Shown: one piece after another, positions 1 through 64,000 of the stretch
How the letters are laid out: every line of letters starts with the position of its first letter
Position numbering within the stretch: the first letter of the stretch is position 1
Translations under genes and position numbers: made by a program
The notes under the pieces: generated by a model
What the model saw: the letters and a program-made list of their open reading frames with translations, nothing else
Told to the model about the DNA's origin: nothing
Databases searched by the model: none
Virus record (IMG/VR): IMGVR_UViG_3300027906_000003
Location: 1 to 64,000 of that record
Source: a virus
Strand: one strand, 5' to 3'
Length of the DNA: 64,000 bases

Positions 1-2
1 TG

Positions 3-77
3 ATTGTTTTTGGTTTCTATTGTCTGGTGACAGAACCAATAGAAAAAGTTAAGAGGGATTTCAGGAGGAACAAATAA
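3..77 (+). CDS. 3' end of an upstream gene (partial), probable membrane protein
   Basis: An open frame runs in from the window edge and stops just before the next start codon. The 24 visible residues begin with a hydrophobic stretch and end in a basic tail (KRDFRRNK), as in a C-terminal membrane anchor. The ribosome binding site of the next gene (AGGAGG, 63-68) lies inside its last codons, which suggests a co-transcribed pair. Too little is visible to name it. Confidence 0.45.
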   Translation: MVFGFYCLVTEPIEKVKRDFRRNK

Positions 78-78
78 T

Positions 79-303
79 ATGATAGAGAATATATCATTTG
101 AATTTATATTTACTTTACCTTTTACTATATTCATGTTCGGCATGAAATATTTCGGTTCGTTATTGGTGTGGGTCGGAATCGTAGTTTATGTATGGACAGA
201 ACGCATCAATCTATGGGACTCATGGTGTGATTTGTGTGAGTCAGTATATGACCGTATAAGAGATAAAATGTCTTATCTCTTATCTCTACTAAATAGAAGA
301 TAA
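79..303 (+). CDS. Small hypothetical membrane protein
   Basis: This 74-residue protein is not recognised. Residues about 8-42 are strongly hydrophobic and look like one or two membrane segments, followed by an amphipathic charged C-terminus. The start is supported by AGGAGG about ten bases upstream. Its stop codon overlaps the start of the next small gene (TAATG), so translation is probably coupled. Confidence 0.6.
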   Translation: MIENISFEFIFTLPFTIFMFGMKYFGSLLVWVGIVVYVWTERINLWDSWCDLCESVYDRIRDKMSYLLSLLNRR

Positions 304-473
304 TGGATTTATTTCTTATACATTTTATCTTTATTTCTGTTTGTGCAGGTGGTTCATTTGCATGGGGTTTCATGGCAGGTGAAAAGAATGGCAGTGCCAG
401 AACGATTGAGTTGTTCTTAGATGATAATTTAATTACAGAGAAACAAATCCGAGATAACTATATAAACAAATAG
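303..473 (+). CDS. Small hypothetical single-pass membrane peptide (56 aa)
   Basis: The start ATG overlaps the previous stop codon (TAATG). The first 25 residues are hydrophobic (FIFISVCAGGSFAWGFMAG) and the rest is charged (ending KQIRDNYINK), which fits an N-terminal membrane segment with a cytoplasmic tail. No family is recognised. Position and overlap indicate it is co-translated with the preceding membrane protein. Confidence 0.55.
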   Translation: MDLFLIHFIFISVCAGGSFAWGFMAGEKNGSARTIELFLDDNLITEKQIRDNYINK

Positions 474-484
474 GATTTAATATT

Positions 485-1654
485 ATGAGAATCGTTGGCG
501 TAAACATATCACACGACACATCAGTCGCAGAAGTCGAGGACGGTAAATTAGTATCGTGTCATGACGAAGCAAGATTTAGAAGATACAAATATTGGGACCC
601 CGATAAATTGGATGACGACCACGATAAAGGTCTACAATGTGTCATTCAAGCAGGTATCGAAGAACCAGACCACCTGATATTTGCAACATTCGATAGAAGA
701 AATGTTCTTTGGACAATTCATCCATCTATTATAGAGGATAGAATACTTGCCGAACAATTCGCAAAAGATTGTCAAGCACAACAACTAACAATGGATAGAA
801 TTCGTGAACTTGAAGAGAAGTATAAAGACCATATGGACTTAGAGTTTCAACAAGACGGTGACGGTGATTACCATGTTGCAGACTTAATCAATGACTTTCA
901 TTGGCAGAAACCTGCCTATCATTTAGAACCAGAACATCATTTCTATCATGCAGAGTGTTGTTATCATTTAAGTCCTTATCTTAGAGACAATGAAGATGCA
1001 ATCTGTATCGTATGGGATGGTGGTGGTGCTATGCGATTGTATGATGAATATCCTGCATATCAAGAGATTGAATCTATCTACAGACTCAGACCTCAACATG
1101 AACCACATTTACAGTGGCAAAAATTATCTAATCATCGTATGTGTATGGATATAGGTTGGCAGTTTCCTAACCAAGGTATAGATTCTTTTCATTGCAACGA
1201 AGACTTAATCACTACAGACGCACAAGGTGTTGAGTTGTGTATTACAAGTAAACCATCAAGTGGTATGAACTTTAGTCAGATGAGTGTTGCGTTAGGTGCC
1301 GATACATTCGGTGGTGCCGCTGGAAAAGTTATGGGTATGGCCTCGTATAGTGCAGGTGTAAACAAAAATCAATTCTGGTCCAACTTCTCAGTTGCACAAC
1401 AACTCGAAGAAGATACACTTAAAGTATCTATTGAAACAATACAGAAAGCAGTCGACTTGAATCCTGATTGTAAGAACATCGTTCTAAGTGGAGGATACTC
1501 TCTCAATTGCACGAATAATTATAAGTATCTTGATGCCTTTCCTGACCATCAGTTCTTTGTGGACCCGATTCCACATGACGGAGGTACCGCTGCTGGTGCC
1601 GCTCTATGGTTTGAAAGACAAGTATTACTGAATCAGGAGAATCAAAATGATTAG
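485..1654 (+). CDS. Carbamoyltransferase, N-terminal Kae1-like domain (NodU/TobZ/CmcH family), split gene part 1
   Basis: Family members transfer a carbamoyl group from carbamoyl phosphate, through carbamoyl-adenylate, to a hydroxyl of a sugar or antibiotic. This 389-residue product covers only the N-terminal ASKHA-type domain. Visible family motifs are the early GVNISHDTS, the metal-binding HHFYHA element (family form HHxxHA), a VWDGGGA phosphate loop, SGGYSLNC near residue 340 and HDGGTAAGAAL near the end. The C-terminal domain is encoded by the next gene, which overlaps by 8 bases in another frame and has its own AGGAG site. Usual family members are single chains of about 550-600 residues, equal to the two products together. 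The target molecule is unknown. Confidence 0.85.
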   Translation: MRIVGVNISHDTSVAEVEDGKLVSCHDEARFRRYKYWDPDKLDDDHDKGLQCVIQAGIEEPDHLIFATFDRRNVLWTIHPSIIEDRILAEQFAKDCQAQQLTMDRIRELEEKYKDHMDLEFQQDGDGDYHVADLINDFHWQKPAYHLEPEHHFYHAECCYHLSPYLRDNEDAICIVWDGGGAMRLYDEYPAYQEIESIYRLRPQHEPHLQWQKLSNHRMCMDIGWQFPNQGIDSFHCNEDLITTDAQGVELCITSKPSSGMNFSQMSVALGADTFGGAAGKVMGMASYSAGVNKNQFWSNFSVAQQLEEDTLKVSIETIQKAVDLNPDCKNIVLSGGYSLNCTNNYKYLDAFPDHQFFVDPIPHDGGTAAGAALWFERQVLLNQENQND

Positions 1655-2267
1655 AACAGAAATATTAAGAGACTTAGATGTTGTAATGGATATGTTAATC
1701 GAAAGAGAACAAATCGTTGCAATCTTCCAAGGACAATCAGAATGGGGACCTCGTGCATTAGGTAATCGTAGTATATTATTTGACCCACGAAACCCACAGG
1801 CAAAGATGATAGTTAACAGTGTAAAACAAAGAGAAGACTATCGACCATTTGCAGGTTCAGTTATGTTAGAACATGCACATGATTATTTTGAAATGAAACA
1901 ATTAAAAGAATCTCCATGGATGTCATTTGCTATCCAAGCAAAAGAGAAAGCTTATCGAGAGGTTCCTAGTTTAGTTCATGCAGACGGCACTTGTCGTATT
2001 CAGACAGTGACAAGAGAACAAAACAAAAACTATTATGATTTGATAGAAAGATTCTATGAGATTACAGGTTGTCCAATGATATTCAATACATCATTCAACC
2101 TAGGTGGTGAAGCGTTAGTAGAAACAATCGAAGACGCACTTACCACCTGTCAACAAAGTCAGATTAACTATCTGTATATACCAGAAGACCAAGACTTTAA
2201 CATACCTTACAGTATGATTAAACCTAAAGATATAAGTATATTCGAGATTGAAGAGTCAGAGGACTAA
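1647..2267 (+). CDS. Carbamoyltransferase, C-terminal domain (NodU/TobZ family), split gene part 2
   Basis: This 206-residue product matches the YrdC-like C-terminal half of NodU/TobZ carbamoyltransferases, which activates carbamoyl phosphate with ATP. Motifs in order are EWGPRALGNRSIL, the VKQREDYRPFAGSV element, HADGTCRIQTV, and CPMIFNTSFNLGGE followed by ETIEDAL. All are close to the family consensus, so both halves look intact and under selection. The start is set by AGGAG eight bases upstream, inside the end of the N-terminal gene. The overlap implies coupled synthesis of two subunits that must assemble. Loss of a fusion by frameshift is less likely given the dedicated ribosome binding site. 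Confidence 0.87.
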   Translation: MIRTEILRDLDVVMDMLIEREQIVAIFQGQSEWGPRALGNRSILFDPRNPQAKMIVNSVKQREDYRPFAGSVMLEHAHDYFEMKQLKESPWMSFAIQAKEKAYREVPSLVHADGTCRIQTVTREQNKNYYDLIERFYEITGCPMIFNTSFNLGGEALVETIEDALTTCQQSQINYLYIPEDQDFNIPYSMIKPKDISIFEIEESED

Positions 2268-2276
2268 ATAGGTGGT

Positions 2277-2600
2277 GTGATAGAAGTTACCGATAACGCA
2301 ATACAAAAACTCCTGGAAAAGAAAGTCGATAATATAAGACTAGGACTAACAGGTGGTGGGTGTGCTGGTTACGAATACTTCATCGAACATGCAGAGAATA
2401 TAACCGATAGTGATACATTAATTGACTATGGTAAGTTTAATGTTGTTGTAGATAGTTTATCAGTCCCTTATTTGAGTGGTTCAACCTTTGATTGGATACA
2501 AGAAGGACTAAATGAATATTTTAAAATTATTAACCCAAAGGAAGTTTCTTCTTGTGGGTGTGGAGTGAGTGTGCAGTTTAATGAAGACCTCATCAGCTAA
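2277..2600 (+). CDS. A-type iron-sulfur cluster carrier (IscA/ErpA/HesB family)
   Basis: The 107-residue length is typical of A-type Fe-S carriers, which accept clusters from the scaffold and deliver them to apo-enzymes. The three cluster-ligand cysteines are present: C29 in GGGCAGYEY, and C93 and C95 in the C-terminal SSCGCG. It starts with GTG; the region just upstream is G-rich (AGGTGGT). It overlaps the next gene. A plausible client is the radical SAM enzyme at 8.3 kb, which needs a 4Fe-4S cluster, but that link is inference. Confidence 0.88.
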   Translation: MIEVTDNAIQKLLEKKVDNIRLGLTGGGCAGYEYFIEHAENITDSDTLIDYGKFNVVVDSLSVPYLSGSTFDWIQEGLNEYFKIINPKEVSSCGCGVSVQFNEDLIS

Positions 2601-2913
2601 AGCAAAAGGTAGAAGATTACAACAATGGGTCGCAAAGATGTTAGTTGAACATCTAGGTGCAGACGAAGAAGATTTAGAATCAAGACCTATGGGTTCTAGT
2701 GGTGAAGATATCATCATGGGAAAACAGACTAGACAAATCTTCCCTTATAGTGTAGAATGTAAGAATCAGGAAAAGGTTAATGTGTGGTCATCATATGAAC
2801 AGGCAGAATCAAACTGTAAAGGGTATGAACCCTTAGTAGTAATTAAAAAGAACGGTAAGAAACCACTTGCTGTAATAGATGCAGAATACTTTGTGGAGTT
2901 GCATAACAAATGA
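2581..2913 (+). CDS. PD-(D/E)XK endonuclease-like protein (Holliday-junction-resolvase type)
   Basis: The short (110 aa) basic protein carries the nuclease-fold signature in order: an N-terminal basic helix (KAKGRRLQQWVAKML), SSGEDI with the first acidic residue, then VECKNQ giving the E-x-K pair, followed by a helix and a C-terminal beta region. Such small nucleases in T4-like phages are thought to process branched or nicked DNA; the exact substrate here is unknown. The ATG at 2581 was chosen; an in-frame GTG at 2569 would add four residues but sits only three bases from GGAG. Confidence 0.65.
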   Translation: MKTSSAKAKGRRLQQWVAKMLVEHLGADEEDLESRPMGSSGEDIIMGKQTRQIFPYSVECKNQEKVNVWSSYEQAESNCKGYEPLVVIKKNGKKPLAVIDAEYFVELHNK

Positions 2914-4295
2914 TTAGAACTTTTAACGAGATAGTTTTACAAGAAGCTAAGGAGAATAAAAATCCTTATCGTCTGGTTGTTCTCGCCGAAAAACCTAAGA
3001 AGTCAAACCCCAAAGCTACAAGTGCAAAGATAGTTAAACTTGCAAAGTCATTAAGACTTGAAGTATACGATTGTAGAATCAATGGTGCCTTTATCATGCG
3101 TGATGAAGAGAGTGGTCAATTAACAATTCATAGAGAAGATGATTCATTTGGATTTGAAATCGATGAAGATACAGTTGTTCTCATTCGTGGTGCCGTTGGT
3201 AAGAAAGATTCATATCTGGATTTAATATCTCAATTAGAGAGATATGGTATTCCTGTTTGCAACTTTAGAGAAACAATCGAAGTATGTGGAGATAAGTTTA
3301 GATGTTATCTTCGACTACAAGAGATTGGTATGAATCAACCTAAAACTGTATTGATACCAAATGCAGAGAAAGAATCAGTAGAGACTGCTCATGAGGCATT
3401 GAAGTCTAAGTTCCCTATGGTGTTAAAGACACTACAAGGAAGTAAAGGTGTTGGTGTTCTATTAATCGAAACAGAAAGGTCATTACAATCAACCGTTCAA
3501 TTGGTTTATAAGATTGACCCATTTGCAGATATACTATTACAAGAATACATTGAAGTTGACTTTGATGTCAGATGTATTGTTGTGAATAAAGAAATCATAG
3601 GTGCAATGAAACGACCTAAGATACTTGATGACTTTAGAAGTAATGTCTCACAAGGTTCTGAACCAGAAGAGATTAAACTTACAGAAGTTGAACAAGAGTC
3701 AGTTCTACAGGCTGCTAAAGCGGTGAACGGACAATGGGTTGGTGTAGACTTTATGCCAGCAAAGAACAGAGATAAAGACGCACCATACATTATCGAAGTT
3801 AACCATTCACCTGGTACCGAGGGTATCAACAAAGTAATAGATGGTGATATTAATAAAATTGTTTTAGAAAATCTCCTAGATAGAGATTCATGGAAACGAA
3901 GTGCAACAGAATGTGGTGTATTAGAAACATTAGAAGTTGAAGGACAGGAACTAACTGTTAAGATGGATACTGGTAATAATACAACGACTTGTGCCTTGCA
4001 CGCCGATGACTTGACTGTAAAAAATAAAGTAGTCACATGGACTACAGAAGGAGTAAAATATAAGAAACCTCTACATCGATATGTAGAATTATTAAAACCC
4101 GCCGAGAAAAGACCGGTCGTTCTATTGGAAATAAATTTTCTAAATACAGTTTATGAAGTAGAAGTTTCGTTAGACAAAAGGAATCAAATACCATTCCTTG
4201 CTAACAGAGACTTTATGAAACGAGCAAACATAATGATAAATCCTGCTCGTAAATTTATGTTGACAAATAGAAACGATGAACACGAAAACGGTTAA
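2910..4295 (+). CDS. RimK-like ATP-grasp ligase fused to a RimB-like (Zn_protease/retropepsin-type) domain
   Basis: The first 330 or so residues form an ATP-grasp enzyme of the RimK/alpha-L-glutamate ligase group: a pre-ATP-grasp region, then MVLKTLQGSKGVGV (nucleotide loop), DFDVRCIVV, and the metal-binding IIEVNHSPGTEGI. Family members add glutamate to protein C-termini, classically ribosomal protein S6. Residues about 345-455 match the small aspartic protease-like family that accompanies RimK in bacteria (RimB): the active-site motif is D353-T-G, followed by CALHADDL and a C-terminal NRDFMKRANIMINPARKF. In bacteria the two are usually separate genes. Here one polypeptide would both add and trim. 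The target is unknown; host S6 or the phage bS21 at 18.35 kb are guesses. Confidence 0.82.
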   Translation: MIRTFNEIVLQEAKENKNPYRLVVLAEKPKKSNPKATSAKIVKLAKSLRLEVYDCRINGAFIMRDEESGQLTIHREDDSFGFEIDEDTVVLIRGAVGKKDSYLDLISQLERYGIPVCNFRETIEVCGDKFRCYLRLQEIGMNQPKTVLIPNAEKESVETAHEALKSKFPMVLKTLQGSKGVGVLLIETERSLQSTVQLVYKIDPFADILLQEYIEVDFDVRCIVVNKEIIGAMKRPKILDDFRSNVSQGSEPEEIKLTEVEQESVLQAAKAVNGQWVGVDFMPAKNRDKDAPYIIEVNHSPGTEGINKVIDGDINKIVLENLLDRDSWKRSATECGVLETLEVEGQELTVKMDTGNNTTTCALHADDLTVKNKVVTWTTEGVKYKKPLHRYVELLKPAEKRPVVLLEINFLNTVYEVEVSLDKRNQIPFLANRDFMKRANIMINPARKFMLTNRNDEHENG

Positions 4296-4983
4296 TATCC
4301 AAGAACGAATGCGAAACAAGGCCATCGAGGCCTTAGACATCGTTGAGTTTGAAATTGACAAACTCATGGATAAACAACAAGTTCCTTTTTCTATGTATAA
4401 GTATCTTCGAAACTTAGGATACTCAGGTAAAGTTATTGCATACATGAAAGGTTTCACCCATGAAATGCAATACGAACTAAAGAATGAAGAGAAGTGTGAA
4501 CAGTTAGCAGAAGCATATAACTTCCTTACAAAAGGTCAGAAGACTAAAGTCTTAAAGAAACTCCAATCATTCGAAGATGATATAGAAAAGTATTGTGACG
4601 AATACAAACCAGTTCGTAAACCTAGAATTAAAACACCTGCCCAACAGGTTAAGAAACTTCCATATCTTGCAGAGTGGGAGAAATATAAATCAATAAATCC
4701 AGAAGAAATCATTCGTGCATCGATGTTGTTTGGATACAACATATCCACAAAGAAACTTACTATGTTTAAATCATATGGTGGTTTAAGAGTAATAGGAAGT
4801 AAAATAATGGATGCAGACGAATGTATAGAAAAGACCTTGACAGATTTGAAGTTGCTTGATAGACTGGTATCAGGTGGTAATATTATTGCTAAAGGTTTCA
4901 TGGACGAGATACCTCGTTCTAAAGAGAAAGAAGGAAACAATAGAATTACTAAGAATACATTATTAATTAAAGTGATAAGATGA
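4276..4983 (+). CDS. Hypothetical protein of T4-like phage type
   Basis: This 235-residue protein is not recognised by function. It is lysine-rich and mostly helical in composition, with a basic linker around residues 110-130 (KPVRKPRIKTPAQQ). It overlaps the RimK-like gene by 20 bases and its own end overlaps the RNase H start by four bases (ATGA), so it lies in the same operon. Its position next to RNase H suggests a nucleic-acid role, but no catalytic motif is visible. Confidence 0.6.
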   Translation: MNTKTVNIQERMRNKAIEALDIVEFEIDKLMDKQQVPFSMYKYLRNLGYSGKVIAYMKGFTHEMQYELKNEEKCEQLAEAYNFLTKGQKTKVLKKLQSFEDDIEKYCDEYKPVRKPRIKTPAQQVKKLPYLAEWEKYKSINPEEIIRASMLFGYNISTKKLTMFKSYGGLRVIGSKIMDADECIEKTLTDLKLLDRLVSGGNIIAKGFMDEIPRSKEKEGNNRITKNTLLIKVIR

Positions 4984-5834
4984 TACTAATAGATTTTACT
5001 CAGACCATAATTGCTGGTCTGATGGCACAACTCAAAATGAATGACGGTGAGATACATGAAGATATGCTCCGTCATATGATATTAAACTCAGTAAGAAATT
5101 ACAATAAGAGATACTCAGAAGAATACGGTGAAATAGTTTTATGCACCGATGCAAGTAATCCTTGGAGACGAGAATACTTTCCCCAATATAAAGCAAACAG
5201 AAAGAAGACAAGAGAAGCATCTGATATGGATTGGAAACTTATCTTCGACACACTACAGAAAGTTAAAGAAGAAATAAGGGACAACTTTCCCTATCACTAC
5301 CTGTATGTCGATAGATGTGAGGCTGATGATATCATTGCAGTTCTAACTAAACATTCAAAGGAACCAGTCCTAATTGTCTCAGGAGATAAAGACTTTCAAC
5401 AGTTGCAGAAGTATGACTATGTCACACAATGGTCTCCTAATCTCAATAGGTTCGTTGATGTAGATGATGCAGATACATTTCTGAAAGAACATATTCTCAG
5501 AGGAGATAAGTCAGATGGTATACCAAATATACTATCTGCAGACAATTGTTTAGATGAGGGTATCAGGCAGACACCTTTAAGAAAACCTGTAGTAGACAAA
5601 TACCTCAGGATTAGTATTGAAAAGGACGATAAATACTATAGAAACTATTTAAGAAATCAAACATTAATTGATTTAGAATTTATACCAGAAGATGTTGAGA
5701 GTAGTATTCTTGCAGAATTTGGTCATTCTACACCACCTAGTGGCAAGGTGTTTGACTATCTTAGAGAGCATAGATTAAATGAATTGATGGATAACATTGG
5801 TGATTTTACAAATTATAACATGGTGAGGACCTAA
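4980..5834 (+). CDS. rnh: RNase H / 5'-3' exonuclease, T4 Rnh-like (FEN family)
   Basis: Family members remove RNA primers and the adjacent DNA from lagging-strand fragments. At 284 residues it is close to T4 RNase H (about 305). Visible FEN-family metal ligands are the N-terminal LIDFTQ, the CTDASNPWRREYFPQYKANR stretch (helical arch start), the acidic cluster DRCEADDII, VSGDKDFQQL, and LRGDKSDGIPNI (helix-two-turn-helix with acidic ligands). It starts with ATGA overlap onto the upstream stop. It works with gp59 and gp32, both encoded about 12 kb downstream. Confidence 0.93.
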   Translation: MILIDFTQTIIAGLMAQLKMNDGEIHEDMLRHMILNSVRNYNKRYSEEYGEIVLCTDASNPWRREYFPQYKANRKKTREASDMDWKLIFDTLQKVKEEIRDNFPYHYLYVDRCEADDIIAVLTKHSKEPVLIVSGDKDFQQLQKYDYVTQWSPNLNRFVDVDDADTFLKEHILRGDKSDGIPNILSADNCLDEGIRQTPLRKPVVDKYLRISIEKDDKYYRNYLRNQTLIDLEFIPEDVESSILAEFGHSTPPSGKVFDYLREHRLNELMDNIGDFTNYNMVRT

Positions 5835-5837
5835 ATT

Positions 5838-6353
5838 ATGACAGAGAAAAAAAGAGGAAGAGGAAGACCTAAGGGTGCTCCTAATAAACCTAAGATGGAT
5901 TTGGTTACAGAAAGAATCAATCTGCCTAACGGTGCTGATGTATATGAAATATTATGCCAAGCAAATATCGTTGCAGAGACAGATGTGCCAACTGCAGTTA
6001 ATGGTTTAAAAATATTTAATGATAGAAATGGTGCGGTGAAACCAGTCTTGCAATGGTTGTTTGATAGTAATATCAATTCAACATTACCAGAAGGAGAAAC
6101 TCCTTACAAAAAGAATGATGCACCTGATTCAACTTTATCAGAAACAGCATTGAGATTTGAATTTAAGAAGTTCAAATACTTTGTGACTGAACAGGTACCA
6201 CAAACTCGTAGAGAAACAATGTGGATTGAAATGCTTGAGGGTATGCACCCTAAAGAAGCACAAATGATTGACTTGGTTAAGGATAAGAAGAATCCATTCC
6301 CTAACATAACAAAGGAAGTAGCGTCAGAAGCGTTTCCTGAGATTCAAGTTTAA
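5838..6353 (+). CDS. Hypothetical protein with N-terminal AT-hook-like motif
   Basis: The 171-residue protein begins with KKRGRGRPKGAPNKPK, an AT-hook-like minor-groove DNA-binding element. A polar middle follows, then a C-terminal segment (residues about 105-165, FKYFVTEQVPQTRRET through EMLEGMHPKEA) that resembles small conserved proteins of T4-like cyanophages. The function is unknown. DNA association is inferred from the AT-hook only. It is the last gene of the RNase H operon, three bases after the RNase H stop. Confidence 0.6.
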   Translation: MTEKKRGRGRPKGAPNKPKMDLVTERINLPNGADVYEILCQANIVAETDVPTAVNGLKIFNDRNGAVKPVLQWLFDSNINSTLPEGETPYKKNDAPDSTLSETALRFEFKKFKYFVTEQVPQTRRETMWIEMLEGMHPKEAQMIDLVKDKKNPFPNITKEVASEAFPEIQV

Positions 6354-6360
6354 ATAAATA
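6353..6360 (+). promoter_or_regulatory. Possible T4-type late promoter (AATAAATA)
   Basis: A close match to the late consensus TATAAATA lies at the stop codon of the preceding gene and 106 bases upstream of the next start. The first base deviates, and the T-rich context makes a chance match possible. Confidence 0.35.
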
Positions 6361-6374
6361 TTAATGTCGCCAGA

Positions 6375-6432
6375 GACTATACATATAGAAATAGGAAGTT
6401 TAGAATTAACTTCGATGTGTAAACTTCTAGTC
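6375..6432 (+). promoter_or_regulatory. Structured 5' leader with nested inverted repeats
   Basis: GAAGTTTA (6395-6402) pairs perfectly with TAAACTTC (6420-6427), and GACTA (6375-6379) pairs with TAGTC (6428-6432) directly outside it, giving a two-tier stem with a 15-base 5' bulge. It lies 34 bases before the start of the 470-residue acidic protein. A role in translation or mRNA stability is inferred. Confidence 0.45.
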
Positions 6433-6465
6433 GAGTGCGGCTCCATGGATTTTTAGGATTATATT

Positions 6466-7878
6466 ATGGCAGAAGAAAAATCACAATTTGCAAGTGAACA
6501 AGTAGAACTCTCGGAACTTGAACGAATTCAACAACGACTCAATACCTTTACTGTAGGATTAAAACCTGCGAATGCAGAAGTAGTTAATCAAGTAATGCAG
6601 AAAGGGTTATCAGCAGGTAACTTCCAATTAAATGACTTAGACGCTTTAGTTTCAGTCAGAGAAGATGTTGCAAAAGGACTTATTGATTGGAATACACAAG
6701 TCACTGTTGCAAACAAACGAATACAGGAACTTCAAGTAGAAGAACTCCAGGCAGCTAGAGATTTAGTTGCAAAGAATCTTGCTGATAAAGATTTACTTAT
6801 CGATGCAGAAAGACAGGCAAAGAAATCGGCTGAATTAGAAAAGAGAATTGTTGAAGAAGAAAACAAAATTCTTAAAGCAAAACTCGAAGCTCTTTCATCG
6901 ATTGAAAACAATGTCACATCTAAACCTATTCAGGATTTATTAGATGAATCAAGAAGTGCAGCTGAACACGCTGCGAGTCAAGGAAAAAAGTCTAAAGCAT
7001 GGGACATGATTCGTGCTTCAAGACCAGAAGAAGAGGAAGAAAGTGGTTACATTCCACAATCTGAAACTTCTTACACTATGCCAGCTACAGACCAAGAAAG
7101 GTTTGAGGATAAGGTTGCAGAAACAAAGAAAGCTTTTAAAGACTTCGAAGAAGAATCTAAAATAATTCCTACTCCTGCATTAGAAGATTCAGTTCAATTC
7201 CGACCAAAAGGAACTACAACAGAATCTTTCTTAGATGAAGTTGATAGAGTAAATGAAGTTGCAGAAGCAGATGAATTACTTTCAGATGAACCTGTAGGTT
7301 ATGACAGACCATCTTATGATGACCCTGTAGGTTTTGAAGATGAGTCTTTTGATGAAGATGAAGACTTCGATGATTCAGAAGATTTCTATAATGGTGTTTC
7401 ACCTTTTGAAGTCACTGCAGACGATGAAGATACTCAACCAAACTTTACTAAACCAATTATCTCAGGTGGTAATGCACCAAACATTCAGGCACAAGTAAAT
7501 GAACCTGAAAACATTACTGCACCAGTAGAAGAAGAAAAGAAAACTATTCCTACATTTGATACTGAGGAAGATTTATTGGATTCTATTGCACAGAGAGAAG
7601 AACCAGAAGAAGACTATGAAGAGATTACAATTCCTTCAAGGTCTGAATTAGAAAGTATGTCTAAGGCAGAAGTTCAAACAGAGGCAGATAATCTAGGGTT
7701 TGAAGTTAGTGGTAACAAACAGGTTATGATTGACCAGTTCGAAGAACAAACAGAAGCCTTCATTGCATCGTTGCAAGAAGACGGTGATTTCATCAGTGCA
7801 TCAGAAACAGATAATACTCGCGAAGACGAGGAGAAGAAAGATGGTGATGATGATGTCAGAGACGGTGGATACTTCTAA
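6466..7878 (+). CDS. Long acidic coiled-coil protein with C-terminal SAP/HeH-like motif
   Basis: This 470-residue protein has three parts. Residues about 15-150 are charged and predicted coiled coil (QVEELQAARDLVAKNLADKD region). Residues about 170-390 are low-complexity and extremely acidic (runs of E and D). Residues about 395-440 (SRSELESMSKAEVQTEADNL then KQVMIDQFEEQ) look like a helix-extension-helix SAP-type DNA-binding module. No known T4 counterpart is recognised. Possible roles are a DNA-mimic or scaffold-like virion protein. A structured leader precedes it. Confidence 0.6.
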   Translation: MAEEKSQFASEQVELSELERIQQRLNTFTVGLKPANAEVVNQVMQKGLSAGNFQLNDLDALVSVREDVAKGLIDWNTQVTVANKRIQELQVEELQAARDLVAKNLADKDLLIDAERQAKKSAELEKRIVEEENKILKAKLEALSSIENNVTSKPIQDLLDESRSAAEHAASQGKKSKAWDMIRASRPEEEEESGYIPQSETSYTMPATDQERFEDKVAETKKAFKDFEEESKIIPTPALEDSVQFRPKGTTTESFLDEVDRVNEVAEADELLSDEPVGYDRPSYDDPVGFEDESFDEDEDFDDSEDFYNGVSPFEVTADDEDTQPNFTKPIISGGNAPNIQAQVNEPENITAPVEEEKKTIPTFDTEEDLLDSIAQREEPEEDYEEITIPSRSELESMSKAEVQTEADNLGFEVSGNKQVMIDQFEEQTEAFIASLQEDGDFISASETDNTREDEEKKDGDDDVRDGGYF

Positions 7879-8311
7879 ACGAAAGTATACCGTCCAGCAA
7901 TTCAACAAAGAACAAATAAGTAGAATCTATTCAGAGAGACCCTTTGAAGAGAATCTACTTAGGTTCAATCTACCAGAAGACCTTACAATTTTTCTTGGTC
8001 TACAATTAAAACAATCAGCATATATCTTTAAGAAGTTAGATAGTAAGAAAAAAGAAAACTTCTATATCAGTGCAATCTCTTATCCTTGTTCTCGTATCGG
8101 TGAGACACTAGAGGCAAGAGAAGTTCCTACATATAACTACAAAGAAAACGGAGACCCTAAGTCGTGTCTAGTGAATCAACTAGAAGACCCACAATTTATT
8201 CTTCTACATCCAACATGGTGTAATTTAGAAGAGGGTGATGTAATAGAGTTTCAATATGTAGAGGAAGAAGAACCTGATACAGAAAGGTATATAGAAGTCC
8301 ATGTCTCGTAA
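7841..8311 (+). CDS. Hypothetical conserved phage protein
   Basis: The ATG at 7841 was chosen because GAGGAG sits seven bases upstream; an upstream in-frame start would run deep into the previous gene. The 156-residue product begins MVMMMSETV and contains SYPCSRIGETLEAREVPTYN and a C-terminal acidic segment with GDVIEFQYVEEEE. The pattern suggests a small beta-rich protein. No function is recognised. It overlaps the preceding gene by 38 bases and the radical SAM gene by 11. Confidence 0.6.
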   Translation: MVMMMSETVDTSKRKYTVQQFNKEQISRIYSERPFEENLLRFNLPEDLTIFLGLQLKQSAYIFKKLDSKKKENFYISAISYPCSRIGETLEAREVPTYNYKENGDPKSCLVNQLEDPQFILLHPTWCNLEEGDVIEFQYVEEEEPDTERYIEVHVS

Positions 8312-9221
8312 TATTCCAGTCACAGCAGTTGACCAATACGATTTTCTCCAGCACAGAAGAGAGCAGGAAGAAAAACATTGGAAGAAAAATAGTGGAAGTA
8401 ATCCATTAGATTCTATTCTTACTGTAGAGGTTAATACAACAGAACTATGTAATCGTAAGTGTGTGTTTTGTCCTAGAAGTGACCCAAATGTTTATGACAA
8501 TAAAAACTTACATCTTACAGTTAAAGGTGCAAGAATAATCTCAGAAGAGTTGGCCGATAATGGGTACCAAGGAAAGATTTCCTTTAGTGGATTTGGGGAG
8601 AATCTCCTAAATCCAAACTTTATAGAAATAGTTAAAGAGTTTCATTTAAATCTTCCAATGGCAACATTAGAATGTAATACAAACGGAGATAAACTTACAG
8701 AAGATTATGTCCATTCATTATACAAATCAGGATTATCTTTACTCTATATTAATCTATATGATGGTATAGAACAGATGGAACATTTCGACAAGATGATGAA
8801 GAATGTGAGAGAAGAACAATACAAATATAGGTTACATTGGGGAGACTTTGAGAAACATGGATTAATATTAAACAATCGTAGTGGTGTTATGGATTGGGTT
8901 GGCATAGAAGAGTCAGACATTCAATCACTTAAAGGTAAACCTTGTCACTATCCATTTTATAAAATGTTTGTGGATTGGAATGGTGATGTATTGTTTTGTT
9001 CTAACGATTGGGGTAAAGAACATGTTGTAGGTAATCTTATGCAATCCACTTTACACGAAGTATGGTTTAGTAAACCAATGAACAAGATTAGAAAGAGATT
9101 AATGAAAGGAGATAGAAGTCATTCTCCTTGCAACAAGTGTAGTGTAGATGGTTCACTATTTGGAAAACCGTCATTTGATATAGTTAAGGAATATTATGAA
9201 AGTAGCAATAACAGGAAGTAG
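8301..9221 (+). CDS. Radical SAM protein with C-terminal SPASM-like domain
   Basis: Radical SAM enzymes cleave S-adenosylmethionine with a 4Fe-4S cluster to start radical chemistry. The cluster motif CNRKCVFC (C50, C54, C57) is intact, followed by FSGFGENLLNP, the usual GGE-like SAM-binding region, and LECNTNG. The C-terminal part has C215, C233 and CNKC (C277, C280) in an FVDWNGDVLFC context, typical of SPASM domains that hold extra clusters and act on peptides or sugars. The 306-residue protein overlaps the next gene (SDR) by 26 bases, suggesting a joint pathway. The substrate is unknown. Confidence 0.85.
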   Translation: MSRNIPVTAVDQYDFLQHRREQEEKHWKKNSGSNPLDSILTVEVNTTELCNRKCVFCPRSDPNVYDNKNLHLTVKGARIISEELADNGYQGKISFSGFGENLLNPNFIEIVKEFHLNLPMATLECNTNGDKLTEDYVHSLYKSGLSLLYINLYDGIEQMEHFDKMMKNVREEQYKYRLHWGDFEKHGLILNNRSGVMDWVGIEESDIQSLKGKPCHYPFYKMFVDWNGDVLFCSNDWGKEHVVGNLMQSTLHEVWFSKPMNKIRKRLMKGDRSHSPCNKCSVDGSLFGKPSFDIVKEYYESSNNRK

Positions 9222-9777
9222 TGGTCTTGCAAAGATTATAAAAGATACACTAGAGTCAACACCTTTCGGAGGACAAACAATTGAAGTGTCAACTATTCGT
9301 TGTGAAGATATTACAATGAATGGAGAGAATTGTTGGATATACAATGGTCATAGTCCTTGTGATGTTCTTATTAACTTTGCACACCAAGACCAAGCAAAGA
9401 TTCTAGGGATAACTCATCGTGCATGGCAAAGTGATAAGACAAAATACATTATCAATATCTCCAGTCGTGCAAGTCAACCAAACATATCAAAAGGTTATGA
9501 GTATGCAAGTGATAAAGCACAACTCAACCACCTTGCAAATAATCTAACTTACAACTCAGATAAAAGATATAAAATGACCACAATTAATCTTGGTCTTTTA
9601 AACCATGAAGATTTACCAAGTGTCAAACACCAAGATGTTGCAGGTCTTATACACAAACTTATAACATCTTATCCAGATTATGAGATAACAGATGTCACCT
9701 TACAGGCACATGCAAACTATCAGGATATACAAAGTGAGAAAGAAATGTTAATGGAGATGGAAAGATTTACTAAATAA
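9196..9777 (+). CDS. Short-chain dehydrogenase/reductase-like NAD(P)-binding protein
   Basis: The 193-residue protein has the Rossmann nucleotide motif TGSSGLA (residues 6-12), a DVLINFAH segment (equivalent to the NAG motif), a serine pair S89/S90 after a hydrophobic strand, and the catalytic Y103-x3-K107. All three parts of an SDR active site are therefore present, although the protein is shorter than the usual 240-260 residues and seems to lack the substrate-binding C-terminus. It overlaps the radical SAM gene by 26 bases and is likely co-translated with it. Confidence 0.72.
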   Translation: MKVAITGSSGLAKIIKDTLESTPFGGQTIEVSTIRCEDITMNGENCWIYNGHSPCDVLINFAHQDQAKILGITHRAWQSDKTKYIINISSRASQPNISKGYEYASDKAQLNHLANNLTYNSDKRYKMTTINLGLLNHEDLPSVKHQDVAGLIHKLITSYPDYEITDVTLQAHANYQDIQSEKEMLMEMERFTK

Positions 9778-9781
9778 TAGT

Positions 9782-10030
9782 ATGAGTATAGAATATAACG
9801 ATTTCGGTTTCACCGCTATGGACGCAGATGAGTTAGCATCTGTAGACACAAAGATAGTAGAAAAAACCACAACAGCAACAGAAGTTATCAATAAACTGGA
9901 CAACTTCGTCAGACCTCTATTGGAGAATCTTGCTAAAGATTCAGACAAAGACTACATCTATTGGCCAAAAAGGGTCGATATCATAAACGCAAAGCTAAAA
10001 GAATTAGACGAAATTCAAAAAGCACTTTAG
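9782..10030 (+). CDS. Small conserved phage protein
   Basis: This 82-residue acidic, helical protein begins NDFGFTAMDADEL and ends in YIYWPKRVDIINAKLKEL. The FGFTA start and DYIYWP element are familiar from small proteins of marine T4-like phages, but no function is assigned. It is the last gene before a sigma70-type promoter and so ends the first operon block. Confidence 0.55.
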   Translation: MSIEYNDFGFTAMDADELASVDTKIVEKTTTATEVINKLDNFVRPLLENLAKDSDKDYIYWPKRVDIINAKLKELDEIQKAL

Positions 10031-10041
10031 TCAAAAACCAT

Positions 10042-10071
10042 TTGACAAAGCCCACCACTTTTTTATATAAT
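10042..10071 (+). promoter_or_regulatory. Sigma70-like promoter
   Basis: TTGACA (10042-10047), an 18-base spacer and TATAAT (10066-10071) match both consensus hexamers perfectly. It lies 33 bases before the start of the small gene at 10104 and would drive the following array of small genes early in infection. Confidence 0.85.
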
Positions 10072-10103
10072 AGTATCTATTGAATTAAACATAGGAGTTT
10101 AAC

Positions 10104-10337
10104 ATGGATGATGCAACAATGAAGTTGGTCAAATTGGGTAGGGAAATGATTACTCAGGCAGAAGAGAACAAAGTATTTGCAAAAGATGATATGAAATGGA
10201 ATACATGTGTGGTTGCTGGTAATAAACTTACCACAATAGGAACGGTTTGGGGTTTACAAGATGTAAAGGATTTAAAGAAGACTGAACGAGAGATTGTTCT
10301 GGAATTCTTAGATTTAAACAAGGGTTTACTTGCATGA
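10104..10337 (+). CDS. Small hypothetical protein
   Basis: The 77-residue product is not recognised. It has an amphipathic N-terminal helix (MKLVKLGREMITQAEENK) and an AGNKLTTIGTVWGLQDVKDLKK centre. The start follows TAGGAG at good spacing and sits directly downstream of a consensus sigma70 promoter, so it should be among the most strongly and earliest expressed genes here. It overlaps the next gene by four bases (ATGA). Confidence 0.6.
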   Translation: MDDATMKLVKLGREMITQAEENKVFAKDDMKWNTCVVAGNKLTTIGTVWGLQDVKDLKKTEREIVLEFLDLNKGLLA

Positions 10338-10516
10338 GAGTATTAGTAGAATCATATGGTGATGTAAGAATCTTCTCAGAAAGACCATTCGGTTATAAAA
10401 GATATATTGTTGAGTGGCCAACTCACACACAAATTTTTAGTGGTCTTTGGTATAACGAAAAAACAGTGAGAGAGATTGTTGAAGAGTTTTTAAATAGGGG
10501 CTCTGAGCTCGGGTAG
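10334..10516 (+). CDS. Small hypothetical protein
   Basis: The 60-residue product starts on an ATGA overlap with the previous stop. The sequence (VLVESYGDVRIF, then YIVEWPTHTQIFSGLWYNEKTV) has alternating hydrophobic residues suggesting a small beta-sheet protein. No family is recognised. Confidence 0.5.
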   Translation: MRVLVESYGDVRIFSERPFGYKRYIVEWPTHTQIFSGLWYNEKTVREIVEEFLNRGSELG

Positions 10517-10521
10517 GGATA

Positions 10522-10605
10522 ATGGGTCAAGTATCACAAAATCCACAAGCATTAATACGATTGATGTGTGCGACCCACCCGCCAACTTTTTGGAGAAGTG
10601 TATGA
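10522..10605 (+). CDS. Possible tiny gene (27 aa)
   Basis: A short frame beginning MGQVSQNPQALIRLM has a purine-rich AGGG six bases before its ATG and ends in an ATGA overlap with the next tiny frame. Coupling by ATGA is the rule in this array, which favours a real gene, but length alone allows chance. Confidence 0.35.
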   Translation: MGQVSQNPQALIRLMCATHPPTFWRSV

Positions 10606-10679
10606 ATGACGAAAGAATACTATGGTATTGTTTTATAGGACTATGTCTTACATGTCTTTATACAGTCTTATTTCTATAG
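10602..10679 (+). CDS. Possible tiny membrane peptide (25 aa)
   Basis: The frame encodes four to six polar residues and then an almost wholly hydrophobic stretch (ILWYCFIGLCLTCLYTVLFL), the form of a single-span membrane peptide. GGAG lies eight bases upstream. Its stop codon abuts the repeated promoter at 10678. Confidence 0.4.
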   Translation: MNDERILWYCFIGLCLTCLYTVLFL

Positions 10680-10712
10680 GGCTTGACAATGCGTATCATT
10701 TTTTGATACCAT
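10678..10712 (+). promoter_or_regulatory. Repeated promoter/operator, copy 1
   Basis: TTGACA (10683-10688) is followed after 18 bases by an extended -10 (TG at 10704-10705, TACCAT 10707-10712). A perfect dyad GTATCA-N5-TGATAC (10693-10709) fills the spacer. The same 35 bases recur at 11031-11065. A dyad between -35 and -10 is where a repressor would occlude polymerase. Confidence 0.7.
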
Positions 10713-10739
10713 GGTTGTATAGATTGAAAAAGGAGATAT

Positions 10740-11039
10740 ATGAAATTTAACGCAATATTAAGAGTCCCAAAAGGTGACGAAGGAATACTTGATTCTAAGA
10801 AAATATTAAACTTTGTCCACGGACTAGGTTGGAGGACATCAGAAGTCAGAGGTTCTTATAACAAATACTGGATTACTCATAAAGTCGAAGACGGAAAAAA
10901 ATTAGAGTTAATCGATGGTTCAAAATACTACAAATTAGTTATCAACTCAAATGAGTTTGGTATCGAATGTGGTGGTGATTTAAATGGTTGGCAGTTTGCT
11001 GGAGAATTTAGAGACGCAATTAAATCATCTAGGGCTTGA
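10740..11039 (+). CDS. Hypothetical protein under repeated promoter copy 1
   Basis: The 99-residue product begins MKFNAILRVPKGDEG and contains VHGLGWRTSEVRGSYNKYWI and FGIECGGDLNGWQFAGEF. It looks like a small alpha/beta protein; no family is recognised. AAGGAG sits six bases upstream. Its stop codon lies inside the -35 box of promoter copy 2. Confidence 0.55.
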   Translation: MKFNAILRVPKGDEGILDSKKILNFVHGLGWRTSEVRGSYNKYWITHKVEDGKKLELIDGSKYYKLVINSNEFGIECGGDLNGWQFAGEFRDAIKSSRA

Positions 11040-11065
11040 CAATGCGTATCATTTTTTGATACCAT
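11031..11065 (+). promoter_or_regulatory. Repeated promoter/operator, copy 2
   Basis: Identical over 35 bases to 10678-10712: TTGACA 11036-11041, TG at 11057-11058, TACCAT 11060-11065 and dyad 11046-11062. The similarity continues less strictly as TATAGAT then GAAAAGGAGA up to the start of the next gene, so the whole regulatory segment looks duplicated. Confidence 0.7.
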
Positions 11066-11093
11066 ATAACTATAGATGAGAAAAGGAGACAAT

Positions 11094-11471
11094 ATGAAAA
11101 ATCTAATTGAGTATGTAGAAAGTCTTTGTGAAGATTTGACTACACTAAATCACAGTCGTTGGGACCATTGCAAAGAGCGTGGTGCTTATTATGGTTATAA
11201 ATCAGGTAGTAAGTATATCAAAGTGATATCATACGATGATTCAAATGGTGGTGGTGCTTCAGTATGGGGTTTCATCAACAAATCAAATCCAAAATTCAAA
11301 GAAGGAGATGTTCTTCTCGCTGCTGGGTGGGGAACTCCTGCCTTAAACAAAGCAAGAGGTAATCTCATAGACGGTTATCCAGTTCTTGAAATGGGTGATA
11401 GATTCATGTATGGTCCTGGATATTGTTCAGGTGCTATTGCAGGAACACCAAGAAACGGAGACTTTGTTTAA
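11094..11471 (+). CDS. Hypothetical protein under repeated promoter copy 2
   Basis: The ATG at 11094 was chosen over an in-frame ATG at 11076 because AAGGAG (11083-11088) serves the later one. The 125-residue product has a helical N-terminus (MKNLIEYVESLCEDLTTL) and a glycine-rich beta region (SNGGGASVWGFINK, DVLLAAGWGTPAL, FMYGPGYCSGAIAG). Function is unknown. It overlaps the next gene by TAATG. Confidence 0.6.
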   Translation: MKNLIEYVESLCEDLTTLNHSRWDHCKERGAYYGYKSGSKYIKVISYDDSNGGGASVWGFINKSNPKFKEGDVLLAAGWGTPALNKARGNLIDGYPVLEMGDRFMYGPGYCSGAIAGTPRNGDFV

Positions 11472-11665
11472 TGGATAATTTATACGATATCAAATACGCC
11501 AATCTTCCTATGAATGTAAGGAATCACAAGTTCGTTTTAGATTTCTTAAAGGCGAATCCTTCAAGAATTAGGTATAGAGGCAAATCAATTCCAGGTGTTT
11601 ATAAGAGAGCACCTCATCACTGCATTAAAGAATATGCAACAACTTTCACAATTTATCCGAGGTAA
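11471..11665 (+). CDS. Small basic hypothetical protein
   Basis: The 64-residue product starts on the TAATG overlap. It is basic and aromatic (NHKFVLDFLKANPSRIRYRGKS, YKRAPHHCIKEYATTF). No family is recognised. Confidence 0.5.
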   Translation: MDNLYDIKYANLPMNVRNHKFVLDFLKANPSRIRYRGKSIPGVYKRAPHHCIKEYATTFTIYPR

Positions 11666-11670
11666 TTATT

Positions 11671-12063
11671 ATGCAAACAATACAATTTATACCATGCACT
11701 GAGGGCGGTGCAGGAACTTCATTGAGAGGTTCTATCAATGCTTCAACTAGTCAGTTGAAAGAAATGTTCGGTGACCCTTGGTATGAGGGCATCGGTGACA
11801 AAATCACTACAGACTTTTGTATTGATTATCAAGTCAGTGACGGTGAGGGTGACAGAAAATATGGTACCTTTACTGTTTACGATTGGCATTATGCCAGAAA
11901 TCTGCATGATGATTATGCAGAAACAGAATGGAATATCGGCGGTAAGTCATATGATGATTACGAGGCTGCTAGTCTGGCGTTAGATATTTTTAAAGAAACA
12001 GATGAGAGTTTAGTGTTTGCTAAACTACATGAGGTTCCTAAAGACCAGGAGTTTTTCTTATGA
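11671..12063 (+). CDS. Hypothetical protein
   Basis: The 130-residue acidic product contains EGGAGTSLRGSI, FGDPWYEGIGDKITTDF and a tyrosine-rich centre. The sequence reads as a small beta-rich globular protein. A weak AGG precedes the start, and it overlaps the following gene by four bases (ATGA). No family is recognised. Confidence 0.55.
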   Translation: MQTIQFIPCTEGGAGTSLRGSINASTSQLKEMFGDPWYEGIGDKITTDFCIDYQVSDGEGDRKYGTFTVYDWHYARNLHDDYAETEWNIGGKSYDDYEAASLALDIFKETDESLVFAKLHEVPKDQEFFL

Positions 12064-12272
12064 GTGGAGAATTATTAAAAGCACATCACGAGATATTATC
12101 TGATACAAGTGATGGTAAACTTACAGCAGAAGAAGTTTACAATTTAGAAACATATGGTGCCAAACATCCAAGTGAGTTTGATACTGGAGAAAACGAACTG
12201 CAACCAGGTGAATGTATTTGTGGTGAGTTTAATTGTAAAGAAGAGTATGTCCATTGGACATCAGGATGGTAA
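12060..12272 (+). CDS. Small acidic hypothetical protein
   Basis: The 70-residue product begins with an ATGA overlap. It has a helical N-terminal half and a C-terminal CICGEFNCKEEYVHW segment whose three cysteines and one histidine could bind a metal, although the full pattern of a known zinc finger is not met. Confidence 0.5.
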   Translation: MSGELLKAHHEILSDTSDGKLTAEEVYNLETYGAKHPSEFDTGENELQPGECICGEFNCKEEYVHWTSGW

Positions 12273-12273
12273 T

Positions 12274-12402
12274 ATGAATACATTTATTGGAATTATACTT
12301 ACAATTATTATGGGACTATTTGCATTCTATTCATGTGTAATAGTAGAAGAACAGAAACGAGGTGAGAAGATAACCTTACCTTGGGAGAAAGACGATGAGT
12401 AA
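12274..12402 (+). CDS. Small single-pass membrane protein (42 aa)
   Basis: The frame encodes a clear N-terminal membrane segment (TFIGIILTIIMGLFAFYSCV) followed by a charged tail (EEQKRGEKITLPWEKDDE). It overlaps the start of the secreted cell-wall hydrolase by eight bases. Position and topology make it a candidate lysis accessory such as a holin or spanin-like factor, which is inference only. Confidence 0.5.
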   Translation: MNTFIGIILTIIMGLFAFYSCVIVEEQKRGEKITLPWEKDDE

Positions 12403-12907
12403 ACAGTATCGAGCGTTTATGGTAGGCATGGGTTTCGGTGCTTTACTTATGTTTATATTATTATTTCCGTCTACATTGTCAGCGTCAGATGAGAATGGTG
12501 AAACAGTTTGTCTTGCAAAGAACATTTACTTCGAGGCAGGTAATCAACCACTTGCAGGTAAAGTTGCAGTTGCACAAGTTGTTCTAAACAGAATCGAACA
12601 TAGTTCATATGAAGAAACTATTTGTGGTGTTGTTTATCAAGCACAATGGAGAACTAACTACAAAGGCAACATGGTACCAGTCAGAAACAAATGTCAGTTC
12701 AGTTGGTTCTGCGATGGTAAATCAGATGAACCTTTAGACACGGATACATTCTTTGAATCGTATCTAATTGCACAAGATGTTATTATGGGTAAGTATCCAG
12801 ACATTACAGAGGGTGCAACACATTATCATTCTATTATGGTTGAACCCTATTGGGCAGATACCTTAAATGAAACAGTTCAAATAACAGACCATATATTTTA
12901 CAAATGA
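12395..12907 (+). CDS. SleB/CwlJ-type cell-wall hydrolase with N-terminal signal/anchor
   Basis: Residues about 10-32 form a signal peptide or anchor (GMGFGALLMFILLFPSTLSA). Residues 38-170 match the SleB-like hydrolase fold: LAKNIYFEAGNQPLAGKVAVAQVVLNR contains the likely catalytic glutamate in EAG, then CQFSWFCDGK and ATHYHS near the end. Family members are lytic transglycosylase-like enzymes acting on peptidoglycan. The signal suggests host Sec export or membrane tethering, as in signal-arrest endolysins. It is the only separate peptidoglycan hydrolase in the window, so it is the best endolysin candidate. Confidence 0.82.
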   Translation: MSKQYRAFMVGMGFGALLMFILLFPSTLSASDENGETVCLAKNIYFEAGNQPLAGKVAVAQVVLNRIEHSSYEETICGVVYQAQWRTNYKGNMVPVRNKCQFSWFCDGKSDEPLDTDTFFESYLIAQDVIMGKYPDITEGATHYHSIMVEPYWADTLNETVQITDHIFYK

Positions 12908-13125
12908 GAAAAGAAGAATTAGTTACCCTATTTGAGAAACTTCACCATGAAGACACAAACGGAAAGATTGAAGCAGTTGTTCATGATGTCAATGGTGGTA
13001 TGTTCAAAACAGATAGTATTAGATTAGACATGGACGGTGGAAGACTTATCATATGTCAAATGAATAGTCCATGTTATGAGTCTAACAAAGAGAATTGGAA
13101 ACAAGAATTGGAGTTTGTAAAATGA
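12904..13125 (+). CDS. Small hypothetical protein
   Basis: The 73-residue product overlaps the hydrolase stop by four bases (ATGA). It has an amphipathic helix (KEELVTLFEKLHHED) then a beta-type segment (KIEAVVHDVNGG, RLIICQMNSPC). No function is recognised. Confidence 0.5.
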   Translation: MRKEELVTLFEKLHHEDTNGKIEAVVHDVNGGMFKTDSIRLDMDGGRLIICQMNSPCYESNKENWKQELEFVK

Positions 13126-13289
13126 ATGATAAATGTATATCGTGTGGAAATGAAACAAGGTTTCCAAAAGAAACTTCGATAGAGGAAAGGAATAATTATA
13201 TCATCGGTGCCGGACAACTATGTCGTGTGTGCCATGATAAGATTTATAAAATGGAGAAAAATCTCAATTTCAAAGGAGAAGAAGAATGA
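13122..13289 (+). CDS. Small zinc-ribbon-like protein (55 aa)
   Basis: CISC near the N-terminus and CRVC about 34 residues later give a CxxC-CxxC pair typical of a small zinc ribbon. It starts on an ATGA overlap and ends on another. It probably acts as a small nucleic-acid or protein adaptor, but nothing identifies a partner. Confidence 0.55.
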   Translation: MNDKCISCGNETRFPKETSIEERNNYIIGAGQLCRVCHDKIYKMEKNLNFKGEEE

Positions 13290-13648
13290 CTAAGAAAACG
13301 AAAATGAAAATAACAAGTGCGATGTTGACTGGACTTAAAATAGTCTCAACAATATTCGTAGTTGTTGGGTTAACACTTGCAATGAGTGGGAACTTTCACA
13401 TGGAAATTTATAGTCTATCTTCCATAATGATTGGTTGTGTAGGTTATATGATTCATAGTGTTAAATCAAATGACCATATGATACTATTGATTAGTGTTGC
13501 AGGTTTTACACTTGCAGGTAATCTTTTCTTAAGCACACCAACAGCATTGTTGATTGCAGAGAATTATGGTATTGCATTAACAGAAGAACAAGGTTGGTTT
13601 GCACAATATGGAAATATTTTAATATCTATCATTAAGGAGTTAGTATAA
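13286..13648 (+). CDS. Multi-pass membrane protein
   Basis: The 120-residue product has three hydrophobic segments: about 16-34 (LKIVSTIFVVVGLTLAM), 42-58 (SLSSIMIGCVGYMI) and 66-92 (MILLISVAGFTLAGNLFLST), with a basic N-terminus. The three-span layout and size fit a holin, but no holin family is recognised. Its nearness to the SleB-type hydrolase supports that reading. Confidence 0.6.
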   Translation: MTKKTKMKITSAMLTGLKIVSTIFVVVGLTLAMSGNFHMEIYSLSSIMIGCVGYMIHSVKSNDHMILLISVAGFTLAGNLFLSTPTALLIAENYGIALTEEQGWFAQYGNILISIIKELV

Positions 13649-13932
13649 TGTATGATAAACCAGAAACTCATAGAGAGTTCCTCATAGACACAAATTACAT
13701 TAATAGTGGTGTTCAACATCGTTATAAATTCAATAATGGTTATGGTGCAAGTGTTGTTAAACATGACCATAGTTATGGTGGAAAGAATGGATTGTGGGAA
13801 ATTGCTGTCTTAGATTTTCACCTTGACGATTCAGGTGCCTTATGTTATGATAGTGGTATAACAGAAGATGTTATTGGTCACCTCGATTGGAGAATGGTCA
13901 CAAATGTCTTAGACCAGGTGAAACAATTATGA
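13648..13932 (+). CDS. Hypothetical phage protein
   Basis: The 94-residue product contains HRYKFNNGYGASVVKHDHSYGG, followed by LWEIAVLDF and GHLDWRMVTNVLDQV. The pattern is a compact alpha/beta protein of the kind found in several T4-like phages. It starts at TAATG overlap with the membrane protein and overlaps the next gene by four bases. Function is unknown. Confidence 0.55.
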   Translation: MYDKPETHREFLIDTNYINSGVQHRYKFNNGYGASVVKHDHSYGGKNGLWEIAVLDFHLDDSGALCYDSGITEDVIGHLDWRMVTNVLDQVKQL

Positions 13933-14474
13933 ATCTATTTTACTTACATGAAGAATCTGAAACAAGTGCAAAGTTGCATTGTGACAAACATGTAGTTAAA
14001 ATGATTATCGAGTATGCTCAAATGTTATCTACAGCACATAGAGTATTAGACGGCAAACCTTATGTTGAACAAAACTTGGGTTTAGGTGGTCGTAGAATTC
14101 AGAGGTGGAAACATCCAAATCCATGTATGGAAAAAACCTTATACAAGGCATCGCATGTAAATCATCCTAGTGCTGTATGGGTTCGTGAATCAGCAGTTCA
14201 GTATCAATACATGTATGATATGTTTGTTGCATTGTGCGATGAATACAAATTTAGATATGGTAAGGTTCATATGACAGATACTAAACTACGAGTTGTTCTT
14301 GATGAGATTCCAAGAAACTTACAGTTAGGTGATTGGCGAGAACCACCTCAATGTATGCCAGATGATGTGAAAGTTCCTGGAGATTCTATTTCTGCGTATC
14401 ATAAATACTACAAAGAATACAAAACACCTTTTGCAAGGTGGACTGGCAGACCAGTTCCAGAATTTATGATGTAA
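13929..14474 (+). CDS. Conserved phage protein with HCDKHVVK signature
   Basis: The ATG at 13929 (ATGA overlap) gives 181 residues beginning NLFYLHEESETSAKLHCDKHVVK, followed by MLSTAHRVLDG, NHPSAVWVRES and a C-terminal YHKYYKEYKTPFARW. This histidine- and tryptophan-rich family occurs widely in tailed phages without an established function. The conserved HCDKH and HPSAVW elements look like an active or metal site. Confidence 0.62.
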   Translation: MNLFYLHEESETSAKLHCDKHVVKMIIEYAQMLSTAHRVLDGKPYVEQNLGLGGRRIQRWKHPNPCMEKTLYKASHVNHPSAVWVRESAVQYQYMYDMFVALCDEYKFRYGKVHMTDTKLRVVLDEIPRNLQLGDWREPPQCMPDDVKVPGDSISAYHKYYKEYKTPFARWTGRPVPEFMM

Positions 14475-14476
14475 TT

Positions 14477-14806
14477 ATGCCCTTATACGAATTTTATAAT
14501 GAAGAGATTGATGAGTCATATGAAATGATGATGACCTATGACAACAAGGTCAAATATCTCAAAAAGAATCCCCATATCAGAGAAATCATCGGTGCACCGA
14601 ACATAGTTGGTGGTCATGGTGATAGAGTAAAAACAGATAGTGGTTTTAAAGATGTCTTAAACAAAGTTGGAAATAATTTCCCTGGTTCTCCACTCCATGA
14701 TAGACATGGAAGTAAAGATATCAAAACAGAAAAGACTAAAAGAATCGTGGATAAACATGTCAAAATGCAGACGAGAAATCGCCTAGACAAATCAAAAAAG
14801 AAGTAG
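14477..14806 (+). CDS. FmdB-like small phage regulatory-type protein (zinc cysteines absent)
   Basis: MPLYEFYNEE at the start and APNIVGGHG, DSGFKDVL and a basic C-terminus resemble the phage FmdB-like family, whose bacterial relatives carry a zinc ribbon. The cysteines are missing here, as is usual in the phage versions. The ATG at 14477 gives 109 residues. The lysine-rich tail (KMQTRNRLDKSKKK) suggests nucleic-acid contact. Function is not established. Confidence 0.55.
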   Translation: MPLYEFYNEEIDESYEMMMTYDNKVKYLKKNPHIREIIGAPNIVGGHGDRVKTDSGFKDVLNKVGNNFPGSPLHDRHGSKDIKTEKTKRIVDKHVKMQTRNRLDKSKKK

Positions 14807-14810
14807 TATA

Positions 14811-15488
14811 ATGTATAGAATGACAAATCATATTGAGATAACGGATTTAGAAAATCTGCAAGCAAAGACCATAAATGATGATGGTAAAAGATTATATAAA
14901 TTTGAGGGTATTGACGATAAGTATCCTTCGGTGACAACAGTCACAGGTCTCTTAAATAGAGAACACATTAAACTCTGGAGAAAAAGAGTTGGAGAAGAGA
15001 CTGCAAACAAGATTACAGCATCAGCAACAAAACGAGGAACAAACTTCCACCAATTAGTAGAAGATTATCTTCGTGCTGAGAAAGATATTGTATTGGACAA
15101 TCCTTTACAGAGAGGTATGTTCAATGCAATGCAACCAGTTTTAGACGAAATAATACCACTTGCTTTAGAGGCACCTTTGTTCTCACCTAATCTTAAAATG
15201 GCAGGTCGTGTTGATTGTGTAGGTATCTTTGATGAGAAACTTTGCATTATAGATTTCAAAACAAGTTCAAAGTATAAAGAAGAATACATGGCAAAACCAT
15301 GGTATATTCAAATGACTGCTTATGCTTTAATGGTGGAAGAATTAACAGGTCAGGCAGTAGAAGAATGTATAGCTTTAGTTGCAGTAGAAGGACTTAACGC
15401 ATTTCAAATGTTTGTATGTGACCCTTTAGACTATGTTGATGATTTAGTTGGATTAAGAAAACAATATGAGAATGTATATGGAATTTAA
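14811..15488 (+). CDS. PD-(D/E)XK exonuclease, RecB/Cas4/MGME1-like
   Basis: The 225-residue protein shows the ordered signature of this nuclease group: ATKRGTNFHQLVEDYL (helix with conserved H), GRVDCVG (first aspartate), then LCIIDFKTSS (D-x-K core) and YIQMTAYALMVEEL (Q-x3-Y motif IV). Members are single-strand exonucleases similar to mitochondrial MGME1. In T4-like marine phages it sits with replication genes, as here. An in-frame ATG at 14820 is an alternative start; neither has a strong ribosome site. Confidence 0.82.
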   Translation: MYRMTNHIEITDLENLQAKTINDDGKRLYKFEGIDDKYPSVTTVTGLLNREHIKLWRKRVGEETANKITASATKRGTNFHQLVEDYLRAEKDIVLDNPLQRGMFNAMQPVLDEIIPLALEAPLFSPNLKMAGRVDCVGIFDEKLCIIDFKTSSKYKEEYMAKPWYIQMTAYALMVEELTGQAVEECIALVAVEGLNAFQMFVCDPLDYVDDLVGLRKQYENVYGI

Positions 15489-15765
15489 ACCAAAACAAGA
15501 TTGGAACTTTCAAAGAATGATTTGGAAAGGTGACGAATGGATTCGTTCACAGGCATATGATAATGCTCACACTTCCATGTTAGAGTATCTCGGAATTGAT
15601 GATGAAGAACAACTAACTCGTGAACTAATAGGTGAAGCACAACAGTTGATTCAACACTTAGAACAAAAGATTATGACTGAAGCAGACCAATCTAGTCCAA
15701 CTTACTATGGATATCAAAGAGTAGTGCAAGATTGGGAAGAAAACTTTGAAGAGGAAGAGGGTTAA
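15478..15765 (+). CDS. Hypothetical protein
   Basis: The product (95 residues from the ATG at 15478; in-frame ATGs at 15466 and 15472 are possible) contains MEFKPKQDWNFQRMIWKGDEW and a helical acidic C-terminus (DWEENFEEEEG). It overlaps the exonuclease end by 11 bases. No family is recognised. Confidence 0.5.
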   Translation: MEFKPKQDWNFQRMIWKGDEWIRSQAYDNAHTSMLEYLGIDDEEQLTRELIGEAQQLIQHLEQKIMTEADQSSPTYYGYQRVVQDWEENFEEEEG

Positions 15766-15766
15766 T

Positions 15767-15916
15767 ATGGGAACTAAAGCAAGAGTTAAGTTTAGTCACA
15801 CAGGTGGAAGAGAAGGAAGAAGAGCACGAGCATTAGAAAGACTCTTAAAAGTTAAAGAACCTAATGACCGTCAAATGAAAGAGATTTCTGTTTTACAAAA
15901 AGGAAATAAATTATGA
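15767..15916 (+). CDS. Small basic protein (49 aa)
   Basis: The frame is MGTKARVKFSHTGGREGRRA and continues in helical, lysine/arginine-rich form. It starts one base after the previous stop and ends in an ATGA overlap with the gp33-like gene. The strong positive charge suggests RNA, DNA or polymerase contact. It resembles no family I can name. Confidence 0.55.
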   Translation: MGTKARVKFSHTGGREGRRARALERLLKVKEPNDRQMKEISVLQKGNKL

Positions 15917-16161
15917 TATCAAAAAAAGAGTTCACAGAAAAAGTAGAGAAACTATGCCGTTATGGTAAGTCAGATGTAATGTCTGCTATACTTAAAGTTT
16001 GTGAAGAGAACATGTTAGAACCTGAAAGTGCTAAGAGACTTTTATCTCCTCCTTTAAAAGAGAAGTTAGAAGCAGAAGCTACAGGTTTAAATATGGTAAA
16101 TCGTGGAAGTAATAGTCAAGCAACCTTATCAGGTTTCTTTGACACTAAAAAAGGAAAATAA
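15913..16161 (+). CDS. 33: gp33-like late-transcription co-activator with clamp-binding motif
   Basis: In T4, gp33 links the sliding clamp gp45 to host RNA polymerase and activates late promoters. This 82-residue helical protein has the size and place (just upstream of gp59) of marine-phage gp33. Its C-terminus carries QATLSGFF (Q69-F76), a textbook clamp-binding box (Q-x-x-L-x-x-F-F). The N-terminal helical part (KVEKLCRYGKSDVMSAILKVCEEN) would contact the polymerase beta-flap. Late promoters of T4 type elsewhere in the window support the assignment. gp55 and gp45 are not in the window. Confidence 0.72.
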   Translation: MISKKEFTEKVEKLCRYGKSDVMSAILKVCEENMLEPESAKRLLSPPLKEKLEAEATGLNMVNRGSNSQATLSGFFDTKKGK

Positions 16162-16162
16162 A

Positions 16163-16459
16163 ATGAAAAAAGGCGATGTAGTCACAGTTGTGACATTTAG
16201 TGGAGAGTATGTAGGAGAACTTGCAAAGACCGAACCATTGACTCTTAAAAATCCGAAAATGATTGTTAAGAATCCAGAGGGTGGTATGGGATTTTCTAAG
16301 GGAGTTGCAGTGACAGGAAAAGAAAATCCTGAATCAATGGTCTTACAAACTTATATTTTTGTATCAGAGTGTAATGAAATGGTTGCAGAGGCACATAGAA
16401 GTGCTGTATCTGGAATCGAACTACCTACACCAGAAGAAACAAAGATAGTCACTAGTTAA
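16163..16459 (+). CDS. Small beta-barrel (Sm-like) conserved phage protein
   Basis: The ATG at 16163 follows AAGGAAA and yields 98 residues. The order GDVVTVVTFSGEYVGEL, then LTLKNPKMIVKNPEGGMGF and YIFVSECNEMV, reads like the strand pattern of an Sm/LSm barrel and is shared by small proteins near gp33/gp59 in marine T4-like phages. RNA binding is possible but not shown. Confidence 0.58.
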   Translation: MKKGDVVTVVTFSGEYVGELAKTEPLTLKNPKMIVKNPEGGMGFSKGVAVTGKENPESMVLQTYIFVSECNEMVAEAHRSAVSGIELPTPEETKIVTS

Positions 16460-17049
16460 TGACAAGTCGTGAAGGATATGACGCATACACTTTATACCTT
16501 GGTATAAAACTACACTTCTATTCTAACGACTATGACTTTGTTAAGTATAATGGCAAAGTTAAAGCAGATATAAAGTCCTTTCTAAAACGGAAGGACAAAT
16601 ATCATTTTGGTAAACTTTATAGAACACATAAACAAGAACTACAAGATTTCTATATTGCAAACCTTTCAAAAAAGGATTTGTGGGCAGGAGATTTATTGAG
16701 TGAAGAATGTGTTAAAGTTTATAAAGAATGGAAGAAGAATAACCAGAAGTTAACTTATCTATTCGAAACAGAAGTAAGTGATTTACTTCGTAAAAAGGAT
16801 ATACAAAAGGTATTAGAAGTTAAGAACGGACAACACCCTATCCTTTTAAAAGAGTTTATGGCAAAGAAAGTATCTTTAGAAACCATCTGTATAATGGATG
16901 AGATTATAGAATTTACTAAAGATTGGGATAGAATGATATCAGAAAGAATCGTCTATCCAGAGATACACAATAAGATAAACAAATATAAATCATTCGTTGA
17001 TTTCGACCGAGTGAAATATAAAAAGGTATTAATAGATTTATGCGGATAA
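16459..17049 (+). CDS. 59: gp59-like loader of the replicative helicase
   Basis: In T4, gp59 binds forked DNA and gp32 and loads helicase gp41. This 196-residue basic, mainly helical protein begins SREGYDAYTLYLGIKLHF and continues with YDFVKYNGKVKADIKSF and FGKLYRTHKQELQDFY, the N-terminal pattern of the gp59 family (T4 gp59 is 217 residues). It starts on a TAATG overlap and lies just upstream of gp32, as in relatives. Confidence 0.88.
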   Translation: MTSREGYDAYTLYLGIKLHFYSNDYDFVKYNGKVKADIKSFLKRKDKYHFGKLYRTHKQELQDFYIANLSKKDLWAGDLLSEECVKVYKEWKKNNQKLTYLFETEVSDLLRKKDIQKVLEVKNGQHPILLKEFMAKKVSLETICIMDEIIEFTKDWDRMISERIVYPEIHNKINKYKSFVDFDRVKYKKVLIDLCG

Positions 17050-17114
17050 GCGGTGTTCTTAAAAACCAGAACATAGTTATGTATAAAATAATTAATCCTA
17101 ACACCTAATTTGGG

Positions 17115-17122
17115 TATAAATA
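17115..17122 (+). promoter_or_regulatory. T4-type late promoter TATAAATA upstream of gp32
   Basis: A perfect late box lies 67 bases downstream of the gp59 stop. It would let gp32 be transcribed late as well as from the sigma70-type promoter that follows. Confidence 0.6.
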
Positions 17123-17158
17123 TATCCAGATTTGTTATAAGATTTATTGAAAAACCCC

Positions 17159-17187
17159 TTTACAGGCAAGTAAATAAATCATATAAT
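17159..17187 (+). promoter_or_regulatory. Sigma70-like promoter of gp32
   Basis: TTTACA (17159-17164), a 17-base spacer and TATAAT (17182-17187) form a near-consensus promoter. Transcription is expected to start about 17194, at the base of the hairpin that follows. Confidence 0.8.
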
Positions 17188-17192
17188 GGACT

Positions 17193-17220
17193 AGTCAGTA
17201 CCACAGGTGTGATACTGATT
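17193..17220 (+). promoter_or_regulatory. 5' hairpin in the gp32 leader
   Basis: TCAGTA (17195-17200) pairs with TACTGA (17213-17218). CAC/GTG extends it inward after one mismatch, leaving an AGGT loop, and an A-T and a G-U pair extend it outward. The stem begins at the predicted transcript start. T4 gp32 represses its own translation through a structured leader, so an operator or 5' stabiliser role is plausible. Confidence 0.5.
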
Positions 17221-17260
17221 TATACAATGCTAATACAATGCAATACGATAGGAGAATACA

Positions 17261-18163
17261 ATGTCAGCATCATTAGATAAGCTCAGAGCGGCTATGGAAA
17301 CCGCATCACCGGCTCAAGGTGAGAAAAAATCCTACAATGACGATACTATGTGGAAACCAGAACTTGATAAATCAGGTAATGGTTATGCAGTAGTTCGTTT
17401 TTTACCAACACCAGAAGGAGAAGAAATGCCGTGGGTTTCATATTGGGACCATGGTTTTCAAGGACCTGGAGGTTGGTATATTGAGAAGTCTTTAACGACT
17501 CTTAATAAAAAAGACCCTGTAAGTGAATACAACACTACCTTATGGAATTCAGGTATTGAAGCCAACAAAGAACAGGCAAGAAAACAGAAACGCAGATTGC
17601 ATTATGTTTCAAATGTCTATGTGGTTTCAGACCCTAAAAATCCTGATAACGAAGGAAAAGTTTTCAAATACAGATATGGTAAGAAAATCTTTGAACAACT
17701 CAAAGAAGCTATCTCACCAGCATTTGAAGATGAATCTGCAATTAACCCATTCGATTTAAGAGAGGGTGCTAATTTCAAAATCAAAATCCGTAAGGTTGAT
17801 GGTTATTGGAATTATGACAAATCAGAGTTTGACTCAACTTCACCATTAGGTGATGAGACAATGATTAACTCTACATTTAGTCAAGTTCATTCCTTAAATG
17901 AAGTAATCGCTCCAAGTGAGTTTAAAACTTACGAAGAGTTGAAAGAGAAACTTGATAGAGTATTAGGTCTATCAGGTGCAGTCTCAAATAGCACTGCAGA
18001 AAGTATAGCAGAAGACCAGGAAGAAGTGCCATGGTCAAATGTCAATACTGAAACAGTAGCTGATGAACCTGTAATCGCATCAGCCGAAACCACTGCCGAA
18101 ACATCAAGCGAAGGCGGAGACGACGCGATGGATTACTTCAAAAGATTAGCAGAGGATAGCTAA
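17261..18163 (+). CDS. 32: Single-stranded DNA-binding protein gp32
   Basis: At 300 residues it equals T4 gp32 (301). The short basic N-terminus for cooperativity is followed by the OB-fold core: YAVVRFLPTPEGEEMPWV, WYIEKSLTTL, RRLHYVSNVYVVSDP, GKVFKYRYGKKIFEQL and FDLREGANFKIKIRKVDGYWNYDKSEF. The C-terminal tail is acidic and ends DAMDYFKRLAEDS, the usual partner-binding peptide. There is no cysteine, so the zinc ribbon of T4 gp32 is missing. A hairpin leader and two promoters precede it. AGGAG sits before the ATG. Confidence 0.95.
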   Translation: MSASLDKLRAAMETASPAQGEKKSYNDDTMWKPELDKSGNGYAVVRFLPTPEGEEMPWVSYWDHGFQGPGGWYIEKSLTTLNKKDPVSEYNTTLWNSGIEANKEQARKQKRRLHYVSNVYVVSDPKNPDNEGKVFKYRYGKKIFEQLKEAISPAFEDESAINPFDLREGANFKIKIRKVDGYWNYDKSEFDSTSPLGDETMINSTFSQVHSLNEVIAPSEFKTYEELKEKLDRVLGLSGAVSNSTAESIAEDQEEVPWSNVNTETVADEPVIASAETTAETSSEGGDDAMDYFKRLAEDS

Positions 18164-18351
18164 TCTTTGTGTTGGGTGCTCTTGTGTATACATTATGTGT
18201 TAGTGGTGAAGGACGAGAGCAGACTTGGACCGTGGAAAATATAAGGGGGCACCAAGTAAGGGAAAGACTTTTAGCAAATAGCGGAGAAGTCGGTATAGAG
18301 CGGGTATGCTGTAAAGCGAGGGGCGAATATACATCTATTTAAAGGAGAATT
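18164..18351 (+). ncRNA. Candidate structured RNA / leader between gp32 and bS21
   Basis: This gap is unusually G-rich for an AT-rich genome and contains several pairing segments: GCTCTTG (18178-18184) with CGAGAGC, ACTTGG with CCAAGT, GACTT with AAGTC, and an alternative 7-bp pairing of GGTGCTC (18175-18181) with GGGCACC (18247-18253) that excludes the first. The mutually exclusive stems look like a switch. It ends at AAAGGAGA, the ribosome site of bS21. A 57-codon GTG frame (18169-18342) spans it, but it uses CGG, AGG and GGG codons foreign to the neighbours, so an RNA role is preferred. No known RNA family is recognised. Confidence 0.42.
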
Positions 18352-18585
18352 ATGCCAGAAGTGAAGCCAAGAATCAACCCTAAGAATCGACAGGAAGAAC
18401 CTTTCGATAGAATGCTTAGGAGATTCAAGAAACAGTGTGAAAGAGCTGGTATAGTTCAAGAGGTTAGAGATAGACAATATCACATCAAACCAAATACTAT
18501 AAAGAATCAAAAGAACCAAGACATCAAAAGACGAAAGAAACTTGATGCAAAGAGAGCTTCAATAAAAGGTTATAGACCAAGATAA
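18352..18585 (+). CDS. rpsU: Ribosomal protein bS21, phage-encoded
   Basis: bS21 sits on the 30S platform next to the anti-Shine-Dalgarno end of 16S rRNA and helps initiation. The 77-residue product has the family pattern: [36 protein letters not shown], then a long lysine/arginine-rich helix ([12 protein letters not shown]). Phage bS21 copies are known from marine phages and are thought to enter host ribosomes and bias translation. It has one of the strongest ribosome sites in the window (AAAGGAGA) and a structured region upstream. It overlaps the next gene by TAATG. Confidence 0.88.
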
Positions 18586-18791
18586 TGACTCAGTGGCATG
18601 GTGGTAAGGGTTCTAAAAGAAGAAACTCAGACGAAGATAAGTATGCGGAATCGTGGGAACGAATCTTCGGTAAACCTCAGCCTAAAATAAAGTCTCGCAA
18701 AGAGACTCCTTCACATGCAACTACTCAGGTGCATAAAGATAAAACTAAAGTTATTCCTCGTAAAGAGAAGTATTACGATAAGTTAGATTAA
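18585..18791 (+). CDS. Small basic conserved phage protein
   Basis: The 68-residue product begins TQWHGGKGSKRRNSDEDKY and continues ESWERIFGKPQP; this HGGKGS...F.NWxxIFGK-like pattern occurs in small basic proteins of T4-like phages. It is co-translated with bS21 (TAATG). Its stop codon overlaps the stop of the convergent tape-measure gene in the palindrome TTAA at 18788-18791. Function is unknown. Confidence 0.6.
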   Translation: MTQWHGGKGSKRRNSDEDKYAESWERIFGKPQPKIKSRKETPSHATTQVHKDKTKVIPRKEKYYDKLD

Positions 18792-20860
18792 GCAGGTAAG
18801 GCGTCGTAATAACGCTCATTCTCGTCTCTTGCAGTATCAGTTGAATTCATTACATTCGTTGAAGAGTTATTATTGTTCTGTTGAACTACAGTTCCGTCTC
18901 CACCAGTTGCAGGTGTATCATCTGGTCTAGCTGCTAATGTCGCAGCGTCTATTGCACCACCTTTAGCATTAATTTCATCTTGAACCATTTCCATTGCTAA
19001 ACTAGGGTCACTACCATCGGCCATCATACTGCCGGTATCTAAAGCTTCCTGTGCTTCTTGGTAATCTGCTATGAGTGCCTTTCTGTTATCTAATTCCTTT
19101 TGAATTGCCTCATATGACTCTTCTGATATATCATCGTCATTGAGTATTGCCTCTAATTGATTTGTAGGTGCAGTTGCAACCATATCCATGTTGACGAGTG
19201 AACTTCTTAAACCTCTCTTAGTGTAAAGTCCTGATTCTTCTGCGGAGTCTTGACCTGCCTCTTGTTCTTCCTCAGTCATTTCTGGTGCTTCGTTTCCACT
19301 TCCAAAAATTAACTTAACTGCCCAACCTGGTAACATTTTCTTTGCCATATCTGATATGAATTTACCAATATCGATACCAAAGACATCTCTAAAGAAATTA
19401 CCAATAGCTTTGAATGGTGCCTTGATTAAATCCCATAGACCACCAAACATATCTTTAATACCAGAGAACATTAAGTCGAAGTCTCCTGTGAATAGACCTT
19501 TCCAGAAGTCAAAGAAACCACCGAATATTGTAAAGATTGAATCTTTGATATCTATGAAGTATTGTATAACTGTATCAATGGCAGCTTTAAATGATTCAGA
19601 TGTTTCATATAGTCTCATACCTGCAAGAACAATACCAACTACTGCAAGAGCAGCTAGTATATATGGAGCAGCTGCGAGTAATAATCCACCTGCAGTCGCC
19701 ATCAAACCACCTATAAAGGCAGCTGCACCAGCAGCGAATGCGGTTAGTGTTGTCCATAAGGCAGCTCCAGCAGCTGCGAGTCCACTACCCATAGCAGTGA
19801 AAGCACCTCGAATAGCAGACATACCTCCTTTAAGAAAACCACCAACATTCTTCTTCAAACCACTTGCCGCATTTCCAATTCCTTTTCCTGCGTCTTGCAT
19901 GGTTCTACCAAGATTACCCATAATCTTATCACCTAAGACTCCTTCTCCACCAAAAACTTTACCTAGTGCATTTAATTTTTTAGTTGCACCATCGAATGCT
20001 CCCATGATATCCATACCTGTAAGTTCTTTAAGACCATCAGAGAAGTTTGAAAGTCCTTCCATTTGAGTTTCTTTAGACTTATCAATTGCAATTTTTAATT
20101 GTTCAGAGGCATTCGCTTGGTGTTCATGAATTGATTTTAATGATGACTCATGTTGTTCAACAAAATAACTTCGGTCATCCATCTCTTTGGATAAAAAGTC
20201 CTGTTCCTTTTTGTGTTTTTCAGATAAGATTTTATCTTGAGCTGTCTCTTGTTCTGCAAGGGCGTTTTTAGCTTGTGCGACTTGTGCTTGAAGTTTAAAG
20301 TCTAAGTTTTTGTCTTCGTTTTCACTTGCTTTCTTTTCTGCATCTTTAACAGCTTGCACTGCATCAGCAACTGCAGAAGATTTCTCATCTGCCATGAGTT
20401 TATCTAAGTCGGTAATCTTTTGTTGAGTTTCTGCTTGTCTTATTAAAGCATCTCTTCTAAGTTTAGTAAACTTCTCTTCTTCTTTTTCGAGACCTTGTAT
20501 TCTTGCAACTTGACCACCAAAAACTTCTGATAGAATATCTTGTTGTTCTTCGGTTAGATTACTCCAACCCTTTTCTGCCATTTCAGTAGCAGCGGACATA
20601 CCTTTGATAAGGTCTCTATTAAGAACGGCACCCTTAAATGTGTCTGCAGATAGACCTTTAAACTCAGAAACAATTTTAGCTGCCTCTGGTCTTGTTTTAG
20701 CTAGAGTATTAATAACATTCTTAAACTCTTTTGTTGTTCCAACTGTAGACTCTTCTAAGTCTTGATTGAATTCAGCACGAATGTTTTTTTCTTCTTCTTT
20801 AGCTTTTTTAAGTTCTTCAGCTAACTGTTTCCGAACCTTTTTTATTTCGTCATCTGCCAT
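18788..20860 (-). CDS. Probable tail tape measure protein (gp29-like role)
   Basis: The 690-residue protein has the architecture of a tape measure: a charged coiled-coil N-terminal half (residues about 1-280), a glycine/alanine-rich hydrophobic middle with several membrane-like stretches (about 330-430, AAGAALWTTLTAFAAGAAAF region), and aromatic GGFFDFWKGLF and DMFGGLWDLIKAPFKAIGNFF repeats. A polar C-terminus follows (QQNNNNSSTNVMNST, then ARDENERYYDALPA). It is encoded beside baseplate hub genes. No sequence identity to T4 gp29 can be claimed from inspection; the role is inferred from architecture and context. Confidence 0.65.
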   Translation of the reverse strand: MADDEIKKVRKQLAEELKKAKEEEKNIRAEFNQDLEESTVGTTKEFKNVINTLAKTRPEAAKIVSEFKGLSADTFKGAVLNRDLIKGMSAATEMAEKGWSNLTEEQQDILSEVFGGQVARIQGLEKEEEKFTKLRRDALIRQAETQQKITDLDKLMADEKSSAVADAVQAVKDAEKKASENEDKNLDFKLQAQVAQAKNALAEQETAQDKILSEKHKKEQDFLSKEMDDRSYFVEQHESSLKSIHEHQANASEQLKIAIDKSKETQMEGLSNFSDGLKELTGMDIMGAFDGATKKLNALGKVFGGEGVLGDKIMGNLGRTMQDAGKGIGNAASGLKKNVGGFLKGGMSAIRGAFTAMGSGLAAAGAALWTTLTAFAAGAAAFIGGLMATAGGLLLAAAPYILAALAVVGIVLAGMRLYETSESFKAAIDTVIQYFIDIKDSIFTIFGGFFDFWKGLFTGDFDLMFSGIKDMFGGLWDLIKAPFKAIGNFFRDVFGIDIGKFISDMAKKMLPGWAVKLIFGSGNEAPEMTEEEQEAGQDSAEESGLYTKRGLRSSLVNMDMVATAPTNQLEAILNDDDISEESYEAIQKELDNRKALIADYQEAQEALDTGSMMADGSDPSLAMEMVQDEINAKGGAIDAATLAARPDDTPATGGDGTVVQQNNNNSSTNVMNSTDTARDENERYYDALPA

Positions 20861-20871
20861 TTAATTTTCCT

Positions 20872-21249
20872 TTATTTTCCGAAAGCTTTTCCAGCTTCAG
20901 ATATTCCAAATGCACCCAATGTCACAACCACAAATGATGTATAAATTGTTTCTGAGACTTTTAAGTCTATATCCCAAACTAGTGCTGTCACTAGGTCAGT
21001 AATACCGAAACACATCATTAAAAAGAATGAGATAAATCCTATGATTGCCTTTTCATTCAAGTCGTTGTCGTCTAAGAACAAGTCTATAAACTTTCTTTTT
21101 GGTGGGTCGAGTGCTAGTTTGGCCTTTCGAGCCTCTTCTTGCATTTCTTTGATTTGGTCCTCTGATGCGTCCAGTTTTTCGATAAGTGCCATATACTTAT
21201 CTAAATCAATTTCCACCTCATTTCTGCTGTTATCTTTTTCGTCTGCCAT
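20872..21249 (-). CDS. Two-span membrane protein with N-terminal coiled coil
   Basis: Residues about 15-50 are a charged coiled coil (LDKYMALIEKLDASEDQIKEM). Residues about 68-88 and 100-118 are membrane segments (AIIGFISFFLMMCFGITDL; IYTSFVVVTLGAFGISEAG). AGGAG precedes the start. It lies between the hub genes and the tape measure, twelve bases before the latter. A holin-like or DNA-injection pore role is possible; neither is proven. Confidence 0.55.
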   Translation of the reverse strand: MADEKDNSRNEVEIDLDKYMALIEKLDASEDQIKEMQEEARKAKLALDPPKRKFIDLFLDDNDLNEKAIIGFISFFLMMCFGITDLVTALVWDIDLKVSETIYTSFVVVTLGAFGISEAGKAFGK

Positions 21250-21290
21250 TTTCTACTCCTCATAGTTATTCACGGCACACATAATATAAG

Positions 21291-21455
21291 TTAATTGTAT
21301 TTTTTACTATCCTGTCTTTGCTTTTCTTGTTCCAAATAGTTTAAGAGAAGATTTGTATAAATCTCCCTTTCCCACGGCATCATATCCTCTAGTTCTGTTA
21401 ATGAATAATTATGATGTTGCATCATCTGAAAGTTAGTGTTATAATAATTAAACAC
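21291..21455 (-). CDS. Small baseplate-hub-associated protein (54 aa)
   Basis: Reading from a GTG at 21455, the product is FNYYNTNFQMMQHHNYSLT followed by ELEDMMPWEREIYTNLL and a charged tail. The YSLTELExMxPWExxIY pattern is shared by short proteins next to gp26 in marine T4-like phages, where it is usually labelled a baseplate hub assembly component. The frame stays open upstream into the gp26 end, so the true start may lie earlier at a rare codon. Confidence 0.62.
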   Translation of the reverse strand: MFNYYNTNFQMMQHHNYSLTELEDMMPWEREIYTNLLLNYLEQEKQRQDSKKYN

Positions 21456-21475
21456 CGACTCGTGAGAAAGGGCTA

Positions 21476-22177
21476 TTAGAAAAAATTTTGTAATCCTTCT
21501 AAAACCCTATTCTGTTGAGTGCTACAGAGTTCACATTTGAACTCTATTTCCTTTCTTAGTTTAGGAGTTTTCTCAAAGTATTCTGATAGTAGACCAAGTT
21601 GTGCAAATGTTAAGTTTTCAATAAACTCATCTACATCTTCGTCAGTTATATCAGTTCTTTCGTAGACACTATCTGCATCAAATATTCTTTCTATAGATTT
21701 ATTCAATAGATAGAATATGACTTCGTTCTCAGGCATTTCTGCAACACCACTTGTGTCTCCTACTCTAAGTAATCTCAAAACTACTCCAACATCATCACTA
21801 AGCATTACGGTACTATCAGGTACTTCACCATGAACTTCTACTTCTTCGAAATTGATGATTGCATCTCCTGTTCCTGAACAGTCATTTTCTTGACATTTCA
21901 TTTTAACAGTTGCAGTTTCACCAACAGATTTTGAACGAATCTGAATGAACAACCATTCAAGGTCGACCATTGCAAGGTCATTCGCATCTACCTTTTCAAA
22001 GGTAACATCGTGTATCATATTCTTAACAGTTTCAAGAGACTCTTCTGAGTTTTCTCCTTCTTTTGCCAACATCAACACTTTTTGTTCTTTTACAAGAAAA
22101 GGTCGGAACTTTACTTCACGACCATCACTTGGTAACACCGTCTTATAAGTCGGTGCTGATTGGATTGGTAATCCCAT
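21476..22177 (-). CDS. 26: Baseplate hub subunit gp26-like
   Basis: The 233-residue product (T4 gp26 is 208) starts with GLPIQSAPTYKTVLPSDGREVKFRPFLVKEQKVLML, the hallmark of the T4 gp26 baseplate family. It has a CQENDC and a C-terminal CELC cysteine pair that may bind zinc. The helical DVDEFIENLTFAQLGLLSEYF near the end is also typical. It lies between the gp54-like gene and the short hub-associated gene. Confidence 0.82.
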   Translation of the reverse strand: MGLPIQSAPTYKTVLPSDGREVKFRPFLVKEQKVLMLAKEGENSEESLETVKNMIHDVTFEKVDANDLAMVDLEWLFIQIRSKSVGETATVKMKCQENDCSGTGDAIINFEEVEVHGEVPDSTVMLSDDVGVVLRLLRVGDTSGVAEMPENEVIFYLLNKSIERIFDADSVYERTDITDEDVDEFIENLTFAQLGLLSEYFEKTPKLRKEIEFKCELCSTQQNRVLEGLQNFF

Positions 22178-22199
22178 AATTTACTCCATAATTATAATA

Positions 22200-22922
22200 C
22201 TAGGAACCTCCTAGTAGTCCACTAAGTCTTGACCCAGCAGAATCTAAATCGTTTAGTTTACCTAACATGTCTTTAGATTTACCATTGAATCGACTAGCGA
22301 CTGTAAGACTCTCTCTTGCTAAATCAAGATATCGTCTTCCTTTATTTAGTACCGAAAGTTCAGGTGCTGGACCATATTCGGTATCAAATGTTTTAAATGC
22401 AAATTTGCATGAAAATTTTAACAATGCACTTTCACCCATTGTGAGTGCCATTGGTTCGTAAGAGATTGGAAAGGCATCATAAAATTTATACTTTAATGCC
22501 ATTGAATCATCTCTTCTAAATTGTTCTATTTCTATTGTTCCGTAATAATCTTTTGGATATCTAAAGATTGGTTTGATACTATTTCCATCTCCTTCAGTAA
22601 ATATGAAAGATTGCCATGCTTCGATAATGTATCTATCAAAGAAACTTGAATCACAAACAAACATGAAGTCTACTTCATTTGTATTGTTTACTTGTGTGAC
22701 TTTCTTTGTATTTGTTCCTGTTGTATGAAAATCTTTTGTTGTTAGACTTCTTCCTGGAAGAGATGTTCCTTCACATCTAATTCCTTCAACACTAAAATTA
22801 CCATCTGGTCCAAAAATGTTGACTGCAAATCTATTATTCATTGCTCCAGCATCGAAGTTTCCTTTAAACTTGTCGATACTTGATTTACTATTTCTAAAGA
22901 TACCTTTATTAAAAAAATCCAC
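22200..22922 (-). CDS. Baseplate-tail tube junction protein, gp54-like
   Basis: The 240-residue product begins at a GTG overlapping the previous stop (TAGTG). It has a tube-protein pattern (NNRFAVNIFGPDG, EGIRCEGTSLPGRSL, EVDFMFVCDSSFFDRYIIEAWQ, YDAFPISYEPMALTMGE) shared by gp19/gp48/gp54-type tube and tube-initiator proteins, and a glycine-rich end (SGLLGGS). Context with gp48 and hub genes favours the gp54 role (320 residues in T4). A minor tube protein is the alternative. Confidence 0.58.
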   Translation of the reverse strand: MDFFNKGIFRNSKSSIDKFKGNFDAGAMNNRFAVNIFGPDGNFSVEGIRCEGTSLPGRSLTTKDFHTTGTNTKKVTQVNNTNEVDFMFVCDSSFFDRYIIEAWQSFIFTEGDGNSIKPIFRYPKDYYGTIEIEQFRRDDSMALKYKFYDAFPISYEPMALTMGESALLKFSCKFAFKTFDTEYGPAPELSVLNKGRRYLDLARESLTVASRFNGKSKDMLGKLNDLDSAGSRLSGLLGGS

Positions 22923-23497
22923 TAAAATTTCTCCTGACTTTCTGCATATACTGTATTTGCATTTACATTAAACTGTTGAGATGGTAACATTACCATCATG
23001 TCCCAATAATCCATAGGTATTTCTGATATCCTAGACTCTATATGACTGAATAGATATCTCTTTACACATGGTTTTGCATACCTAAGTGTTGAAACTGATT
23101 TGATTAACTGATAAGATAATAGAACTCGTCTCTCTTCTTCGTTCTCAGTCTCTAATGCAATTTCATATAGACCTAAAAGTAAGGGTGTTCGATATCTTGG
23201 TGCAATATAGTGTAGATTTATACCCATAAAGCCGTCAGATAGCAAATCAAAGCAAACTATGAGTGGGAATCTATCCCAATAAGGTAATGTTTCTTTGTAT
23301 TTTGCATCATAAAGATACATATACATTTTACCTAACTCAGGTCTTGCTACTACTGGAAAATCATCATCAGTTAGTAGCTTATTTACTGGTTGTCTTATCT
23401 TTCTAAGTCTTAATTTAAACCAATCTAAACTTTCTTGACTTCTTCTTTCTTGTTCAAGTGGAGTTTCACCTTGTATTTGTTCAAGTAAGTCTAACAT
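22922..23497 (-). CDS. Conserved T4-like phage structural-type protein
   Basis: The 191-residue product contains GKMYMYLYDAKYKETLPYWD, LIVCFDLLSDGFMGINLHYI and CVKRYLFSHIESRI followed by PMDYWDMMVMLP. These segments recur in a conserved protein of marine T4-like phages encoded near gp4. It is probably a virion or assembly protein; its exact role is not established. A late-type box (CATAAATA) lies seven bases upstream of its ATG. Confidence 0.6.
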   Translation of the reverse strand: MLDLLEQIQGETPLEQERRSQESLDWFKLRLRKIRQPVNKLLTDDDFPVVARPELGKMYMYLYDAKYKETLPYWDRFPLIVCFDLLSDGFMGINLHYIAPRYRTPLLLGLYEIALETENEEERRVLLSYQLIKSVSTLRYAKPCVKRYLFSHIESRISEIPMDYWDMMVMLPSQQFNVNANTVYAESQEKF

Positions 23498-23503
23498 ACA
23501 TAC

Positions 23504-23511
23504 TATTTATG
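23504..23511 (-). promoter_or_regulatory. T4-type late promoter CATAAATA (minus strand)
   Basis: On the minus strand CATAAATAG is followed after a short TATGT by the start codon at 23497. A start six bases after the box would fall at 23498, giving a nearly leaderless message for the 191-residue protein. Confidence 0.55.
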
Positions 23512-23513
23512 TA

Positions 23514-23945
23514 TTATGTAAGATGGTCCTCAGTTAAAATTCGAAATTTTAGTCTTCTTTCTTTACAAAAATCTTCGGCCGCTTTGAATTTTGCTTGATT
23601 TACGGCATATGTAGCAACTTCGTTAAGATATCTCTTAGTTTGTCGTTTGGGCTGCTTCGGAGGCAGTAATTGTTTCTTCGGTTTGACTTCAATTACTTCT
23701 CTTACTGTTTGACCAGAAGAATTTACATATTTTACATAAAAATCGGGAAAATAACGATGAACTCTCTTGTCTAAGGGTGATTTGTAAGGAATTACGACTT
23801 CCTCACTTCCCCATTCTACTACATTTTCGTTATTATCGCAATAAACCATGAATCTACGCTCCCATAGCGAACGATAGAAGATTTTTGTTGGGTCTCCCTT
23901 GTATTTTTTGTAATTCTTTGGTTTGAACTTACCACTGTATGACAT
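23514..23945 (-). CDS. 4: Head completion protein gp4
   Basis: At 143 residues (T4 gp4 is 150) it shows the gp4 pattern: SGKFKPKNYKKYKGDPTKIFYRS, LWERRFMVYCD, VVEWGSEEVVIPYKSPLDK, HRYFPDFYVKY and VIEVKPKKQ. The E, PDFY and EVKPK elements correspond to a TnsA/PD-(D/E)XK-like fold. In T4 gp4 completes DNA-filled heads before tail joining. Its start codon is covered by the late promoter of the divergent gp48 gene. Confidence 0.93.
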   Translation of the reverse strand: MSYSGKFKPKNYKKYKGDPTKIFYRSLWERRFMVYCDNNENVVEWGSEEVVIPYKSPLDKRVHRYFPDFYVKYVNSSGQTVREVIEVKPKKQLLPPKQPKRQTKRYLNEVATYAVNQAKFKAAEDFCKERRLKFRILTEDHLT

Positions 23946-23950
23946 AAATA
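23943..23950 (+). promoter_or_regulatory. T4-type late promoter CATAAATA for gp48
   Basis: The box overlaps the gp4 start codon on the other strand and lies 30 bases before the gp48 ATG, with TAAGGA as ribosome site in between. Confidence 0.6.
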
Positions 23951-23973
23951 GATGTATATAACTCGTTTAAGGA

Positions 23974-23981
23974 TATTTATA
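23974..23981 (-). promoter_or_regulatory. T4-type late promoter TATAAATA for gp4
   Basis: Read on the minus strand the box is a perfect TATAAATA and covers the first base of the gp48 ATG. It mirrors the plus-strand box at 23943, giving a back-to-back late promoter pair. Confidence 0.6.
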
Positions 23982-25150
23982 TGCCCAACATTAATAAAAT
24001 TTTAAGTAAAGTAAACAAGGCAAAATCCGCAGTTTCAAGTGCAAAAGGAATAAAGTCTAAACTTTCAAACATCAACTACAACTCGGTAATCAATTCAAAT
24101 GAGTTAGAAGCTCAGGCTGAAATAGCAAAACAGACTTTAGATAAGAGAAAATCGTCTTTACAGAAGTCTTTAGATGCAAATAACACTGCAAAGAACAAGG
24201 CTAAGAAATCACCAGACTCACCATACATAGAAATGCAATATCCTTTAAATGAGGAACATGATAACTATATCGTATTCAGAAGTAGACAAAGAATCAATCG
24301 TCAAAGAAGAGCTGAAGACGGTAAAATTATGAGTGCTGATGCAAATAGAGCATCACTCTTATCAGGAGATGGTTCTGAACAAGTAGAAATTGCATTACAT
24401 ATTCCTTTAACACTAGAACAAGACACTACCGTTGGGTATTCTAAAAAAGATGTTGGTTCACTTGCAAGAGGAGTTCAACAAGGTGGTGCTGGTGGATTTA
24501 TTCAAGGTATGATTCAAGGACTATCACAAGCAGCTCAAAAGATGTTAAACAGTATGACTGGTAATGCAATGTTTATCATGCAAGGTAAAGCAGTTAACCC
24601 TATGCAAGAAATGGCACTAGAGGGTGTTGACTTTAGAACATTAACTTTTTCATATACAATGTCACCAACATCACAAGAAGAGGCAGACATGATTAGAGAC
24701 ATCATTTACTATTTCAAAACTGCAATGTTACCTGATACATATCCGGCACTAGGTGCTGGTCAGTCAGATGCAGAAGGATTCTTTAACTATCCAAATACTT
24801 GGACTGCAGAGTTAGAAGGACCGATTGCAACGAGAGTTGATGGTTATCTTCCAATGATTCTACAAAATTGTAAAGTTGTATATGAGGGAGATGCTTCATC
24901 AATGACTTTCTTTAAAGATGGTCAACCAACAAGTGTTAAAATGGACTTATCATTCCAAGAACTCAAAATACTTACACAAGAATCTTACCAAGAGATTACT
25001 GCTCACCCAAATGGAGCGGCATCTGGTCTCAAATCTATGCCTAGTATCATTGACCAAAACGCAACAGGTGATACAACAAACATCGAAGCAGGTGCAGCGG
25101 CAGAACAAGCAGTCAAAGAGAATGCAGAAAAGGGTAAGAAAAATCCATAA
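23981..25150 (+). CDS. 48: Baseplate tail-tube cap protein gp48-like
   Basis: The 389-residue product (T4 gp48 is 364) has a helical lysine-rich N-terminus, a central IALHIPLTLEQDTTVGYSK segment, and a C-terminal region NPMQEMALEGVDFRTLTFSY, then TSQEEADMIRDIIYYFKTAMLP, which is the conserved tube-like core of gp48/gp54 proteins. In T4 gp48 caps the hub and nucleates the tail tube. It is the first gene of the plus-strand baseplate operon. Confidence 0.82.
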   Translation: MPNINKILSKVNKAKSAVSSAKGIKSKLSNINYNSVINSNELEAQAEIAKQTLDKRKSSLQKSLDANNTAKNKAKKSPDSPYIEMQYPLNEEHDNYIVFRSRQRINRQRRAEDGKIMSADANRASLLSGDGSEQVEIALHIPLTLEQDTTVGYSKKDVGSLARGVQQGGAGGFIQGMIQGLSQAAQKMLNSMTGNAMFIMQGKAVNPMQEMALEGVDFRTLTFSYTMSPTSQEEADMIRDIIYYFKTAMLPDTYPALGAGQSDAEGFFNYPNTWTAELEGPIATRVDGYLPMILQNCKVVYEGDASSMTFFKDGQPTSVKMDLSFQELKILTQESYQEITAHPNGAASGLKSMPSIIDQNATGDTTNIEAGAAAEQAVKENAEKGKKNP

Positions 25151-25160
25151 GGTATAAAAT

Positions 25161-25871
25161 ATGTCAAATCAATTATTCAAAAACTTTCCAGAAATACAAT
25201 ACACTTTATCAACAGGTAAAATTGTCACCATAAAAGACTTCTTTAGAAAGTCTATGATTGAACGAGAAGCCGTTAACAGTGTAATCAGTTATACATATTA
25301 CGAGATACAAGATGGTGAAAGACCAGATGTAGTTGCAGATAGATTATACGGTGATAGTGAATTGCATTGGACATTCTTCTTAGTTAATAATATGGACAAC
25401 TACTATCAATGGCATAAAGATAATGTCACATTTGAGAATTATATAAATGAAATGTATCCAGAGTATTGGTTAACTGCAAGTGATTCAACAGACATAGTAT
25501 CTTCAACAAATAAGTTTCTATTAGGTGAGATTATCGAATCATCTCTACAACAAGGTAATGTCATCTCAGTTCAACCTACATTTAATAGGATAGGAGTTGC
25601 AGGTGGAAGTTGGAATGCAAATGATATAGTCACAGGAAAAGTAAGTGGTAAATCATTTACTGTATCATCAGCTGTGAGAGGACCTGATGGCATTGACCAT
25701 TATGTTAACTCAGAAGGACTTAAAAGAAATACTTCTGATACAGGTTTTACACCTGTCACATATTATACACATGATTACGAACAGAATGAGGCTAATAGAA
25801 AAATAAAGGTTATTAGGCCTGAATATATAAGAAGAGTAGTATCAGAATTTGAAAAAGTAATGGCATCATAA
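25161..25871 (+). CDS. 53: Baseplate wedge protein gp53
   Basis: The gp53 pattern is clear: ISYTYYEIQDGERPDVVADRLYGDSELHWTFFLVNN followed by MDNYYQWH, and a C-terminal EANRKIKVIRPEYIRRVVSEF. At 236 residues it is about 40 longer than T4 gp53, the excess being a central beta-rich insert around residues 115-190. In T4 gp53 locks wedges around the hub. It overlaps the next start by one base (TAATG). Confidence 0.87.
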   Translation: MSNQLFKNFPEIQYTLSTGKIVTIKDFFRKSMIEREAVNSVISYTYYEIQDGERPDVVADRLYGDSELHWTFFLVNNMDNYYQWHKDNVTFENYINEMYPEYWLTASDSTDIVSSTNKFLLGEIIESSLQQGNVISVQPTFNRIGVAGGSWNANDIVTGKVSGKSFTVSSAVRGPDGIDHYVNSEGLKRNTSDTGFTPVTYYTHDYEQNEANRKIKVIRPEYIRRVVSEFEKVMAS

Positions 25872-27316
25872 TGGCAGAAGCACCACTAAAACAAGGAGAA
25901 TTCTTAGTAGAATCCTTTGCACTAATAAACCAATTCGGTGAGACTTTAGATATCTCAGGTATAGTTGGTGAATTTACTATGTCAGAAAGTATACATCGGA
26001 AGTTTGTATCAGGTGTCGTTGGTGTTGTCGATGGTCTTAATCTACTAAAGAACTATCGTTTTACTGGTCAAGAATTTATTCGTATATCAATAAAACAAAA
26101 AGAAGGAATGGGAGATACTGCAGATGCTTTATACAGTATTGATAAAACATTCAGAGTGTTTAAGGCTGATAGAATAACAAGACAATCAGAAAAAATTCAA
26201 TCGTATCTATTAAGTTTATGTGAACCTAGAGTATTCAATCTTAGAAGAACAAGATTGAGTAGAACATTAAGAGGTTCTTATGATGACATGTTAGAGAATG
26301 TCTTAGTAAATGAAGCAAAGATTCCTATGGAAGAATTTGACCATTGGGAAGAAACTAAACCAGACAACTTTCAATTCATAGTTCCTAATTGGACTACAAA
26401 TAAGATTATAGATTATTGTGTTAAAGAGGCAAACATAGGTGGTGATACTAACTATAGAAATAGTATGTTCTTCTTTCAAACATTAAATGGTGGATTTAGA
26501 TTTAAGTCAATAGATGAAATGTTTGCACAAGAATTCCCTGTTTCATTCAGTATGAAACCTAGAAACTCATCTCCAACAGAAGATATGGACTTAAATGCTC
26601 CTGGAGGTTTGAACAGTCAGATTCTTAGTTATAGAAAAGCTCAAATGTTTGATACTTTAAGGGGAACGGTGGCTGGTGCTTATGCTTCTCATATGAAAGT
26701 CTATGACCCTTTGCGTAAATTAGAATCAGAAGAACTTTACGATATGGAAGAAACATGGAAGAGAGGTAAACACTTATCTGGTTTCCCTATGATTCATAAT
26801 GGTGAATATGAATACACATTTACTGCGGAAAACACAACAGGTGAAGGAGAACCACCACAATATAGTGAAATAGATGTTGACTTACCTCCAAACCAGCATT
26901 TTAACGCGTTTTTCATTGAAGCATCTGATATGAGACATTCATATGATGACAATGCAGATATGACAGCACAAGAACTTTTTAGAGGAAAAGAAAATAGAGA
27001 TAATGCAACATTAGAAAGAATTGCACTTATGGAAATCTTGTCTCAACATAGAATGGTTGTGACAGTTCCCTTTAGAACAGATATGAATGTAGGTCAAGTT
27101 ATTCAATTGTCTTTACCAGCTGCTGAACCAACATCAGAAAGTGATACTTCTGATAAGTTAAATGATGATAGATATTTAATAACAGATTTAAAATTAGTTG
27201 GTGACCCAACACAATTAACAGGCACGATGACAATGGAATGTGTTAAAGAATCTTACATGGATAAAGTAGAGAATGTAAGTCCATTAGATAACACTGCAAC
27301 ACCGAGAGAAGTATGA
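25871..27316 (+). CDS. Baseplate hub protein, gp27-like position
   Basis: The 481-residue product begins with a hub-type beta domain (FLVESFALINQFGETLDISGIVGEFTMSESIHRK) and contains LLSLCEPRVFNLRRTRLSRTLRG, a helix-plus-strand middle, and a C-terminal VPFRTDMNVGQVIQLSLPA then RYLITDLKLVGD, the typical end of phage hub proteins. Its place directly before the gp5 spike gene (ATGA overlap) fits the gp27 role. T4 gp27 is 391 residues, so identity is by context and fold pattern. Confidence 0.72.
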   Translation: MAEAPLKQGEFLVESFALINQFGETLDISGIVGEFTMSESIHRKFVSGVVGVVDGLNLLKNYRFTGQEFIRISIKQKEGMGDTADALYSIDKTFRVFKADRITRQSEKIQSYLLSLCEPRVFNLRRTRLSRTLRGSYDDMLENVLVNEAKIPMEEFDHWEETKPDNFQFIVPNWTTNKIIDYCVKEANIGGDTNYRNSMFFFQTLNGGFRFKSIDEMFAQEFPVSFSMKPRNSSPTEDMDLNAPGGLNSQILSYRKAQMFDTLRGTVAGAYASHMKVYDPLRKLESEELYDMEETWKRGKHLSGFPMIHNGEYEYTFTAENTTGEGEPPQYSEIDVDLPPNQHFNAFFIEASDMRHSYDDNADMTAQELFRGKENRDNATLERIALMEILSQHRMVVTVPFRTDMNVGQVIQLSLPAAEPTSESDTSDKLNDDRYLITDLKLVGDPTQLTGTMTMECVKESYMDKVENVSPLDNTATPREV

Positions 27317-28590
27317 TAACATTTTATGGAATAGTTGAAGATAGAAATGACCCATTGATGGTCGGAAGAGTTCGTGTTCGTATCCATGGAATTCATTCTG
27401 AAAATAAACAATACATCGCAACACCTGACCTTCCATGGGCACAAGTTTTATTACCAACAACTTCTGCTGGATTATCCGGTTTAGGAACACAACATGGTTT
27501 AGTTGAGGGTTCTACAGTCTATGGATTCTTTAGAGATGGTGAAACTAAACAAGACCCTGTTATAACTCATTCGTCTGCAGGTATTCCTCAGAAAGGTTAT
27601 AAAGAAACAACAAAAGATGAATTATTAAATAGAAATATTGAAAAGGGTTTTAATGACCCACGAAGATTAAAGGTTGATGACTATAAAGATACTCCTGACG
27701 GACCAAATCCTGAACAGGCACCCAATCGTTCACATGGTTTAACAAGTTCATTAGAAACTTCACCAAAAACACCGAAAGAACTTACTATTAATTACGACAA
27801 CACAGGTTCTACTATCGAAGAGTTAGAGGTAACTGAGGATATGTTACCTTACTATCCTTTATATACAGATGAATCAGATTTATCTAGTATTGCAAGAGGT
27901 GGTGTTTTAGACCATGCAATTAAAGGTGATATAGTTCACCCACAAACACAAAGTATTCTAGGAGATTTTGTGGATGTCCAAGCAAAACCTGTATATCCTT
28001 ACAATAAGGTTTTACAGTCCGAGGCTGGCCATGTTTTAGAAATTGATGACACACCAAAATCAGAAAGATTAAATGTTCATCATAGGTCAGGAACATTCCA
28101 TGAGATTCATGCAGATGGTTCAGAAGTCACAAGAATAGTAAACAACAATTATACTGCAATACTTAAAGATGATAAAGTTTATATAGCTGGTAATACAGAC
28201 TTACAAGTAGGACATGGTAATGTAAATATAACAATCAATACAGGTAATGTTGATATGAAAGTATTAAAAGGTAATGTGACCTCAGAGATTACAGAGGGAA
28301 ATCTTAAAGCAGATATACTTAAAGGAACAACAGATGTATTATCAGAAGGAAAGATAACAATTACAGGTAATAATACAACAGAGATTATATCAGACACAAC
28401 AGTCACAGGAACATTACATGTGACTGGAGCTCAAACAAACGATTCAACAATACATGCAACAGGAGATATATCAACTTCTGCTGGAAATTCTCCAACACTT
28501 GCAACACATAAACACAAATCTACTTCACAAGATACAGGTGCAGGAACAAATGCTGGTAAGAAGAAAGATACTTCGGAACCTGATGCGTAA
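27313..28590 (+). CDS. 5: gp5-like central spike protein without lysozyme domain
   Basis: Residues 1-90 match the gp5 OB fold (MITFYGIVEDRNDPLMVGRVRVR, LPWAQVLLP, YGFFRDGETKQDPVI). Residues about 225-390 form a repetitive beta-helix (short repeats such as GNVNITINTGNVDMKV and GKITITGNNTTEI) that would trimerise as the membrane-piercing needle. THKHKS near residue 398 suggests metal binding at the tip. The lysozyme domain inserted between OB fold and beta-helix in T4 is absent; a linker of about 130 residues occupies its place. Confidence 0.85.
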   Translation: MITFYGIVEDRNDPLMVGRVRVRIHGIHSENKQYIATPDLPWAQVLLPTTSAGLSGLGTQHGLVEGSTVYGFFRDGETKQDPVITHSSAGIPQKGYKETTKDELLNRNIEKGFNDPRRLKVDDYKDTPDGPNPEQAPNRSHGLTSSLETSPKTPKELTINYDNTGSTIEELEVTEDMLPYYPLYTDESDLSSIARGGVLDHAIKGDIVHPQTQSILGDFVDVQAKPVYPYNKVLQSEAGHVLEIDDTPKSERLNVHHRSGTFHEIHADGSEVTRIVNNNYTAILKDDKVYIAGNTDLQVGHGNVNITINTGNVDMKVLKGNVTSEITEGNLKADILKGTTDVLSEGKITITGNNTTEIISDTTVTGTLHVTGAQTNDSTIHATGDISTSAGNSPTLATHKHKSTSQDTGAGTNAGKKKDTSEPDA

Positions 28591-28594
28591 GAGG

Positions 28595-28602
28595 TATAAA
28601 TA
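28595..28602 (+). promoter_or_regulatory. T4-type late promoter TATAAATA of gp25, leaderless geometry
   Basis: A perfect box ends six bases before the A of the gp25 start codon. With T4 late start-site spacing the transcript would begin at that A. No Shine-Dalgarno sequence lies downstream of the predicted start. Confidence 0.7.
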
Positions 28603-28607
28603 GATAT

Positions 28608-29024
28608 ATGGCGACCATAAAATCACAAGCAAAGAATGTAGCGGCAACTGAAGTTTATGCAGATTTAGACATGAATTTCACTGCTCACCCAATAACAGGT
28701 GATTTGACTATCAAAAAAGATGCAGATGCAATCAAACAGTCGGTAAAAAATATCATAATGACTAATTATTATGAGAGGCCATTCAAACCATCACTTGGTG
28801 GAGGTTTTAGAGACTTATTATTTGCACTTGATACTGAAAGACGAGTAAAAAGAGCACAAGTAAAAATAAAACAAGTAATTGAGGATTTTGAACCTAGAGT
28901 CACAGCAGTTTTACCTCAATTTGTAATAAAGAGAAACAACGATTTGCATGTCATAATCAATTATACGATTAAAAATGGTATGCCAAATCAAGAAGTCAAT
29001 ATGACACTTAAAAGGGCAAGATAA
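28608..29024 (+). CDS. 25: Baseplate wedge protein gp25
   Basis: At 138 residues (T4 gp25 is 132) it has the lysozyme-like gp25 fold signature: DLDMNFTAHPITGDLTIKKDADAIKQSVKNII, NYYERPFKPSLGGGFRDLLF, and IEDFEPRVTAVLP. In T4 gp25 anchors the first sheath ring. It overlaps gp6 by one base. Confidence 0.94.
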   Translation: MATIKSQAKNVAATEVYADLDMNFTAHPITGDLTIKKDADAIKQSVKNIIMTNYYERPFKPSLGGGFRDLLFALDTERRVKRAQVKIKQVIEDFEPRVTAVLPQFVIKRNNDLHVIINYTIKNGMPNQEVNMTLKRAR

Positions 29025-30895
29025 TGGCAACAAAGAGTTCACAAATAAACATTACAGAATTAGATTTCGATTCTATTTCTGAAAACCTTAAATCATATCT
29101 TAAAGGTCAAGAAAAATTAAAAGATTATAACTTTGAGGGGTCAACAATGGCAACATTGATTGACTTACTTGCATATTCATCACACATAGGTGCAGTTAAT
29201 ACTAACATAGCTGCGTCAGAACTGTTTTTAGACTCAGCACAAATAAGAAAGAATGTAGTATCTCGTGCAAAAGATTTAGGATTTACACCTGCTTCAGAAA
29301 AGTGTTCATCTGCTATTATAGATATTGCATTGAATAATGTTTTAAAGGCCGATGGAACTTATCCGACACTTACAGAAATGACTATACCTAGAGGTCATGT
29401 TTTCCAAACAGTTTTTGATGGTGTATCATATGACTTTGTCACTACAGATACAAATAAACCAACTCAGAACAGTTCAACATTTAATTATACAGGTGTTGAG
29501 ATATCACAAGGGACATATATGTCCGATTCTTTTGTTTATGATAGACAAGTTAAGAATTCTAAATTTGTTTTATCAAATGAGAGAGTTGACAGAAGTAAAC
29601 TTTCAGTTGTAGTTAACTCAGCTGGAATATCTACTACATTTGCATTATCTACAGACATTTCTACAATTACAACAACATCAAATGTATATTATACACAAGA
29701 AAACGAAGAAGGATACTTAGAAATCTATTTTGGTGATGGTGTATTAGGAACAGAACTACTTGATGGTGATATTATAACTGCAACATATATTGTAGTTGAT
29801 GCAGACCACGCTGATGGTGCAAAAAACTTTCAACAAATCACATCAATAAATGGTTATTCAGATTCAGTTATAACAACAACTACTAATTCAACAGGTGGTG
29901 CAGAGAAAGAATCAATAGAATCAATTAAGTTTAAGGCAAATAAATTCTTTACATCACAAAACAGATTAGTCACATTAAATGACTATAAAGCAAAAGTAAG
30001 TGAATACTATCCAAACGCAGATGCAGTTGCAGTATGGGGTGGGGAAGATAACAATCCACCACAATATGGTAAAGTATTTCTTGCAATCAAACCTAAAAAT
30101 TCAGACTACTTAACAGAAGTAGAAAAGGCAGATGTTGTTAAGAAACTAAATTCATTGAATATGGTAACTGTAAGACCAGAGATTGTGAATCCAGAAATTA
30201 TTAAGATTCTTATCTCAACAACATTTAAATACAACAACAACTTTACAACACTATCAAAAGGAGAGTTGGAACAATTAGTCAATACAACAATCAATACATA
30301 TGATTCAGACCATTTATCTAACTTCGATAGTATATTCAGACATTCAAACTTAGTAAAGGATATTGATGAAACAGATACATCAATTCTTTCTAATATAACA
30401 AACATAAGATTGAAGAAATCAACAAGTCTTACTTTAAACAAAAAGATTGGTTATACAAACGATTTTGGTAACCCTTTCTATCACCCAAATGCACAATACA
30501 ATAAAGCTTTAGGTGGTATATTATCTTCAACTGGATTTAAGGTTACAGGAGATTCTGTAAACACACAATATTTTGATGACGATGGAGATGGTAATCTGAG
30601 AAGATACTATCTTTCTGGTTCAACAAGAATCTATAGTGATACGACTGCAGGAGTAGTCGACTACACTACAGGTAAAATAACAATCAATGCGTTGATGTTT
30701 ACCTCAACAGTAAATACCAATACAACGATTGATTTCACAATCATACCAGACAGCTACGATGTAGTTGCAACTAGAGGTTCTCTTGTAGATATCTCTTCTG
30801 CTGATGTCACGGTCAAAGGTGAAATAGACACCATCGCAAGTGGTGAGAGTAGTGCTGGGGTTGGATTTAGTTCAACATCTAGTTCTACATATTAA
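29024..30895 (+). CDS. 6: Baseplate wedge protein gp6
   Basis: gp6 forms the continuous inner ring of the baseplate. The 623-residue product (T4 660) begins ITELDFDSISENLKSYLKGQEKLKDYNFEGS, continues LLAYSSHIGAVNTNIAASELFLDSAQIRKNVVSRA and VTLNDYKAKVSEYYPNADAVAVWGG, which is the conserved gp6/J-like core. The C-terminal part carries short beta motifs (FDDDGDGNLRRYYLSG). Confidence 0.92.
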   Translation: MATKSSQINITELDFDSISENLKSYLKGQEKLKDYNFEGSTMATLIDLLAYSSHIGAVNTNIAASELFLDSAQIRKNVVSRAKDLGFTPASEKCSSAIIDIALNNVLKADGTYPTLTEMTIPRGHVFQTVFDGVSYDFVTTDTNKPTQNSSTFNYTGVEISQGTYMSDSFVYDRQVKNSKFVLSNERVDRSKLSVVVNSAGISTTFALSTDISTITTTSNVYYTQENEEGYLEIYFGDGVLGTELLDGDIITATYIVVDADHADGAKNFQQITSINGYSDSVITTTTNSTGGAEKESIESIKFKANKFFTSQNRLVTLNDYKAKVSEYYPNADAVAVWGGEDNNPPQYGKVFLAIKPKNSDYLTEVEKADVVKKLNSLNMVTVRPEIVNPEIIKILISTTFKYNNNFTTLSKGELEQLVNTTINTYDSDHLSNFDSIFRHSNLVKDIDETDTSILSNITNIRLKKSTSLTLNKKIGYTNDFGNPFYHPNAQYNKALGGILSSTGFKVTGDSVNTQYFDDDGDGNLRRYYLSGSTRIYSDTTAGVVDYTTGKITINALMFTSTVNTNTTIDFTIIPDSYDVVATRGSLVDISSADVTVKGEIDTIASGESSAGVGFSSTSSSTY

Positions 30896-30974
30896 GGTAT
30901 TCATTATGAATAAAGTGGTCGCGAGTCCCGCGAGTAGTTTCCCATTAATTTGGATTATATAAAAGGAGAAAAAA

Positions 30975-31442
30975 ATGGCAGATAAAAAAATATCAGCACT
31001 ATCAGCAGTAGCAGATTCAGCAATTGGAGCTGATGACTTACTACACATTGTAGATAACCCAGGTGGAACACCTGTAAACAAAAAGATGACTATTGGTCAA
31101 TTGTTTGAAAATATCCCAACTCACTTAGCAGTTGACGATATTGTCACACATACGGCAACTAGTTCAACATTAGCAGCTCAGTTCTGTAATATCTTTAATC
31201 TAACAGCTACATCAAAAGTAGCTTTTGATTTAGGAGTTGGAACACAAACTGGACAGTTAATGGTCTTAATCATGTCAGCTATCGGTTCAGGCGGTTCAGC
31301 TGCTGTGACTGTTAGTTCATGGGGTGGTTCAACTGATACTACAGAACAAATTACACTTAATGCTGTGGGTGAATCCTGCATTCTTATGTGGAATGGTTCA
31401 AAGTGGTTTGCAATTTCAAATAATAATTGCACAATAACATAA
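30975..31442 (+). CDS. Virion structural-type beta protein between gp6 and gp7
   Basis: The 155-residue product starts MADKKISALSAVADSAIGAD DLLHIVDNPGG (spaced here only for reading), the common N-terminus of phage tail adhesin-like proteins, and continues as serine/threonine-rich beta strands ending CILMWNGSKWFAISNNNCT. It has its own strong AAAAGGAG. It is inserted between gp6 and gp7, which are adjacent in T4, and may decorate the baseplate. Confidence 0.6.
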   Translation: MADKKISALSAVADSAIGADDLLHIVDNPGGTPVNKKMTIGQLFENIPTHLAVDDIVTHTATSSTLAAQFCNIFNLTATSKVAFDLGVGTQTGQLMVLIMSAIGSGGSAAVTVSSWGGSTDTTEQITLNAVGESCILMWNGSKWFAISNNNCTIT

Positions 31443-31453
31443 GAGTAAACTAA

Positions 31454-34400
31454 ATGTCTCACGAATCATTATCAGCAGATAAAATAACACAAAGACTGCA
31501 TACAATCTTACCAGAACATGTAAGAGATGATGCACCAGCTTTTTCGGCATTTTTATCTGCATATTTTGAATTCTTAGAGAGAGAGGTTATAACTCTTAAA
31601 TCACAAAGCGATTTAGACGGTATTGCTTTAGAAGACGGTCAAGGTGCTCTACTTGTAGAGACTGCGACCGTCTCACCGTCACCAGATGAGAACTCATCTA
31701 AAATCATAAACGAGTCGACACCGACAAATCCAAATGTAAGTGCGGAACCTCTTACAGTTGGAGAATATGTTTATGGAAAAGAAAATGGTTCTATTGCAAG
31801 AATAGATGTCATCAACGGTGATACATTATATGTTTCTACTGTTTCAGGAAATGGTTTCTCTAAGAATGAAGTTATTGAAGGAAGAAATAGTCTGCAATCT
31901 GCAGTTGTTGAATCATATAAAGAAAACAGTATACTTGCAAACAATCGACTATTAGACTATTCTGATATCGACCATACAACAGAAGAATTCTTACAATACT
32001 TCCAAAAAGATTTCTTACCATCGATTGATTTATCAAAACTAAAAAACAAAAGATTAACAATCAAAAATATTTCTGATTTATATCAGAGAAAAGGAAGTGA
32101 AGAGTCAATCAAATTCTTAATGAGACTCTTATACGGTCAGGATGCAGAAGTTAGATATCCTGACAACGAAACAATTTATGTATCTGAATCAAATTACAAC
32201 GAAGAAAGAAGATTAGTTTTACAGATGCCTGATGAAAAGGTACCTGCAGAAACAGATAGACTAACTTACTTAGATTCAGATGGCAAGACTATACTTGCAG
32301 AAGCAAATATAGAAAGAATAAACACACTTGCAACCAATATTTACTCATGTAGTATATCCAGAAATCACTATGGAACTTTTGTAGAAAACACAACAGTTAA
32401 TGTTTTAGATAGAGATGGTATTACAAGTTATACAGGAACAGTTCTAGGTGTTAATACAGGAATTAATACATCAGGTGGTTCATCTACTTATGTGGGTCAA
32501 TTCAATGATGACGATGGCCATGGTATTCTCTTAGCAGAAGATGGTTCTGGTATTCTTATGGAGAAATCTACAATAGGTTCTCTATATTCAATGAATGACA
32601 ATATCATCTTTACAGGTTCTAAAGATGATGCAGGAGTTGTAGACTCAACTGCAAGAGTTGATATACTATCAGACGGACCTGTTAAAGAAATTATTGTTGA
32701 AGCTGGTGGTATAAATTACGAAGCTGGTGAAATGGTCGTCTTTGATGAGACTAACACAGGTGGTAATTCTGCAGAGGGAATCATTGGTGCAACTGGTGAT
32801 GAAATCATATTAGAGAATGCTACACTTTGGGGTCAATTTGAATTTATTGCAACAGCTGGTCAAACTTTATTTGGTGGTGCAGGTGTAAAAGATGTCAACG
32901 GAAGATATGTATTCTTTAATGACCACACTGTTAAAGTCTATAGAGATGGTTTAATACAAACAGACCCAGGTGATGGTTCAGTCTTTACACTTAAAAACGA
33001 TAGAGTCACATTTGCAGCTGGTCAATCTGCAGGAACAAAAATTGAAATTGTTACCGAATCAAATAGACTATTACACGAAACAGGAAAACCAATAACACTA
33101 GATGCCTACGATGATGGTGGAACTATCGTCTCAGATGACGGAAGAATTAGAAGAGTTGAAATCTTAAATGGTGGTGTAGGATATCAACAAGTTCCAGAAG
33201 TAAGTCCTGGTGGTTATTTATATTTTGATAAAGGTGTTGCCGAGACATATACAATTGGTGAAACAGTCACAGGTTCAATATCAAATGCAACTGCAATAGT
33301 TCTTAGAACAGATGCTAAAAACAAAAGAATAGTAGTAAAAAGAAGTCATACAGACCCAAATGCTTTTCAAACCAACGAACAAATAACAGGTTCACTTTCA
33401 TTAGTTGCAAAGATAAACAGAAAATCTACTGTTGCAACAGGAACAGGTGCAAAACTTCTTTCATATTCAGATGAAATTGGTGGTGCTGAATCAATTAACA
33501 TAATAGGACAAGGTTATAACTTTGATTCAGATGGTATTGTTTCATCAGAATCAGACTTCCCTATGTTGATTTCTACACCTAGTGCAACACCTACAAGAGA
33601 CACAGTAATAACAGGTGCTACATCAGCCACAACTGCAAAGGTTGTGAGTTATAACGCAGCGAGACAGATTTTAACATATAAAGATTTATCAGGTGAGTTC
33701 TTAGAAGGAGAAACAATAACATATAATGTTAATGATAAGTTCTCCGTCTTTAAATCAGACCCAATTTCAGGAAGAGGAAGATTTGCTGGAGAGGGAAATA
33801 TAAATGAAGGACTATTAGGTGATAAAGGAACATTAGACGCTTCTGCAGCTAATATACAAGACGGTTATTATTATCAAACACATTCATATGTTGTTAAAGT
33901 TGGTGAATCAATTAACAGTTGGAGAAGTGTATTAAAAGACTTAATACATCCATCTGGTCATATCTTCTTTGGTGAAGTTGCAATTAACTCATCAATCAAT
34001 ACAGTTGCAGATGAACAATTTAGATTTAGACCAACACTTATAATGAACTTAGATGTTGGTATTGCAGTTCCAAATGCCTTTGCAAATTCTTCAAGAGTTG
34101 TAAATCTTTGGACTACAGACAGTGAAGTCACAGCTGCTGGTGCAATGATGCAATTATTAGAAGCAGGTATTCCTGGAATAAATGTAGATACATCAGGTAT
34201 ATTAAACACAACAGATACAACAAATAGTGCAGGACAAAGTTTAGGTGCAAGGTCAGAATTCTATGACACTTCACATAGGTCAAGACACATCAACCTTAAT
34301 ATTATAAACTCTTTTGCAACAGTGACAACAAATCATGCAAAAGGTTCCAATGCTGGTCTACCAACAGCATTATCATTAGATTCTTCGGACCATGATTACT

Positions 34401-35119
34401 TAATAAGAAGTCCAGAAAGAAGACCTGCAGACCAAGGTAAAATTTTCCAACTTGGTTCTCTAGTTGATGAACAACTAATACTTGAAGATGGTGGTCTTAT
34501 TGAATTAGAAGAAGAAGTATGTAAAGTGAGAATGGAACCTGATGAAAATGCAAGAGTTAAAGGAGATTATGGTGATGTCTTCACAATGGAAGACGGAAGT
34601 ATATTCAGACTTGAAAGTGCAACTACAGATGAACCTGTTCATTACTTTACGACTGAAAGGTCTATAGAATTGGCAGGAAAATATCTTAGAATGGAAGATA
34701 ATGAAAGAATCTGTATGGAAGATGGAGACATACTAATTGATGAAGAGAACTCAGAAAATGGCATAGTCAGTTTCGTTCCTTTAGGGTCTCGATTTAACAC
34801 TATAAATACAATTAGTGAACAAGACACTTATCGAATATCATATCATATGAGGCAAGAATCTGGTAACGCAGCTAACAATAGTGGTGGTATTAATATAGAA
34901 GGCCAAGGTAGTGGAACAAATCCATCTTATAATGGTGACAATATAATAATGGAAGATAATTCAGGTAGTGTATTGATGGAAGAGTCAATAAAAGAGGGAT
35001 TGAGAATATCAGACTTAGAAACTTATTATCCTAAGTTCTATGTATCAGAATACGACAATCACAGAAATTTAAGAACAAATTTAACATTTAATGCTTATGT
35101 TAAGTCGGCCACGACATAA
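31454..35119 (+). CDS. 7: Baseplate wedge initiator gp7-like
   Basis: The 1221-residue product (T4 gp7 1032) begins with the marine-phage gp7 pattern: LPEHVRDDAPAFSAFLSAYFEFLE, then SDIDHTTEEFLQYFQKDFLPSID, KNKRLTIKNISDLYQRKGSEE and SIKFLMRLLYGQDAEVRYP. The rest is beta-rich. A short acidic element of the form hEDGsxxLhE recurs at several sites (near the N-terminus, in the middle and especially in the last 220 residues), which is unlike T4 gp7. gp7 nucleates wedge assembly with gp10 and gp8. Confidence 0.8.
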   Translation: MSHESLSADKITQRLHTILPEHVRDDAPAFSAFLSAYFEFLEREVITLKSQSDLDGIALEDGQGALLVETATVSPSPDENSSKIINESTPTNPNVSAEPLTVGEYVYGKENGSIARIDVINGDTLYVSTVSGNGFSKNEVIEGRNSLQSAVVESYKENSILANNRLLDYSDIDHTTEEFLQYFQKDFLPSIDLSKLKNKRLTIKNISDLYQRKGSEESIKFLMRLLYGQDAEVRYPDNETIYVSESNYNEERRLVLQMPDEKVPAETDRLTYLDSDGKTILAEANIERINTLATNIYSCSISRNHYGTFVENTTVNVLDRDGITSYTGTVLGVNTGINTSGGSSTYVGQFNDDDGHGILLAEDGSGILMEKSTIGSLYSMNDNIIFTGSKDDAGVVDSTARVDILSDGPVKEIIVEAGGINYEAGEMVVFDETNTGGNSAEGIIGATGDEIILENATLWGQFEFIATAGQTLFGGAGVKDVNGRYVFFNDHTVKVYRDGLIQTDPGDGSVFTLKNDRVTFAAGQSAGTKIEIVTESNRLLHETGKPITLDAYDDGGTIVSDDGRIRRVEILNGGVGYQQVPEVSPGGYLYFDKGVAETYTIGETVTGSISNATAIVLRTDAKNKRIVVKRSHTDPNAFQTNEQITGSLSLVAKINRKSTVATGTGAKLLSYSDEIGGAESINIIGQGYNFDSDGIVSSESDFPMLISTPSATPTRDTVITGATSATTAKVVSYNAARQILTYKDLSGEFLEGETITYNVNDKFSVFKSDPISGRGRFAGEGNINEGLLGDKGTLDASAANIQDGYYYQTHSYVVKVGESINSWRSVLKDLIHPSGHIFFGEVAINSSINTVADEQFRFRPTLIMNLDVGIAVPNAFANSSRVVNLWTTDSEVTAAGAMMQLLEAGIPGINVDTSGILNTTDTTNSAGQSLGARSEFYDTSHRSRHINLNIINSFATVTTNHAKGSNAGLPTALSLDSSDHDYLIRSPERRPADQGKIFQLGSLVDEQLILEDGGLIELEEEVCKVRMEPDENARVKGDYGDVFTMEDGSIFRLESATTDEPVHYFTTERSIELAGKYLRMEDNERICMEDGDILIDEENSENGIVSFVPLGSRFNTINTISEQDTYRISYHMRQESGNAANNSGGINIEGQGSGTNPSYNGDNIIMEDNSGSVLMEESIKEGLRISDLETYYPKFYVSEYDNHRNLRTNLTFNAYVKSATT

Positions 35120-35122
35120 ATA
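35115..35122 (+). promoter_or_regulatory. T4-type late promoter CATAAATA of gp8
   Basis: The box overlaps the gp7 stop codon and lies 38 bases before the gp8 ATG; GAGGAG stands in the leader. It allows gp8 to be expressed separately from gp7. Confidence 0.55.
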
Positions 35123-35159
35123 GTATTAAAGAAAATTATAATCTGAGGAGATTAAGAAA

Positions 35160-36629
35160 ATGGCAGCAATAATAACAGAGAAGTTTCGTGTTCATAATGC
35201 GAGACAATTCAAAGAAGACTTTGGTGAAGCAGAATCATCAACATATGTTTTCATAGGTCGTTCATCATCATGGGCAGACGATAATAGTCCACCAGCACCT
35301 GCAAACGGAGTCGGTGAAGAAATACAAGCATGGGAAGACATGTTGGCACTTAAAAAAGTTGACCCAGCAGATGTATCTCATGGTATAACAAGATATAACT
35401 GGACATCAGGAACAAAATACGATGAGTATTCACATGATTACAGTGCAACAAATAAAACACCTGCAACAAACAAAGATAGTTTGTATGAAGGAAGATTTTA
35501 TGTGATGACTGATGAATATCATGTCTACAAATGTATCAGAACAGGAAGAGATAGTTCAGGTGCAGTTGTAAACTCAGTAAACAAACCAACAGGAACAGAT
35601 GTATCAGTTCTATTTGAAGGAACACCAGCTGATGAGGGTGGAACAGACGGAATGCCTTATCTTTGGAAGTATATGTATACTATATCTGCTTCAGATACAA
35701 TCAAGTTCGTGACTAACGACTTTATACCTGTTAAGACATTAGGTGCAAAGACAGGTATTTTTGGAACTCATACAAACGGTGGTCTGAACTCCTCAGCAGA
35801 CAACGATAGTTCACAACAATATCAAGTAGAGACAAATGCTGTCGATGGTTCAATCTTACATATTAAAGTTGACAATCCAGGTTCTGGATATACAGATGGA
35901 ACTTACACGAATGTCGATATCGATGGAGATGGTTCATCTGGAAAATGCACTGTTAAGGTAGTTTCAGGTGGTCTAAGAGAAATCGATGTGACTAACCGAG
36001 GAAGTTTATATAAACAAGCATCTATTGATGTTGCGGGTATATCAAGCATCGGTGGTGGTTCAGGTGGAGTTGCAACTCCAGTAATATCACCTCAGTTCGG
36101 ACATGGTGCTGACCCTGTAGAAGAATTAGGTGGAAACTACATCATCGTTAATTCAAGATTAGAATTCAATGAGGGTGCAGGAGATTTCCCTGTAGATAAC
36201 GATTTCAGACGAATTGGTCTATGTCAAGACCCATTTGCATTTGGAACAACAAACAGAGCAACTGCAGCTACTATGTTTGCTTATGGCAAAATGACTTTAT
36301 CTGCAATTGGTTCACTTGGTGTAGATGACTTAATACATAGTGCATCATCTGATGGTTCTGGTGTGGCTGCGGCTAGAGTAGTTTCAATTTCAGGAACAGT
36401 AGTATCATTTTTACCAATCGCAAACAGTGCGGGTGGTTATGTAGACTTCGTAGCAGGAAATACAGTTCACAAAATAGGAGTTGGTTCAATCGGAACTATA
36501 AACTCTTCAAGTATGGTGAATCCAGAGGTTGCAAAACATACAGGTAGAATGATGTATATTGAGAATAGAGGTGCGGTAACTCGTGCAAGTGACCAGATTG
36601 AAGATATCAAACTGATTATCGAAATGTAA
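35160..36629 (+). CDS. 8: Baseplate wedge protein gp8
   Basis: The gp8 pattern is clear: KFRVHNARQFKEDFGEAESSTYVFIGR, then SHGITRYNWTSGTKYDEYS, FYVMTDEYHVYKCI and PYLWKYMYTISASDTIKF. At 489 residues it is longer than T4 gp8 (334), with beta-rich additions in the C-terminal half (VKVVSGGLREIDVTNRG region). GAGGAG precedes the start. A strong hairpin follows the stop. Confidence 0.9.
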   Translation: MAAIITEKFRVHNARQFKEDFGEAESSTYVFIGRSSSWADDNSPPAPANGVGEEIQAWEDMLALKKVDPADVSHGITRYNWTSGTKYDEYSHDYSATNKTPATNKDSLYEGRFYVMTDEYHVYKCIRTGRDSSGAVVNSVNKPTGTDVSVLFEGTPADEGGTDGMPYLWKYMYTISASDTIKFVTNDFIPVKTLGAKTGIFGTHTNGGLNSSADNDSSQQYQVETNAVDGSILHIKVDNPGSGYTDGTYTNVDIDGDGSSGKCTVKVVSGGLREIDVTNRGSLYKQASIDVAGISSIGGGSGGVATPVISPQFGHGADPVEELGGNYIIVNSRLEFNEGAGDFPVDNDFRRIGLCQDPFAFGTTNRATAATMFAYGKMTLSAIGSLGVDDLIHSASSDGSGVAAARVVSISGTVVSFLPIANSAGGYVDFVAGNTVHKIGVGSIGTINSSSMVNPEVAKHTGRMMYIENRGAVTRASDQIEDIKLIIEM

Positions 36630-36633
36630 TTCA

Positions 36634-36655
36634 TGGGAGTCAAAGGACTCCCATA
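36634..36655 (+). terminator. Strong hairpin after gp8 (weak or partial terminator)
   Basis: ATGGGAGTC (36634-36642) pairs perfectly with GACTCCCAT (36647-36655) around an AAAG loop. The following bases are ATATAAAATTT rather than a T run, so termination should be inefficient. It lies 20 bases before the ATG of the giant structural gene and could also affect its translation or mRNA ends. Confidence 0.45.
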
Positions 36656-36675
36656 TATAAAATTTAGGACAAACA

Positions 36676-39600
36676 ATGGCAGAGAAAACTGATTTAAATA
36701 TATCACCCTATTACGATGACTATTCAGAAGATAAGAACTTTCAAAAAGTTCTTTATCGTGCTGGTAGACCACTTCAAGCAAGAGAATTAACTCAGTCTCA
36801 ATCAATTTTACAAAATCAAATTGAAAGATTTGGTGACCACTTCTTTAAAGAGGGTTCTATAGTATCTGGTGCTCAATGTGATGTTGACATGGACTTATAC
36901 TATGTTAAAGTAAAGTCTGCTAATCCAAATTCCTCAGGTGATGCAAGTATCGAAACATTCAGAACTGCATCACATGGTTTACATATTCAAGGTAAAACAT
37001 CAGGTGTTGTTGCAAAGATTATAACATCAACTGCTGAAACATCAGATGATAAAGCGACACTATTTGTTTACTACTTACAACAAGGAACAAATACAACCAA
37101 TGATTTTGCATTCACACCAAATGAAGAATTACAACTAGTCACATTAGATGGTTCTGGTAATGTATCAGATATTGGCACAAACAACAATGACTTTCAGGTA
37201 GAAGTTGAAACAGAAACACCAAATGGTCGTGCTTCTATAGCAAACATCTCAGAGGGTGTTGTCTTTAGTAGAGGTTTCTTCCTAAAAGTTGACAAACAAG
37301 AACTCATACTTGAAAAGTATTCAGGTAAACCAAGTTATAAAGTTGGTCTCTCTATTGTAGAATCGTTTGTTGATTCTGCAGAAGATAACACACTAGAAGA
37401 CAATGCAACAGGAACATCAAACGAAAACGCTGCAGGTGCAGATAGATTTAAAGTTGCATTAACCCTAACAAAACAATCATTAACTACCTCAGATGATACA
37501 AACTTCATCGAACTAACAAGAGTTAATCAAGGTGTTATTGAACTACATGTCAATAGACCTGTTTACAATGAAATAGAAAATACACTTGCAAGAAGAACAT
37601 TCGATGCAAATGGTGATTTTGTTGTAAAACAATTCACTCAATCAATGAGAGAACATTTAGATGATACTACTAACAGAGGATTCTATACTGCAACAAATGG
37701 TGGTAAAGAAGACCAATTTGTTATGCAAGTATCTCCAGGTAAAGCATATGTTAAAGGTTACGAAGTAGAGAAGATAGGAACTTCTATAATACCTATAAAC
37801 AAAGCAAGGTCTACTGCAACTTTAACATCAACAAATACTCCTATTAGATTAGGAAACAGATTAAGAGTCACAAAATTACATTCATTACCAGAATTTGGTA
37901 ATGAATCAGGAACAGATGCACAAGACCCATTTCAAACTTGTGAATTATTTCCTAGTGCGGTTGCATCACAAGGTGTAAAGAATAGTGAAAACCCAATTGG
38001 TTATGCAAGAGTAAGAGATGTAGTTCATCATTCAGGTGTAGATTCATCTAATGTCTATGGTGATGATGCACAATTTGATTTATCTATGTTTGACATTAAG
38101 ATGTTTACACAATTGTCTTTCAGTAGTGTAGCTAGTAATACTGAGGTCAAAGTTGGAGATAAAATTACAGAAACAAATAGTGGAGTTCCGACAGGTGCTT
38201 CAGGTATTGTAGCCGTTTGTGACAGCACAAATAATGTCTACATGTTGCACGATGTTATTGGACAATTTACAGTAGGATATGGATTATCTTCCTCAGGACA
38301 AACTGCCCACACTAAATCAAATGCGGCGGGAATAACAGCAGTTAGAAATTATAACATAGATAGAGTTCGTTCTATATATCAAGAACCTTTGGCTACATCT
38401 AGTAGAGAAGAGTTCACTGCAAATGTTATAACAAACTCAGAATTTATATTAACAGGAACAGTTCAATTTACAGCTAGTTCAACTGCATTAACAGGATTTG
38501 GAACTGCATTTACAAGAGAACTAAAAGAAGGAGATGTTGTTTACAATCCTTCAGGTTCAGGTCAAGAAAGAATTGTTGCCTCAGTCACAGATAATACAAC
38601 TGCTGTTCTTACAGCAAATTCAACAGCTGCTTTCCAAGGAAATGTCACAAGACGAAGAGCTGCTTTAATTGACCAAGACCAATCTGCAAGTATATTCAGT
38701 TGGCCTAGAGATTGGGTTAAAGACCATACACCAGACCAAGTAAAAGTAAGAAGACAAAAAGTTGTGACAGTCACTTCAAATTCTTTCACTCTTAATGTTG
38801 GTTCTAGTGAGTCGTTTGATTCAAATCTTCCTACTACTGATGATTTAACGATTGCAGTTATTGAAGCTGGTTCAGGTTCTTCTGCAAAAGCAGTTGGTGA
38901 CTTATTGAATGTAGAAGATTACACTAAAACAGCAGGCACAGGAACATTATCAATTGGTGGTTTTCATTCAGACGATAACGATGCAGTATTAAAAGTCACA
39001 TATACAGTTGACATTAATACACCTGTTAACAGAGATAAAACATTACACAAAAACAGATGTCTGAAAGTAGGAACTGCTTCAGGTAATAATGGTTTCTATG
39101 GAACTAATTACAACGATAAAGAAATATCACTTGGTGTTTCAGATGTATTTAAAGTAAGAGGTATATATGAAGGAGTTGATAATACTCCTCTAACACCAAG
39201 TGCAACATTTACAATCACATCAGGAGCATTTACAAACCATGAAGTAATCATTGGTCAAACATCAGACGCAAGGGCAGTATTAGTCACAAATAATGGTAAT
39301 GCAGCTACAAGTTATTTCTATTATACAACACCAGAAAGATTTATAGATACTGAGGTTATTACTGGTAAAGATTCAAGTGCAACTGCAACACTAACAAATG
39401 TTAATGCAGGTTCTCCAGACATCACAAGTAGATACTTCTTTGATGATGGTCAAAGAGATGGTATGTATGACTTAGCAAAATTAACACTTAAATCTGGTGA
39501 ACCAGTTCCACAAGGACCGATTCTAATAGTATATGATTACTTTACAGCATCAAACGCTGGTGATTTCTATGATGTAAATTCATACAGTAATATTGACTAT

Positions 39601-42600
39601 AAAGATATACCTGTTTACTCTCCAAGTAGAGTTGACTTAGGTGGTTTAGAACCAGACGGAACATTCGAACTATCAGATTGTGCAGACTTTAGACCAAATT
39701 GTGGTCAAGTATTTGCATCTTCAACATTTAAAACCGATTTACAACATAATGTTGCAAGTCCATTAGACTTATCTAATACAACTAATGGTGCAAGGTATTC
39801 TCCATTTTCATATGATGAGGGTCGTTCATTTGCATCTAGTAGAACAAACATAACATCTGCTAATGCAAGTGCTGTAGACTCACCTGTTAATGGTTCAAAT
39901 ATGACTGGTGCTATTGACTTCTATGTTGGAAGAATAGATAAAGTGTTTATGCACAAAACAGGTCAGTTCATGGTATCAACAGGTATTCCTTCGTTGACAC
40001 CAACCAAACCAAAAGCAATCGATGATGCAATCGAAATGTTTGAACTGAGAATACCACCTTACACGAACAATCTAAAAGATATTAGAGTAAGGTCACATGA
40101 CCATAGACGATATACTATGAAAGATATCGGTAAGATTAATAATAGGGTCACAAACTTAGAAAGAATTACTGCATTATCTTTATTAGAAAAAGACACACAA
40201 ACAAAACAAATTTTAGATGCAGACGGATTTGATAGATTCAAATCAGGTTTCTTAGTAGATAACTTTAGAGGTCATAGAGTTGGTGATGTAAATCATCCAG
40301 ACTATAATGTTTCTATTGATGCAAAATTAGGTGCAATGAGACCTAAATCATATTCACAATTCTTTGATTTAGATTTAGATACTACTGCATCATCAAACTA
40401 TACTAAGACTGGTGATTTAATTACATTACCATTCTCAGAATTATCATATGTAAACCAAGATAAAGCATCAAGACAATTGAATGTTAATCCATATCATGTC
40501 TTTGCATTCGATGGTCAACTTAAATTAACACCTGGTACCGATATATGGCAAGACACAGAACAATTACCAGAAGTAAGAGTTAATAGAGAAGGAAACTTTG
40601 ATGCTGTTATGGCTGAAAACGATAATGCCTTAGGAACAGTTTGGAATAACTGGCAAACAACATGGGCAGGAGAACCAACTGCAGTAAGTTCAGAAGTTCA
40701 AGCAACTTCAAATGGTTCTTGGTCAGGAGACCCAGCACAAGGTGGTGAATGGGTTGCAGGTTTACAAGTCACAAGAGAAATTACAGAAACACCTGAAACA
40801 CAAACAAGAACAGGTGTGACAACAAGTGTTGTTGAAGACTTTGTAGAAACAAGAAACGATAGAGTCGTATCAGTATCAATGATACCATTCTGTAGAGCAA
40901 GAACAATTGAAATAGATGCAACGAACTTAAAACCAGGTTCAAATCACTATGTCTTCTTTGATAACATCGATGTAAATAAATTTGTAAGACCTTATAATGC
41001 AAGTTATTCACAAGACGGTGGAACTACAGTATCATCAGGAGTTAAGACAGACGGAAACGGAAGATGTCGTGCATATTTTGAATTGCCTAATAGTAATGCA
41101 CAAAGATTCCCTTCAGGAATGAGGGAGATGATGATTACAACATCTGCATTCAATCTATCTAATCCAGCTTCAAGTGCTAGTGTTATATATCAAGCACAAG
41201 GACTATTACAATCTTCTCAAACAGAAATAGTATCAACAAGAAATGGTCGAGTAATTACAGAAAGAACAAGAGGAGAAAGACAATTTACAAGAAGAGGTGA
41301 GAATATAAACTCAACTGAGTGGGATTCACAAGCACCAGAAATACCAGTAAATGATGTTGTCGTGACTCCACCAAGTTCACCGATAGTTCCACCTCCAGTA
41401 GAACCACCAATTCCTGTGCCAGCACCAATACAACCTCCACAATTGGAGTCATTCCCTGCTACTGGTGTAGACAGAAGATTCATAACCAGATTAGATGGTG
41501 GTGGAAGAGGTGGTTGGAAAGACCCATTAGCACAATCATTCATGTGTGAACCACAAGGTGGAATGTTCTTATCATCAATCGATTTATACTTTGCAACTAA
41601 GTCAGATAACTTACCTGTATCTGTAGAAATCAGAAATATGGTAAACGGATATCCAGGTCAAACAGTATTACCATTCTCAGTAGTCACTAAGAATCCAGGA
41701 GATGTTAATACATCATCAGATGGTTCAGTGGTAACAACATTCACATTCGAATCACCAGTTTATATAGAAGAGGGTGCAGAAATGTGTTTCGTTGTTCTAT
41801 CTAACTCAAATGATTACGAAGTATTCATTTCAAGAATGGGTGAATCAGATATAATTTCTGGTGAGACAATATCAGGACAACCTTATGCAGGTTCTTTATT
41901 CTTATCTCAGAATGCGTCAACATGGACTGCAGAACAAACAGATGATATGAAGTTCAACATGAAGATATGTTCATTCGATACAACAAAAACACCTGATTTA
42001 AGATTTAATAATAGTGCATTACCAACACACACATTACAAAACAATCCAGTAGAAGCATTCTCAGGCAAAAACTTTGTTAAAGTTTATAACTACTCACATG
42101 GAATGTATACACCAAATTCAAGTGTGACACTTGCAGGATTAACAGGAGACAAACAAGGTTCTGCCTTAACTGTTGATACATTTACTACATCAGGAAGTCC
42201 AACTGCATCTTCAACATTTGCTGATAAAGCACAAAGTTCAACATCTGGTCAAGGTTCAGGTATGGTAGTAGAACTTACTACAGATGCTTCTAGTCCACCT
42301 GTAGTCACAGGTGTTAAGATAAAAGACCCAGGTCAAGGACATGTAGTTGGAGATGTTATTACTATCGAGAATTTTGAATCAACACATGATTGCACATTTA
42401 GAATTGCCTCAATCGGAGAGACAATTGGTGGTATGCCAGTAGATGCTATAAACGCATCATTCACTGCCATTAAAGAAATTGGTATTGATTCATTCTGCGT
42501 GACACCAGATGTATCATCATATCACTTCGTATCAAATTATACTGCACCTGCATCAACAGTAAGTGGTGGTTCAGTTGCAACATCAACAAGAAACTATTAC

Positions 42601-43383
42601 TTTGATACACTGCATACTATGATACCTAACATTCAATTTAAAAACACAAGAATATATTCAAGTGTTTATATGTCACCAATGCAATCACCAGAAGGATTTG
42701 TTGGTGGTGGTGCAAACTATGTTAAGAAAACAGTCACAGAATTTATAACACTAAATGATAATAGTCATTTTAGTAATTCACATGTTGTTGCATCTCCAGT
42801 AAATGAATCTGCTTACAATGGTAACACAAAATCATTTACTGCTCAGTTGCAATTACAATCATTTAATTCTAACTTATCACCTGTAGTCGATGTAGGAACA
42901 TTGGGTGCTATTGGTATTATGAATAGATTGAACAATATTGATAGTGCAACAAGTAAGAAAATAGATACAACTACAAATTCATTACCAGAAGGAACAGTAT
43001 ATGTTGCATCAACTGAACCTGAGGGTGATAATAATGCAATGGTATATTGCACAAGAAAAGTTAATTTAAAAACACCTGCAACTGCATTAAGAGTCACAGC
43101 AGATTTATTTAAACCTGCAACAGCAGATATCAAGTTTATGTATAAGATTCTAAAGAATGATGAATCTACTCCTTGGGACGATTTGGGTTGGGAATTCTTC
43201 AACACTGATGGTTCACCAGATGCAACACTTGAATCAGATGCAAGAAACTTTAAAGAATATGATTATACTGCAGAAGGACTTGCAGAGTTTTCATCATTTG
43301 CAATTAAGATTGTAGGACAAGGAACAAATACATGTGAAATACCGTTAGTAGCGGCTTTAAGATGTATTGCATTAGCAACATAA
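36676..43383 (+). CDS. Giant virion protein (2235 aa) with DUF4815-like N-terminus, baseplate/fibre role
   Basis: The N-terminus (ISPYYDDYSEDKNFQKVLYRAGRPLQARELTQSQ, then NQIERFGDHFFKEGSIVSGAQ) is the hallmark of the large DUF4815-type structural protein of marine T4-like phages, placed where gp10 lies in T4. Several hundred residues of beta-rich repeats follow. A proline-rich hinge near residues 1555-1595 (PPPVEPPIPVPAPIQPP) separates a C-terminal region with FMCEPQGGMFLSSIDLYF and VYIEEGAEMCFVV, resembling a jelly-roll sugar-binding module. It probably links baseplate to fibres. Confidence 0.75.
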   Translation: MAEKTDLNISPYYDDYSEDKNFQKVLYRAGRPLQARELTQSQSILQNQIERFGDHFFKEGSIVSGAQCDVDMDLYYVKVKSANPNSSGDASIETFRTASHGLHIQGKTSGVVAKIITSTAETSDDKATLFVYYLQQGTNTTNDFAFTPNEELQLVTLDGSGNVSDIGTNNNDFQVEVETETPNGRASIANISEGVVFSRGFFLKVDKQELILEKYSGKPSYKVGLSIVESFVDSAEDNTLEDNATGTSNENAAGADRFKVALTLTKQSLTTSDDTNFIELTRVNQGVIELHVNRPVYNEIENTLARRTFDANGDFVVKQFTQSMREHLDDTTNRGFYTATNGGKEDQFVMQVSPGKAYVKGYEVEKIGTSIIPINKARSTATLTSTNTPIRLGNRLRVTKLHSLPEFGNESGTDAQDPFQTCELFPSAVASQGVKNSENPIGYARVRDVVHHSGVDSSNVYGDDAQFDLSMFDIKMFTQLSFSSVASNTEVKVGDKITETNSGVPTGASGIVAVCDSTNNVYMLHDVIGQFTVGYGLSSSGQTAHTKSNAAGITAVRNYNIDRVRSIYQEPLATSSREEFTANVITNSEFILTGTVQFTASSTALTGFGTAFTRELKEGDVVYNPSGSGQERIVASVTDNTTAVLTANSTAAFQGNVTRRRAALIDQDQSASIFSWPRDWVKDHTPDQVKVRRQKVVTVTSNSFTLNVGSSESFDSNLPTTDDLTIAVIEAGSGSSAKAVGDLLNVEDYTKTAGTGTLSIGGFHSDDNDAVLKVTYTVDINTPVNRDKTLHKNRCLKVGTASGNNGFYGTNYNDKEISLGVSDVFKVRGIYEGVDNTPLTPSATFTITSGAFTNHEVIIGQTSDARAVLVTNNGNAATSYFYYTTPERFIDTEVITGKDSSATATLTNVNAGSPDITSRYFFDDGQRDGMYDLAKLTLKSGEPVPQGPILIVYDYFTASNAGDFYDVNSYSNIDYKDIPVYSPSRVDLGGLEPDGTFELSDCADFRPNCGQVFASSTFKTDLQHNVASPLDLSNTTNGARYSPFSYDEGRSFASSRTNITSANASAVDSPVNGSNMTGAIDFYVGRIDKVFMHKTGQFMVSTGIPSLTPTKPKAIDDAIEMFELRIPPYTNNLKDIRVRSHDHRRYTMKDIGKINNRVTNLERITALSLLEKDTQTKQILDADGFDRFKSGFLVDNFRGHRVGDVNHPDYNVSIDAKLGAMRPKSYSQFFDLDLDTTASSNYTKTGDLITLPFSELSYVNQDKASRQLNVNPYHVFAFDGQLKLTPGTDIWQDTEQLPEVRVNREGNFDAVMAENDNALGTVWNNWQTTWAGEPTAVSSEVQATSNGSWSGDPAQGGEWVAGLQVTREITETPETQTRTGVTTSVVEDFVETRNDRVVSVSMIPFCRARTIEIDATNLKPGSNHYVFFDNIDVNKFVRPYNASYSQDGGTTVSSGVKTDGNGRCRAYFELPNSNAQRFPSGMREMMITTSAFNLSNPASSASVIYQAQGLLQSSQTEIVSTRNGRVITERTRGERQFTRRGENINSTEWDSQAPEIPVNDVVVTPPSSPIVPPPVEPPIPVPAPIQPPQLESFPATGVDRRFITRLDGGGRGGWKDPLAQSFMCEPQGGMFLSSIDLYFATKSDNLPVSVEIRNMVNGYPGQTVLPFSVVTKNPGDVNTSSDGSVVTTFTFESPVYIEEGAEMCFVVLSNSNDYEVFISRMGESDIISGETISGQPYAGSLFLSQNASTWTAEQTDDMKFNMKICSFDTTKTPDLRFNNSALPTHTLQNNPVEAFSGKNFVKVYNYSHGMYTPNSSVTLAGLTGDKQGSALTVDTFTTSGSPTASSTFADKAQSSTSGQGSGMVVELTTDASSPPVVTGVKIKDPGQGHVVGDVITIENFESTHDCTFRIASIGETIGGMPVDAINASFTAIKEIGIDSFCVTPDVSSYHFVSNYTAPASTVSGGSVATSTRNYYFDTLHTMIPNIQFKNTRIYSSVYMSPMQSPEGFVGGGANYVKKTVTEFITLNDNSHFSNSHVVASPVNESAYNGNTKSFTAQLQLQSFNSNLSPVVDVGTLGAIGIMNRLNNIDSATSKKIDTTTNSLPEGTVYVASTEPEGDNNAMVYCTRKVNLKTPATALRVTADLFKPATADIKFMYKILKNDESTPWDDLGWEFFNTDGSPDATLESDARNFKEYDYTAEGLAEFSSFAIKIVGQGTNTCEIPLVAALRCIALAT

Positions 43384-43387
43384 TATT

Positions 43388-43600
43388 ATGGAAGAGTATG
43401 CACAAGTTGAAGGACATTCTAATCTTTTAAGAGATGAAGAATCTTCTGCAATTGTAAATACAGACATTGAACAATGGAAACTTGCAAAACAAAGAAAATT
43501 GCGTTTTCAAAACCAAGCGAAAGAGATAAATAGTTTAAAGAGTGAAGTTGGTGAAATTAAAAACCTACTTAACGATATATTAGGAAAGTTAAATGGCTAA
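43388..43600 (+). CDS. Small coiled-coil virion-associated protein
   Basis: The 70-residue product contains DIEQWKLAKQRKLRFQNQAKEI and a C-terminal leucine-heptad coiled coil (NSLKSEVGEIKNLLNDILGKL). Short proteins of this form occur between baseplate and fibre genes in marine T4-like phages. It overlaps the next gene by eight bases. A trimeric linker or chaperone role is inferred. Confidence 0.6.
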   Translation: MEEYAQVEGHSNLLRDEESSAIVNTDIEQWKLAKQRKLRFQNQAKEINSLKSEVGEIKNLLNDILGKLNG

Positions 43601-45071
43601 AACCGTAGATAATTACAGCACAATAAACGAATTCAGAGAGAGATATAATGAACTTGCCACAGATGTAGGTGAGGTTTCAGGATTAAGACCTGCGTTAGGA
43701 GAAAATCTTGTTGATGCCGTTAACGCAGTAGAAGATAAAGCATTCTATTTTGGAAAGTATAGATATGTTGCAACTGCAGGACAACAAACATTCACAGGTG
43801 CAGATGCAAATGGAAACACTCTTAAATATAAAGGAAATAGAGTTCAAGTATTTAAGAATGGTTCGTTATTAGAAGAACAAACTGATTGGCAGGTTGGTGG
43901 ACTTGCAGGTGCTTTCTATTATGACATACAATTGATATCGGCGGCAAGTGCTAATGATTTAATACAAATCTATGCTTACACAGGTTCTTTTGAAGGAACT
44001 GCTACATCAACTGCAATACTTTCATTCTTTACAGAAACATTACAGAACACAATCTATAACACAAATTCAAATGGTGTTATACTTCAAGGAGATAATTCAT
44101 CTCCTACAACAACCTTACAAGGTGGATATACTTTACAACTTGCAGGTAAAACTTATGCAGAAGATGACCTAACACTTGCAACAGGTAAACTATTAACTGC
44201 ACCTACTATGACTGATGGCACTTTATCAATCGATAATGGTAACATAACAGCTGCGGTCAATGGAACATTCTCAGCACAAGTTCAAGCAGAACACTTAAAA
44301 TCAACAGATGATTTAGAAGTAGCCGAAGATGCAACAATTGGTGGTGACTTAGGAGTCACTGGAACTGCAACAGTAGGAACTTTGTCATCAGGTGGTATAA
44401 CAGGAACAACTGCAAGTTTTACAGGAAATGTAGACTTAGGAAGTGATGCAAATGATACAGTATCAATTCTTGGTGTTGTAGATACAAATATAATGCCTAA
44501 TTCAGATAATACTAGAACATTAGGTTCTTCTACAAAGAGATTTCAGAGTTTACATGCAACAACTATTACTGCAACAACATTAAATGGTGAACTAGTAGGT
44601 AATGTAAAAGGTGATATCCTTAAAGATGACGGAACCAAAATTTTAGAAAACTCAACAGGTGCGTTGACTGGTACCGTTTCTAGTGTTTCAAATCATGCAG
44701 CGTCAGGATTATCAGATATTAATTATACATCATCACCAGCTGCTGGTCAAGTCTTAGCATGGGATGCCTCAAACAATTATTGGGAACCTGTTAACCCTAC
44801 AAATACAACAGACTCAGTATCAGAGGGTTCAAACAATTATTACTTTACAGATGATAGGGTCAATGCAATCATTAATGCTAATGCAGGTTTAGCCAAATCA
44901 TATGCTACCAACACAGGAAATTCTTTGGATGGTGACATAAATATTAGTGTTAACACCGCAGAAGGAGTCAAAATTGATGGTGATAATGTGGTGATGGACA
45001 AAACAATAGTAAGTTCAGCTCCTTCTGGAGTTGGGTCGACATCATCAGGTCACTTATGGTTTGTAGTATAA
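43593..45071 (+). CDS. Tail fibre protein
   Basis: The 492-residue product has an N-terminal helical attachment region (TINEFRERYNELATDVGEVS), a common fibre module (YVATAGQQTFTGADANGN then VQVFKNGSLLEEQTDW), and a central stretch of beta repeats typical of phage fibres (GGDLGVTGTATVGTLSSGGITGTT pattern in short units). It ends HLWFVV. It opens the fibre island and overlaps the coiled-coil gene. Confidence 0.75.
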   Translation: MAKTVDNYSTINEFRERYNELATDVGEVSGLRPALGENLVDAVNAVEDKAFYFGKYRYVATAGQQTFTGADANGNTLKYKGNRVQVFKNGSLLEEQTDWQVGGLAGAFYYDIQLISAASANDLIQIYAYTGSFEGTATSTAILSFFTETLQNTIYNTNSNGVILQGDNSSPTTTLQGGYTLQLAGKTYAEDDLTLATGKLLTAPTMTDGTLSIDNGNITAAVNGTFSAQVQAEHLKSTDDLEVAEDATIGGDLGVTGTATVGTLSSGGITGTTASFTGNVDLGSDANDTVSILGVVDTNIMPNSDNTRTLGSSTKRFQSLHATTITATTLNGELVGNVKGDILKDDGTKILENSTGALTGTVSSVSNHAASGLSDINYTSSPAAGQVLAWDASNNYWEPVNPTNTTDSVSEGSNNYYFTDDRVNAIINANAGLAKSYATNTGNSLDGDINISVNTAEGVKIDGDNVVMDKTIVSSAPSGVGSTSSGHLWFVV

Positions 45072-45074
45072 ATT

Positions 45075-46469
45075 ATGTCAGAGAAAATTTATGTAAATAC
45101 TGGTTCGACCTTTCAACAACCATTTAATGATAGGTCACCTAAGAATGCTCAGCAACCTTATATAGCTAATGCTCAGACTCCCTATATAGCTAATTCACAA
45201 ACACCCTTTACATATTCAAATAGACAACCTGCAAAGTATCAGAATCCAACTGATGCTCAGCAACCTTATATAGCTAATGCACAACAGTCGTATCCATATA
45301 TTGCTAATGCAAGACAACCTTACATAGCTAACGCACAACAACCTTATCCATATCAGGCAAATAGTCAGAATCCTTATATTGCGAATGCAAGGCAACCTGC
45401 GAAGTATCAACATCCGACATCTTCTCAGACTCCTTACATAGCTAATGCACAGACACCGTATCCTGCTAATGCAAGACAACCTAGTGATTATCAAACACCT
45501 TATATTGCAAATTATCAAACAGCGTATCCTGCAAATGCGAGACAACCTGTAGATGCTCAACAACCTAGTAATAGTCAAACACCATATCCTGCAAATGCTA
45601 GGCAACCTGCAAAATATAGAAACCCATTTACATATAATGCGAGGACTCCAGCATCTTCACAAACTCCTGTAACCTATGATGTGTGGGGTGGGGGAAATGC
45701 TCAATCAACATCACAATTAGAAACCACAACTGATGTGTCAGCACCTATGGCACCCTTTTCACAAACGCCTACTTTTAATTACCAGACTGTAGGTCAACCA
45801 ACATCAATTCATTGGGGTCCAGGTTCAACACATATAAAAAATAGTCCAAATTCATCATATGCTCCAACAACTGCACCTATGATTTGGAGTACCCAGCAAT
45901 ATAACACTTATAATTACAGTTTCGGTTCTTGTTGGGCTCAGTTCTTTATTGGTTATGAATCTAGTTCAGGCAAAGTTTACTACGGTTATGGTGCGGGTAA
46001 TTCTCAATTCGGAGGCACAAGTGTTGGCACCTCTGGTAATAGAGTATATTTACCTTTAACTGAATTAAGTAATAATAATGTTATTGATAGTTCTTGGTCA
46101 ATATCAGTCAAATATACAGTTCAATCACAAAGTATAGTTCAAGGTGGTACATCTTCTCAACATCCAGCTAGTCCGAGTTATGGTACAGGTTTAGCTGCTG
46201 GAACATATGTAAACATATGGGATGGTTCTTCTGTTCAAAGTAGTGGCATTGAAACATTCATGTGGGAGGCGGTATCATCATCTAACCCAGGAAATGGAGA
46301 TGCAAGGGTTTCTGCAAGTGGTGTAGTATTTACAGTTAAGGCACATAAGACTGGTCAAACATCATACTATACACATTATATTGTAGCACAACATGGAGCT
46401 GGTACCAGCTCACCTTTTGGTGAAATATATTTGAGGTCACTCTATGGTAATAACCATGCACCAGTATAA
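45075..46469 (+). CDS. PYIAN/PxxY repeat protein A with C-terminal globular domain
   Basis: Residues about 20-200 consist of short units built on P-Y-I-A-N-A-Q/R-x or P-x-x-Y (for example QTPYIANAQ, RQPAKYQNP), spaced six to eight residues. Residues about 205-464 are a non-repetitive serine/tyrosine/glycine-rich domain (FGSCWAQFFIGYESSSGKVYYGYG) that looks like a receptor-binding tip. No catalytic motif is visible. Position after a fibre gene makes a fibre or adhesin role likely. The repeat family is not one I can name. Confidence 0.6.
   Translation: MSEKIYVNTGSTFQQPFNDRSPKNAQQPYIANAQTPYIANSQTPFTYSNRQPAKYQNPTDAQQPYIANAQQSYPYIANARQPYIANAQQPYPYQANSQNPYIANARQPAKYQHPTSSQTPYIANAQTPYPANARQPSDYQTPYIANYQTAYPANARQPVDAQQPSNSQTPYPANARQPAKYRNPFTYNARTPASSQTPVTYDVWGGGNAQSTSQLETTTDVSAPMAPFSQTPTFNYQTVGQPTSIHWGPGSTHIKNSPNSSYAPTTAPMIWSTQQYNTYNYSFGSCWAQFFIGYESSSGKVYYGYGAGNSQFGGTSVGTSGNRVYLPLTELSNNNVIDSSWSISVKYTVQSQSIVQGGTSSQHPASPSYGTGLAAGTYVNIWDGSSVQSSGIETFMWEAVSSSNPGNGDARVSASGVVFTVKAHKTGQTSYYTHYIVAQHGAGTSSPFGEIYLRSLYGNNHAPV
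45132..45678 (+). repeat. Coding repeat array encoding PYIAN/PxxY units, set 1
   Basis: Imperfect 18-24 base units of the form CCTTATATAGCTAATGC recur with synonymous changes. Codon-level divergence between units with conserved residues points to selection on the protein. Confidence 0.75.
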
Positions 46470-46483
46470 GGAGATGAGAAGAT

Positions 46484-47200
46484 ATGCCTACAGTTAGTCA
46501 ACCAGTCATAATTCAGCAACCTTATATTGCAAGTGGTCAATCGCCGGTCGATTATAGAGTTCCGTTTACATATCAGGCAAGACAACCTGGAACATATAGA
46601 CACCCCTTTACATATCAAGTTCCGTTTACATATCAGGCAAGACAACCTGGAACATATGATGCAAGGCAACCTGCAAAGTATCAACACCCATTTATATATC
46701 AGGCACGACAGCCTTCTACATATCAGGCAAGACAACCTGCTATATACAGACATCCGGCAGATTATCAAACACCATTTACATATGCTCGTAGACAACCGGC
46801 AACATATGCAAGACAAGGTCAAACTCCGTTTACATATCAAGCAAGAACACCTTTCACATATGATAGACAAGGTCAAACACCATTTACATATCAGGCAAGA
46901 AGTCCGTTTACATACAGAAATCCAACAGACTATCAGACACCTTATATTGCAGATGCAAGACAACCTGGAACATATTCTAATAGACAACCATCCACTTATC
47001 AGAATAGACAACCATTCACATATCAACTTTCGGTTCCAAGCACAAGACCAATAGGTCCTTTGGCAAAAGCAAAACAAGTTTGGGTAAATGATAACGGAAC
47101 TTTAAAAAAGGCAAGTAGTGTATATGTAAATGATGGTGGAACGGCTAAAAAGATACATCAAACACAACCTACAGCACAATTAACAGAACCTAATACCTAG
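46484..47200 (+). CDS. PxxY repeat protein B with fibre-type C-terminus
   Basis: Almost the whole 238-residue chain (about 8-185) is PxxY units such as PFTYQARQ, PGTYRH and PFTYDRQGQT. The last 50 residues (KAKQVWVNDNGTLKKASSVYVNDGG) match a short beta module seen in many tail proteins. It follows repeat protein A by 14 bases, with AGGAGA before the gene. The chain is rich in Q, R, P, Y and T and lacks a hydrophobic core in the usual sense. A fibrous adhesive is the most likely reading. Confidence 0.6.
   Translation: MPTVSQPVIIQQPYIASGQSPVDYRVPFTYQARQPGTYRHPFTYQVPFTYQARQPGTYDARQPAKYQHPFIYQARQPSTYQARQPAIYRHPADYQTPFTYARRQPATYARQGQTPFTYQARTPFTYDRQGQTPFTYQARSPFTYRNPTDYQTPYIADARQPGTYSNRQPSTYQNRQPFTYQLSVPSTRPIGPLAKAKQVWVNDNGTLKKASSVYVNDGGTAKKIHQTQPTAQLTEPNT
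46505..47039 (+). repeat. Coding repeat array encoding PFTY/PGTY units, set 2
   Basis: Units around CCGTTTACATATCA and CCTGGAACATATGA recur in runs. Some neighbouring units are identical in DNA (for example the two copies near 46560 and 46620), suggesting recent duplication. Confidence 0.75.
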
Positions 47201-47213
47201 AGTTCTTTTTTCG

Positions 47214-47221
47214 TATAAATA
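47214..47221 (+). promoter_or_regulatory. T4-type late promoter TATAAATA, leaderless geometry
   Basis: A perfect box whose last base is six before the A of the ATG at 47227. There is no room for a ribosome binding site downstream of the expected start. Confidence 0.7.
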
Positions 47222-47226
47222 GTTAT

Positions 47227-47562
47227 ATGGCTATTATCGCAAACTTATATATTGACCAAGGAACAGACTTCACAATTACAGTTGATGTCACAGACGCTGC
47301 TGGAGATGTTCTTAATTTGACTAACTATTCTGCGCTTGCACAAGTAAGAAAAACATATAGTTCTTCTAGTGCTTCAGTAGCATTTACTACTTCGATATCA
47401 GCAGCTCAAGGTCAAGTCACATTAAGTCTAAATGATACACAAACAAAAGCTTTAGAAGCAGGTCGATATGTTTACGATTTAAATATCACAAGTGCTGGTG
47501 GGATAACTACTAGAGTTGTCGAAGGACAAGCAATAGTGACACCAGGAGTAAGTCGGAGTTAA
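47227..47562 (+). CDS. Small Ig-like virion protein
   Basis: The 111-residue product (LYIDQGTDFTITVDVTDAAGD, YSALAQVRKTYSS, GQVTLSLNDTQTKALEAGRYVYDLNI) has the strand pattern of a small immunoglobulin-like or BppU-type phage domain, common in marine T4-like phages as a minor tail or baseplate decoration. It is led by a late promoter with leaderless geometry and is followed two bases later by another small gene. Confidence 0.65.
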   Translation: MAIIANLYIDQGTDFTITVDVTDAAGDVLNLTNYSALAQVRKTYSSSSASVAFTTSISAAQGQVTLSLNDTQTKALEAGRYVYDLNITSAGGITTRVVEGQAIVTPGVSRS

Positions 47563-47564
47563 TT

Positions 47565-47807
47565 ATGTCGAACATTAAAGGAACAGTTTCAAGAGTTGTA
47601 GGTATCTCAGGTAGAGTTGGAGGCACAGGAAACATTCGTGCTAAACAAGTCCAAGTTGGTTCAGGTGGAGGTGCAGACTTATCAGCAAAATCTATAAATG
47701 AACTTGCAGATGTTAATGCAACTGAAACAGATGATGGTCTTCTTTCATATGACCAAGCATCAGATAAATGGACAACCACTACTACGATAGACGGCGGAAC
47801 ATTTTAA
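47565..47807 (+). CDS. Small virion protein ending in DGGTF
   Basis: The 80-residue product has a beta-type N-terminal half (GTVSRVVGISGRVGGTGNIRA) and a fibre-type half (SINELADVNATETDDGLLSYDQASDKW) ending TIDGGTF. The same C-terminal peptide ends the fibre at 48836-50476. It is probably a fibre subunit or connector. Confidence 0.58.
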   Translation: MSNIKGTVSRVVGISGRVGGTGNIRAKQVQVGSGGGADLSAKSINELADVNATETDDGLLSYDQASDKWTTTTTIDGGTF

Positions 47808-47823
47808 AAAGTTTTAATATATT

Positions 47824-48687
47824 ATGGATGAATGGTCACCTTTGCGTGAAATCATTGTAGGCACACTTCAAGGTTTCGAAGAACATAATCACTATTCATC
47901 ATATCATTCCTCAAATAAATTCATTAAATCATTATATGATGAAGCAGAAGAGGGTCTACAAACATTTCAAAAACTATTAGAGAAAGAGGGTGTAATTGTT
48001 CATCGTCCTCGTGGTTTTTGTTATAATGTAAGAGATTGTGCTGTAGTATTAGGTGATACTATTGTTGAGGGTTCTATGAGATATGAAGAAGAGTATCTTT
48101 GGTTGGAATCTTTAAGACCAATATTCTTAGAAAGTGATTTAAATTATTTGATAGGTCCTAAACCCACATGGAAAAATGACGAACCCATATTTGATGGTGC
48201 AAATCTTTGTAAACTAGGAGATAGTGTTCTAATTGCAATTAATGAAACTGCAAATGATAAAGGAAAAATGTGGTTAGAGAAAACATTTCCAAATATAAAC
48301 TTCAATTCAATAAATCTAAAAGAAGATGTATCTCATATAGATACAACTATAGTTCCTATATCTTCTAATACTGTTTTATTAAACTCAAATAGATTAGACG
48401 AAGATACACTTCCATCTGTATTGAATGATTGGAATAAAATATGGGTTAAAGAAGAAGATTTAGTAGATGAAGCTAAAATGTTTGGATTTAAATATGGTGC
48501 AAGTAAGTGGATAGGTATGAATACTCTTTCTCTTAATGAGAATACACTATTCATTAGTGAAGGACAAGTAAAACTTATAGACATATTAGAGAGTAAGAAC
48601 TTTAATTGTATACCTGTTCCTTTAAGATATACCAGAGAACTTTGTGGTGGTTTACATTGTTGCACTTTAGACCTGGTTAGAGAATAG
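47824..48687 (+). CDS. Amidinotransferase (glycine/inosamine amidinotransferase family)
   Basis: Family enzymes move an amidino group from arginine to an amine through a cysteine intermediate. The 287-residue protein has the family start (DEWSPLREIIVGT), YNVRD (D71), IFDGAN (D124), SHIDTT (H171 and D173) and the catalytic GGLHCCTLD near the C-terminus (likely C279). The active-site set therefore looks complete, but the chain is shorter than usual members of about 350 residues. It is inserted between virion genes with no promoter of its own. Its product, possibly a modified virion or host sugar or polyamine, is unknown. Confidence 0.83.
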   Translation: MDEWSPLREIIVGTLQGFEEHNHYSSYHSSNKFIKSLYDEAEEGLQTFQKLLEKEGVIVHRPRGFCYNVRDCAVVLGDTIVEGSMRYEEEYLWLESLRPIFLESDLNYLIGPKPTWKNDEPIFDGANLCKLGDSVLIAINETANDKGKMWLEKTFPNINFNSINLKEDVSHIDTTIVPISSNTVLLNSNRLDEDTLPSVLNDWNKIWVKEEDLVDEAKMFGFKYGASKWIGMNTLSLNENTLFISEGQVKLIDILESKNFNCIPVPLRYTRELCGGLHCCTLDLVRE

Positions 48688-48693
48688 GATTTG

Positions 48694-48701
48694 TATAAAT
48701 A
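48694..48701 (+). promoter_or_regulatory. T4-type late promoter TATAAATA with long leader
   Basis: The box lies seven bases after the amidinotransferase stop and 134 bases before the fibre gene, an unusually long leader for this genome. The leader holds GTGCC/GGCAC (48716-48734) and CCTC/GAGG (48738-48752) hairpins and ends in TAGGAGA. Confidence 0.6.
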
Positions 48702-48835
48702 CTAATACAATCAATGTGCCATTCAGTGAGGCACGAACCTCATAGTGAGAGGATAGCATATATGATTTCAATCTAGGGATAGTGAACTAGAATTTTGCAA
48801 AATTTTATTAAATATATTTTCTTTAGGAGAGAAAA

Positions 48836-50476
48836 ATGGCAACAGTAATTCAAATCAAACGAAGCACAGGAGTATCCGCACCAGCAGTCTCAGACTTAGC
48901 TGAAGGCGAATTAGCTTATGTGCAGGATAGGTCGAATTCAGGTGCTGGTGCTAAACTATACATCGAATCAGTAGATTCTGATAACTCTACTCCATTAATT
49001 CAAGCAATTGGTGGTAAGTATTATACAGATATCTTAGCTGGTTCAGCTGCGACTCCTGCCAACTTTAAAGTTGGTAATGGTTCAACAGCAGGTGCAAGTT
49101 TACAACTATTAGAAGACAGTGACAACGGAACACATTTCGTTGGATTAAAAGCTGCCGATACAATAGCTTCATCAGTTACCTTTACACTTCCAGCTGCCGA
49201 CGGTTCTGCTAACCAAGTGTTAGGAACAGACGGCTCAGGAACACTTTCGTTCTTATCAACAACATCTACGCTCGCAGGTGCAAGTGATACTAATATCACA
49301 ACACCAGCTGATGCGTCAATGCTTTTATATGACACAGGAACATCGAAATGGATAGACAATGTTATGTCCGGCGATGCTACTATGACAGATGGTGGTGTTT
49401 TAACAATCGCAAACGATGCCGTTGAACAGGCTATGATTGCAGACGACGCTGTTGGTGCAGACCAACTTGCGGCTTCAGCAGTTGTATTTGGTTCATTAGC
49501 AGGTGCGATGGTACAAACATCAGGTGAATCATTTAGTGATGACGATGTCTCATTAATGACTTCAGCTGCAATCTTGGACAAAATCCAAGCAACTGCAACA
49601 CTAGAAGACTTAGATGTCGCTGGTGATTCAGGAACAGGTGCAGTAGATTTAGACTCACAATCATTAACAATCGCTGGTACAGCGAACGAGATTGAAACAT
49701 CTGCTAGTGGACAAACTATAACAGTTGGTCTTCCTAACAATGTGACAGTCGCAAACAATTTAACCGTTTCAGGAAACTTAATATCAGACGATATTACAAC
49801 TGCAACTTTAACAACATCTGGTAACTTAACAGTCACAGGAAACTTGGCCGTTAACGGAACTACAACTACAGTAAACTCAACAACAGTAAATATTGCTGAC
49901 CCTGTATTTGAAATTGGTGACGATTCATCAGATGACAACCTAGACAGAGGTATTAAATTTAAATACAACTCTGGTGGTGCAAAGATTGGTTTCTTCGGAA
50001 TGGATGATACTGACGGTTCTTTTGTTGCTCTATCAAGTGCAACAGATAGTTCATCAGTATTCTCTGGAACTGCAATGGCAGGTAAATTCGGCAACTTAAC
50101 AGCTGCTGGTTTAGCAATGTCAGGAAGTATTTCTTCTTATGCAGGTTCAGCTCCAACAGATGGACAGTTATTAATAGGTGATACAGCTTCAGGAATAATG
50201 GACGCTGCTACTCTTACTGCTGGTGATGGTATTGACATCACTAACGGTGCAGGTGCAATTACGATTGCTACCGAAGTGGGTACTGCTTCTAACTTAGGTT
50301 CTGTAATTATCGCAGTTGGGGAAGGCATGGATGTGGCTTACTCAGGTGGTACTGCTACTCTTTCAGGAGAGGATGCAACTACAACCAATAAAGGTATTGC
50401 AAGTTTTGCTACAGCAAACTTTACAGTATCAAGTGGTGCGGTTTCTATCACAGGTATCGATGGCGGTACATTTTAA
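48836..50476 (+). CDS. Tail fibre protein ending in DGGTF
   Basis: The 546-residue product starts ATVIQIKRSTGVSAPAVSDLAEGELAY, the usual N-terminus of marine phage fibres, then shows GKYYTDILAG, LPAADGSANQVLGTDGSGTLSF and a series of alternating beta repeats (NLTVSGNLI, NLTVTGNLAV) forming a trimeric shaft. A middle part (DAVEQAMIADDAVGADQLA) is hyaluronidase/shaft-like. It ends GIDGGTF without a globular tip domain. A 134-base structured leader precedes it. Confidence 0.8.
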   Translation: MATVIQIKRSTGVSAPAVSDLAEGELAYVQDRSNSGAGAKLYIESVDSDNSTPLIQAIGGKYYTDILAGSAATPANFKVGNGSTAGASLQLLEDSDNGTHFVGLKAADTIASSVTFTLPAADGSANQVLGTDGSGTLSFLSTTSTLAGASDTNITTPADASMLLYDTGTSKWIDNVMSGDATMTDGGVLTIANDAVEQAMIADDAVGADQLAASAVVFGSLAGAMVQTSGESFSDDDVSLMTSAAILDKIQATATLEDLDVAGDSGTGAVDLDSQSLTIAGTANEIETSASGQTITVGLPNNVTVANNLTVSGNLISDDITTATLTTSGNLTVTGNLAVNGTTTTVNSTTVNIADPVFEIGDDSSDDNLDRGIKFKYNSGGAKIGFFGMDDTDGSFVALSSATDSSSVFSGTAMAGKFGNLTAAGLAMSGSISSYAGSAPTDGQLLIGDTASGIMDAATLTAGDGIDITNGAGAITIATEVGTASNLGSVIIAVGEGMDVAYSGGTATLSGEDATTTNKGIASFATANFTVSSGAVSITGIDGGTF

Positions 50477-50503
50477 TAACGCTTAATCTAACGGAGAATT
50501 CAG

Positions 50504-51331
50504 ATGGCAACAGTAATACAATTCAAAAGAAGTTCTACTCAGAATAGTGTTCCTGCTACTAGTGATTTAGCACTAGGTGAATTAGCAGTCAACACTTACC
50601 ACGGTAGATTCTATACTGAAAAGAACGATGGTTCTGCTTCAGTTGTAGAAGTTGGGTCTAACCCAGCATCTCTTACTGTTAACGACGCATTCTCATTCCC
50701 AACTGCTGACGGTTCTTCGAATCAGGTCTTAAAGACTAATGGTTCAGGAACTTTAGCGTGGTCAGACCAACCAAGTTCAGGCATGGTAGTATTTACATAT
50801 ACAATGTCTGGCACTACAACATCAATCACAGGTAATGATGATAGTTCAAACTCATTATCATATACAAGTGGTTCAGAATCAGTATACATCAACGGTGTTA
50901 AATTAGTTGGAGGTGGTGCAGACTATACTGCAACTAGCTCAACAGTTATAACACTTGCTGAGAATGCTGTATCTGGTGATGTTGTTCAGGTTGTTGCAAT
51001 AACAGCGGCTAGTAATCTAGTCCAAGGTTTCTTCACAACAGGAAGCTTTACAGCTACTACTGCAGACCAGGTCTTATCATCAAACGCAGTTGCGAACAAG
51101 GCAGTTAAGTATGTTATTAACGCCACACACGCGTCAGCAGGAACTCACGCAGCTGAGGTCCTACTGATTAATAATGGTACAAATTCATATTTTGTGCAAT
51201 ACGGTGATGTTTATTCATCATCTTCATTGTTTACTTTGAGTTCAGATATTGATTCAGGAAACATGAGATTACTCGTGACTCCTGCCAATACTAACACAAC
51301 GATAGACACTTTCCAAATTAGACATAGTTAA
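50504..51331 (+). CDS. Tail fibre/adhesin protein
   Basis: The N-terminus (ATVIQFKRSSTQNSVPATSDLALGELAVNT) is paralogous to the fibre just upstream. The middle has FPTADGSSNQVLKTNGSGTLAW and a VYINGVKLVGGGADYT module. The last 80 residues form a C-terminal domain related to those of the next two fibre genes (VKYVINATHASAGTHAAEVLLINNG, then MRLLVTPANTNTTID). GGAG precedes the start. It is likely to be a receptor-binding fibre. Confidence 0.75.
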   Translation: MATVIQFKRSSTQNSVPATSDLALGELAVNTYHGRFYTEKNDGSASVVEVGSNPASLTVNDAFSFPTADGSSNQVLKTNGSGTLAWSDQPSSGMVVFTYTMSGTTTSITGNDDSSNSLSYTSGSESVYINGVKLVGGGADYTATSSTVITLAENAVSGDVVQVVAITAASNLVQGFFTTGSFTATTADQVLSSNAVANKAVKYVINATHASAGTHAAEVLLINNGTNSYFVQYGDVYSSSSLFTLSSDIDSGNMRLLVTPANTNTTIDTFQIRHS

Positions 51332-51341
51332 GGAGTAGAAA

Positions 51342-51752
51342 ATGGCTAAAACAAACGCATTTAAAATCGCTGAGTTAATAAGAGTTTTCTCTTATGATTC
51401 ATCTGCTGATGTTATCACTACTTCTAAGGAACTAGATACTAAACATAGAACTTCAAGTTCTTTGACAACAACTGCAACTACAGAGGTAAATTTAGATACC
51501 TTTGCTCATGCTTCTTATAGAGCAGCGAGATACATTGTGGCAATGTCAAAGGGTTCTGATTTCCATTCTACAGAGATAGTATTAGTTCATGACGGAAGTG
51601 CGGTGACAATGACTCAGTATGGCACACTCAAATCGGCCACTTTGGCATCATTTGATTCAGATATTTCTGGTTCAGATGCACGATTGAGGGTAACTCCAGC
51701 GTCAAGCAGTTCTACGGTTATTAATATTCATAGAGTATTAGTTTCAGCGTAA
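51342..51752 (+). CDS. Short fibre protein built on the shared C-terminal domain
   Basis: The 136-residue product has a short N-terminal linker and then SYRAARYIVAMSKGSDFHSTEIVLVHDGS followed by MTQYGTL and ARLRVTPASSSSTVI, the same domain that ends the gene at 51844. It looks like a free-standing copy of the tip module. A strong terminator follows. Confidence 0.68.
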   Translation: MAKTNAFKIAELIRVFSYDSSADVITTSKELDTKHRTSSSLTTTATTEVNLDTFAHASYRAARYIVAMSKGSDFHSTEIVLVHDGSAVTMTQYGTLKSATLASFDSDISGSDARLRVTPASSSSTVINIHRVLVSA

Positions 51753-51771
51753 GACTTCTTTATATTATTCG

Positions 51772-51798
51772 AAAGGGGAACTTAGTTCCCCTTTTTTT
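51772..51798 (+). terminator. Intrinsic terminator
   Basis: AAAGGGGAAC pairs with GTTCCCCTTT around a TTA loop (ten base pairs) and runs into a seven-base T tract. It is the best rho-independent terminator in the window and separates two fibre transcription units. A late promoter follows at 51812. Confidence 0.93.
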
Positions 51799-51811
51799 GG
51801 TCTACAAATCT

Positions 51812-51819
51812 TATAAATA
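51812..51819 (+). promoter_or_regulatory. T4-type late promoter TATAAATA
   Basis: A perfect box fourteen bases after the terminator and 24 bases before the next ATG, restarting late transcription of the fibre genes. Confidence 0.72.
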
Positions 51820-51843
51820 GTATAACACAAGAGATTCTTTTAT

Positions 51844-52680
51844 ATGGCAACAAAATCTAAATTTTATGCAGACTTAGGATTAGAATCAGCAAGTAATTTG
51901 CAAGTTGATGGTAATGCAACCATTACAGGTAATTTAACTGTAAACGGAACAACCGTGACAGTTAATAGTGCCACAACTTCTGTTGCTGATTCAATGTTAG
52001 AACTTGCAAACGGCAATACATCGTCAGATACACTAGACATTGGGTTCTACGGAAACTATAATGACGGTATTGGTAGTGAAAGTGGTGTTTCAGAATATAC
52101 AGGACTCTTTAGAGATGCAAGTGATTCAACATGGAAACTATTTGATGGTTTAGAAGTAGAACCAACTTCAACTGTTAATGTTTCAGGAACAAATTATGCA
52201 CTTGCAGACATGCAGGTAGGTGACTTGACAGCAACAACTCTTACTGCAACAAACAGTATTACAGGTGCTTCGATAGTCTTTCCAACCAGTGACGGAACTA
52301 GTGGACAAGCTATTGTGACTAATGGTTCAGGAACTTTATCATTTGAGACCGTCTCAGGTGGTTTAGATGGTGGAACATTGACAACAACTTCAACTTCTGA
52401 AACTACAATGGATAGTTTTGTAATATCAACATATAGAAGTGGAAAATACCAAATCTCAATATCAGATTCAACTAGTGGAGATTATCAACAAACAGAAATC
52501 TCAGTAGTTCATGACGGAACGAGTGCCTACTTTACCCAATACGGAACGATAACAACAGATACAAGTGAATTGGCAACATTTGGAGTTGATATAAATATCA
52601 ATACCTTACGAATCAGGATAACTCCTGCTTCATCTAATTCAACTGTATTTAAATTTAAGAAAATACTTGTAGATATTTAA
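51844..52680 (+). CDS. Tail fibre protein with internal DGGTL joint and shared tip domain
   Basis: The 278-residue product has shaft repeats (NLQVDGNATITGNLTVNGT, then VADSMLELANGN) and a FPTSDGTSGQAIVTNGSGTLSF module, then LDGGTL, then a tip domain (STYRSGKYQISISDSTSGDYQQTEISVVHDG, AYFTQYGTI, LRIRITPASSNSTVF). The DGGT peptide that ends other fibres lies exactly at the shaft-tip boundary here. It is preceded by its own late promoter. Confidence 0.77.
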   Translation: MATKSKFYADLGLESASNLQVDGNATITGNLTVNGTTVTVNSATTSVADSMLELANGNTSSDTLDIGFYGNYNDGIGSESGVSEYTGLFRDASDSTWKLFDGLEVEPTSTVNVSGTNYALADMQVGDLTATTLTATNSITGASIVFPTSDGTSGQAIVTNGSGTLSFETVSGGLDGGTLTTTSTSETTMDSFVISTYRSGKYQISISDSTSGDYQQTEISVVHDGTSAYFTQYGTITTDTSELATFGVDININTLRIRITPASSNSTVFKFKKILVDI

Positions 52681-52710
52681 ATTTAGTCCGTGCCGAGAGG
52701 ACACAACTAT

Positions 52711-52718
52711 TATAAATA
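52711..52718 (+). promoter_or_regulatory. T4-type late promoter TATAAATA
   Basis: A perfect box 36 bases before the start at 52755; AGGAC stands before the ATG. Confidence 0.68.
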
Positions 52719-52754
52719 TCTGTATACTAACACATTCTAAACTAGGACAGATAT

Positions 52755-53015
52755 ATGGCAACAACAAATACATTTGTAGTAGAATACGGATTGACAGTTG
52801 GAACAACCGAAGTTATAAATTCATCAGGAAAGATACAAGCGGCAGCTATTTCAACCTTAGATTCTGATGACCTTTCGGAAGGTTCTACAAATCAATATTT
52901 TACTAACGCGAGAGCAAGAGGGTCTATATCCTTAGCTTCTGGAGAGACAAATCTCAGTTATAATTCTACATCTGGAGAACTTAGTCTACCAACAGTTAAC
53001 GGAGGTACCATCTAA
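52755..53015 (+). CDS. Small fibre-type protein ending in NGGTI
   Basis: The 86-residue product (NTFVVEYGLTVGTTEVINSSGKI, LSEGSTNQYFTNARARGSISL) matches the N-terminal and DLSEGSTNxYFTNAR modules of the next, larger fibre but stops at VNGGTI. It overlaps that gene by one base. It may be a short fibre or a remnant of module shuffling that is still expressed. Confidence 0.62.
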   Translation: MATTNTFVVEYGLTVGTTEVINSSGKIQAAAISTLDSDDLSEGSTNQYFTNARARGSISLASGETNLSYNSTSGELSLPTVNGGTI

Positions 53016-55084
53016 TGGCGGGTGAAAAGAACTTTAATATTAAAAATGGACTATCAGTTCAAGGCGTAGAAGTAATAAACTCGTCTGGTGACTTAGTTGC
53101 CGGCGGAGTTGGAACAGCAGTTCAAGAGGCCATTGCAGATAAAATCGGTGGAATACTCAGTGCAACAGGTGGTGCAACTGCAACATACAATGATGGTGCA
53201 GACACTATCGTTATTGATGTTCCAATTACAGATGAAGATAACATGGCATCAAACAGTGCTACTGCTATTCCTTCACAACAATCAGTCAAAGCATATGTAG
53301 ACTCTCAAATCTTAACAAAAGACAATACAGATGAGATAACAGAGGGTTCAACTAATTTATATTTCACAAACGCAAGAGCAGATGCCAGAATTGCAAACGC
53401 AATCAAAGATGAAGATAACATGGCATCAGATAGTGCAACTCATGTTCCTTCACAACAATCTGTTAAGGCTTTTGTAGCCACACAACTTGCAACTAAAGAC
53501 GCATTATCAGAACTTTCAGGTGATTCAGACGATATCACAGAGGGTACAACAAACTTATTCCATACATCTGAAAGAGTTGCAGATGTTGTTGGAGGAATGG
53601 TGACTTCAAATACCGAATCTGGTATAACAGTCACATATGAGGATGGTGATAACACTTTAGACTTTGCAATAGGAACACTAAACCAAAACACAACAGGTTC
53701 AGCAGCTACTCTAACAACTCCAAGAGCAATTTCAGGTACCAACTTTGATGGTTCTGCAGACATTACTTTAACGACTGCCGGAATAACAGAAAACACAAAT
53801 CTCTACTATACAAACGAAAGAGTTGATGATAGAGTCAACGCATTATTGACTGCTGGTACTAACATAACAACATCATACGATGATGCAAATGGTACCTTAA
53901 CAATTAACTCTTCAGGTAAAACAGAAGAAGAAATTGAAGACATTGTAAACGGATTAGTTGTTGGTGGAACAGGAATATCATCAACATATGATGACGCTGC
54001 TGGAACATTAACACTTGCAACTTCTATTACACAATATGCAGATTCAGATGCTAGAGGTGCTATCTCAGTCACAGATTCAGGTGGAGATGGTAGTTTAGCA
54101 TATAATAACTCAACAGGTGTAATAACTTATACAGGACCAAGTGCATCAGAAGTAAGAGCTCATCTAAGTGCTGGAACTGGTGTATCATATTCAGGTGGTG
54201 CAATCAGTATTGGTCAGGCAGTTTCAACTTCTTCAGATGTCACATTTGGGGATATAGCTGCAACAGATATAACACTATCTGGAAACTTAACAGTTAATGG
54301 TACCACAACAACAGCTGCTTCTACTAACACAGTAATCACAGATAGATTGATTGAGTTAGGAAACGGAACAACAGGAACACCAGCAAATGATATGGGTCTT
54401 GTCTTCGAAAGAGGAAGTTCAGACAATGTATTTGTAGGTTGGGACGAAAGTGCAGACGCTGTTACCGTAGGAACAGGTTCATTTACAGGTGCTAGCACAG
54501 GTGATTTAACACATACAGTAGCTAACTTTACTGCTGGTGTTGGAACATTTGCCTCATTAGATATTTCAGGAAACGCAGACATTGACGGAACAATGGAAGC
54601 AGATGCGTATACAGTTGACGGAACTGCATTAAACGAATACATTGCCGATACAGTTGGTGCAATGGTATCGTCAAATACTGAAAGTGGCATCACAGTTGCT
54701 TATCAAGACGGAGACAATACATTAGACTTTACAATCGGAACACTTAACCAAAACACTACAGGTTCAGCGGCAACATTAACAACAGCCAGAGCAATAGCAT
54801 TAGGTGGAGATTTATCAGGTTCTGCAAACTTTGATGGTTCTGCAGATATAACAATTACTGCTACAGTAGCAGATGATTCACACAATCATACAATTGCAAA
54901 TGTAGATGGACTACAAACTGCATTAGATTCAAAATATGATTCAGGTGATAATATTGCAGCGGGAACAATAACAACAACGAATGCAAGTAATTCGGGTGGA
55001 TATGTAAGAAATGTATATCAGTCAACATCTAATCCAGGCAGTAGTGATGGTGCAGTTGGTGACTTATGGATATTATACAGTTAA
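53015..55084 (+). CDS. Long tail fibre protein
   Basis: The 689-residue product starts NFNIKNGLSVQGVEVINSSGDL and is built of repeated fibre modules: EDNMASxSATxxPSQQSVKAYV twice, DEITEGSTNLYFTNAR and variants several times, TLNQNTTGSAATLTTPRAI twice, and NLTVNGTTTTAAS. It ends with a short module (SNPGSSDGAVGDLWILYS) common to phage fibre tips. It is the main long fibre candidate of this island. Confidence 0.82.
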   Translation: MAGEKNFNIKNGLSVQGVEVINSSGDLVAGGVGTAVQEAIADKIGGILSATGGATATYNDGADTIVIDVPITDEDNMASNSATAIPSQQSVKAYVDSQILTKDNTDEITEGSTNLYFTNARADARIANAIKDEDNMASDSATHVPSQQSVKAFVATQLATKDALSELSGDSDDITEGTTNLFHTSERVADVVGGMVTSNTESGITVTYEDGDNTLDFAIGTLNQNTTGSAATLTTPRAISGTNFDGSADITLTTAGITENTNLYYTNERVDDRVNALLTAGTNITTSYDDANGTLTINSSGKTEEEIEDIVNGLVVGGTGISSTYDDAAGTLTLATSITQYADSDARGAISVTDSGGDGSLAYNNSTGVITYTGPSASEVRAHLSAGTGVSYSGGAISIGQAVSTSSDVTFGDIAATDITLSGNLTVNGTTTTAASTNTVITDRLIELGNGTTGTPANDMGLVFERGSSDNVFVGWDESADAVTVGTGSFTGASTGDLTHTVANFTAGVGTFASLDISGNADIDGTMEADAYTVDGTALNEYIADTVGAMVSSNTESGITVAYQDGDNTLDFTIGTLNQNTTGSAATLTTARAIALGGDLSGSANFDGSADITITATVADDSHNHTIANVDGLQTALDSKYDSGDNIAAGTITTTNASNSGGYVRNVYQSTSNPGSSDGAVGDLWILYS

Positions 55085-55104
55085 TAACTGTAAGGTGAAA
55101 ATAA

Positions 55105-55977
55105 ATGGTAACAGGTAATCAAAAGGTTAAAACCCCAGCTGGTTGGAATTCAACTAGAGGGGCTTGGGTTAAGACTGCATCAGACACATGGACAGATGTT
55201 GACCAGATTTATGTAAAAACTCCAACAGGTTGGAATAATGCGTCAGGTCAGGCAATTACTCAGAACCCTTACCCATATATTGCGAATAATCAAACCCCTT
55301 ATATTGCTAATGCTCAACAGCCTTATCCTTATATTGCGAATAACCAGACTCCATATATTGCAAATGGTCAACAACCATATCCGTATATAGCAAACAGTCA
55401 GACTCCTTATATAGCAAACGGTCAACAACCTTATCCATATCAGGCAAATAGTCAGACTCCTTATATTGCTAACGCACAACAACCGTATCCATATATTGCG
55501 AATAGTCAATCACCATATATTGCTAATGCAAGACAACCTGCAAAATATCAGAATCCTGTAAATGGACAACAACCCTATATTGCAAATGGTCAAAGAAATG
55601 AGTCATACAGAAATCCTGTAAACTATCAGACACCTTATATTGCAAATGCTAGACAACCTGCACATTATAGGAATCCTGTAAGTTATCGTGTGCCTTATAT
55701 TGCAAATGGTCAACAACCATTTACCTATAATGCAAGGTATCCGGCAACATATCCGGCAAATGCTCAGCAACCATTCACCTACAATGCAAGGTATCCTGCA
55801 ACATATCCGGCAAATGCAAGACAACCATTTACATATAATGCAAGATATCCTGCAAATGCAACATATCCTGCAAACGGACAACAACCGTCTACATATCCGT
55901 TCTTGTATAATGCACCTTATCCATTCTTCCAACCATTTGGTGGCGGCGGTGGTTCACCTAACATGAACTTGAAATAA
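55105..55977 (+). CDS. PYIAN repeat protein C
   Basis: Residues 1-50 are two copies of a fibre-type module (KTPAGWNSTRGAWVKTASDTWTDVDQIYVKT). Residues about 53-273 are tandem PYIAN units (QTPYIANAQQPYPYIAN pattern) passing into PFTYNARYPATYPAN units. The chain ends with a glycine-rich tail (FGGGGGSPNMNLK). It stands directly after the long fibre gene, as repeat protein A stands after another fibre gene. Probable fibre extension or adhesin; the family is not recognised. Confidence 0.62.
   Translation: MVTGNQKVKTPAGWNSTRGAWVKTASDTWTDVDQIYVKTPTGWNNASGQAITQNPYPYIANNQTPYIANAQQPYPYIANNQTPYIANGQQPYPYIANSQTPYIANGQQPYPYQANSQTPYIANAQQPYPYIANSQSPYIANARQPAKYQNPVNGQQPYIANGQRNESYRNPVNYQTPYIANARQPAHYRNPVSYRVPYIANGQQPFTYNARYPATYPANAQQPFTYNARYPATYPANARQPFTYNARYPANATYPANGQQPSTYPFLYNAPYPFFQPFGGGGGSPNMNLK
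55261..55924 (+). repeat. Coding repeat array encoding PYIAN and PFTYNARYPA units, set 3
   Basis: Units around CCTTATATTGCTAATG, 18-30 bases apart, repeat through most of the gene. The 3' part repeats a longer 66-69 base block (CCATTTACATATAATGCAAG type) at least three times. Confidence 0.78.
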
Positions 55978-56011
55978 TGGAGTATATAATGAATAAAACG
56001 GAGAACACACA

Positions 56012-56749
56012 ATGGCTATAGGATTTTACTGGACAAGTGCTCAAGGTAACACTAGGTCACCGTTTACTTATCAAGTCCCATTTACATATCGTGTGCCTTA
56101 CATTGCAAATGGTAGGTCACCATTTACTTATCAAGCATCATATCGTGTGCCTTATATTGCGAATGGTAGAAGTCCTTTCACATATCAAGCATCATATCGT
56201 GTGCCTTACATTGCAAATGGTAGGTCACCGTTTACATATAATGCAAGGTATCCGGCAGGTTATAGAAATCCGGTAAGTTATCGAGTTCCGTTTACATATT
56301 CAAATAGACAACCTGCATTATATCAGAATCCTGTAATTTATCAAGTTCCGTTTACTTACAACAATAGGTCTCCGTTTACATACAGAAACCCTGTAGATTA
56401 TAGAATACCGTTTACATATCAGTCAAGACAACCAGGCACATATCAGAGAACAGGACAAACTCCATTCACTTATCAGAATAGACAACCTGGAACATATGAA
56501 ACACAAGGTCAAACACCATTTACCTATCAAAACAGGCAACCAGGAACATATGATAGGCAAGGACAGACTCCATTCACTTATCAGAATAGACAACCTGGAA
56601 CATATGCAAGACAAGGTCAGACTCCATTCACTTATCAGAATAGACAACCTGGAACATATGCTACACAAGGTAGAACACCAGTGTCTCGTTGGGATGGAGT
56701 TTTATCACAAACTTGGCCAGCAGCTCCGTTTGATGCTACAAACTCATAA
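56012..56749 (+). CDS. PFTY repeat protein D
   Basis: The 245-residue chain is almost wholly repeats: PFTYQASYRVPYIANGRS three times, then PFTYNxR, and near the end QTPFTYQNRQPGTY with a three-residue changing linker four times. A short unique tail (SRWDGVLSQTWPAAPF) follows. An ACGGAG ribosome site lies upstream. It closes the second repeat pair. Confidence 0.62.
   Translation: MAIGFYWTSAQGNTRSPFTYQVPFTYRVPYIANGRSPFTYQASYRVPYIANGRSPFTYQASYRVPYIANGRSPFTYNARYPAGYRNPVSYRVPFTYSNRQPALYQNPVIYQVPFTYNNRSPFTYRNPVDYRIPFTYQSRQPGTYQRTGQTPFTYQNRQPGTYETQGQTPFTYQNRQPGTYDRQGQTPFTYQNRQPGTYARQGQTPFTYQNRQPGTYATQGRTPVSRWDGVLSQTWPAAPFDATNS
56045..56690 (+). repeat. Coding repeat array encoding PFTY units, set 4
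   Basis: Includes three near-identical 57-66 base blocks at about 56080-56240 and four near-identical 60-63 base blocks at about 56450-56665. DNA identity between blocks is high, unlike the older repeats of set 3. Confidence 0.8.
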
Positions 56750-56808
56750 ATCAACTCATAAAATAACACCTAAATATCTGTATTAAACAAACTTAATACA
56801 GGTATTTT

Positions 56809-58461
56809 ATGGCAGCTGATTCTAAATTTATTGACATCAAAACAGTTGAAGATGTTGATAAGATAAAACAAATAGATTTCTCAGATGTAGAGAACGCATT
56901 CTCTATAAGAAACAAAGAAGATTCTGAACACTATCATTTAGGAAGTCTAAATGTGAATCGTGTTATGAAAGATATCAATCCTTGTTATCAAGTTCTTAAA
57001 AAAGTATTCGAAGAGAAAAAAATACCACCTCTTAAATTATTTACATATGGTGATGTAATAAATGATAGAAGAGGAAATACAATGTTGACTATGCACGGTT
57101 TAAAACACCATTCTCTAGTATATAACGCATTCCTACCTTATGGTTATACTTGTGCTCCAACTCCAGAAATGTTTCCAACAGGAACAAATACATCTGTAAT
57201 TAGAACAGAAGAAGACCCAAATGGAGAAAGGTCTATAAATTATTATGCAGTAGAAAAAGATGAAGAAGATAGTCAATCTCAACCACAAAAAACACTTTGG
57301 GATAGTTCTTACTATCACGCTGCGAAAGCACACTGGTTAACTCAAAGTATAATTGAAGATGGTTTATGGGCACCAATACAAGGAATTATTTTAAAAGATA
57401 CTTCATGGATTGATGAAAACAATCCAGATGAAAAGTATAAATTCTATGTTCATCCAGGTTCTGTTCGTTCAGGTGTTATTGAAGAAATGCAAGACCCTAG
57501 TATGATGTGTCATTTCTTTGACCCACATAACAAGGTTCCTGATGTTGAACCAGCAACAGTAGATGAGTTTTTGGATTATTGGAAAGACTTACTTGAAAAA
57601 AGAAATATAGAACAAGACAATCTATCTTTTATTATAACAGGTGGAGTTATAGAGGTAAGCAGTGAGTTTGCAAATGTGTCTGATTTTAGGCCTAAAATAT
57701 ATGAGTTTAATAAGAAAGTTCATAAACTTGCAAAAGGTAAACCTCTAAACATATACATTGGTTATGACTCAACACATAATCAATTAGAAGAATTAACCAA
57801 GTTCTCCATAGAAGACTCAATTAAACAAAGTTTTTCTGCAAATACAAAAACAAATCGATTCATTCCTGAGATAAAAATGCTTGACTATTCTAAGATTCCA
57901 GTGTATAATAGGGAGTATGCAAATCAATCTACTGCGTTTACATACAGTAGATTTTTGATACCTTACTTAGAGAATTATGAAGGATTCAGTATGTTTCTTG
58001 ATGATGATATTCTTTTTGAAGAGAATTTATTACCAATGTTCTACTATCTAAATCCTGATGATGCGGTTGCGTGTATTCAATACCCACAATATAAACACGA
58101 TTCTGTTAAGTTTAATGGTGAAATAAACATAGATTATCCATGTAAGTTGTGGTCTTCATTAATGATATTTAATAATGGACATGAAGACTGTAAGAAACTA
58201 ACACCAGAAGTTGTTAATACATGGACAGGTGCTCAGTTGCATCAGTTCGAATGGACAGATAAATTGAGTAAGATACCTGAACACTATATTTTTACTGAAG
58301 GATATGATAATCCAGAAACCAAATGGGGTTGTTCTGGTTATCATTATACAAGAGGTGGTCCTTGGATAGATAACATGGACACATCTAATATTAAAAGACT
58401 ATCACACTATGAGAAAATAAAGACTCGTAGAGACAACCTAAATAATTTGAAGAGAGGATAA
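56809..58461 (+). CDS. Glycosyltransferase (GT-A fold, GT8-like) with phage-specific N-terminal domain
   Basis: Residues 1-300 match nothing I recognise (LNVNRVMKDINPCYQVLKKVF; YVHPGSVRSGVIEEM). Residues about 312-540 are a GT-A domain: NIYIGYDS (315-321), FTYSRFLIPYLE, FLDDDILFEE with the metal-binding DDD (398-400), CKLWSSLMIFNN and a C-terminal GYHYTRGGPW typical of retaining GT8-like enzymes. It transfers a sugar to an unknown acceptor, perhaps virion fibre or host surface. Only a weak late-type box (CCTAAATA at 56769) precedes it. Confidence 0.78.
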   Translation: MAADSKFIDIKTVEDVDKIKQIDFSDVENAFSIRNKEDSEHYHLGSLNVNRVMKDINPCYQVLKKVFEEKKIPPLKLFTYGDVINDRRGNTMLTMHGLKHHSLVYNAFLPYGYTCAPTPEMFPTGTNTSVIRTEEDPNGERSINYYAVEKDEEDSQSQPQKTLWDSSYYHAAKAHWLTQSIIEDGLWAPIQGIILKDTSWIDENNPDEKYKFYVHPGSVRSGVIEEMQDPSMMCHFFDPHNKVPDVEPATVDEFLDYWKDLLEKRNIEQDNLSFIITGGVIEVSSEFANVSDFRPKIYEFNKKVHKLAKGKPLNIYIGYDSTHNQLEELTKFSIEDSIKQSFSANTKTNRFIPEIKMLDYSKIPVYNREYANQSTAFTYSRFLIPYLENYEGFSMFLDDDILFEENLLPMFYYLNPDDAVACIQYPQYKHDSVKFNGEINIDYPCKLWSSLMIFNNGHEDCKKLTPEVVNTWTGAQLHQFEWTDKLSKIPEHYIFTEGYDNPETKWGCSGYHYTRGGPWIDNMDTSNIKRLSHYEKIKTRRDNLNNLKRG

Positions 58462-58464
58462 ATT

Positions 58465-59046
58465 ATGAATGATATAAAAAACGCTTTAGTTTTTTGTGAG
58501 AACAGAAATCTTTGGATAAGAAAACCAAACGGACTTGAATACGAATTTCAGAATGTTGATAAACCTGCATTAGGTTTTGAATTTGATGTTGTAATATATG
58601 ATGAGATGGAAAGTAAAATTCTTAAATGGGACCCAAATAAAAATTTTGACGAACAAGAAATAGTTCCTTTAAATGAAAGTGAGAAAGAACTTTGTGAACA
58701 ATATATTGCAAATTCAGAAGCACCAGAAGGAATAAATCTACACAATCAATATGTAGAAAGACTTGGTGATTATTGCAGACAACAACAAGAAGAAGTTCGA
58801 ATGACTTATGGTTTCCGTGATATGGAAATGGTATTGGTTGCTGGTAGAGAGGGTTCAAATCATCCTATGAGAGGAAATGCCAGAAGAGTATTAGAGTATG
58901 TTGATAATACACATCAAATATTTGCTTCGGTAACTGATGAAATCTTTGCAACTAAAGAAGAACTACTTAAAGATTATGATGTTTATAGAAGACAGATACC
59001 TCAATCGTCTATGGCTACAGGCCATGCCGAATTAGGTAATGCCTAA
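58465..59046 (+). CDS. Hypothetical protein in the modification cluster
   Basis: The 193-residue acidic product (LVFCENRNLWIRKPNGLEYEF, ADGREGSNH-like segment VAGREGSNHPMRGNARRVLEYV) is not recognised. It sits three bases after the glycosyltransferase and two before an oxygenase, so it belongs to the same unit. A chaperone or partner role is possible. Confidence 0.5.
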   Translation: MNDIKNALVFCENRNLWIRKPNGLEYEFQNVDKPALGFEFDVVIYDEMESKILKWDPNKNFDEQEIVPLNESEKELCEQYIANSEAPEGINLHNQYVERLGDYCRQQQEEVRMTYGFRDMEMVLVAGREGSNHPMRGNARRVLEYVDNTHQIFASVTDEIFATKEELLKDYDVYRRQIPQSSMATGHAELGNA

Positions 59047-59048
59047 AG

Positions 59049-59792
59049 ATGCAAGTCGTTCACATTGATAAACCCTTTAAGATACAGGACATGCCTTTAA
59101 AAGATGTCTATGTATTAGATAATTGGTTATCAACTGAACTACATCAACACTTCGATAAACTAATTTCTAATAATTCTTGGTGGTCTAAAACAAATCAAGT
59201 AGGCAGTAATAGTCCTACAGGTCTTCCACACCATTCTTTTTGGGGTGCGTCTTTCTTTAGAGACAACTATGAAATAGAACATGACATGGAACCTCTACAT
59301 ACATATTTTGTTAAATCTATTATAGAAAGACTTGAAGTTGAATTTGGATTTAAATATACTCGTTTTCAATATGCAGGCCTAAACTCACAAACACAAGGTT
59401 GTCCAGGAACAATACATACAGACTGTTCAAATGATGACGCATGGAATATATCCTTTCTATATTACCCAAATAGATTTTGGAATCCAAAATGGGGTGGGAC
59501 ATTAAGATTGCTTGATGAACCACATCAAGGTTTAGATGGAAGACAAGAACATATTGAGAAACATCAGATAGCCGAAGTAGAGTTTGTTCCAAATCGACTA
59601 GTTATATTTGACGGAAGAATACCTCATGGTGCAGATGCACCAAATGAAAGTGCAAGATATATGGATAGAAAATCTTTAGTAATAAGAGGAGATGAGGTAG
59701 AATTAATAAAAAACACAGAGGTGTTGTATAAATCTTATAGAAGGCCAATGACAGAATGGGCCGCTGGAACACACCTACAACCTTACTTTTAA
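59049..59792 (+). CDS. 2OG-Fe(II) dioxygenase (prolyl-4-hydroxylase-like)
   Basis: These enzymes hydroxylate protein, nucleic acid or small molecules using 2-oxoglutarate and iron. The iron triad is visible: H123-x-D125 in TIHTDCS and H193 in RIPHGADAP, followed by the 2OG-binding arginine in RKSLVIRG. The double-stranded beta-helix pattern (NISFLYYPNRFWNPKWGGTLRLL; NRLVIFDGRIPHG) is complete in 247 residues. The substrate is unknown. The proline-rich PxxY fibres encoded nearby would be natural candidates for a prolyl hydroxylase, which is inference. Confidence 0.85.
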   Translation: MQVVHIDKPFKIQDMPLKDVYVLDNWLSTELHQHFDKLISNNSWWSKTNQVGSNSPTGLPHHSFWGASFFRDNYEIEHDMEPLHTYFVKSIIERLEVEFGFKYTRFQYAGLNSQTQGCPGTIHTDCSNDDAWNISFLYYPNRFWNPKWGGTLRLLDEPHQGLDGRQEHIEKHQIAEVEFVPNRLVIFDGRIPHGADAPNESARYMDRKSLVIRGDEVELIKNTEVLYKSYRRPMTEWAAGTHLQPYF

Positions 59793-59793
59793 A

Positions 59794-60879
59794 ATGCCAA
59801 CAATAGAATTTACATGTTATAACGATAGAACTCTAAAAGAGACTAGACCTATTCTTGCGTCTAAAGTCCAACCAGAATGGTGGAAAGGGTTGAAAATTAA
59901 TGAGATAGTCAGAGGTGATAAACAACAGACTATTAGAGCATGTCCAGCTATGCAAGATTGGTTGACTATGGGGTATTACCTAATTGCAGAAAAGGATATG
60001 TATGTTCAAATAGGTAGAGACAAATATGATGAGAGTGGAAAGGCTTCTGTTGCATGGTCATATGAAGACCCAAAATTAGGTTCGTCATCTCATCCAGACA
60101 CACAATTTGGAAATGCGTTCGAACCTGAAAAAAGAGCTGGACTTCCAGTGAAAGACGCATTCAAATTTAGGAATGCCTGGAATATAAAAACCCCACCTGG
60201 TTATTCTTGTTTATATCTTGACCCATTTTTACATCAAAACAATTTCTTTAGTGTATGGCCAGGTATAATAGACACTGATAAGTTTAATTTAAATATGGAT
60301 AATTCACAAGTTATATTTTATCCTAAAGTAGACCATTCATTTGTCATAAAGAAAGGAACTCCTTTAACTCAAATCATACCATTTAGAAGAGAAGAATGGA
60401 ATTCTTCTGCTCAGGTTAAAGACCCAAAAACATTTATAGACAATTTATCTGATGTGACATCTGTATATGGACCTGATAAACCAGTCACTTTACATATGGA
60501 ATATGCAGAATGGCAAGAAAAAGATAGGAAAGAAAAAGAAAAATTCAATGAGAGCAGAATTGCAACAGACGCTCTTATGGAAAATGCAAAAGGTAATAAA
60601 ATTAGAAAGTCTGTTCAAGGTGCCATAAACGAGGCAAATCTATTAGAAGCAAATGGATTAGGTCCTTATAGAAAAGTTGGAATGCACATGCCTAAAACTA
60701 AACTATACAAGAATAAAGGTAATGAATTGGATATAGAGATACCACCAGAATGCCCTATGCACAAGAAAACAGAAGAGTCTCCTGAAATTCAATTAGAAAT
60801 GGACTTCAATGATAAACAACGAGAGTTAACAGATTTAAATTGGGACGGTTCGGAGTCAAAGAAAATAGATAGAGATTAG
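59794..60879 (+). CDS. Conserved marine-phage protein of unknown function
   Basis: The 361-residue product begins with a globular domain (RPILASKVQPEWWKGLKINEIV, IRACPAMQDWLTMGYYLIAEKDMYVQI, TPPGYSCLYLDPFLHQNNFF, IKKGTPLTQIIPFRREEW). This pattern is familiar from marine phage proteins near oxygenases but has no assigned role. The C-terminal third is charged and helical (EWQEKDRKEKEKFNESR). It lies between two 2OG oxygenases. Confidence 0.58.
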   Translation: MPTIEFTCYNDRTLKETRPILASKVQPEWWKGLKINEIVRGDKQQTIRACPAMQDWLTMGYYLIAEKDMYVQIGRDKYDESGKASVAWSYEDPKLGSSSHPDTQFGNAFEPEKRAGLPVKDAFKFRNAWNIKTPPGYSCLYLDPFLHQNNFFSVWPGIIDTDKFNLNMDNSQVIFYPKVDHSFVIKKGTPLTQIIPFRREEWNSSAQVKDPKTFIDNLSDVTSVYGPDKPVTLHMEYAEWQEKDRKEKEKFNESRIATDALMENAKGNKIRKSVQGAINEANLLEANGLGPYRKVGMHMPKTKLYKNKGNELDIEIPPECPMHKKTEESPEIQLEMDFNDKQRELTDLNWDGSESKKIDRD

Positions 60880-60882
60880 ATT

Positions 60883-61599
60883 ATGTCAGTTAAATTTTTT
60901 GCACCTCAGATGGTGTTTATAAGAGACTTGTTAGACCCAAGTTTAGGTGACATTGGTGTTGATGATAATTATATAAGTCTTCTTAAAAGAACTATAGATG
61001 AAATGAGGAGTGATGACCCAATAGGAAGAAGAATTTCAAATGCAGATACAGGTTGGCAATCAAATGACGGTTGTGAAGACCATCCAGCCTTTGTAAAATT
61101 AATGAGATGTATAAGAGAATCTCTTTATGAAGAAGTTTGGCCTTTTTGGGGATTAGATAGAAATAAGGGTCATATGGTTGAAATGCACAACTCATGGGCA
61201 AATATAAATGATAAGGGTGCCTGGAATAAACCACACAAACACAATGGTTGTTGGATGTCTGGTGCCTTTTATATAAATGCACAAGGAGATGAGGGTGATT
61301 TCATAGCAATGTCAGATTCAGATAGAGTAATGGGTGATTTTCCACATTCACAAAGAATGCAAGAGACTGAAAATTTAAGACCTAAAACAGGAATGTTGTA
61401 TATGTTTCCTAGTGGTTTGTCTCACATGGTTGCACCAAATACAACTGATAATGATAGATATAGTATATCATTTAATGTAGGATTTAGATACAAAGGAGAA
61501 AGACCAACAGGAGATATTCCAAATTGGCGTTGGGATGAAACTCTTTTTGATATCACACCAGACGGAAAACTTATACAAGTATCTACTGCAGAAGAATAA
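60883..61599 (+). CDS. 2OG-Fe(II) oxygenase-like protein (second copy type)
   Basis: The 238-residue product fits the phage/marine 2OG-Fe(II) oxygenase family with the order NSWANINDKGAWNKPHKHNG (first iron ligands), CWMSGAFYI, then TGMLYMFPSGLSHMVAPNT with the second histidine, and RYSISFNVGF with the 2OG-binding arginine. It is not close to the oxygenase at 59049. Both belong to the same operon and may act in sequence. Confidence 0.78.
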   Translation: MSVKFFAPQMVFIRDLLDPSLGDIGVDDNYISLLKRTIDEMRSDDPIGRRISNADTGWQSNDGCEDHPAFVKLMRCIRESLYEEVWPFWGLDRNKGHMVEMHNSWANINDKGAWNKPHKHNGCWMSGAFYINAQGDEGDFIAMSDSDRVMGDFPHSQRMQETENLRPKTGMLYMFPSGLSHMVAPNTTDNDRYSISFNVGFRYKGERPTGDIPNWRWDETLFDITPDGKLIQVSTAEE

Positions 61600-61604
61600 G
61601 ATTC

Positions 61605-61612
61605 CATAAATA
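61605..61612 (+). promoter_or_regulatory. T4-type late promoter CATAAATA, leaderless geometry
   Basis: The box ends six bases before the A of the ATG at 61618, the same geometry as at 28595 and 47214. It lies just after the oxygenase stop codon. Confidence 0.65.
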
Positions 61613-61617
61613 GTTGT

Positions 61618-61878
61618 ATGGAATTAATCATAGACGCTCATGTAATTTGGAATATACTCTTAACGCTGATATTAGCACCGTTAGGATTTCTTGTAAGGTC
61701 GGTTTTGTCTGAACAAAAACGATTGGACATTCTTGTCAATAAAACAAGAGAAGAAGTTGCTAGAGACTATGTGACTAGACAAGAGATTGAACAAGACTTT
61801 GAACGACTAGCAAGACAACTTCAAAGAATTGATGAGAAAATCGACAGACTTCAAAGTAAAACCTATTTCCAAGATTAG
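61618..61878 (+). CDS. Membrane-anchored coiled-coil protein
   Basis: Residues about 10-30 are a membrane segment (VIWNILLTLILAPLGFLV). The rest is a long charged coiled coil (RQEIEQDFERLARQLQRIDEKIDRLQ). The layout recalls phage XhlA-type or spanin-like accessory lysis proteins, but no family is certain. It is transcribed from a predicted leaderless late promoter just upstream of the neck genes. Confidence 0.6.
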   Translation: MELIIDAHVIWNILLTLILAPLGFLVRSVLSEQKRLDILVNKTREEVARDYVTRQEIEQDFERLARQLQRIDEKIDRLQSKTYFQD

Positions 61879-61884
61879 GATTCG

Positions 61885-61892
61885 TATAAATA
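61885..61892 (+). promoter_or_regulatory. T4-type late promoter TATAAATA of gp13
   Basis: A perfect box six bases after the previous stop and 28 bases before the gp13 ATG. Confidence 0.7.
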
Positions 61893-61920
61893 GTAGTAGA
61901 CCTTAAAATGGAATATTACT

Positions 61921-62736
61921 ATGGCAACACCAAATAGCAAAGCAACTTTCAAAGAATACATCAAAAGAAAACTCGGTGCGCCTGTTCTGGAAATCAATGT
62001 CGATGACGACCAATTTGAAGATAGAATGGATGAGGCAATACAGTGGTTTCAAGAGTATCACTATGATGGTTCTATAAAAACATACTTAAAACATGAGTTA
62101 ACCGACTCAGAACTAACACAAATGAAGACGGATACGAGTATGACATCGTCTCCAGCTGGTTCACACGACTACTCAAACACTGCATTTAAAGAACAACAGA
62201 ATTATATTGTTCTTCCAGAGTTCGTTCTTGCAGTTAATAACATATTTCCTTTCAACGATAAACACAATTTAAATATGTTTGACTTACGATATCAATTAAG
62301 ACTAAATGATATCTATGATTTAACATCAACAAACATTCTAAACTATTCAATGGTTCAACAACACATTAGTATGTTAGATGATATACTAGTTGGAAAAACA
62401 CCAATCAGATATAACACACATCAAAATAGACTATACTTAGATATGGCTACATCAAATGTATCTGCAGGTGAGTATATCATTATTGAATGTTATAGAAAAT
62501 TAGACCCCACAGACATGACAGATATCTATAATGATATGTGGTTGAAAAAATATGCAACTGCATTAGTCAAGTATCAGTGGGCAGAAAACTTATCTAAGTT
62601 CTCAGGAGTTGCACTACCAGGTGGTGTCACACTTGATGCTGAGAGAATGAAAACTGAAGCACAAGAAGAGATTACAAGATTAGAAGAAGAGTCAAGATTA
62701 AATCATCAAATGATGCCAATCGACTTAATGGGATAA
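61921..62736 (+). CDS. 13: Neck protein gp13
   Basis: The 271-residue product (T4 309) begins ATFKEYIKRKLGAPVLEINVDDDQFEDRMDEAIQWFQEYHYDGS and ends in KKYATALVKYQWAENLSKFSGVALPGGV followed by a helical tail, the conserved pattern of gp13. In T4 gp13 and gp14 close the packaged head and receive the tail. It is followed four bases later by gp14. Confidence 0.93.
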   Translation: MATPNSKATFKEYIKRKLGAPVLEINVDDDQFEDRMDEAIQWFQEYHYDGSIKTYLKHELTDSELTQMKTDTSMTSSPAGSHDYSNTAFKEQQNYIVLPEFVLAVNNIFPFNDKHNLNMFDLRYQLRLNDIYDLTSTNILNYSMVQQHISMLDDILVGKTPIRYNTHQNRLYLDMATSNVSAGEYIIIECYRKLDPTDMTDIYNDMWLKKYATALVKYQWAENLSKFSGVALPGGVTLDAERMKTEAQEEITRLEEESRLNHQMMPIDLMG

Positions 62737-62740
62737 TATT

Positions 62741-63595
62741 ATGCCGACAAATGTATACTTTAACCATGCAGTTAATACTGAACAACACCTCTATGAGGAT
62801 TTAGTTGTTGAATCACTTAGATTCTATGGTCATGAAACATACTATCTACCAAGACAGATAATAGAAGAAGATAGTATTCTTGGTGAAGATGTGCAATCAA
62901 CATTCGGTGATGCGTATTCTGTAGAAATGTATTTAGATAATGTTGAGGGGTTTGAAGGAGAGGACCTATTCTCTAAGTTTGGTATTCAAACACAAGAAGA
63001 ATGCACATTTACACTTGCACTTAGAACATGGGAAAGATTCATTTCATTAGACTCCAACTTAGTCACATCACTTAGACCAAATGAGGGAGACTTAGTATAC
63101 TTCCCTATGTCTGGTTCTATGTTTGAAATCAGATATGTCGAAGACCAAAATCCTTTCTTTCAGATAGGAAAACTTTTTGTATTCAAACTTAAATGCACAT
63201 TATTCGAATACAGTGGAGAAGACTTCGATACAAACATTGATGCAATTGACATTGTTGAAGACCAACAAGCATATACAATTCAATTAACAATGAATTCAAG
63301 TGGTTCAGGTGATTACGCAGCGAATGAATCAATTAAGATTGGTTCAACAGTAATTGGTGAAGTCACATCTTGGAAAGCGTCTACACATCTACTTACAGTT
63401 AAAGATGTCACCACAACGATTCAGGTTGGTGATACGATAGAGGGTGCTGTTAACGGTGCATCTTATACAGTTGCAAGTATTAGAGACATTCTAACTATGA
63501 ATGACGGAACAGGTGCTGATAATGCAGATTTAGAAACTACTGCAGACAACTACTTAGACTTCTCAGAAACAAACCCATTTGGTGAGGTTACATAA
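62741..63595 (+). CDS. 14: Neck protein gp14
   Basis: The 284-residue product (T4 256) begins NVYFNHAVNTEQHLYEDLVVESLRFYGHETYYLPR and continues DDSILGE-like EDSILGEDVQSTFGDAYSVEMYLDNVEGFEGEDLFSKFG in the conserved gp14 order, with LRPNEGDLVYFPMSGSMFEI and FQIGKLFVFKLKC. The C-terminal 80 residues are a beta extension. It overlaps the acyl carrier protein gene by one base. Confidence 0.93.
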   Translation: MPTNVYFNHAVNTEQHLYEDLVVESLRFYGHETYYLPRQIIEEDSILGEDVQSTFGDAYSVEMYLDNVEGFEGEDLFSKFGIQTQEECTFTLALRTWERFISLDSNLVTSLRPNEGDLVYFPMSGSMFEIRYVEDQNPFFQIGKLFVFKLKCTLFEYSGEDFDTNIDAIDIVEDQQAYTIQLTMNSSGSGDYAANESIKIGSTVIGEVTSWKASTHLLTVKDVTTTIQVGDTIEGAVNGASYTVASIRDILTMNDGTGADNADLETTADNYLDFSETNPFGEVT

Positions 63596-63810
63596 TGATA
63601 GAAAAAATAATTGCAGATACACTTAATGTAAAAGAAGATGTTATTAAAGACGATTCAAACTTTGTAGAAGATTTAGGTGCAGACTCACTTAACATTGTTG
63701 AACTAGTTATGCAAGTTGAAGAAAACTACGACATGGAAATTTCTGATGATGATGCAGAAACATTACATACAGTTGCAGACTTGAAACAGTATATAGAGGA
63801 CTATTCATAA
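63595..63810 (+). CDS. Acyl carrier protein (ACP)
   Basis: At 71 residues it is a complete small ACP. FVEDLGADSLNIVELVMQVEE contains the phosphopantetheine attachment serine S31 in the DSL motif, flanked by the acidic helix II that docks partner enzymes; ISDDDAETLHTVADLKQYIE matches helices III and IV. It starts on a TAATG overlap with gp14 and ends on another with gp15, so it is translated together with neck proteins. Which acyl or peptidyl partner it serves is unknown; no synthase is in the window. Confidence 0.92.
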   Translation: MIEKIIADTLNVKEDVIKDDSNFVEDLGADSLNIVELVMQVEENYDMEISDDDAETLHTVADLKQYIEDYS

Positions 63811-64000
63811 TGTTTGGTACCTATTTTTATAATGAAACAATCAAAAGGTCTGTTTCTATATTTGGAACTTTGTTTAATAACATAACTCTCAAAAAAATCA
63901 AATCAGATGGAACAATTCTTGGAGAACAGATAGTTCCTATATCATATGGTCCAAAACAAAAATGGTTAGAAAGAATCAATGTTGACCCAAAACAGAGAGA
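63810..64000 (+). CDS. 15: Tail completion / sheath terminator protein gp15 (partial)
   Basis: The first 63 residues are visible before the window ends. MFGTYFYNETIKRSVSIFGTLFNNITL and IVPISYGPKQKWLERIN match the N-terminus of T4 gp15 (272 residues), which caps the contracted or extended sheath and joins the head. It starts on a TAATG overlap with the ACP gene. Confidence 0.87.
   Translation, partial: MFGTYFYNETIKRSVSIFGTLFNNITLKKIKSDGTILGEQIVPISYGPKQKWLERINVDPKQR

What the first reader, a model, noticed from the sequence alone, without database searches (positions are those of the whole stretch)
2910..4295. RimK ligase and RimB-type protease domain fused in one phage protein
The ATP-grasp domain is intact and is followed by a retropepsin-like domain with D353-T-G and CALHA motifs. 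In bacteria these activities are separate proteins of the rim operon that modify ribosomal protein S6. A fused writer/eraser in a phage that also carries bS21 suggests direct manipulation of the ribosome or of another protein C-terminus.
Basis: partly seen in the sequence, partly recalled or inferred. Interest (0 to 1): 0.7.

Follow-up and report, generated by a model that had tools for sequence, protein, structure and literature searches.

The report
Phage RimK–RimB fused protein-tail enzyme
Many marine T4-like phages carry one protein that can probably both add and cut chains of glutamate at protein ends, and its front end looks like the tag T4 uses to pack proteins into its head, so it may be injected into the host with the DNA.

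Summary
Window 2910-4295 encodes a 461-aa RimK ATP-grasp ligase fused to a C-terminal RimB-like retropepsin. Profiles, a confident AlphaFold model, and a phage-built RimB profile that finds bacterial rimB beside rimK all agree. Catalytic residues of both domains are present in 92 of 92 fused relatives, as are poly-glutamate-binding R401 and R424. It is a widespread phage family in two fixed gene contexts, plus Yersinia phages and rumen jumbo-phage contigs.

A bacterial hybrid (RimBK) was published in 2025, with the domains in reverse order. All RimK-RimB fusions found here lie in phages or on phage-like contigs. Nothing points to bS21, which is 14 kb away and does not end in Glu.

New here: most of these proteins begin with a T4-type capsid-targeting leader ending in a prohead-protease site. 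A motif built from them ranks T4 ipII and ipIII first of 135 T4 proteins. The Yersinia relative was detected in virions by mass spectrometry. I propose a head-packaged, ejected poly-glutamate writer/eraser. Packaging and substrate are inferred; the window copy's own leader is weak. New variant of a known kind; interest 0.6.

The parts
2910..4295 (+). rimKB: RimK-type ATP-grasp ligase + RimB-type retropepsin, 461 aa
2910..2945 (+). N-terminal leader MIRTFNEIVLQE (residues 1-12), capsid-targeting-like, ending in an LxE prohead-protease-type site before A13; in the model residues 1-17 are mostly of low confidence and lie before the fold
   Evidence: the window copy has a one-residue longer spacer and is not significant on its own with the fixed-spacing motif
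2967..3290 (+). PreATP-grasp region (residues 20-127)
   Evidence: AlphaFold model and Foldseek match to RimK over about 305 columns; R93 invariant
3291..3869 (+). RimK ATP-grasp domain (residues 128-320)
   Evidence: PF08443 E 1.8e-35; K173, D219, R221, R243, N245, D280, E296, N298 in 92/92
3906..4265 (+). RimB-like retropepsin domain (residues 333-452)
   Evidence: PF05618; 9g59/2pma; its HMM finds bacterial rimB next to rimK
3960..3974 (+). K351-M-D353-T-G355: catalytic Asp and poly-Glu-binding Lys (K46/D48 of RloA)
   Evidence: D/T/G 92/92, K 91/92; mapping from spacing; RloA residues from PMC12239564
4110..4112 (+). R401, equivalent of poly-Glu-binding R114 of RloA
   Evidence: 92/92; 23 residues before R424, as R114 to R137 in RloA
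4179..4181 (+). R424, equivalent of poly-Glu-binding R137 of RloA
   Evidence: 92/92
2569..2913 (+). upstream RusA-like resolvase gene overlapping rimKB by 4 bases; constant neighbour
   Evidence: phrog_244 E 3.2e-21; synteny
4276..4983 (+). downstream gene of unknown function (phrog_11903), constant neighbour; its start overlaps rimKB

Best explanation
RimKB is a bifunctional poly-alpha-glutamate enzyme carried by phages. Its ATP-grasp half ligates glutamates onto a protein C-terminus (or onto poly-Glu) and its retropepsin half trims poly-Glu chains, so one polypeptide sets tail length. The leader routes it into the prohead core, the phage's gp21-type protease clips the leader after LxE, and the mature enzyme is packaged in the head and ejected with the DNA. 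There it acts at once on a host protein, most plausibly ribosomal protein bS6. Shown by computation: the two domains, catalytic and poly-Glu-binding residues, purifying selection, two fixed gene contexts, and a family-level leader matching T4 internal proteins. Inferred: enzymatic activity, packaging and ejection, substrate. My step estimates: active poly-Glu ligase/protease 0.85; head-packaged in at least part of the family 0.6; bS6 as main target 0.35.
For: RimK identity. RimB identity: (an HMM built only from phage C-termini finds ORFs directly 5' of rimK in about 45 bacterial loci, mostly E 1e-9 to 1e-20). Poly-Glu specificity: K351/R401/R424 match RloA K46/R114/R137; R114A and R137A cripple poly-Glu cleavage (PMC12239564); conserved in 91-92 of 92. 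Glutamate contacts R189 and N262 of RimK (PMC10092738) correspond to R221 and N298, 92/92. Leader: a motif trained on RimKB ranks T4 ipII and ipIII 1st-2nd of 135 proteins (10.6 vs next 6.9), ipI 4th, gp22 5th, gp24 9th (hypergeometric 8e-5). It is rare or absent in about 20 neighbouring gene families and absent from 119 bacterial rimK/rimB/rimBK ORFs at the same threshold. Cross-lineage held-out test: 62% and 75% of sequences exceed 99% of shuffles. The phage has gp21 protease and gp22 scaffold and a 99-aa ORF between portal and gp21 starting MKSFQQMTEELNEA. A prohead-protease match lies in the same record or MAG as the other lineages tested. YerA41 g112, the 33%-identical relative, is a middle gene and was detected in virions by LC-MS/MS (PMC7354516).
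Against: No biochemical or proteomic data on this protein. With the fixed-spacing motif trained on the other lineage the window copy scores no better than shuffles; a loose regex hits about 10% of all ORFs; 13 of 90 family members lack the pattern. In Mosig the motif trained on the window lineage ranks RimKB 3rd of 194, with gp21 4th and gp22 6th but two unrelated proteins above. The YerA41 particle list of 63 proteins contains many enzymes, so carry-over is possible, and its homologue lacks the T4-type leader. The gene sits in early/replication-type operons. The published bacterial RimBK did not glutamylate SBW25 RpsF. bS6 of one marine alphaproteobacterial order mostly does not end in Glu, and the host of this phage is unknown.
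Confidence: 0.5

Rival explanations
1. The same poly-Glu writer/eraser, but made in the cell as an early/middle protein and never packaged; the leader is just a variable N-terminal extension or a chaperone-binding helix. It remodels host translation (bS6) during infection.
For: Position in early operons: 46 loci have RimKB right after regA, mostly followed by gp43; about 31 have RusA-[RimKB]-4276. YerA41 relative is a middle gene. Leader motif weak in the window copy. RimK is a known translation modulator in Pseudomonas (PMC4741518, PMC11957791).
Against: Leader conserved in form across two lineages and matches T4 internal proteins best. T4 ip and alt genes are also away from the head cluster.
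Confidence: 0.3
2. The substrate is not ribosomal: RimKB builds or trims poly-Glu on a phage protein or makes free poly-glutamate, changing glutamate pools or charge balance.
For: RimB stimulates free poly-Glu synthesis by RimK, and RimBK did not modify RpsF in the published test. Several phage proteins end in acidic tails. bS6 tails of one candidate host order mostly do not end in Glu.
Against: No specific substrate identified; the acidic tails are ordinary for a phage proteome.
Confidence: 0.3
3. The ligase joins something other than glutamate, like LysX, MptN or glutathione synthetase (the annotation in Mosig), and the protease domain is a processing partner.
For: MptN, LysX and GSH-S profiles also match at lower scores. 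The S7-R8 acceptor contacts of RimK seem absent (by eye, not tested).
Against: Best profile and fold matches are RimK; fusion to a poly-Glu-type protease with all three binding residues kept.
Confidence: 0.1
4. A decayed or non-catalytic fusion.
For: Single-copy Pfam score for RimB below the gathering cut-off; flap about 18 residues shorter than in bacterial RimB and DTGN in place of DTGA.
Against: Catalytic residues in 92/92 relatives; dN/dS 0.05-0.19 in both domains.
Confidence: 0.02

Closest known systems
RimBK hybrid of Desulfotalea psychrophila and other bacteria (PMC11957791)
   Same: RimK ligase and RimB retropepsin in one polypeptide; DTG active site
   Different: Domain order reversed (RimB first); cellular; phage fusions form a separate group in both domain trees
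RimK/RimB (RimABK) system of Pseudomonas
   Same: Same two activities predicted, poly-alpha-glutamate; K46/R114/R137-type residues and R189/N262-type residues kept
   Different: Separate proteins plus RimA; phage protease has a shorter flap and DTGN; substrate in phage unknown
RloA retropepsins (9g58, 9g59; PMC12239564)
   Same: Retropepsin fold, poly-Glu-binding residues
   Different: RloA has a signal peptide, is secreted to the periplasm and is not fused to a ligase
T4 internal proteins IPI-III and Alt
   Same: Leader of the form M-x-x-[FY]-x-E-[FIL]-[IL]-x-E (IPII, IPIII); Alt is an injected host-modifying enzyme
   Different: No T4 internal protein is known to me as an ATP-grasp ligase or protease; packaging of RimKB not shown
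Cyanophage RimK (phrog_2599, S-RIM8, S-RIM12)
   Same: Phage-borne RimK
   Different: RimK alone; S-RIM8 copy starts at the fold without a leader and groups with bacterial RimK
Yersinia phage YerA41 g112 / GN1
   Same: RimK-RimB order, 33% identity
   Different: Different phage type, next to ribonucleotide reductase; detected in virions but leader not T4-like

Membership tests
RimK (alpha-L-glutamate ligase) | RimK ATP-grasp domain above curated score | tested here: met
   PF08443 122.7 vs 21 bits; TIGR00768 162.8 vs 143.4
RimK (alpha-L-glutamate ligase) | ATP- and glutamate-binding residues (K141, N213, R189, N262) | tested here: met
   K173, N245, R221, N298 in 92/92
RimK (alpha-L-glutamate ligase) | S6-specific equivalog (PRK10446) | tested here: not met
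   90.5 bits vs cut-off 331: RimK family, not the E. coli S6-specific subgroup
RimK (alpha-L-glutamate ligase) | Glutamylates S6 C-terminus | not testable with these tools
   needs purified protein and bS6
RimB / Zn_protease retropepsin | PF05618 above gathering score | tested here: inconclusive
   window copy 20.6 vs 27 bits; one family member scored 29.9 bits, above the cut-off; 44/48 match at E<0.01
RimB / Zn_protease retropepsin | DTG catalytic motif and retropepsin fold | tested here: met
   92/92; 9g59/2pma E 2e-6, 6e-6; viral fold hits named zinc/acid protease
RimB / Zn_protease retropepsin | Poly-Glu-binding Lys/Arg (K46, R114, R137) | tested here: met
   K351 91/92, R401 and R424 92/92, same D-2 and 23-residue spacing
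RimB / Zn_protease retropepsin | Cleaves poly-Glu, dimeric | not testable with these tools
   needs biochemistry
Published RimBK hybrid | RimB N-terminal to RimK | tested here: not met
   order is RimK-RimB; so not filed as RimBK
T4-type internal head protein | N-terminal capsid-targeting leader with LxE site | tested here: inconclusive
   met for most of the family (77/90 loose; 62-75% above 99% of shuffles); window copy alone not significant
T4-type internal head protein | Phage encodes the prohead protease | tested here: met
   PF03420 E 3e-38; also in Melnitz, GN1 and rumen contigs
T4-type internal head protein | Present and clipped in virions | not tested
   only literature on a 33%-identical relative

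The most novel reading that the evidence does not exclude
A widespread class of capsid-packaged, injected poly-glutamylation enzymes: marine T4-like phages deliver a self-regulating C-terminal glutamate writer/eraser with their DNA to retune host ribosomes or another host protein before any phage gene is expressed.
Probability: 0.35. Interest if true: 0.82.

Novelty: new variant of a known kind. Interest (0 to 1): 0.6.

Why it matters
It places both halves of a bacterial protein-tail polyglutamylation switch in one protein carried by abundant ocean phages, including a cultured SAR11 phage (Mosig). If it is packaged and ejected, it would be an injected protein-ligase effector, parallel to T4 Alt but with different chemistry. 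It makes the open question of what RimK/RimB do outside S6 directly testable, and it corrects annotations (Mosig 'glutathione synthetase', GN1/YerA41 'structural protein').

Tried and rejected
bS21 as substrate: rejected as unsupported (C-terminus KGYRPR, 14 kb away). Phage-encoded S6: none in the record. Single-sequence structure prediction failed (pLDDT 34). First genome scan with one sequence found nothing. 'K-B order also in bacteria': the Firmicutes-binned contigs with that order look viral; in two of three MAGs (G002, G003) the same contig also carries a T4-type prohead protease, so treated as jumbo phage. Loose leader regex: about 10% background, so only family-level and held-out tests count. 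Host: 15 of 28 genomes of one alphaproteobacterial order matched the family profile; one (G001) is the phage contig itself, two carry a strong RimK-length match (E about 1e-41 and 1e-44), the rest are weak ATP-grasp matches; the window phage's host remains unknown. bS6 tails there do not decide the question. The PDB fold search listed only ATP-grasp hits because they fill the list, so the retropepsin fold rests on profiles and the viral fold search.

Full report
Observation. The ORF at 2910-4295 (+) is 461 aa, overlaps the upstream RusA-like gene by 4 bases, and its second Met is residue 63. Pfam gives RimK at 128-320 (E 1.8e-35) and Zn_protease at 344-450 (E 4.3e-4, below the gathering score). 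NCBIfam puts it in the RimK family above its cut-off but far below the S6-specific equivalog, and finds RloA retropepsin models in the C-terminal part, well under their cut-offs. The family profile matches RimK structures (E 1e-36 to 1e-41) and retropepsin-like chains 9g59, 2pma and 9g58 (E 2e-6 to 5e-5).

Fold. With 48 relatives AlphaFold2 gives pLDDT 83.8, pTM 0.77; residues 1-3, 7-17 and 453-461 are low. Foldseek against PDB returns RimK of Pseudomonas and E. coli on top, including the RimK-RpsF complex entry. Against viral models it returns ATP-grasp proteins plus small phage proteins, some named zinc protease or acid protease, with lengths near the C-terminal domain.

Independent test of the C-terminal domain. 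An HMM made only from phage C-termini finds, in bacterial loci fetched by the ligase half, an ORF directly 5' of rimK in about 45 loci, mostly E 1e-9 to 1e-20. That is the rimB-rimK arrangement, so the domain is RimB by homology and by context.

Residues. In 92 fused relatives K173, D219, R221, R243, N245, D280, E296, N298 and D353-T-G-N are in all; K351 in 91, R401 and R424 in all. RloA uses catalytic D48 with K46, R114 and R137 gripping poly-Glu, and R114A/R137A cripple it (PMC12239564). K351 is D-2 like K46, and R401 to R424 is 23 residues, as R114 to R137; the alignment agrees. RimK R189 and N262 touch the glutamate chain (PMC10092738); the alignment maps them to R221 and N298. The phage flap is about 18 residues shorter and the motif is DTGN, not DTGA. 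dN/dS is 0.05-0.19 in both domains.

Distribution. Two contexts are fixed: carbamoyltransferase-IscA-RusA-[RimKB]-4276-exonuclease (about 31 loci, this window), and gp45-gp44-gp62-regA-[RimKB]-gp43 (46 loci with regA next to RimKB, including cultured Pelagibacter phage Mosig, 42% identity). Yersinia phages GN1/YerA41 carry it beside ribonucleotide reductase. Rumen 'Firmicutes' contigs with the same order also carry a T4-type prohead protease, on the same contig in two of three. In trees of each domain the phage and rumen fusions separate from bacterial RimK/RimB/RimBK; the Melnitz RimK-only gene nests with the phage group, a likely loss of RimB, and S-RIM8 RimK groups with bacteria (long branches, quick method).

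What is already known. RimBK hybrids exist in bacteria, RimB first, with proven protease activity but no RpsF glutamylation seen (PMC11957791). I found no paper describing the phage fusion in the held library; it covers open-access papers only.

Leader. The proteins start 17-20 residues before the fold with forms such as MKTFNEIISE|A, MKSFNELLTE|A, MKAPKFREFITE|A. T4 ipII and ipIII start MKTYQEFIAE|A. A motif trained on RimKB ranks ipII and ipIII first of 135 T4 proteins, ipI 4th, gp22 5th, gp24 9th; 5 of 10 prohead-core or gp21-processed proteins are in the top 9 (p 8e-5; the list of ten is from my own knowledge, in line). Neighbouring phage genes and bacterial rimK/rimB lack it almost entirely. 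Trained on one lineage and tested on the other, 62% and 75% of sequences beat 99% of shuffles. Limits: the window copy, with a one-residue longer spacer, is not significant in that test; a loose regex has about 10% background. This phage encodes gp21, gp23 and a gp22-type scaffold, and an ORF between portal and gp21 starts MKSFQQMTEELNEA. In T4 such leaders target proteins to the prohead core and gp21 removes the N-terminal peptide; Alt enters the host with the DNA and IPI protects DNA after injection. YerA41 g112, the relative in a Yersinia phage, is a middle gene detected in virions (PMC7354516), though that list is rich in enzymes.

Mechanism and uncertainty. Best reading: a head-packaged poly-Glu writer/eraser acting on a host protein C-terminus on entry. 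Domains, residues and selection are computed here. Packaging is a family-level inference. Substrate is unknown: bS21 is unsupported, and bS6 is plausible only by analogy, with bS6 tails of one marine alphaproteobacterial order mostly not ending in Glu.

Noticed in passing
485-1654 and 1647-2267: A Nol-like carbamoyltransferase (phrog_1601) is split into two overlapping ORFs here and both pieces recur in about 25 related contigs, so the split is probably real rather than a sequencing error.
   Followed up: partly
L095-L101: RimKB genes in public genome assemblies of Sphingobacteriales, Saprospiraceae, Parcubacteria, Chloroflexi, Thaumarchaeota and others appear to be phage contigs binned into MAGs.
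   Followed up: partly
L103, L104: 400-kb contigs labelled Firmicutes carry a T4-type prohead protease on the same contig as RimKB: probably rumen jumbo phages in bacterial MAGs.
   Followed up: partly
2277-2600: IscA/SufA-type Fe-S carrier in the phage, constant neighbour.
   Followed up: no
8301-9221: Radical SAM protein of unknown role downstream of the same gene run.
   Followed up: no
18352-18585: Phage bS21 (TIGR00030 E 1.5e-13) ending in KGYRPR.
   Followed up: partly
L180:309-1793: A 494-aa protein of the same phage record with no PHROG match also starts MKSFQQY...LEE and may be another packaged protein.
   Followed up: no

Follow-up and report, generated by a model that had tools for sequence, protein, structure and literature searches.

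Mirrored proline repeats in neighbouring fibre-island genes of marine T4-like viruses point to cognate antiparallel protein pairs

The fibre island analysed here encodes two pairs of adjacent repeat proteins, A with B and C with D, in which the order of unit lengths of one chain, read from the N to the C terminus, is that of its partner read from C to N. The genes lie in a window of 64,000 nucleotides taken from a virus record of 123,820 bases. The pairing of A with B and of C with D is strongly supported by sequence comparisons. We propose that A:B and C:D probably form cognate heteromeric, antiparallel and register-locked fibre shafts that carry conserved anchor modules at one end and end in a variable domain; the strand geometry, stoichiometry, virion location and function of these shafts are what we infer for them.

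Fibre-type genes and both repeat pairs are located downstream of a VrlC-type gene. Among named relatives, the nearest to its product belong to Methylophilales phage Melnitz, with 36% full-length identity, and Pelagibacter phage Mosig. Neck genes, assigned by position, occupy 61921-63595. The VrlC-to-neck interval has been named the host recognition cluster in pelagimyophages (PMC7029224), and A-D are situated in the same interval; unlike here, the island regions of Mosig and Melnitz, the two nearest named phages, are devoid of such repeat genes. The VrlC-like gene, the PHROG tail-fibre matches around it and synteny in many loci indicate membership of a T4-like tail-fibre island, which agrees with the first-pass annotation, made from the sequence alone, that two adjacent repeat genes at 45132-47039 stand beside fibre genes. 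The corresponding reading frames are slightly wider than described (Table 1), and the further genes implied by the wording "first pair" were found at 55105-56749. The annotation overlooked the mirror-image relation of the A/B and C/D tracts.

Table 1. Coordinates of the repeat genes, their parts and two neighbouring genes in the window
Feature	Position	Strand	Description
Gene A	45075..46469	+	464 aa; N-terminal IYVNTG segment, repeat tract, variable beta-rich C-terminal domain
A repeat tract	45120..45689	+	About residues 16-205; unit order is the mirror of the B tract
A C-terminal globular domain	45690..46466	+	Faster-evolving than the A repeats; probable distal tip
Gene B	46484..47200	+	238 aa; repeat tract, then conserved double YVNDxG module
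B repeat tract	46502..47044	+	21/23 prolines coincide antiparallel with A prolines
B C-terminal module	47045..47197	+	phrog_13729 match; would adjoin the A N-terminus; probable anchor end
Gene C	55105..55977	+	290 aa; N-terminal GWN/IYVKTP module, repeat tract, short Gly-rich tail
C repeat tract	55267..55914	+	
Gene D	56012..56749	+	245 aa; repeat tract and RWDG-type C-terminal segment
D repeat tract	56060..56677	+	Mirror of the C tract; 25/26 D prolines coincide antiparallel with C prolines
VrlC-like virion protein	36676..43383	+	Upstream edge of the fibre island; largest gene of the region
Gene after B	47227..47562	+	Similar to L-shaped tail fibre assembly families

Several other genes of the region deserve mention. 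The gene after B has relatives in at least 72 loci, its PHROG matches include "L-shaped tail fiber protein assembly", and its match to Pfam LtfC stays below the cut-off. Within the island, the product of 47824-48684 reads like an amidinotransferase/dimethylargininase-type enzyme, matches phrog_25854 (function unknown) and has relatives in only 19 of the loci listed. PHROG assigns 59049-59789 to DNA endonuclease V; by eye, the protein is closer to a 2-oxoglutarate dioxygenase.

Scans of IMG/VR for relatives provided 36 loci, 58 loci and the best 80 of 176 matching stretches. The carriers of the family are uncultured marine T4-like viruses, and all sequences come from metagenomic contigs; one MAG contig labelled Sphingobacteriales also carries the repeat genes. 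A tblastn search of 50,697 named phage records returned no genuine family member, and no cultured phage with the repeat genes was found in this collection. Matches in Pseudomonas phages (Flu_PA14 and others) were rejected after one that was checked turned out to be out of frame with the annotated gene; its source in Pseudomonas phage Flu_PA14_4 (L001:7448-8770) is a hypothetical protein with a different ten-residue repeat (SAASNTGYQ/NR). Matches in Vibrio phages were short, the one in F23s1 being antisense to its annotated feature, and were treated as chance.

All four proteins are strict two-residue-periodic chains. Their units run from proline to proline and comprise 6, 8 or 10 residues in addition to two-residue PYP steps, so that the six- to eight-residue range of the first-pass annotation holds for the 6- and 8-residue units and misses the others. 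The dense PYIAN/PxxY pattern that it reported is evident: PxxY occurs 21 times in B (mean 3.1, maximum 11 in 2000 composition-matched shuffles) and, in only moderate excess, 8 times in A (mean 3.0, maximum 10), a protein in which PYIAN is the prevailing form (8 PYIA). Among 184 non-redundant family proteins, distances between prolines vary, being mostly 2, 6, 8 or 10, and 6371 spacings are even versus 83 odd (98.7% even). In the same set, 98% of prolines fall in one phase, together with isoleucine, and the opposite phase holds 97% of Y, 96% of F, 97% of H, 88% of A, and also V. The earlier statement that a conventional hydrophobic core is lacking was thus incomplete, as the chains show an amphipathic alternation that restricts Y, F, A, V and H to a single phase. 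Such parity is the pattern expected from an extended strand with two different faces, not from the three-residue period of collagen or polyproline II, and the alternation of proline with aromatic residues may reflect the in/out alternation of beta strands.

The distinction from known fibre repeats drawn in the annotation held for each class compared. The two-residue period and a glycine content of about 3% of the repeat tracts do not fit a collagen-like repeat; proline at about 14% of residues and its nearly even-only spacing do not fit a heptad coiled coil; and PYIAN/PxTY units of 6, 8 or 10 residues do not fit the VxGxxxxx pattern of a T4 gp5-type triple-stranded beta-helix. A match to a described structural repeat family, the outcome that the annotation had set against a new fold, was found neither in Pfam, where no family matches A or B, nor among functionally named PHROG families, none of which matches the repeats, nor in a PDB sequence search with B (no match at E<=1). 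The PHROG search returned the family of the B C-terminal module (PHROG_13729, function unknown) and one match at 0.095. Descriptions of the repeat, of mirrored fibre partners or of a protein pairing code did not appear in the databases and literature searched, which covered few subscription journals and no bioRxiv.

The partner genes are nearly always neighbours on the same strand, usually separated by a few tens of bases (98 C-D, 12 D-C and 49 A-B cases among the loci listed), and the lengths of their repeat tracts correlate (r=0.97 over 150-650 aa for C/D, r=0.69 for A/B). When chains are superimposed without gaps, the proportion of coinciding prolines in C/D reaches 0.948 in the antiparallel orientation, against 0.612 for the best parallel one and 0.489 for shuffled unit order; the respective values for A/B are 0.786, 0.582 and 0.483. 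In the pairs of the window, the coincidences given in Table 1 are obtained at a single offset. When gaps are permitted, 1057 of the 1095 prolines in D stand opposite a proline in C, and the antiparallel orientation exceeds the parallel one in all 34 CD pairs and in 15 of 18 AB pairs; 27 of the 34 CD pairs align without any gap. A/B is noisier than C/D: slips of 2 residues occur in several pairs, and gap-free alignment is poor for L103/L098 and L153 (A/B).

As the family sequences are related and not independent, nominal p-values overstate the case; within-genome controls and permutations are the safer evidence. Wrong partners from the same genomes coincide at 0.53 (AD), 0.56 (CB), 0.53 (AC) and 0.50 (BD). 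Among all partners, the cognate one scores highest for 33 of the 34 C proteins and 16 of the 18 A proteins, and the permutation maximum lies far below the observed cognate value.

Opposite units are complementary in type as well as equal in length. Among 627 pairs of facing 8-residue units, 617 combine a PYIAN-type with a PxTY-type unit and none combines two PxTY-type units (Fisher p 1e-41 for AB and 1e-125 for CD, both nominal given the relatedness of the sequences). Specifically, PYIANxxx stands opposite PxTYxxRx, the 10-residue PYPYIANxxx opposite PxTYARQGxx, and 6-residue units are mostly PxNAQx opposite PxTYRx; a smaller group of 53 six-residue units is Y/Y, for example PAKYQN facing PTDYQT, and 10 units of type n face n. 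Complementarity amounts to 0.94 at the true register and drops to 0.49-0.68 when the chains are shifted by 1-3 units. At the residue level, the covariation is carried by the odd phase of aromatic and small residues and has the same strength at a+b=L and a+b=L-2; in n/Y unit pairs, hardly any is seen on the even face (P, T, Q, R, I). At offset -2, proline stands opposite R or Q in 92% of cases and F opposite A or G in 85%, and K/D coincidences concentrate at this offset (8 of 10) with no K-K. We read these pairings as possible size and charge complementarity. Since the P-on-P register was chosen by maximal coincidence and the covariation is equal at two offsets, the strands may either pair edge to edge or interdigitate face to face.

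The mirror relation is also visible in the way the genes change. The survey of indels comprised 22 non-overlapping comparisons of close relatives, with a limit of 30 residues. Even lengths account for 50 of the 52 chain-1 indels, and 30 of the 52 have a counterpart in the partner that agrees in size and sign and sits at the mirror position, versus 9.2 expected for random positions. Between L182 and L142, for example, changes of -26, -8, +2 and -34 occur in both C and D (three of the four were counted owing to the 30-residue limit), and L068/L088 differ by mirrored indels of +10 and +20. A few near-identical pairs show a C indel of 18-20 residues without a D counterpart, possibly reflecting an assembly error or a C overhang.

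Single-chain AF2 models of A and B give a pLDDT of about 30 over the repeats and no fold; such monomers are uninformative here, because the repeats would be an obligate heteromer. The globular C-terminal domain attributed to A by the annotation is seen in the model as beta strands from residue 274 on (pLDDT mostly 56-80), and its divergence is more rapid than that of the A repeats. A Foldseek search of PDB with the A model yielded nothing at E<=0.001, the best hits being C2 domains (0.04), and against BFVD one uncharacterised phage protein (1.4e-5). The end module ascribed to B corresponds to a doubled [VW]xVNDxGT..K motif, predicted by AF2 as four strands and matched only by PHROG_13729. The C tail is interchangeable among relatives, being a Gly-rich tail, a beta domain or a Hint-like domain. 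A Gly run followed by Cys, like the start of a Hint (intein/hedgehog-like) domain, ends the C proteins of L106, L061, L084, L095, L068, L184, L182, L160, L137, L144, L142 and L147, and Hint-like ends were also noted in the A proteins of L034, L101 and L115. Pfam supports the assignment in L034 (Hom_end_hint above the cut-off); the others are weak or made by eye. Such a domain might release or join the fibre tip. At the A/B position of two loci (L027:5314-6765 and L028:5314-6765) there is one ORF of 484 aa, A-type at its N-terminus and B-type at its C-terminus, which may represent a fused pair folding as a hairpin; the hairpin score of the L027 fusion, 60.5 versus a maximum of 60.0 in 25 shuffles, is only suggestive and does not enter the case for pairing.

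In the proposed shafts, the two different, adjacently encoded chains would point in opposite directions, with each unit of one repeat tract matched to a unit of the other. The result would be an extended, beta-type heteromer in which proline would occupy positions where an NH is dispensable. At one end, the probable virion anchor, the N-terminal IYVNTG segment of A would lie beside the C-terminal double YVNDxG module of B, and the N-terminal GWN/IYVKTP module of C beside the C-terminal RWDG segment of D. The opposite end, which would carry the rapidly diverging C-terminal domain of A in one pair and the exchangeable C tail in the other, would be the probable receptor-facing tip. At about 0.33 nm per residue, the tracts, of 142-649 residues, would measure about 47-214 nm when fully extended. 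Conserved modules at one end, a variable domain at the other and the fibre-island location fit an anchored two-chain fibre. Host recognition, suggested in the first-pass annotation, is a plausible role for the variable C-terminal domains of A and C.

A, B, C and D might instead build separate parallel homotrimeric shafts, like T4 gp34/36/37 or a triple beta-helix, with repeats shared by ancestry. Their tail-fibre island with other fibre genes, conserved end modules and long extended repeats suit such an arrangement; nevertheless, it does not predict mirrored unit order, mirrored indels and complementary unit types between neighbours, nor an antiparallel coincidence of 0.95 in C/D when wrong partners from one genome reach 0.50-0.56, and we regard it as very unlikely. 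The new fibrous fold postulated by the annotation survives in part: a new fibrous architecture stays reasonable, given that Pfam, PDB sequences and the functionally named PHROG families offered no match to the repeats, whereas A and B as self-standing fibres or trimers give way to the antiparallel cognate partners suggested by the sequences. It is also very unlikely that the tracts are disordered Tyr/Pro-rich linkers or glue of the mussel-foot or condensate kind. A low-complexity composition rich in P, Y, Q, R and N and the lack of a fold in single-chain AF2 models would agree with this possibility. Nothing in disorder, however, calls for spacings that are 98.7% even, for tracts of equal length or for a unit-by-unit mirror relation to one specific partner.

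Unit lengths would also be mirrored if the adjacent genes or their mRNAs were antisense-complementary and paired as RNA or DNA. This origin appears extremely improbable, since the complementarity of partner genes near the mirror register is a marginal excess (0.328 vs 0.302, the best of 17 random registers), dN/dS of 0.15-0.39 indicates selection at the protein level, and the symmetry is kept where the gene order is D-C (L030, L033, L035). Both chains could, finally, be matched to a common third partner bound along their length, an ordered lattice or another protein, which the even face with its scarce covariation in n/Y pairs might contact. We consider this very unlikely as well: no other repeat protein with a matching unit order is present in the loci read, and complementary unit types together with K-D pairing suggest direct contact of the two chains.

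The C-terminal domain of T4 gp5 is a triple-stranded beta-helix (PMC4576200). T4-type fibres and beta-helices resemble the proposed two-chain shafts as long slender repeat-based tail structures with a conserved base and a variable tip, and the gene order of the island is T4-like. The gp34/36/37 fibres and the gp5 beta-helix are, however, parallel homotrimers with their own repeats (a VxGxxxxx octapeptide in gp5), whereas here two different chains mirror each other antiparallel in Pro-to-Pro units of 6, 8 or 10 residues. Heterodimeric coiled coils and designed armadillo repeat-peptide systems likewise bring two chains together in register by a repeating residue code; the present pairs differ in their two-residue, beta-type period, in that both partners are extended repeat chains, and in that unit lengths are letters to be matched in mirrored order. 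Mussel foot proteins and similar adhesives consist of Pro/Tyr-rich decapeptides, a likeness of short repeats and composition only, as strict parity and a matched antiparallel partner distinguish the proteins described here.

The Pro-to-Pro units probably constitute a natural protein-protein pairing code, a small alphabet of differing lengths and complementary types that, read antiparallel, would set partner, register and shaft length and would evolve by mirrored indels. Such a code would predict partner, register and length straight from sequence, and fibres that assemble themselves to a set length might be derived from it. For proteins without a known structure, the mirrored indels are coevolution evidence of unusual strength. 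If the proposal is true, these phages possess a heteromeric, antiparallel and code-matched fibre architecture, unlike the parallel homotrimer, and provide a rare natural case of two proteins recognising each other over hundreds of residues by a readable unit code.
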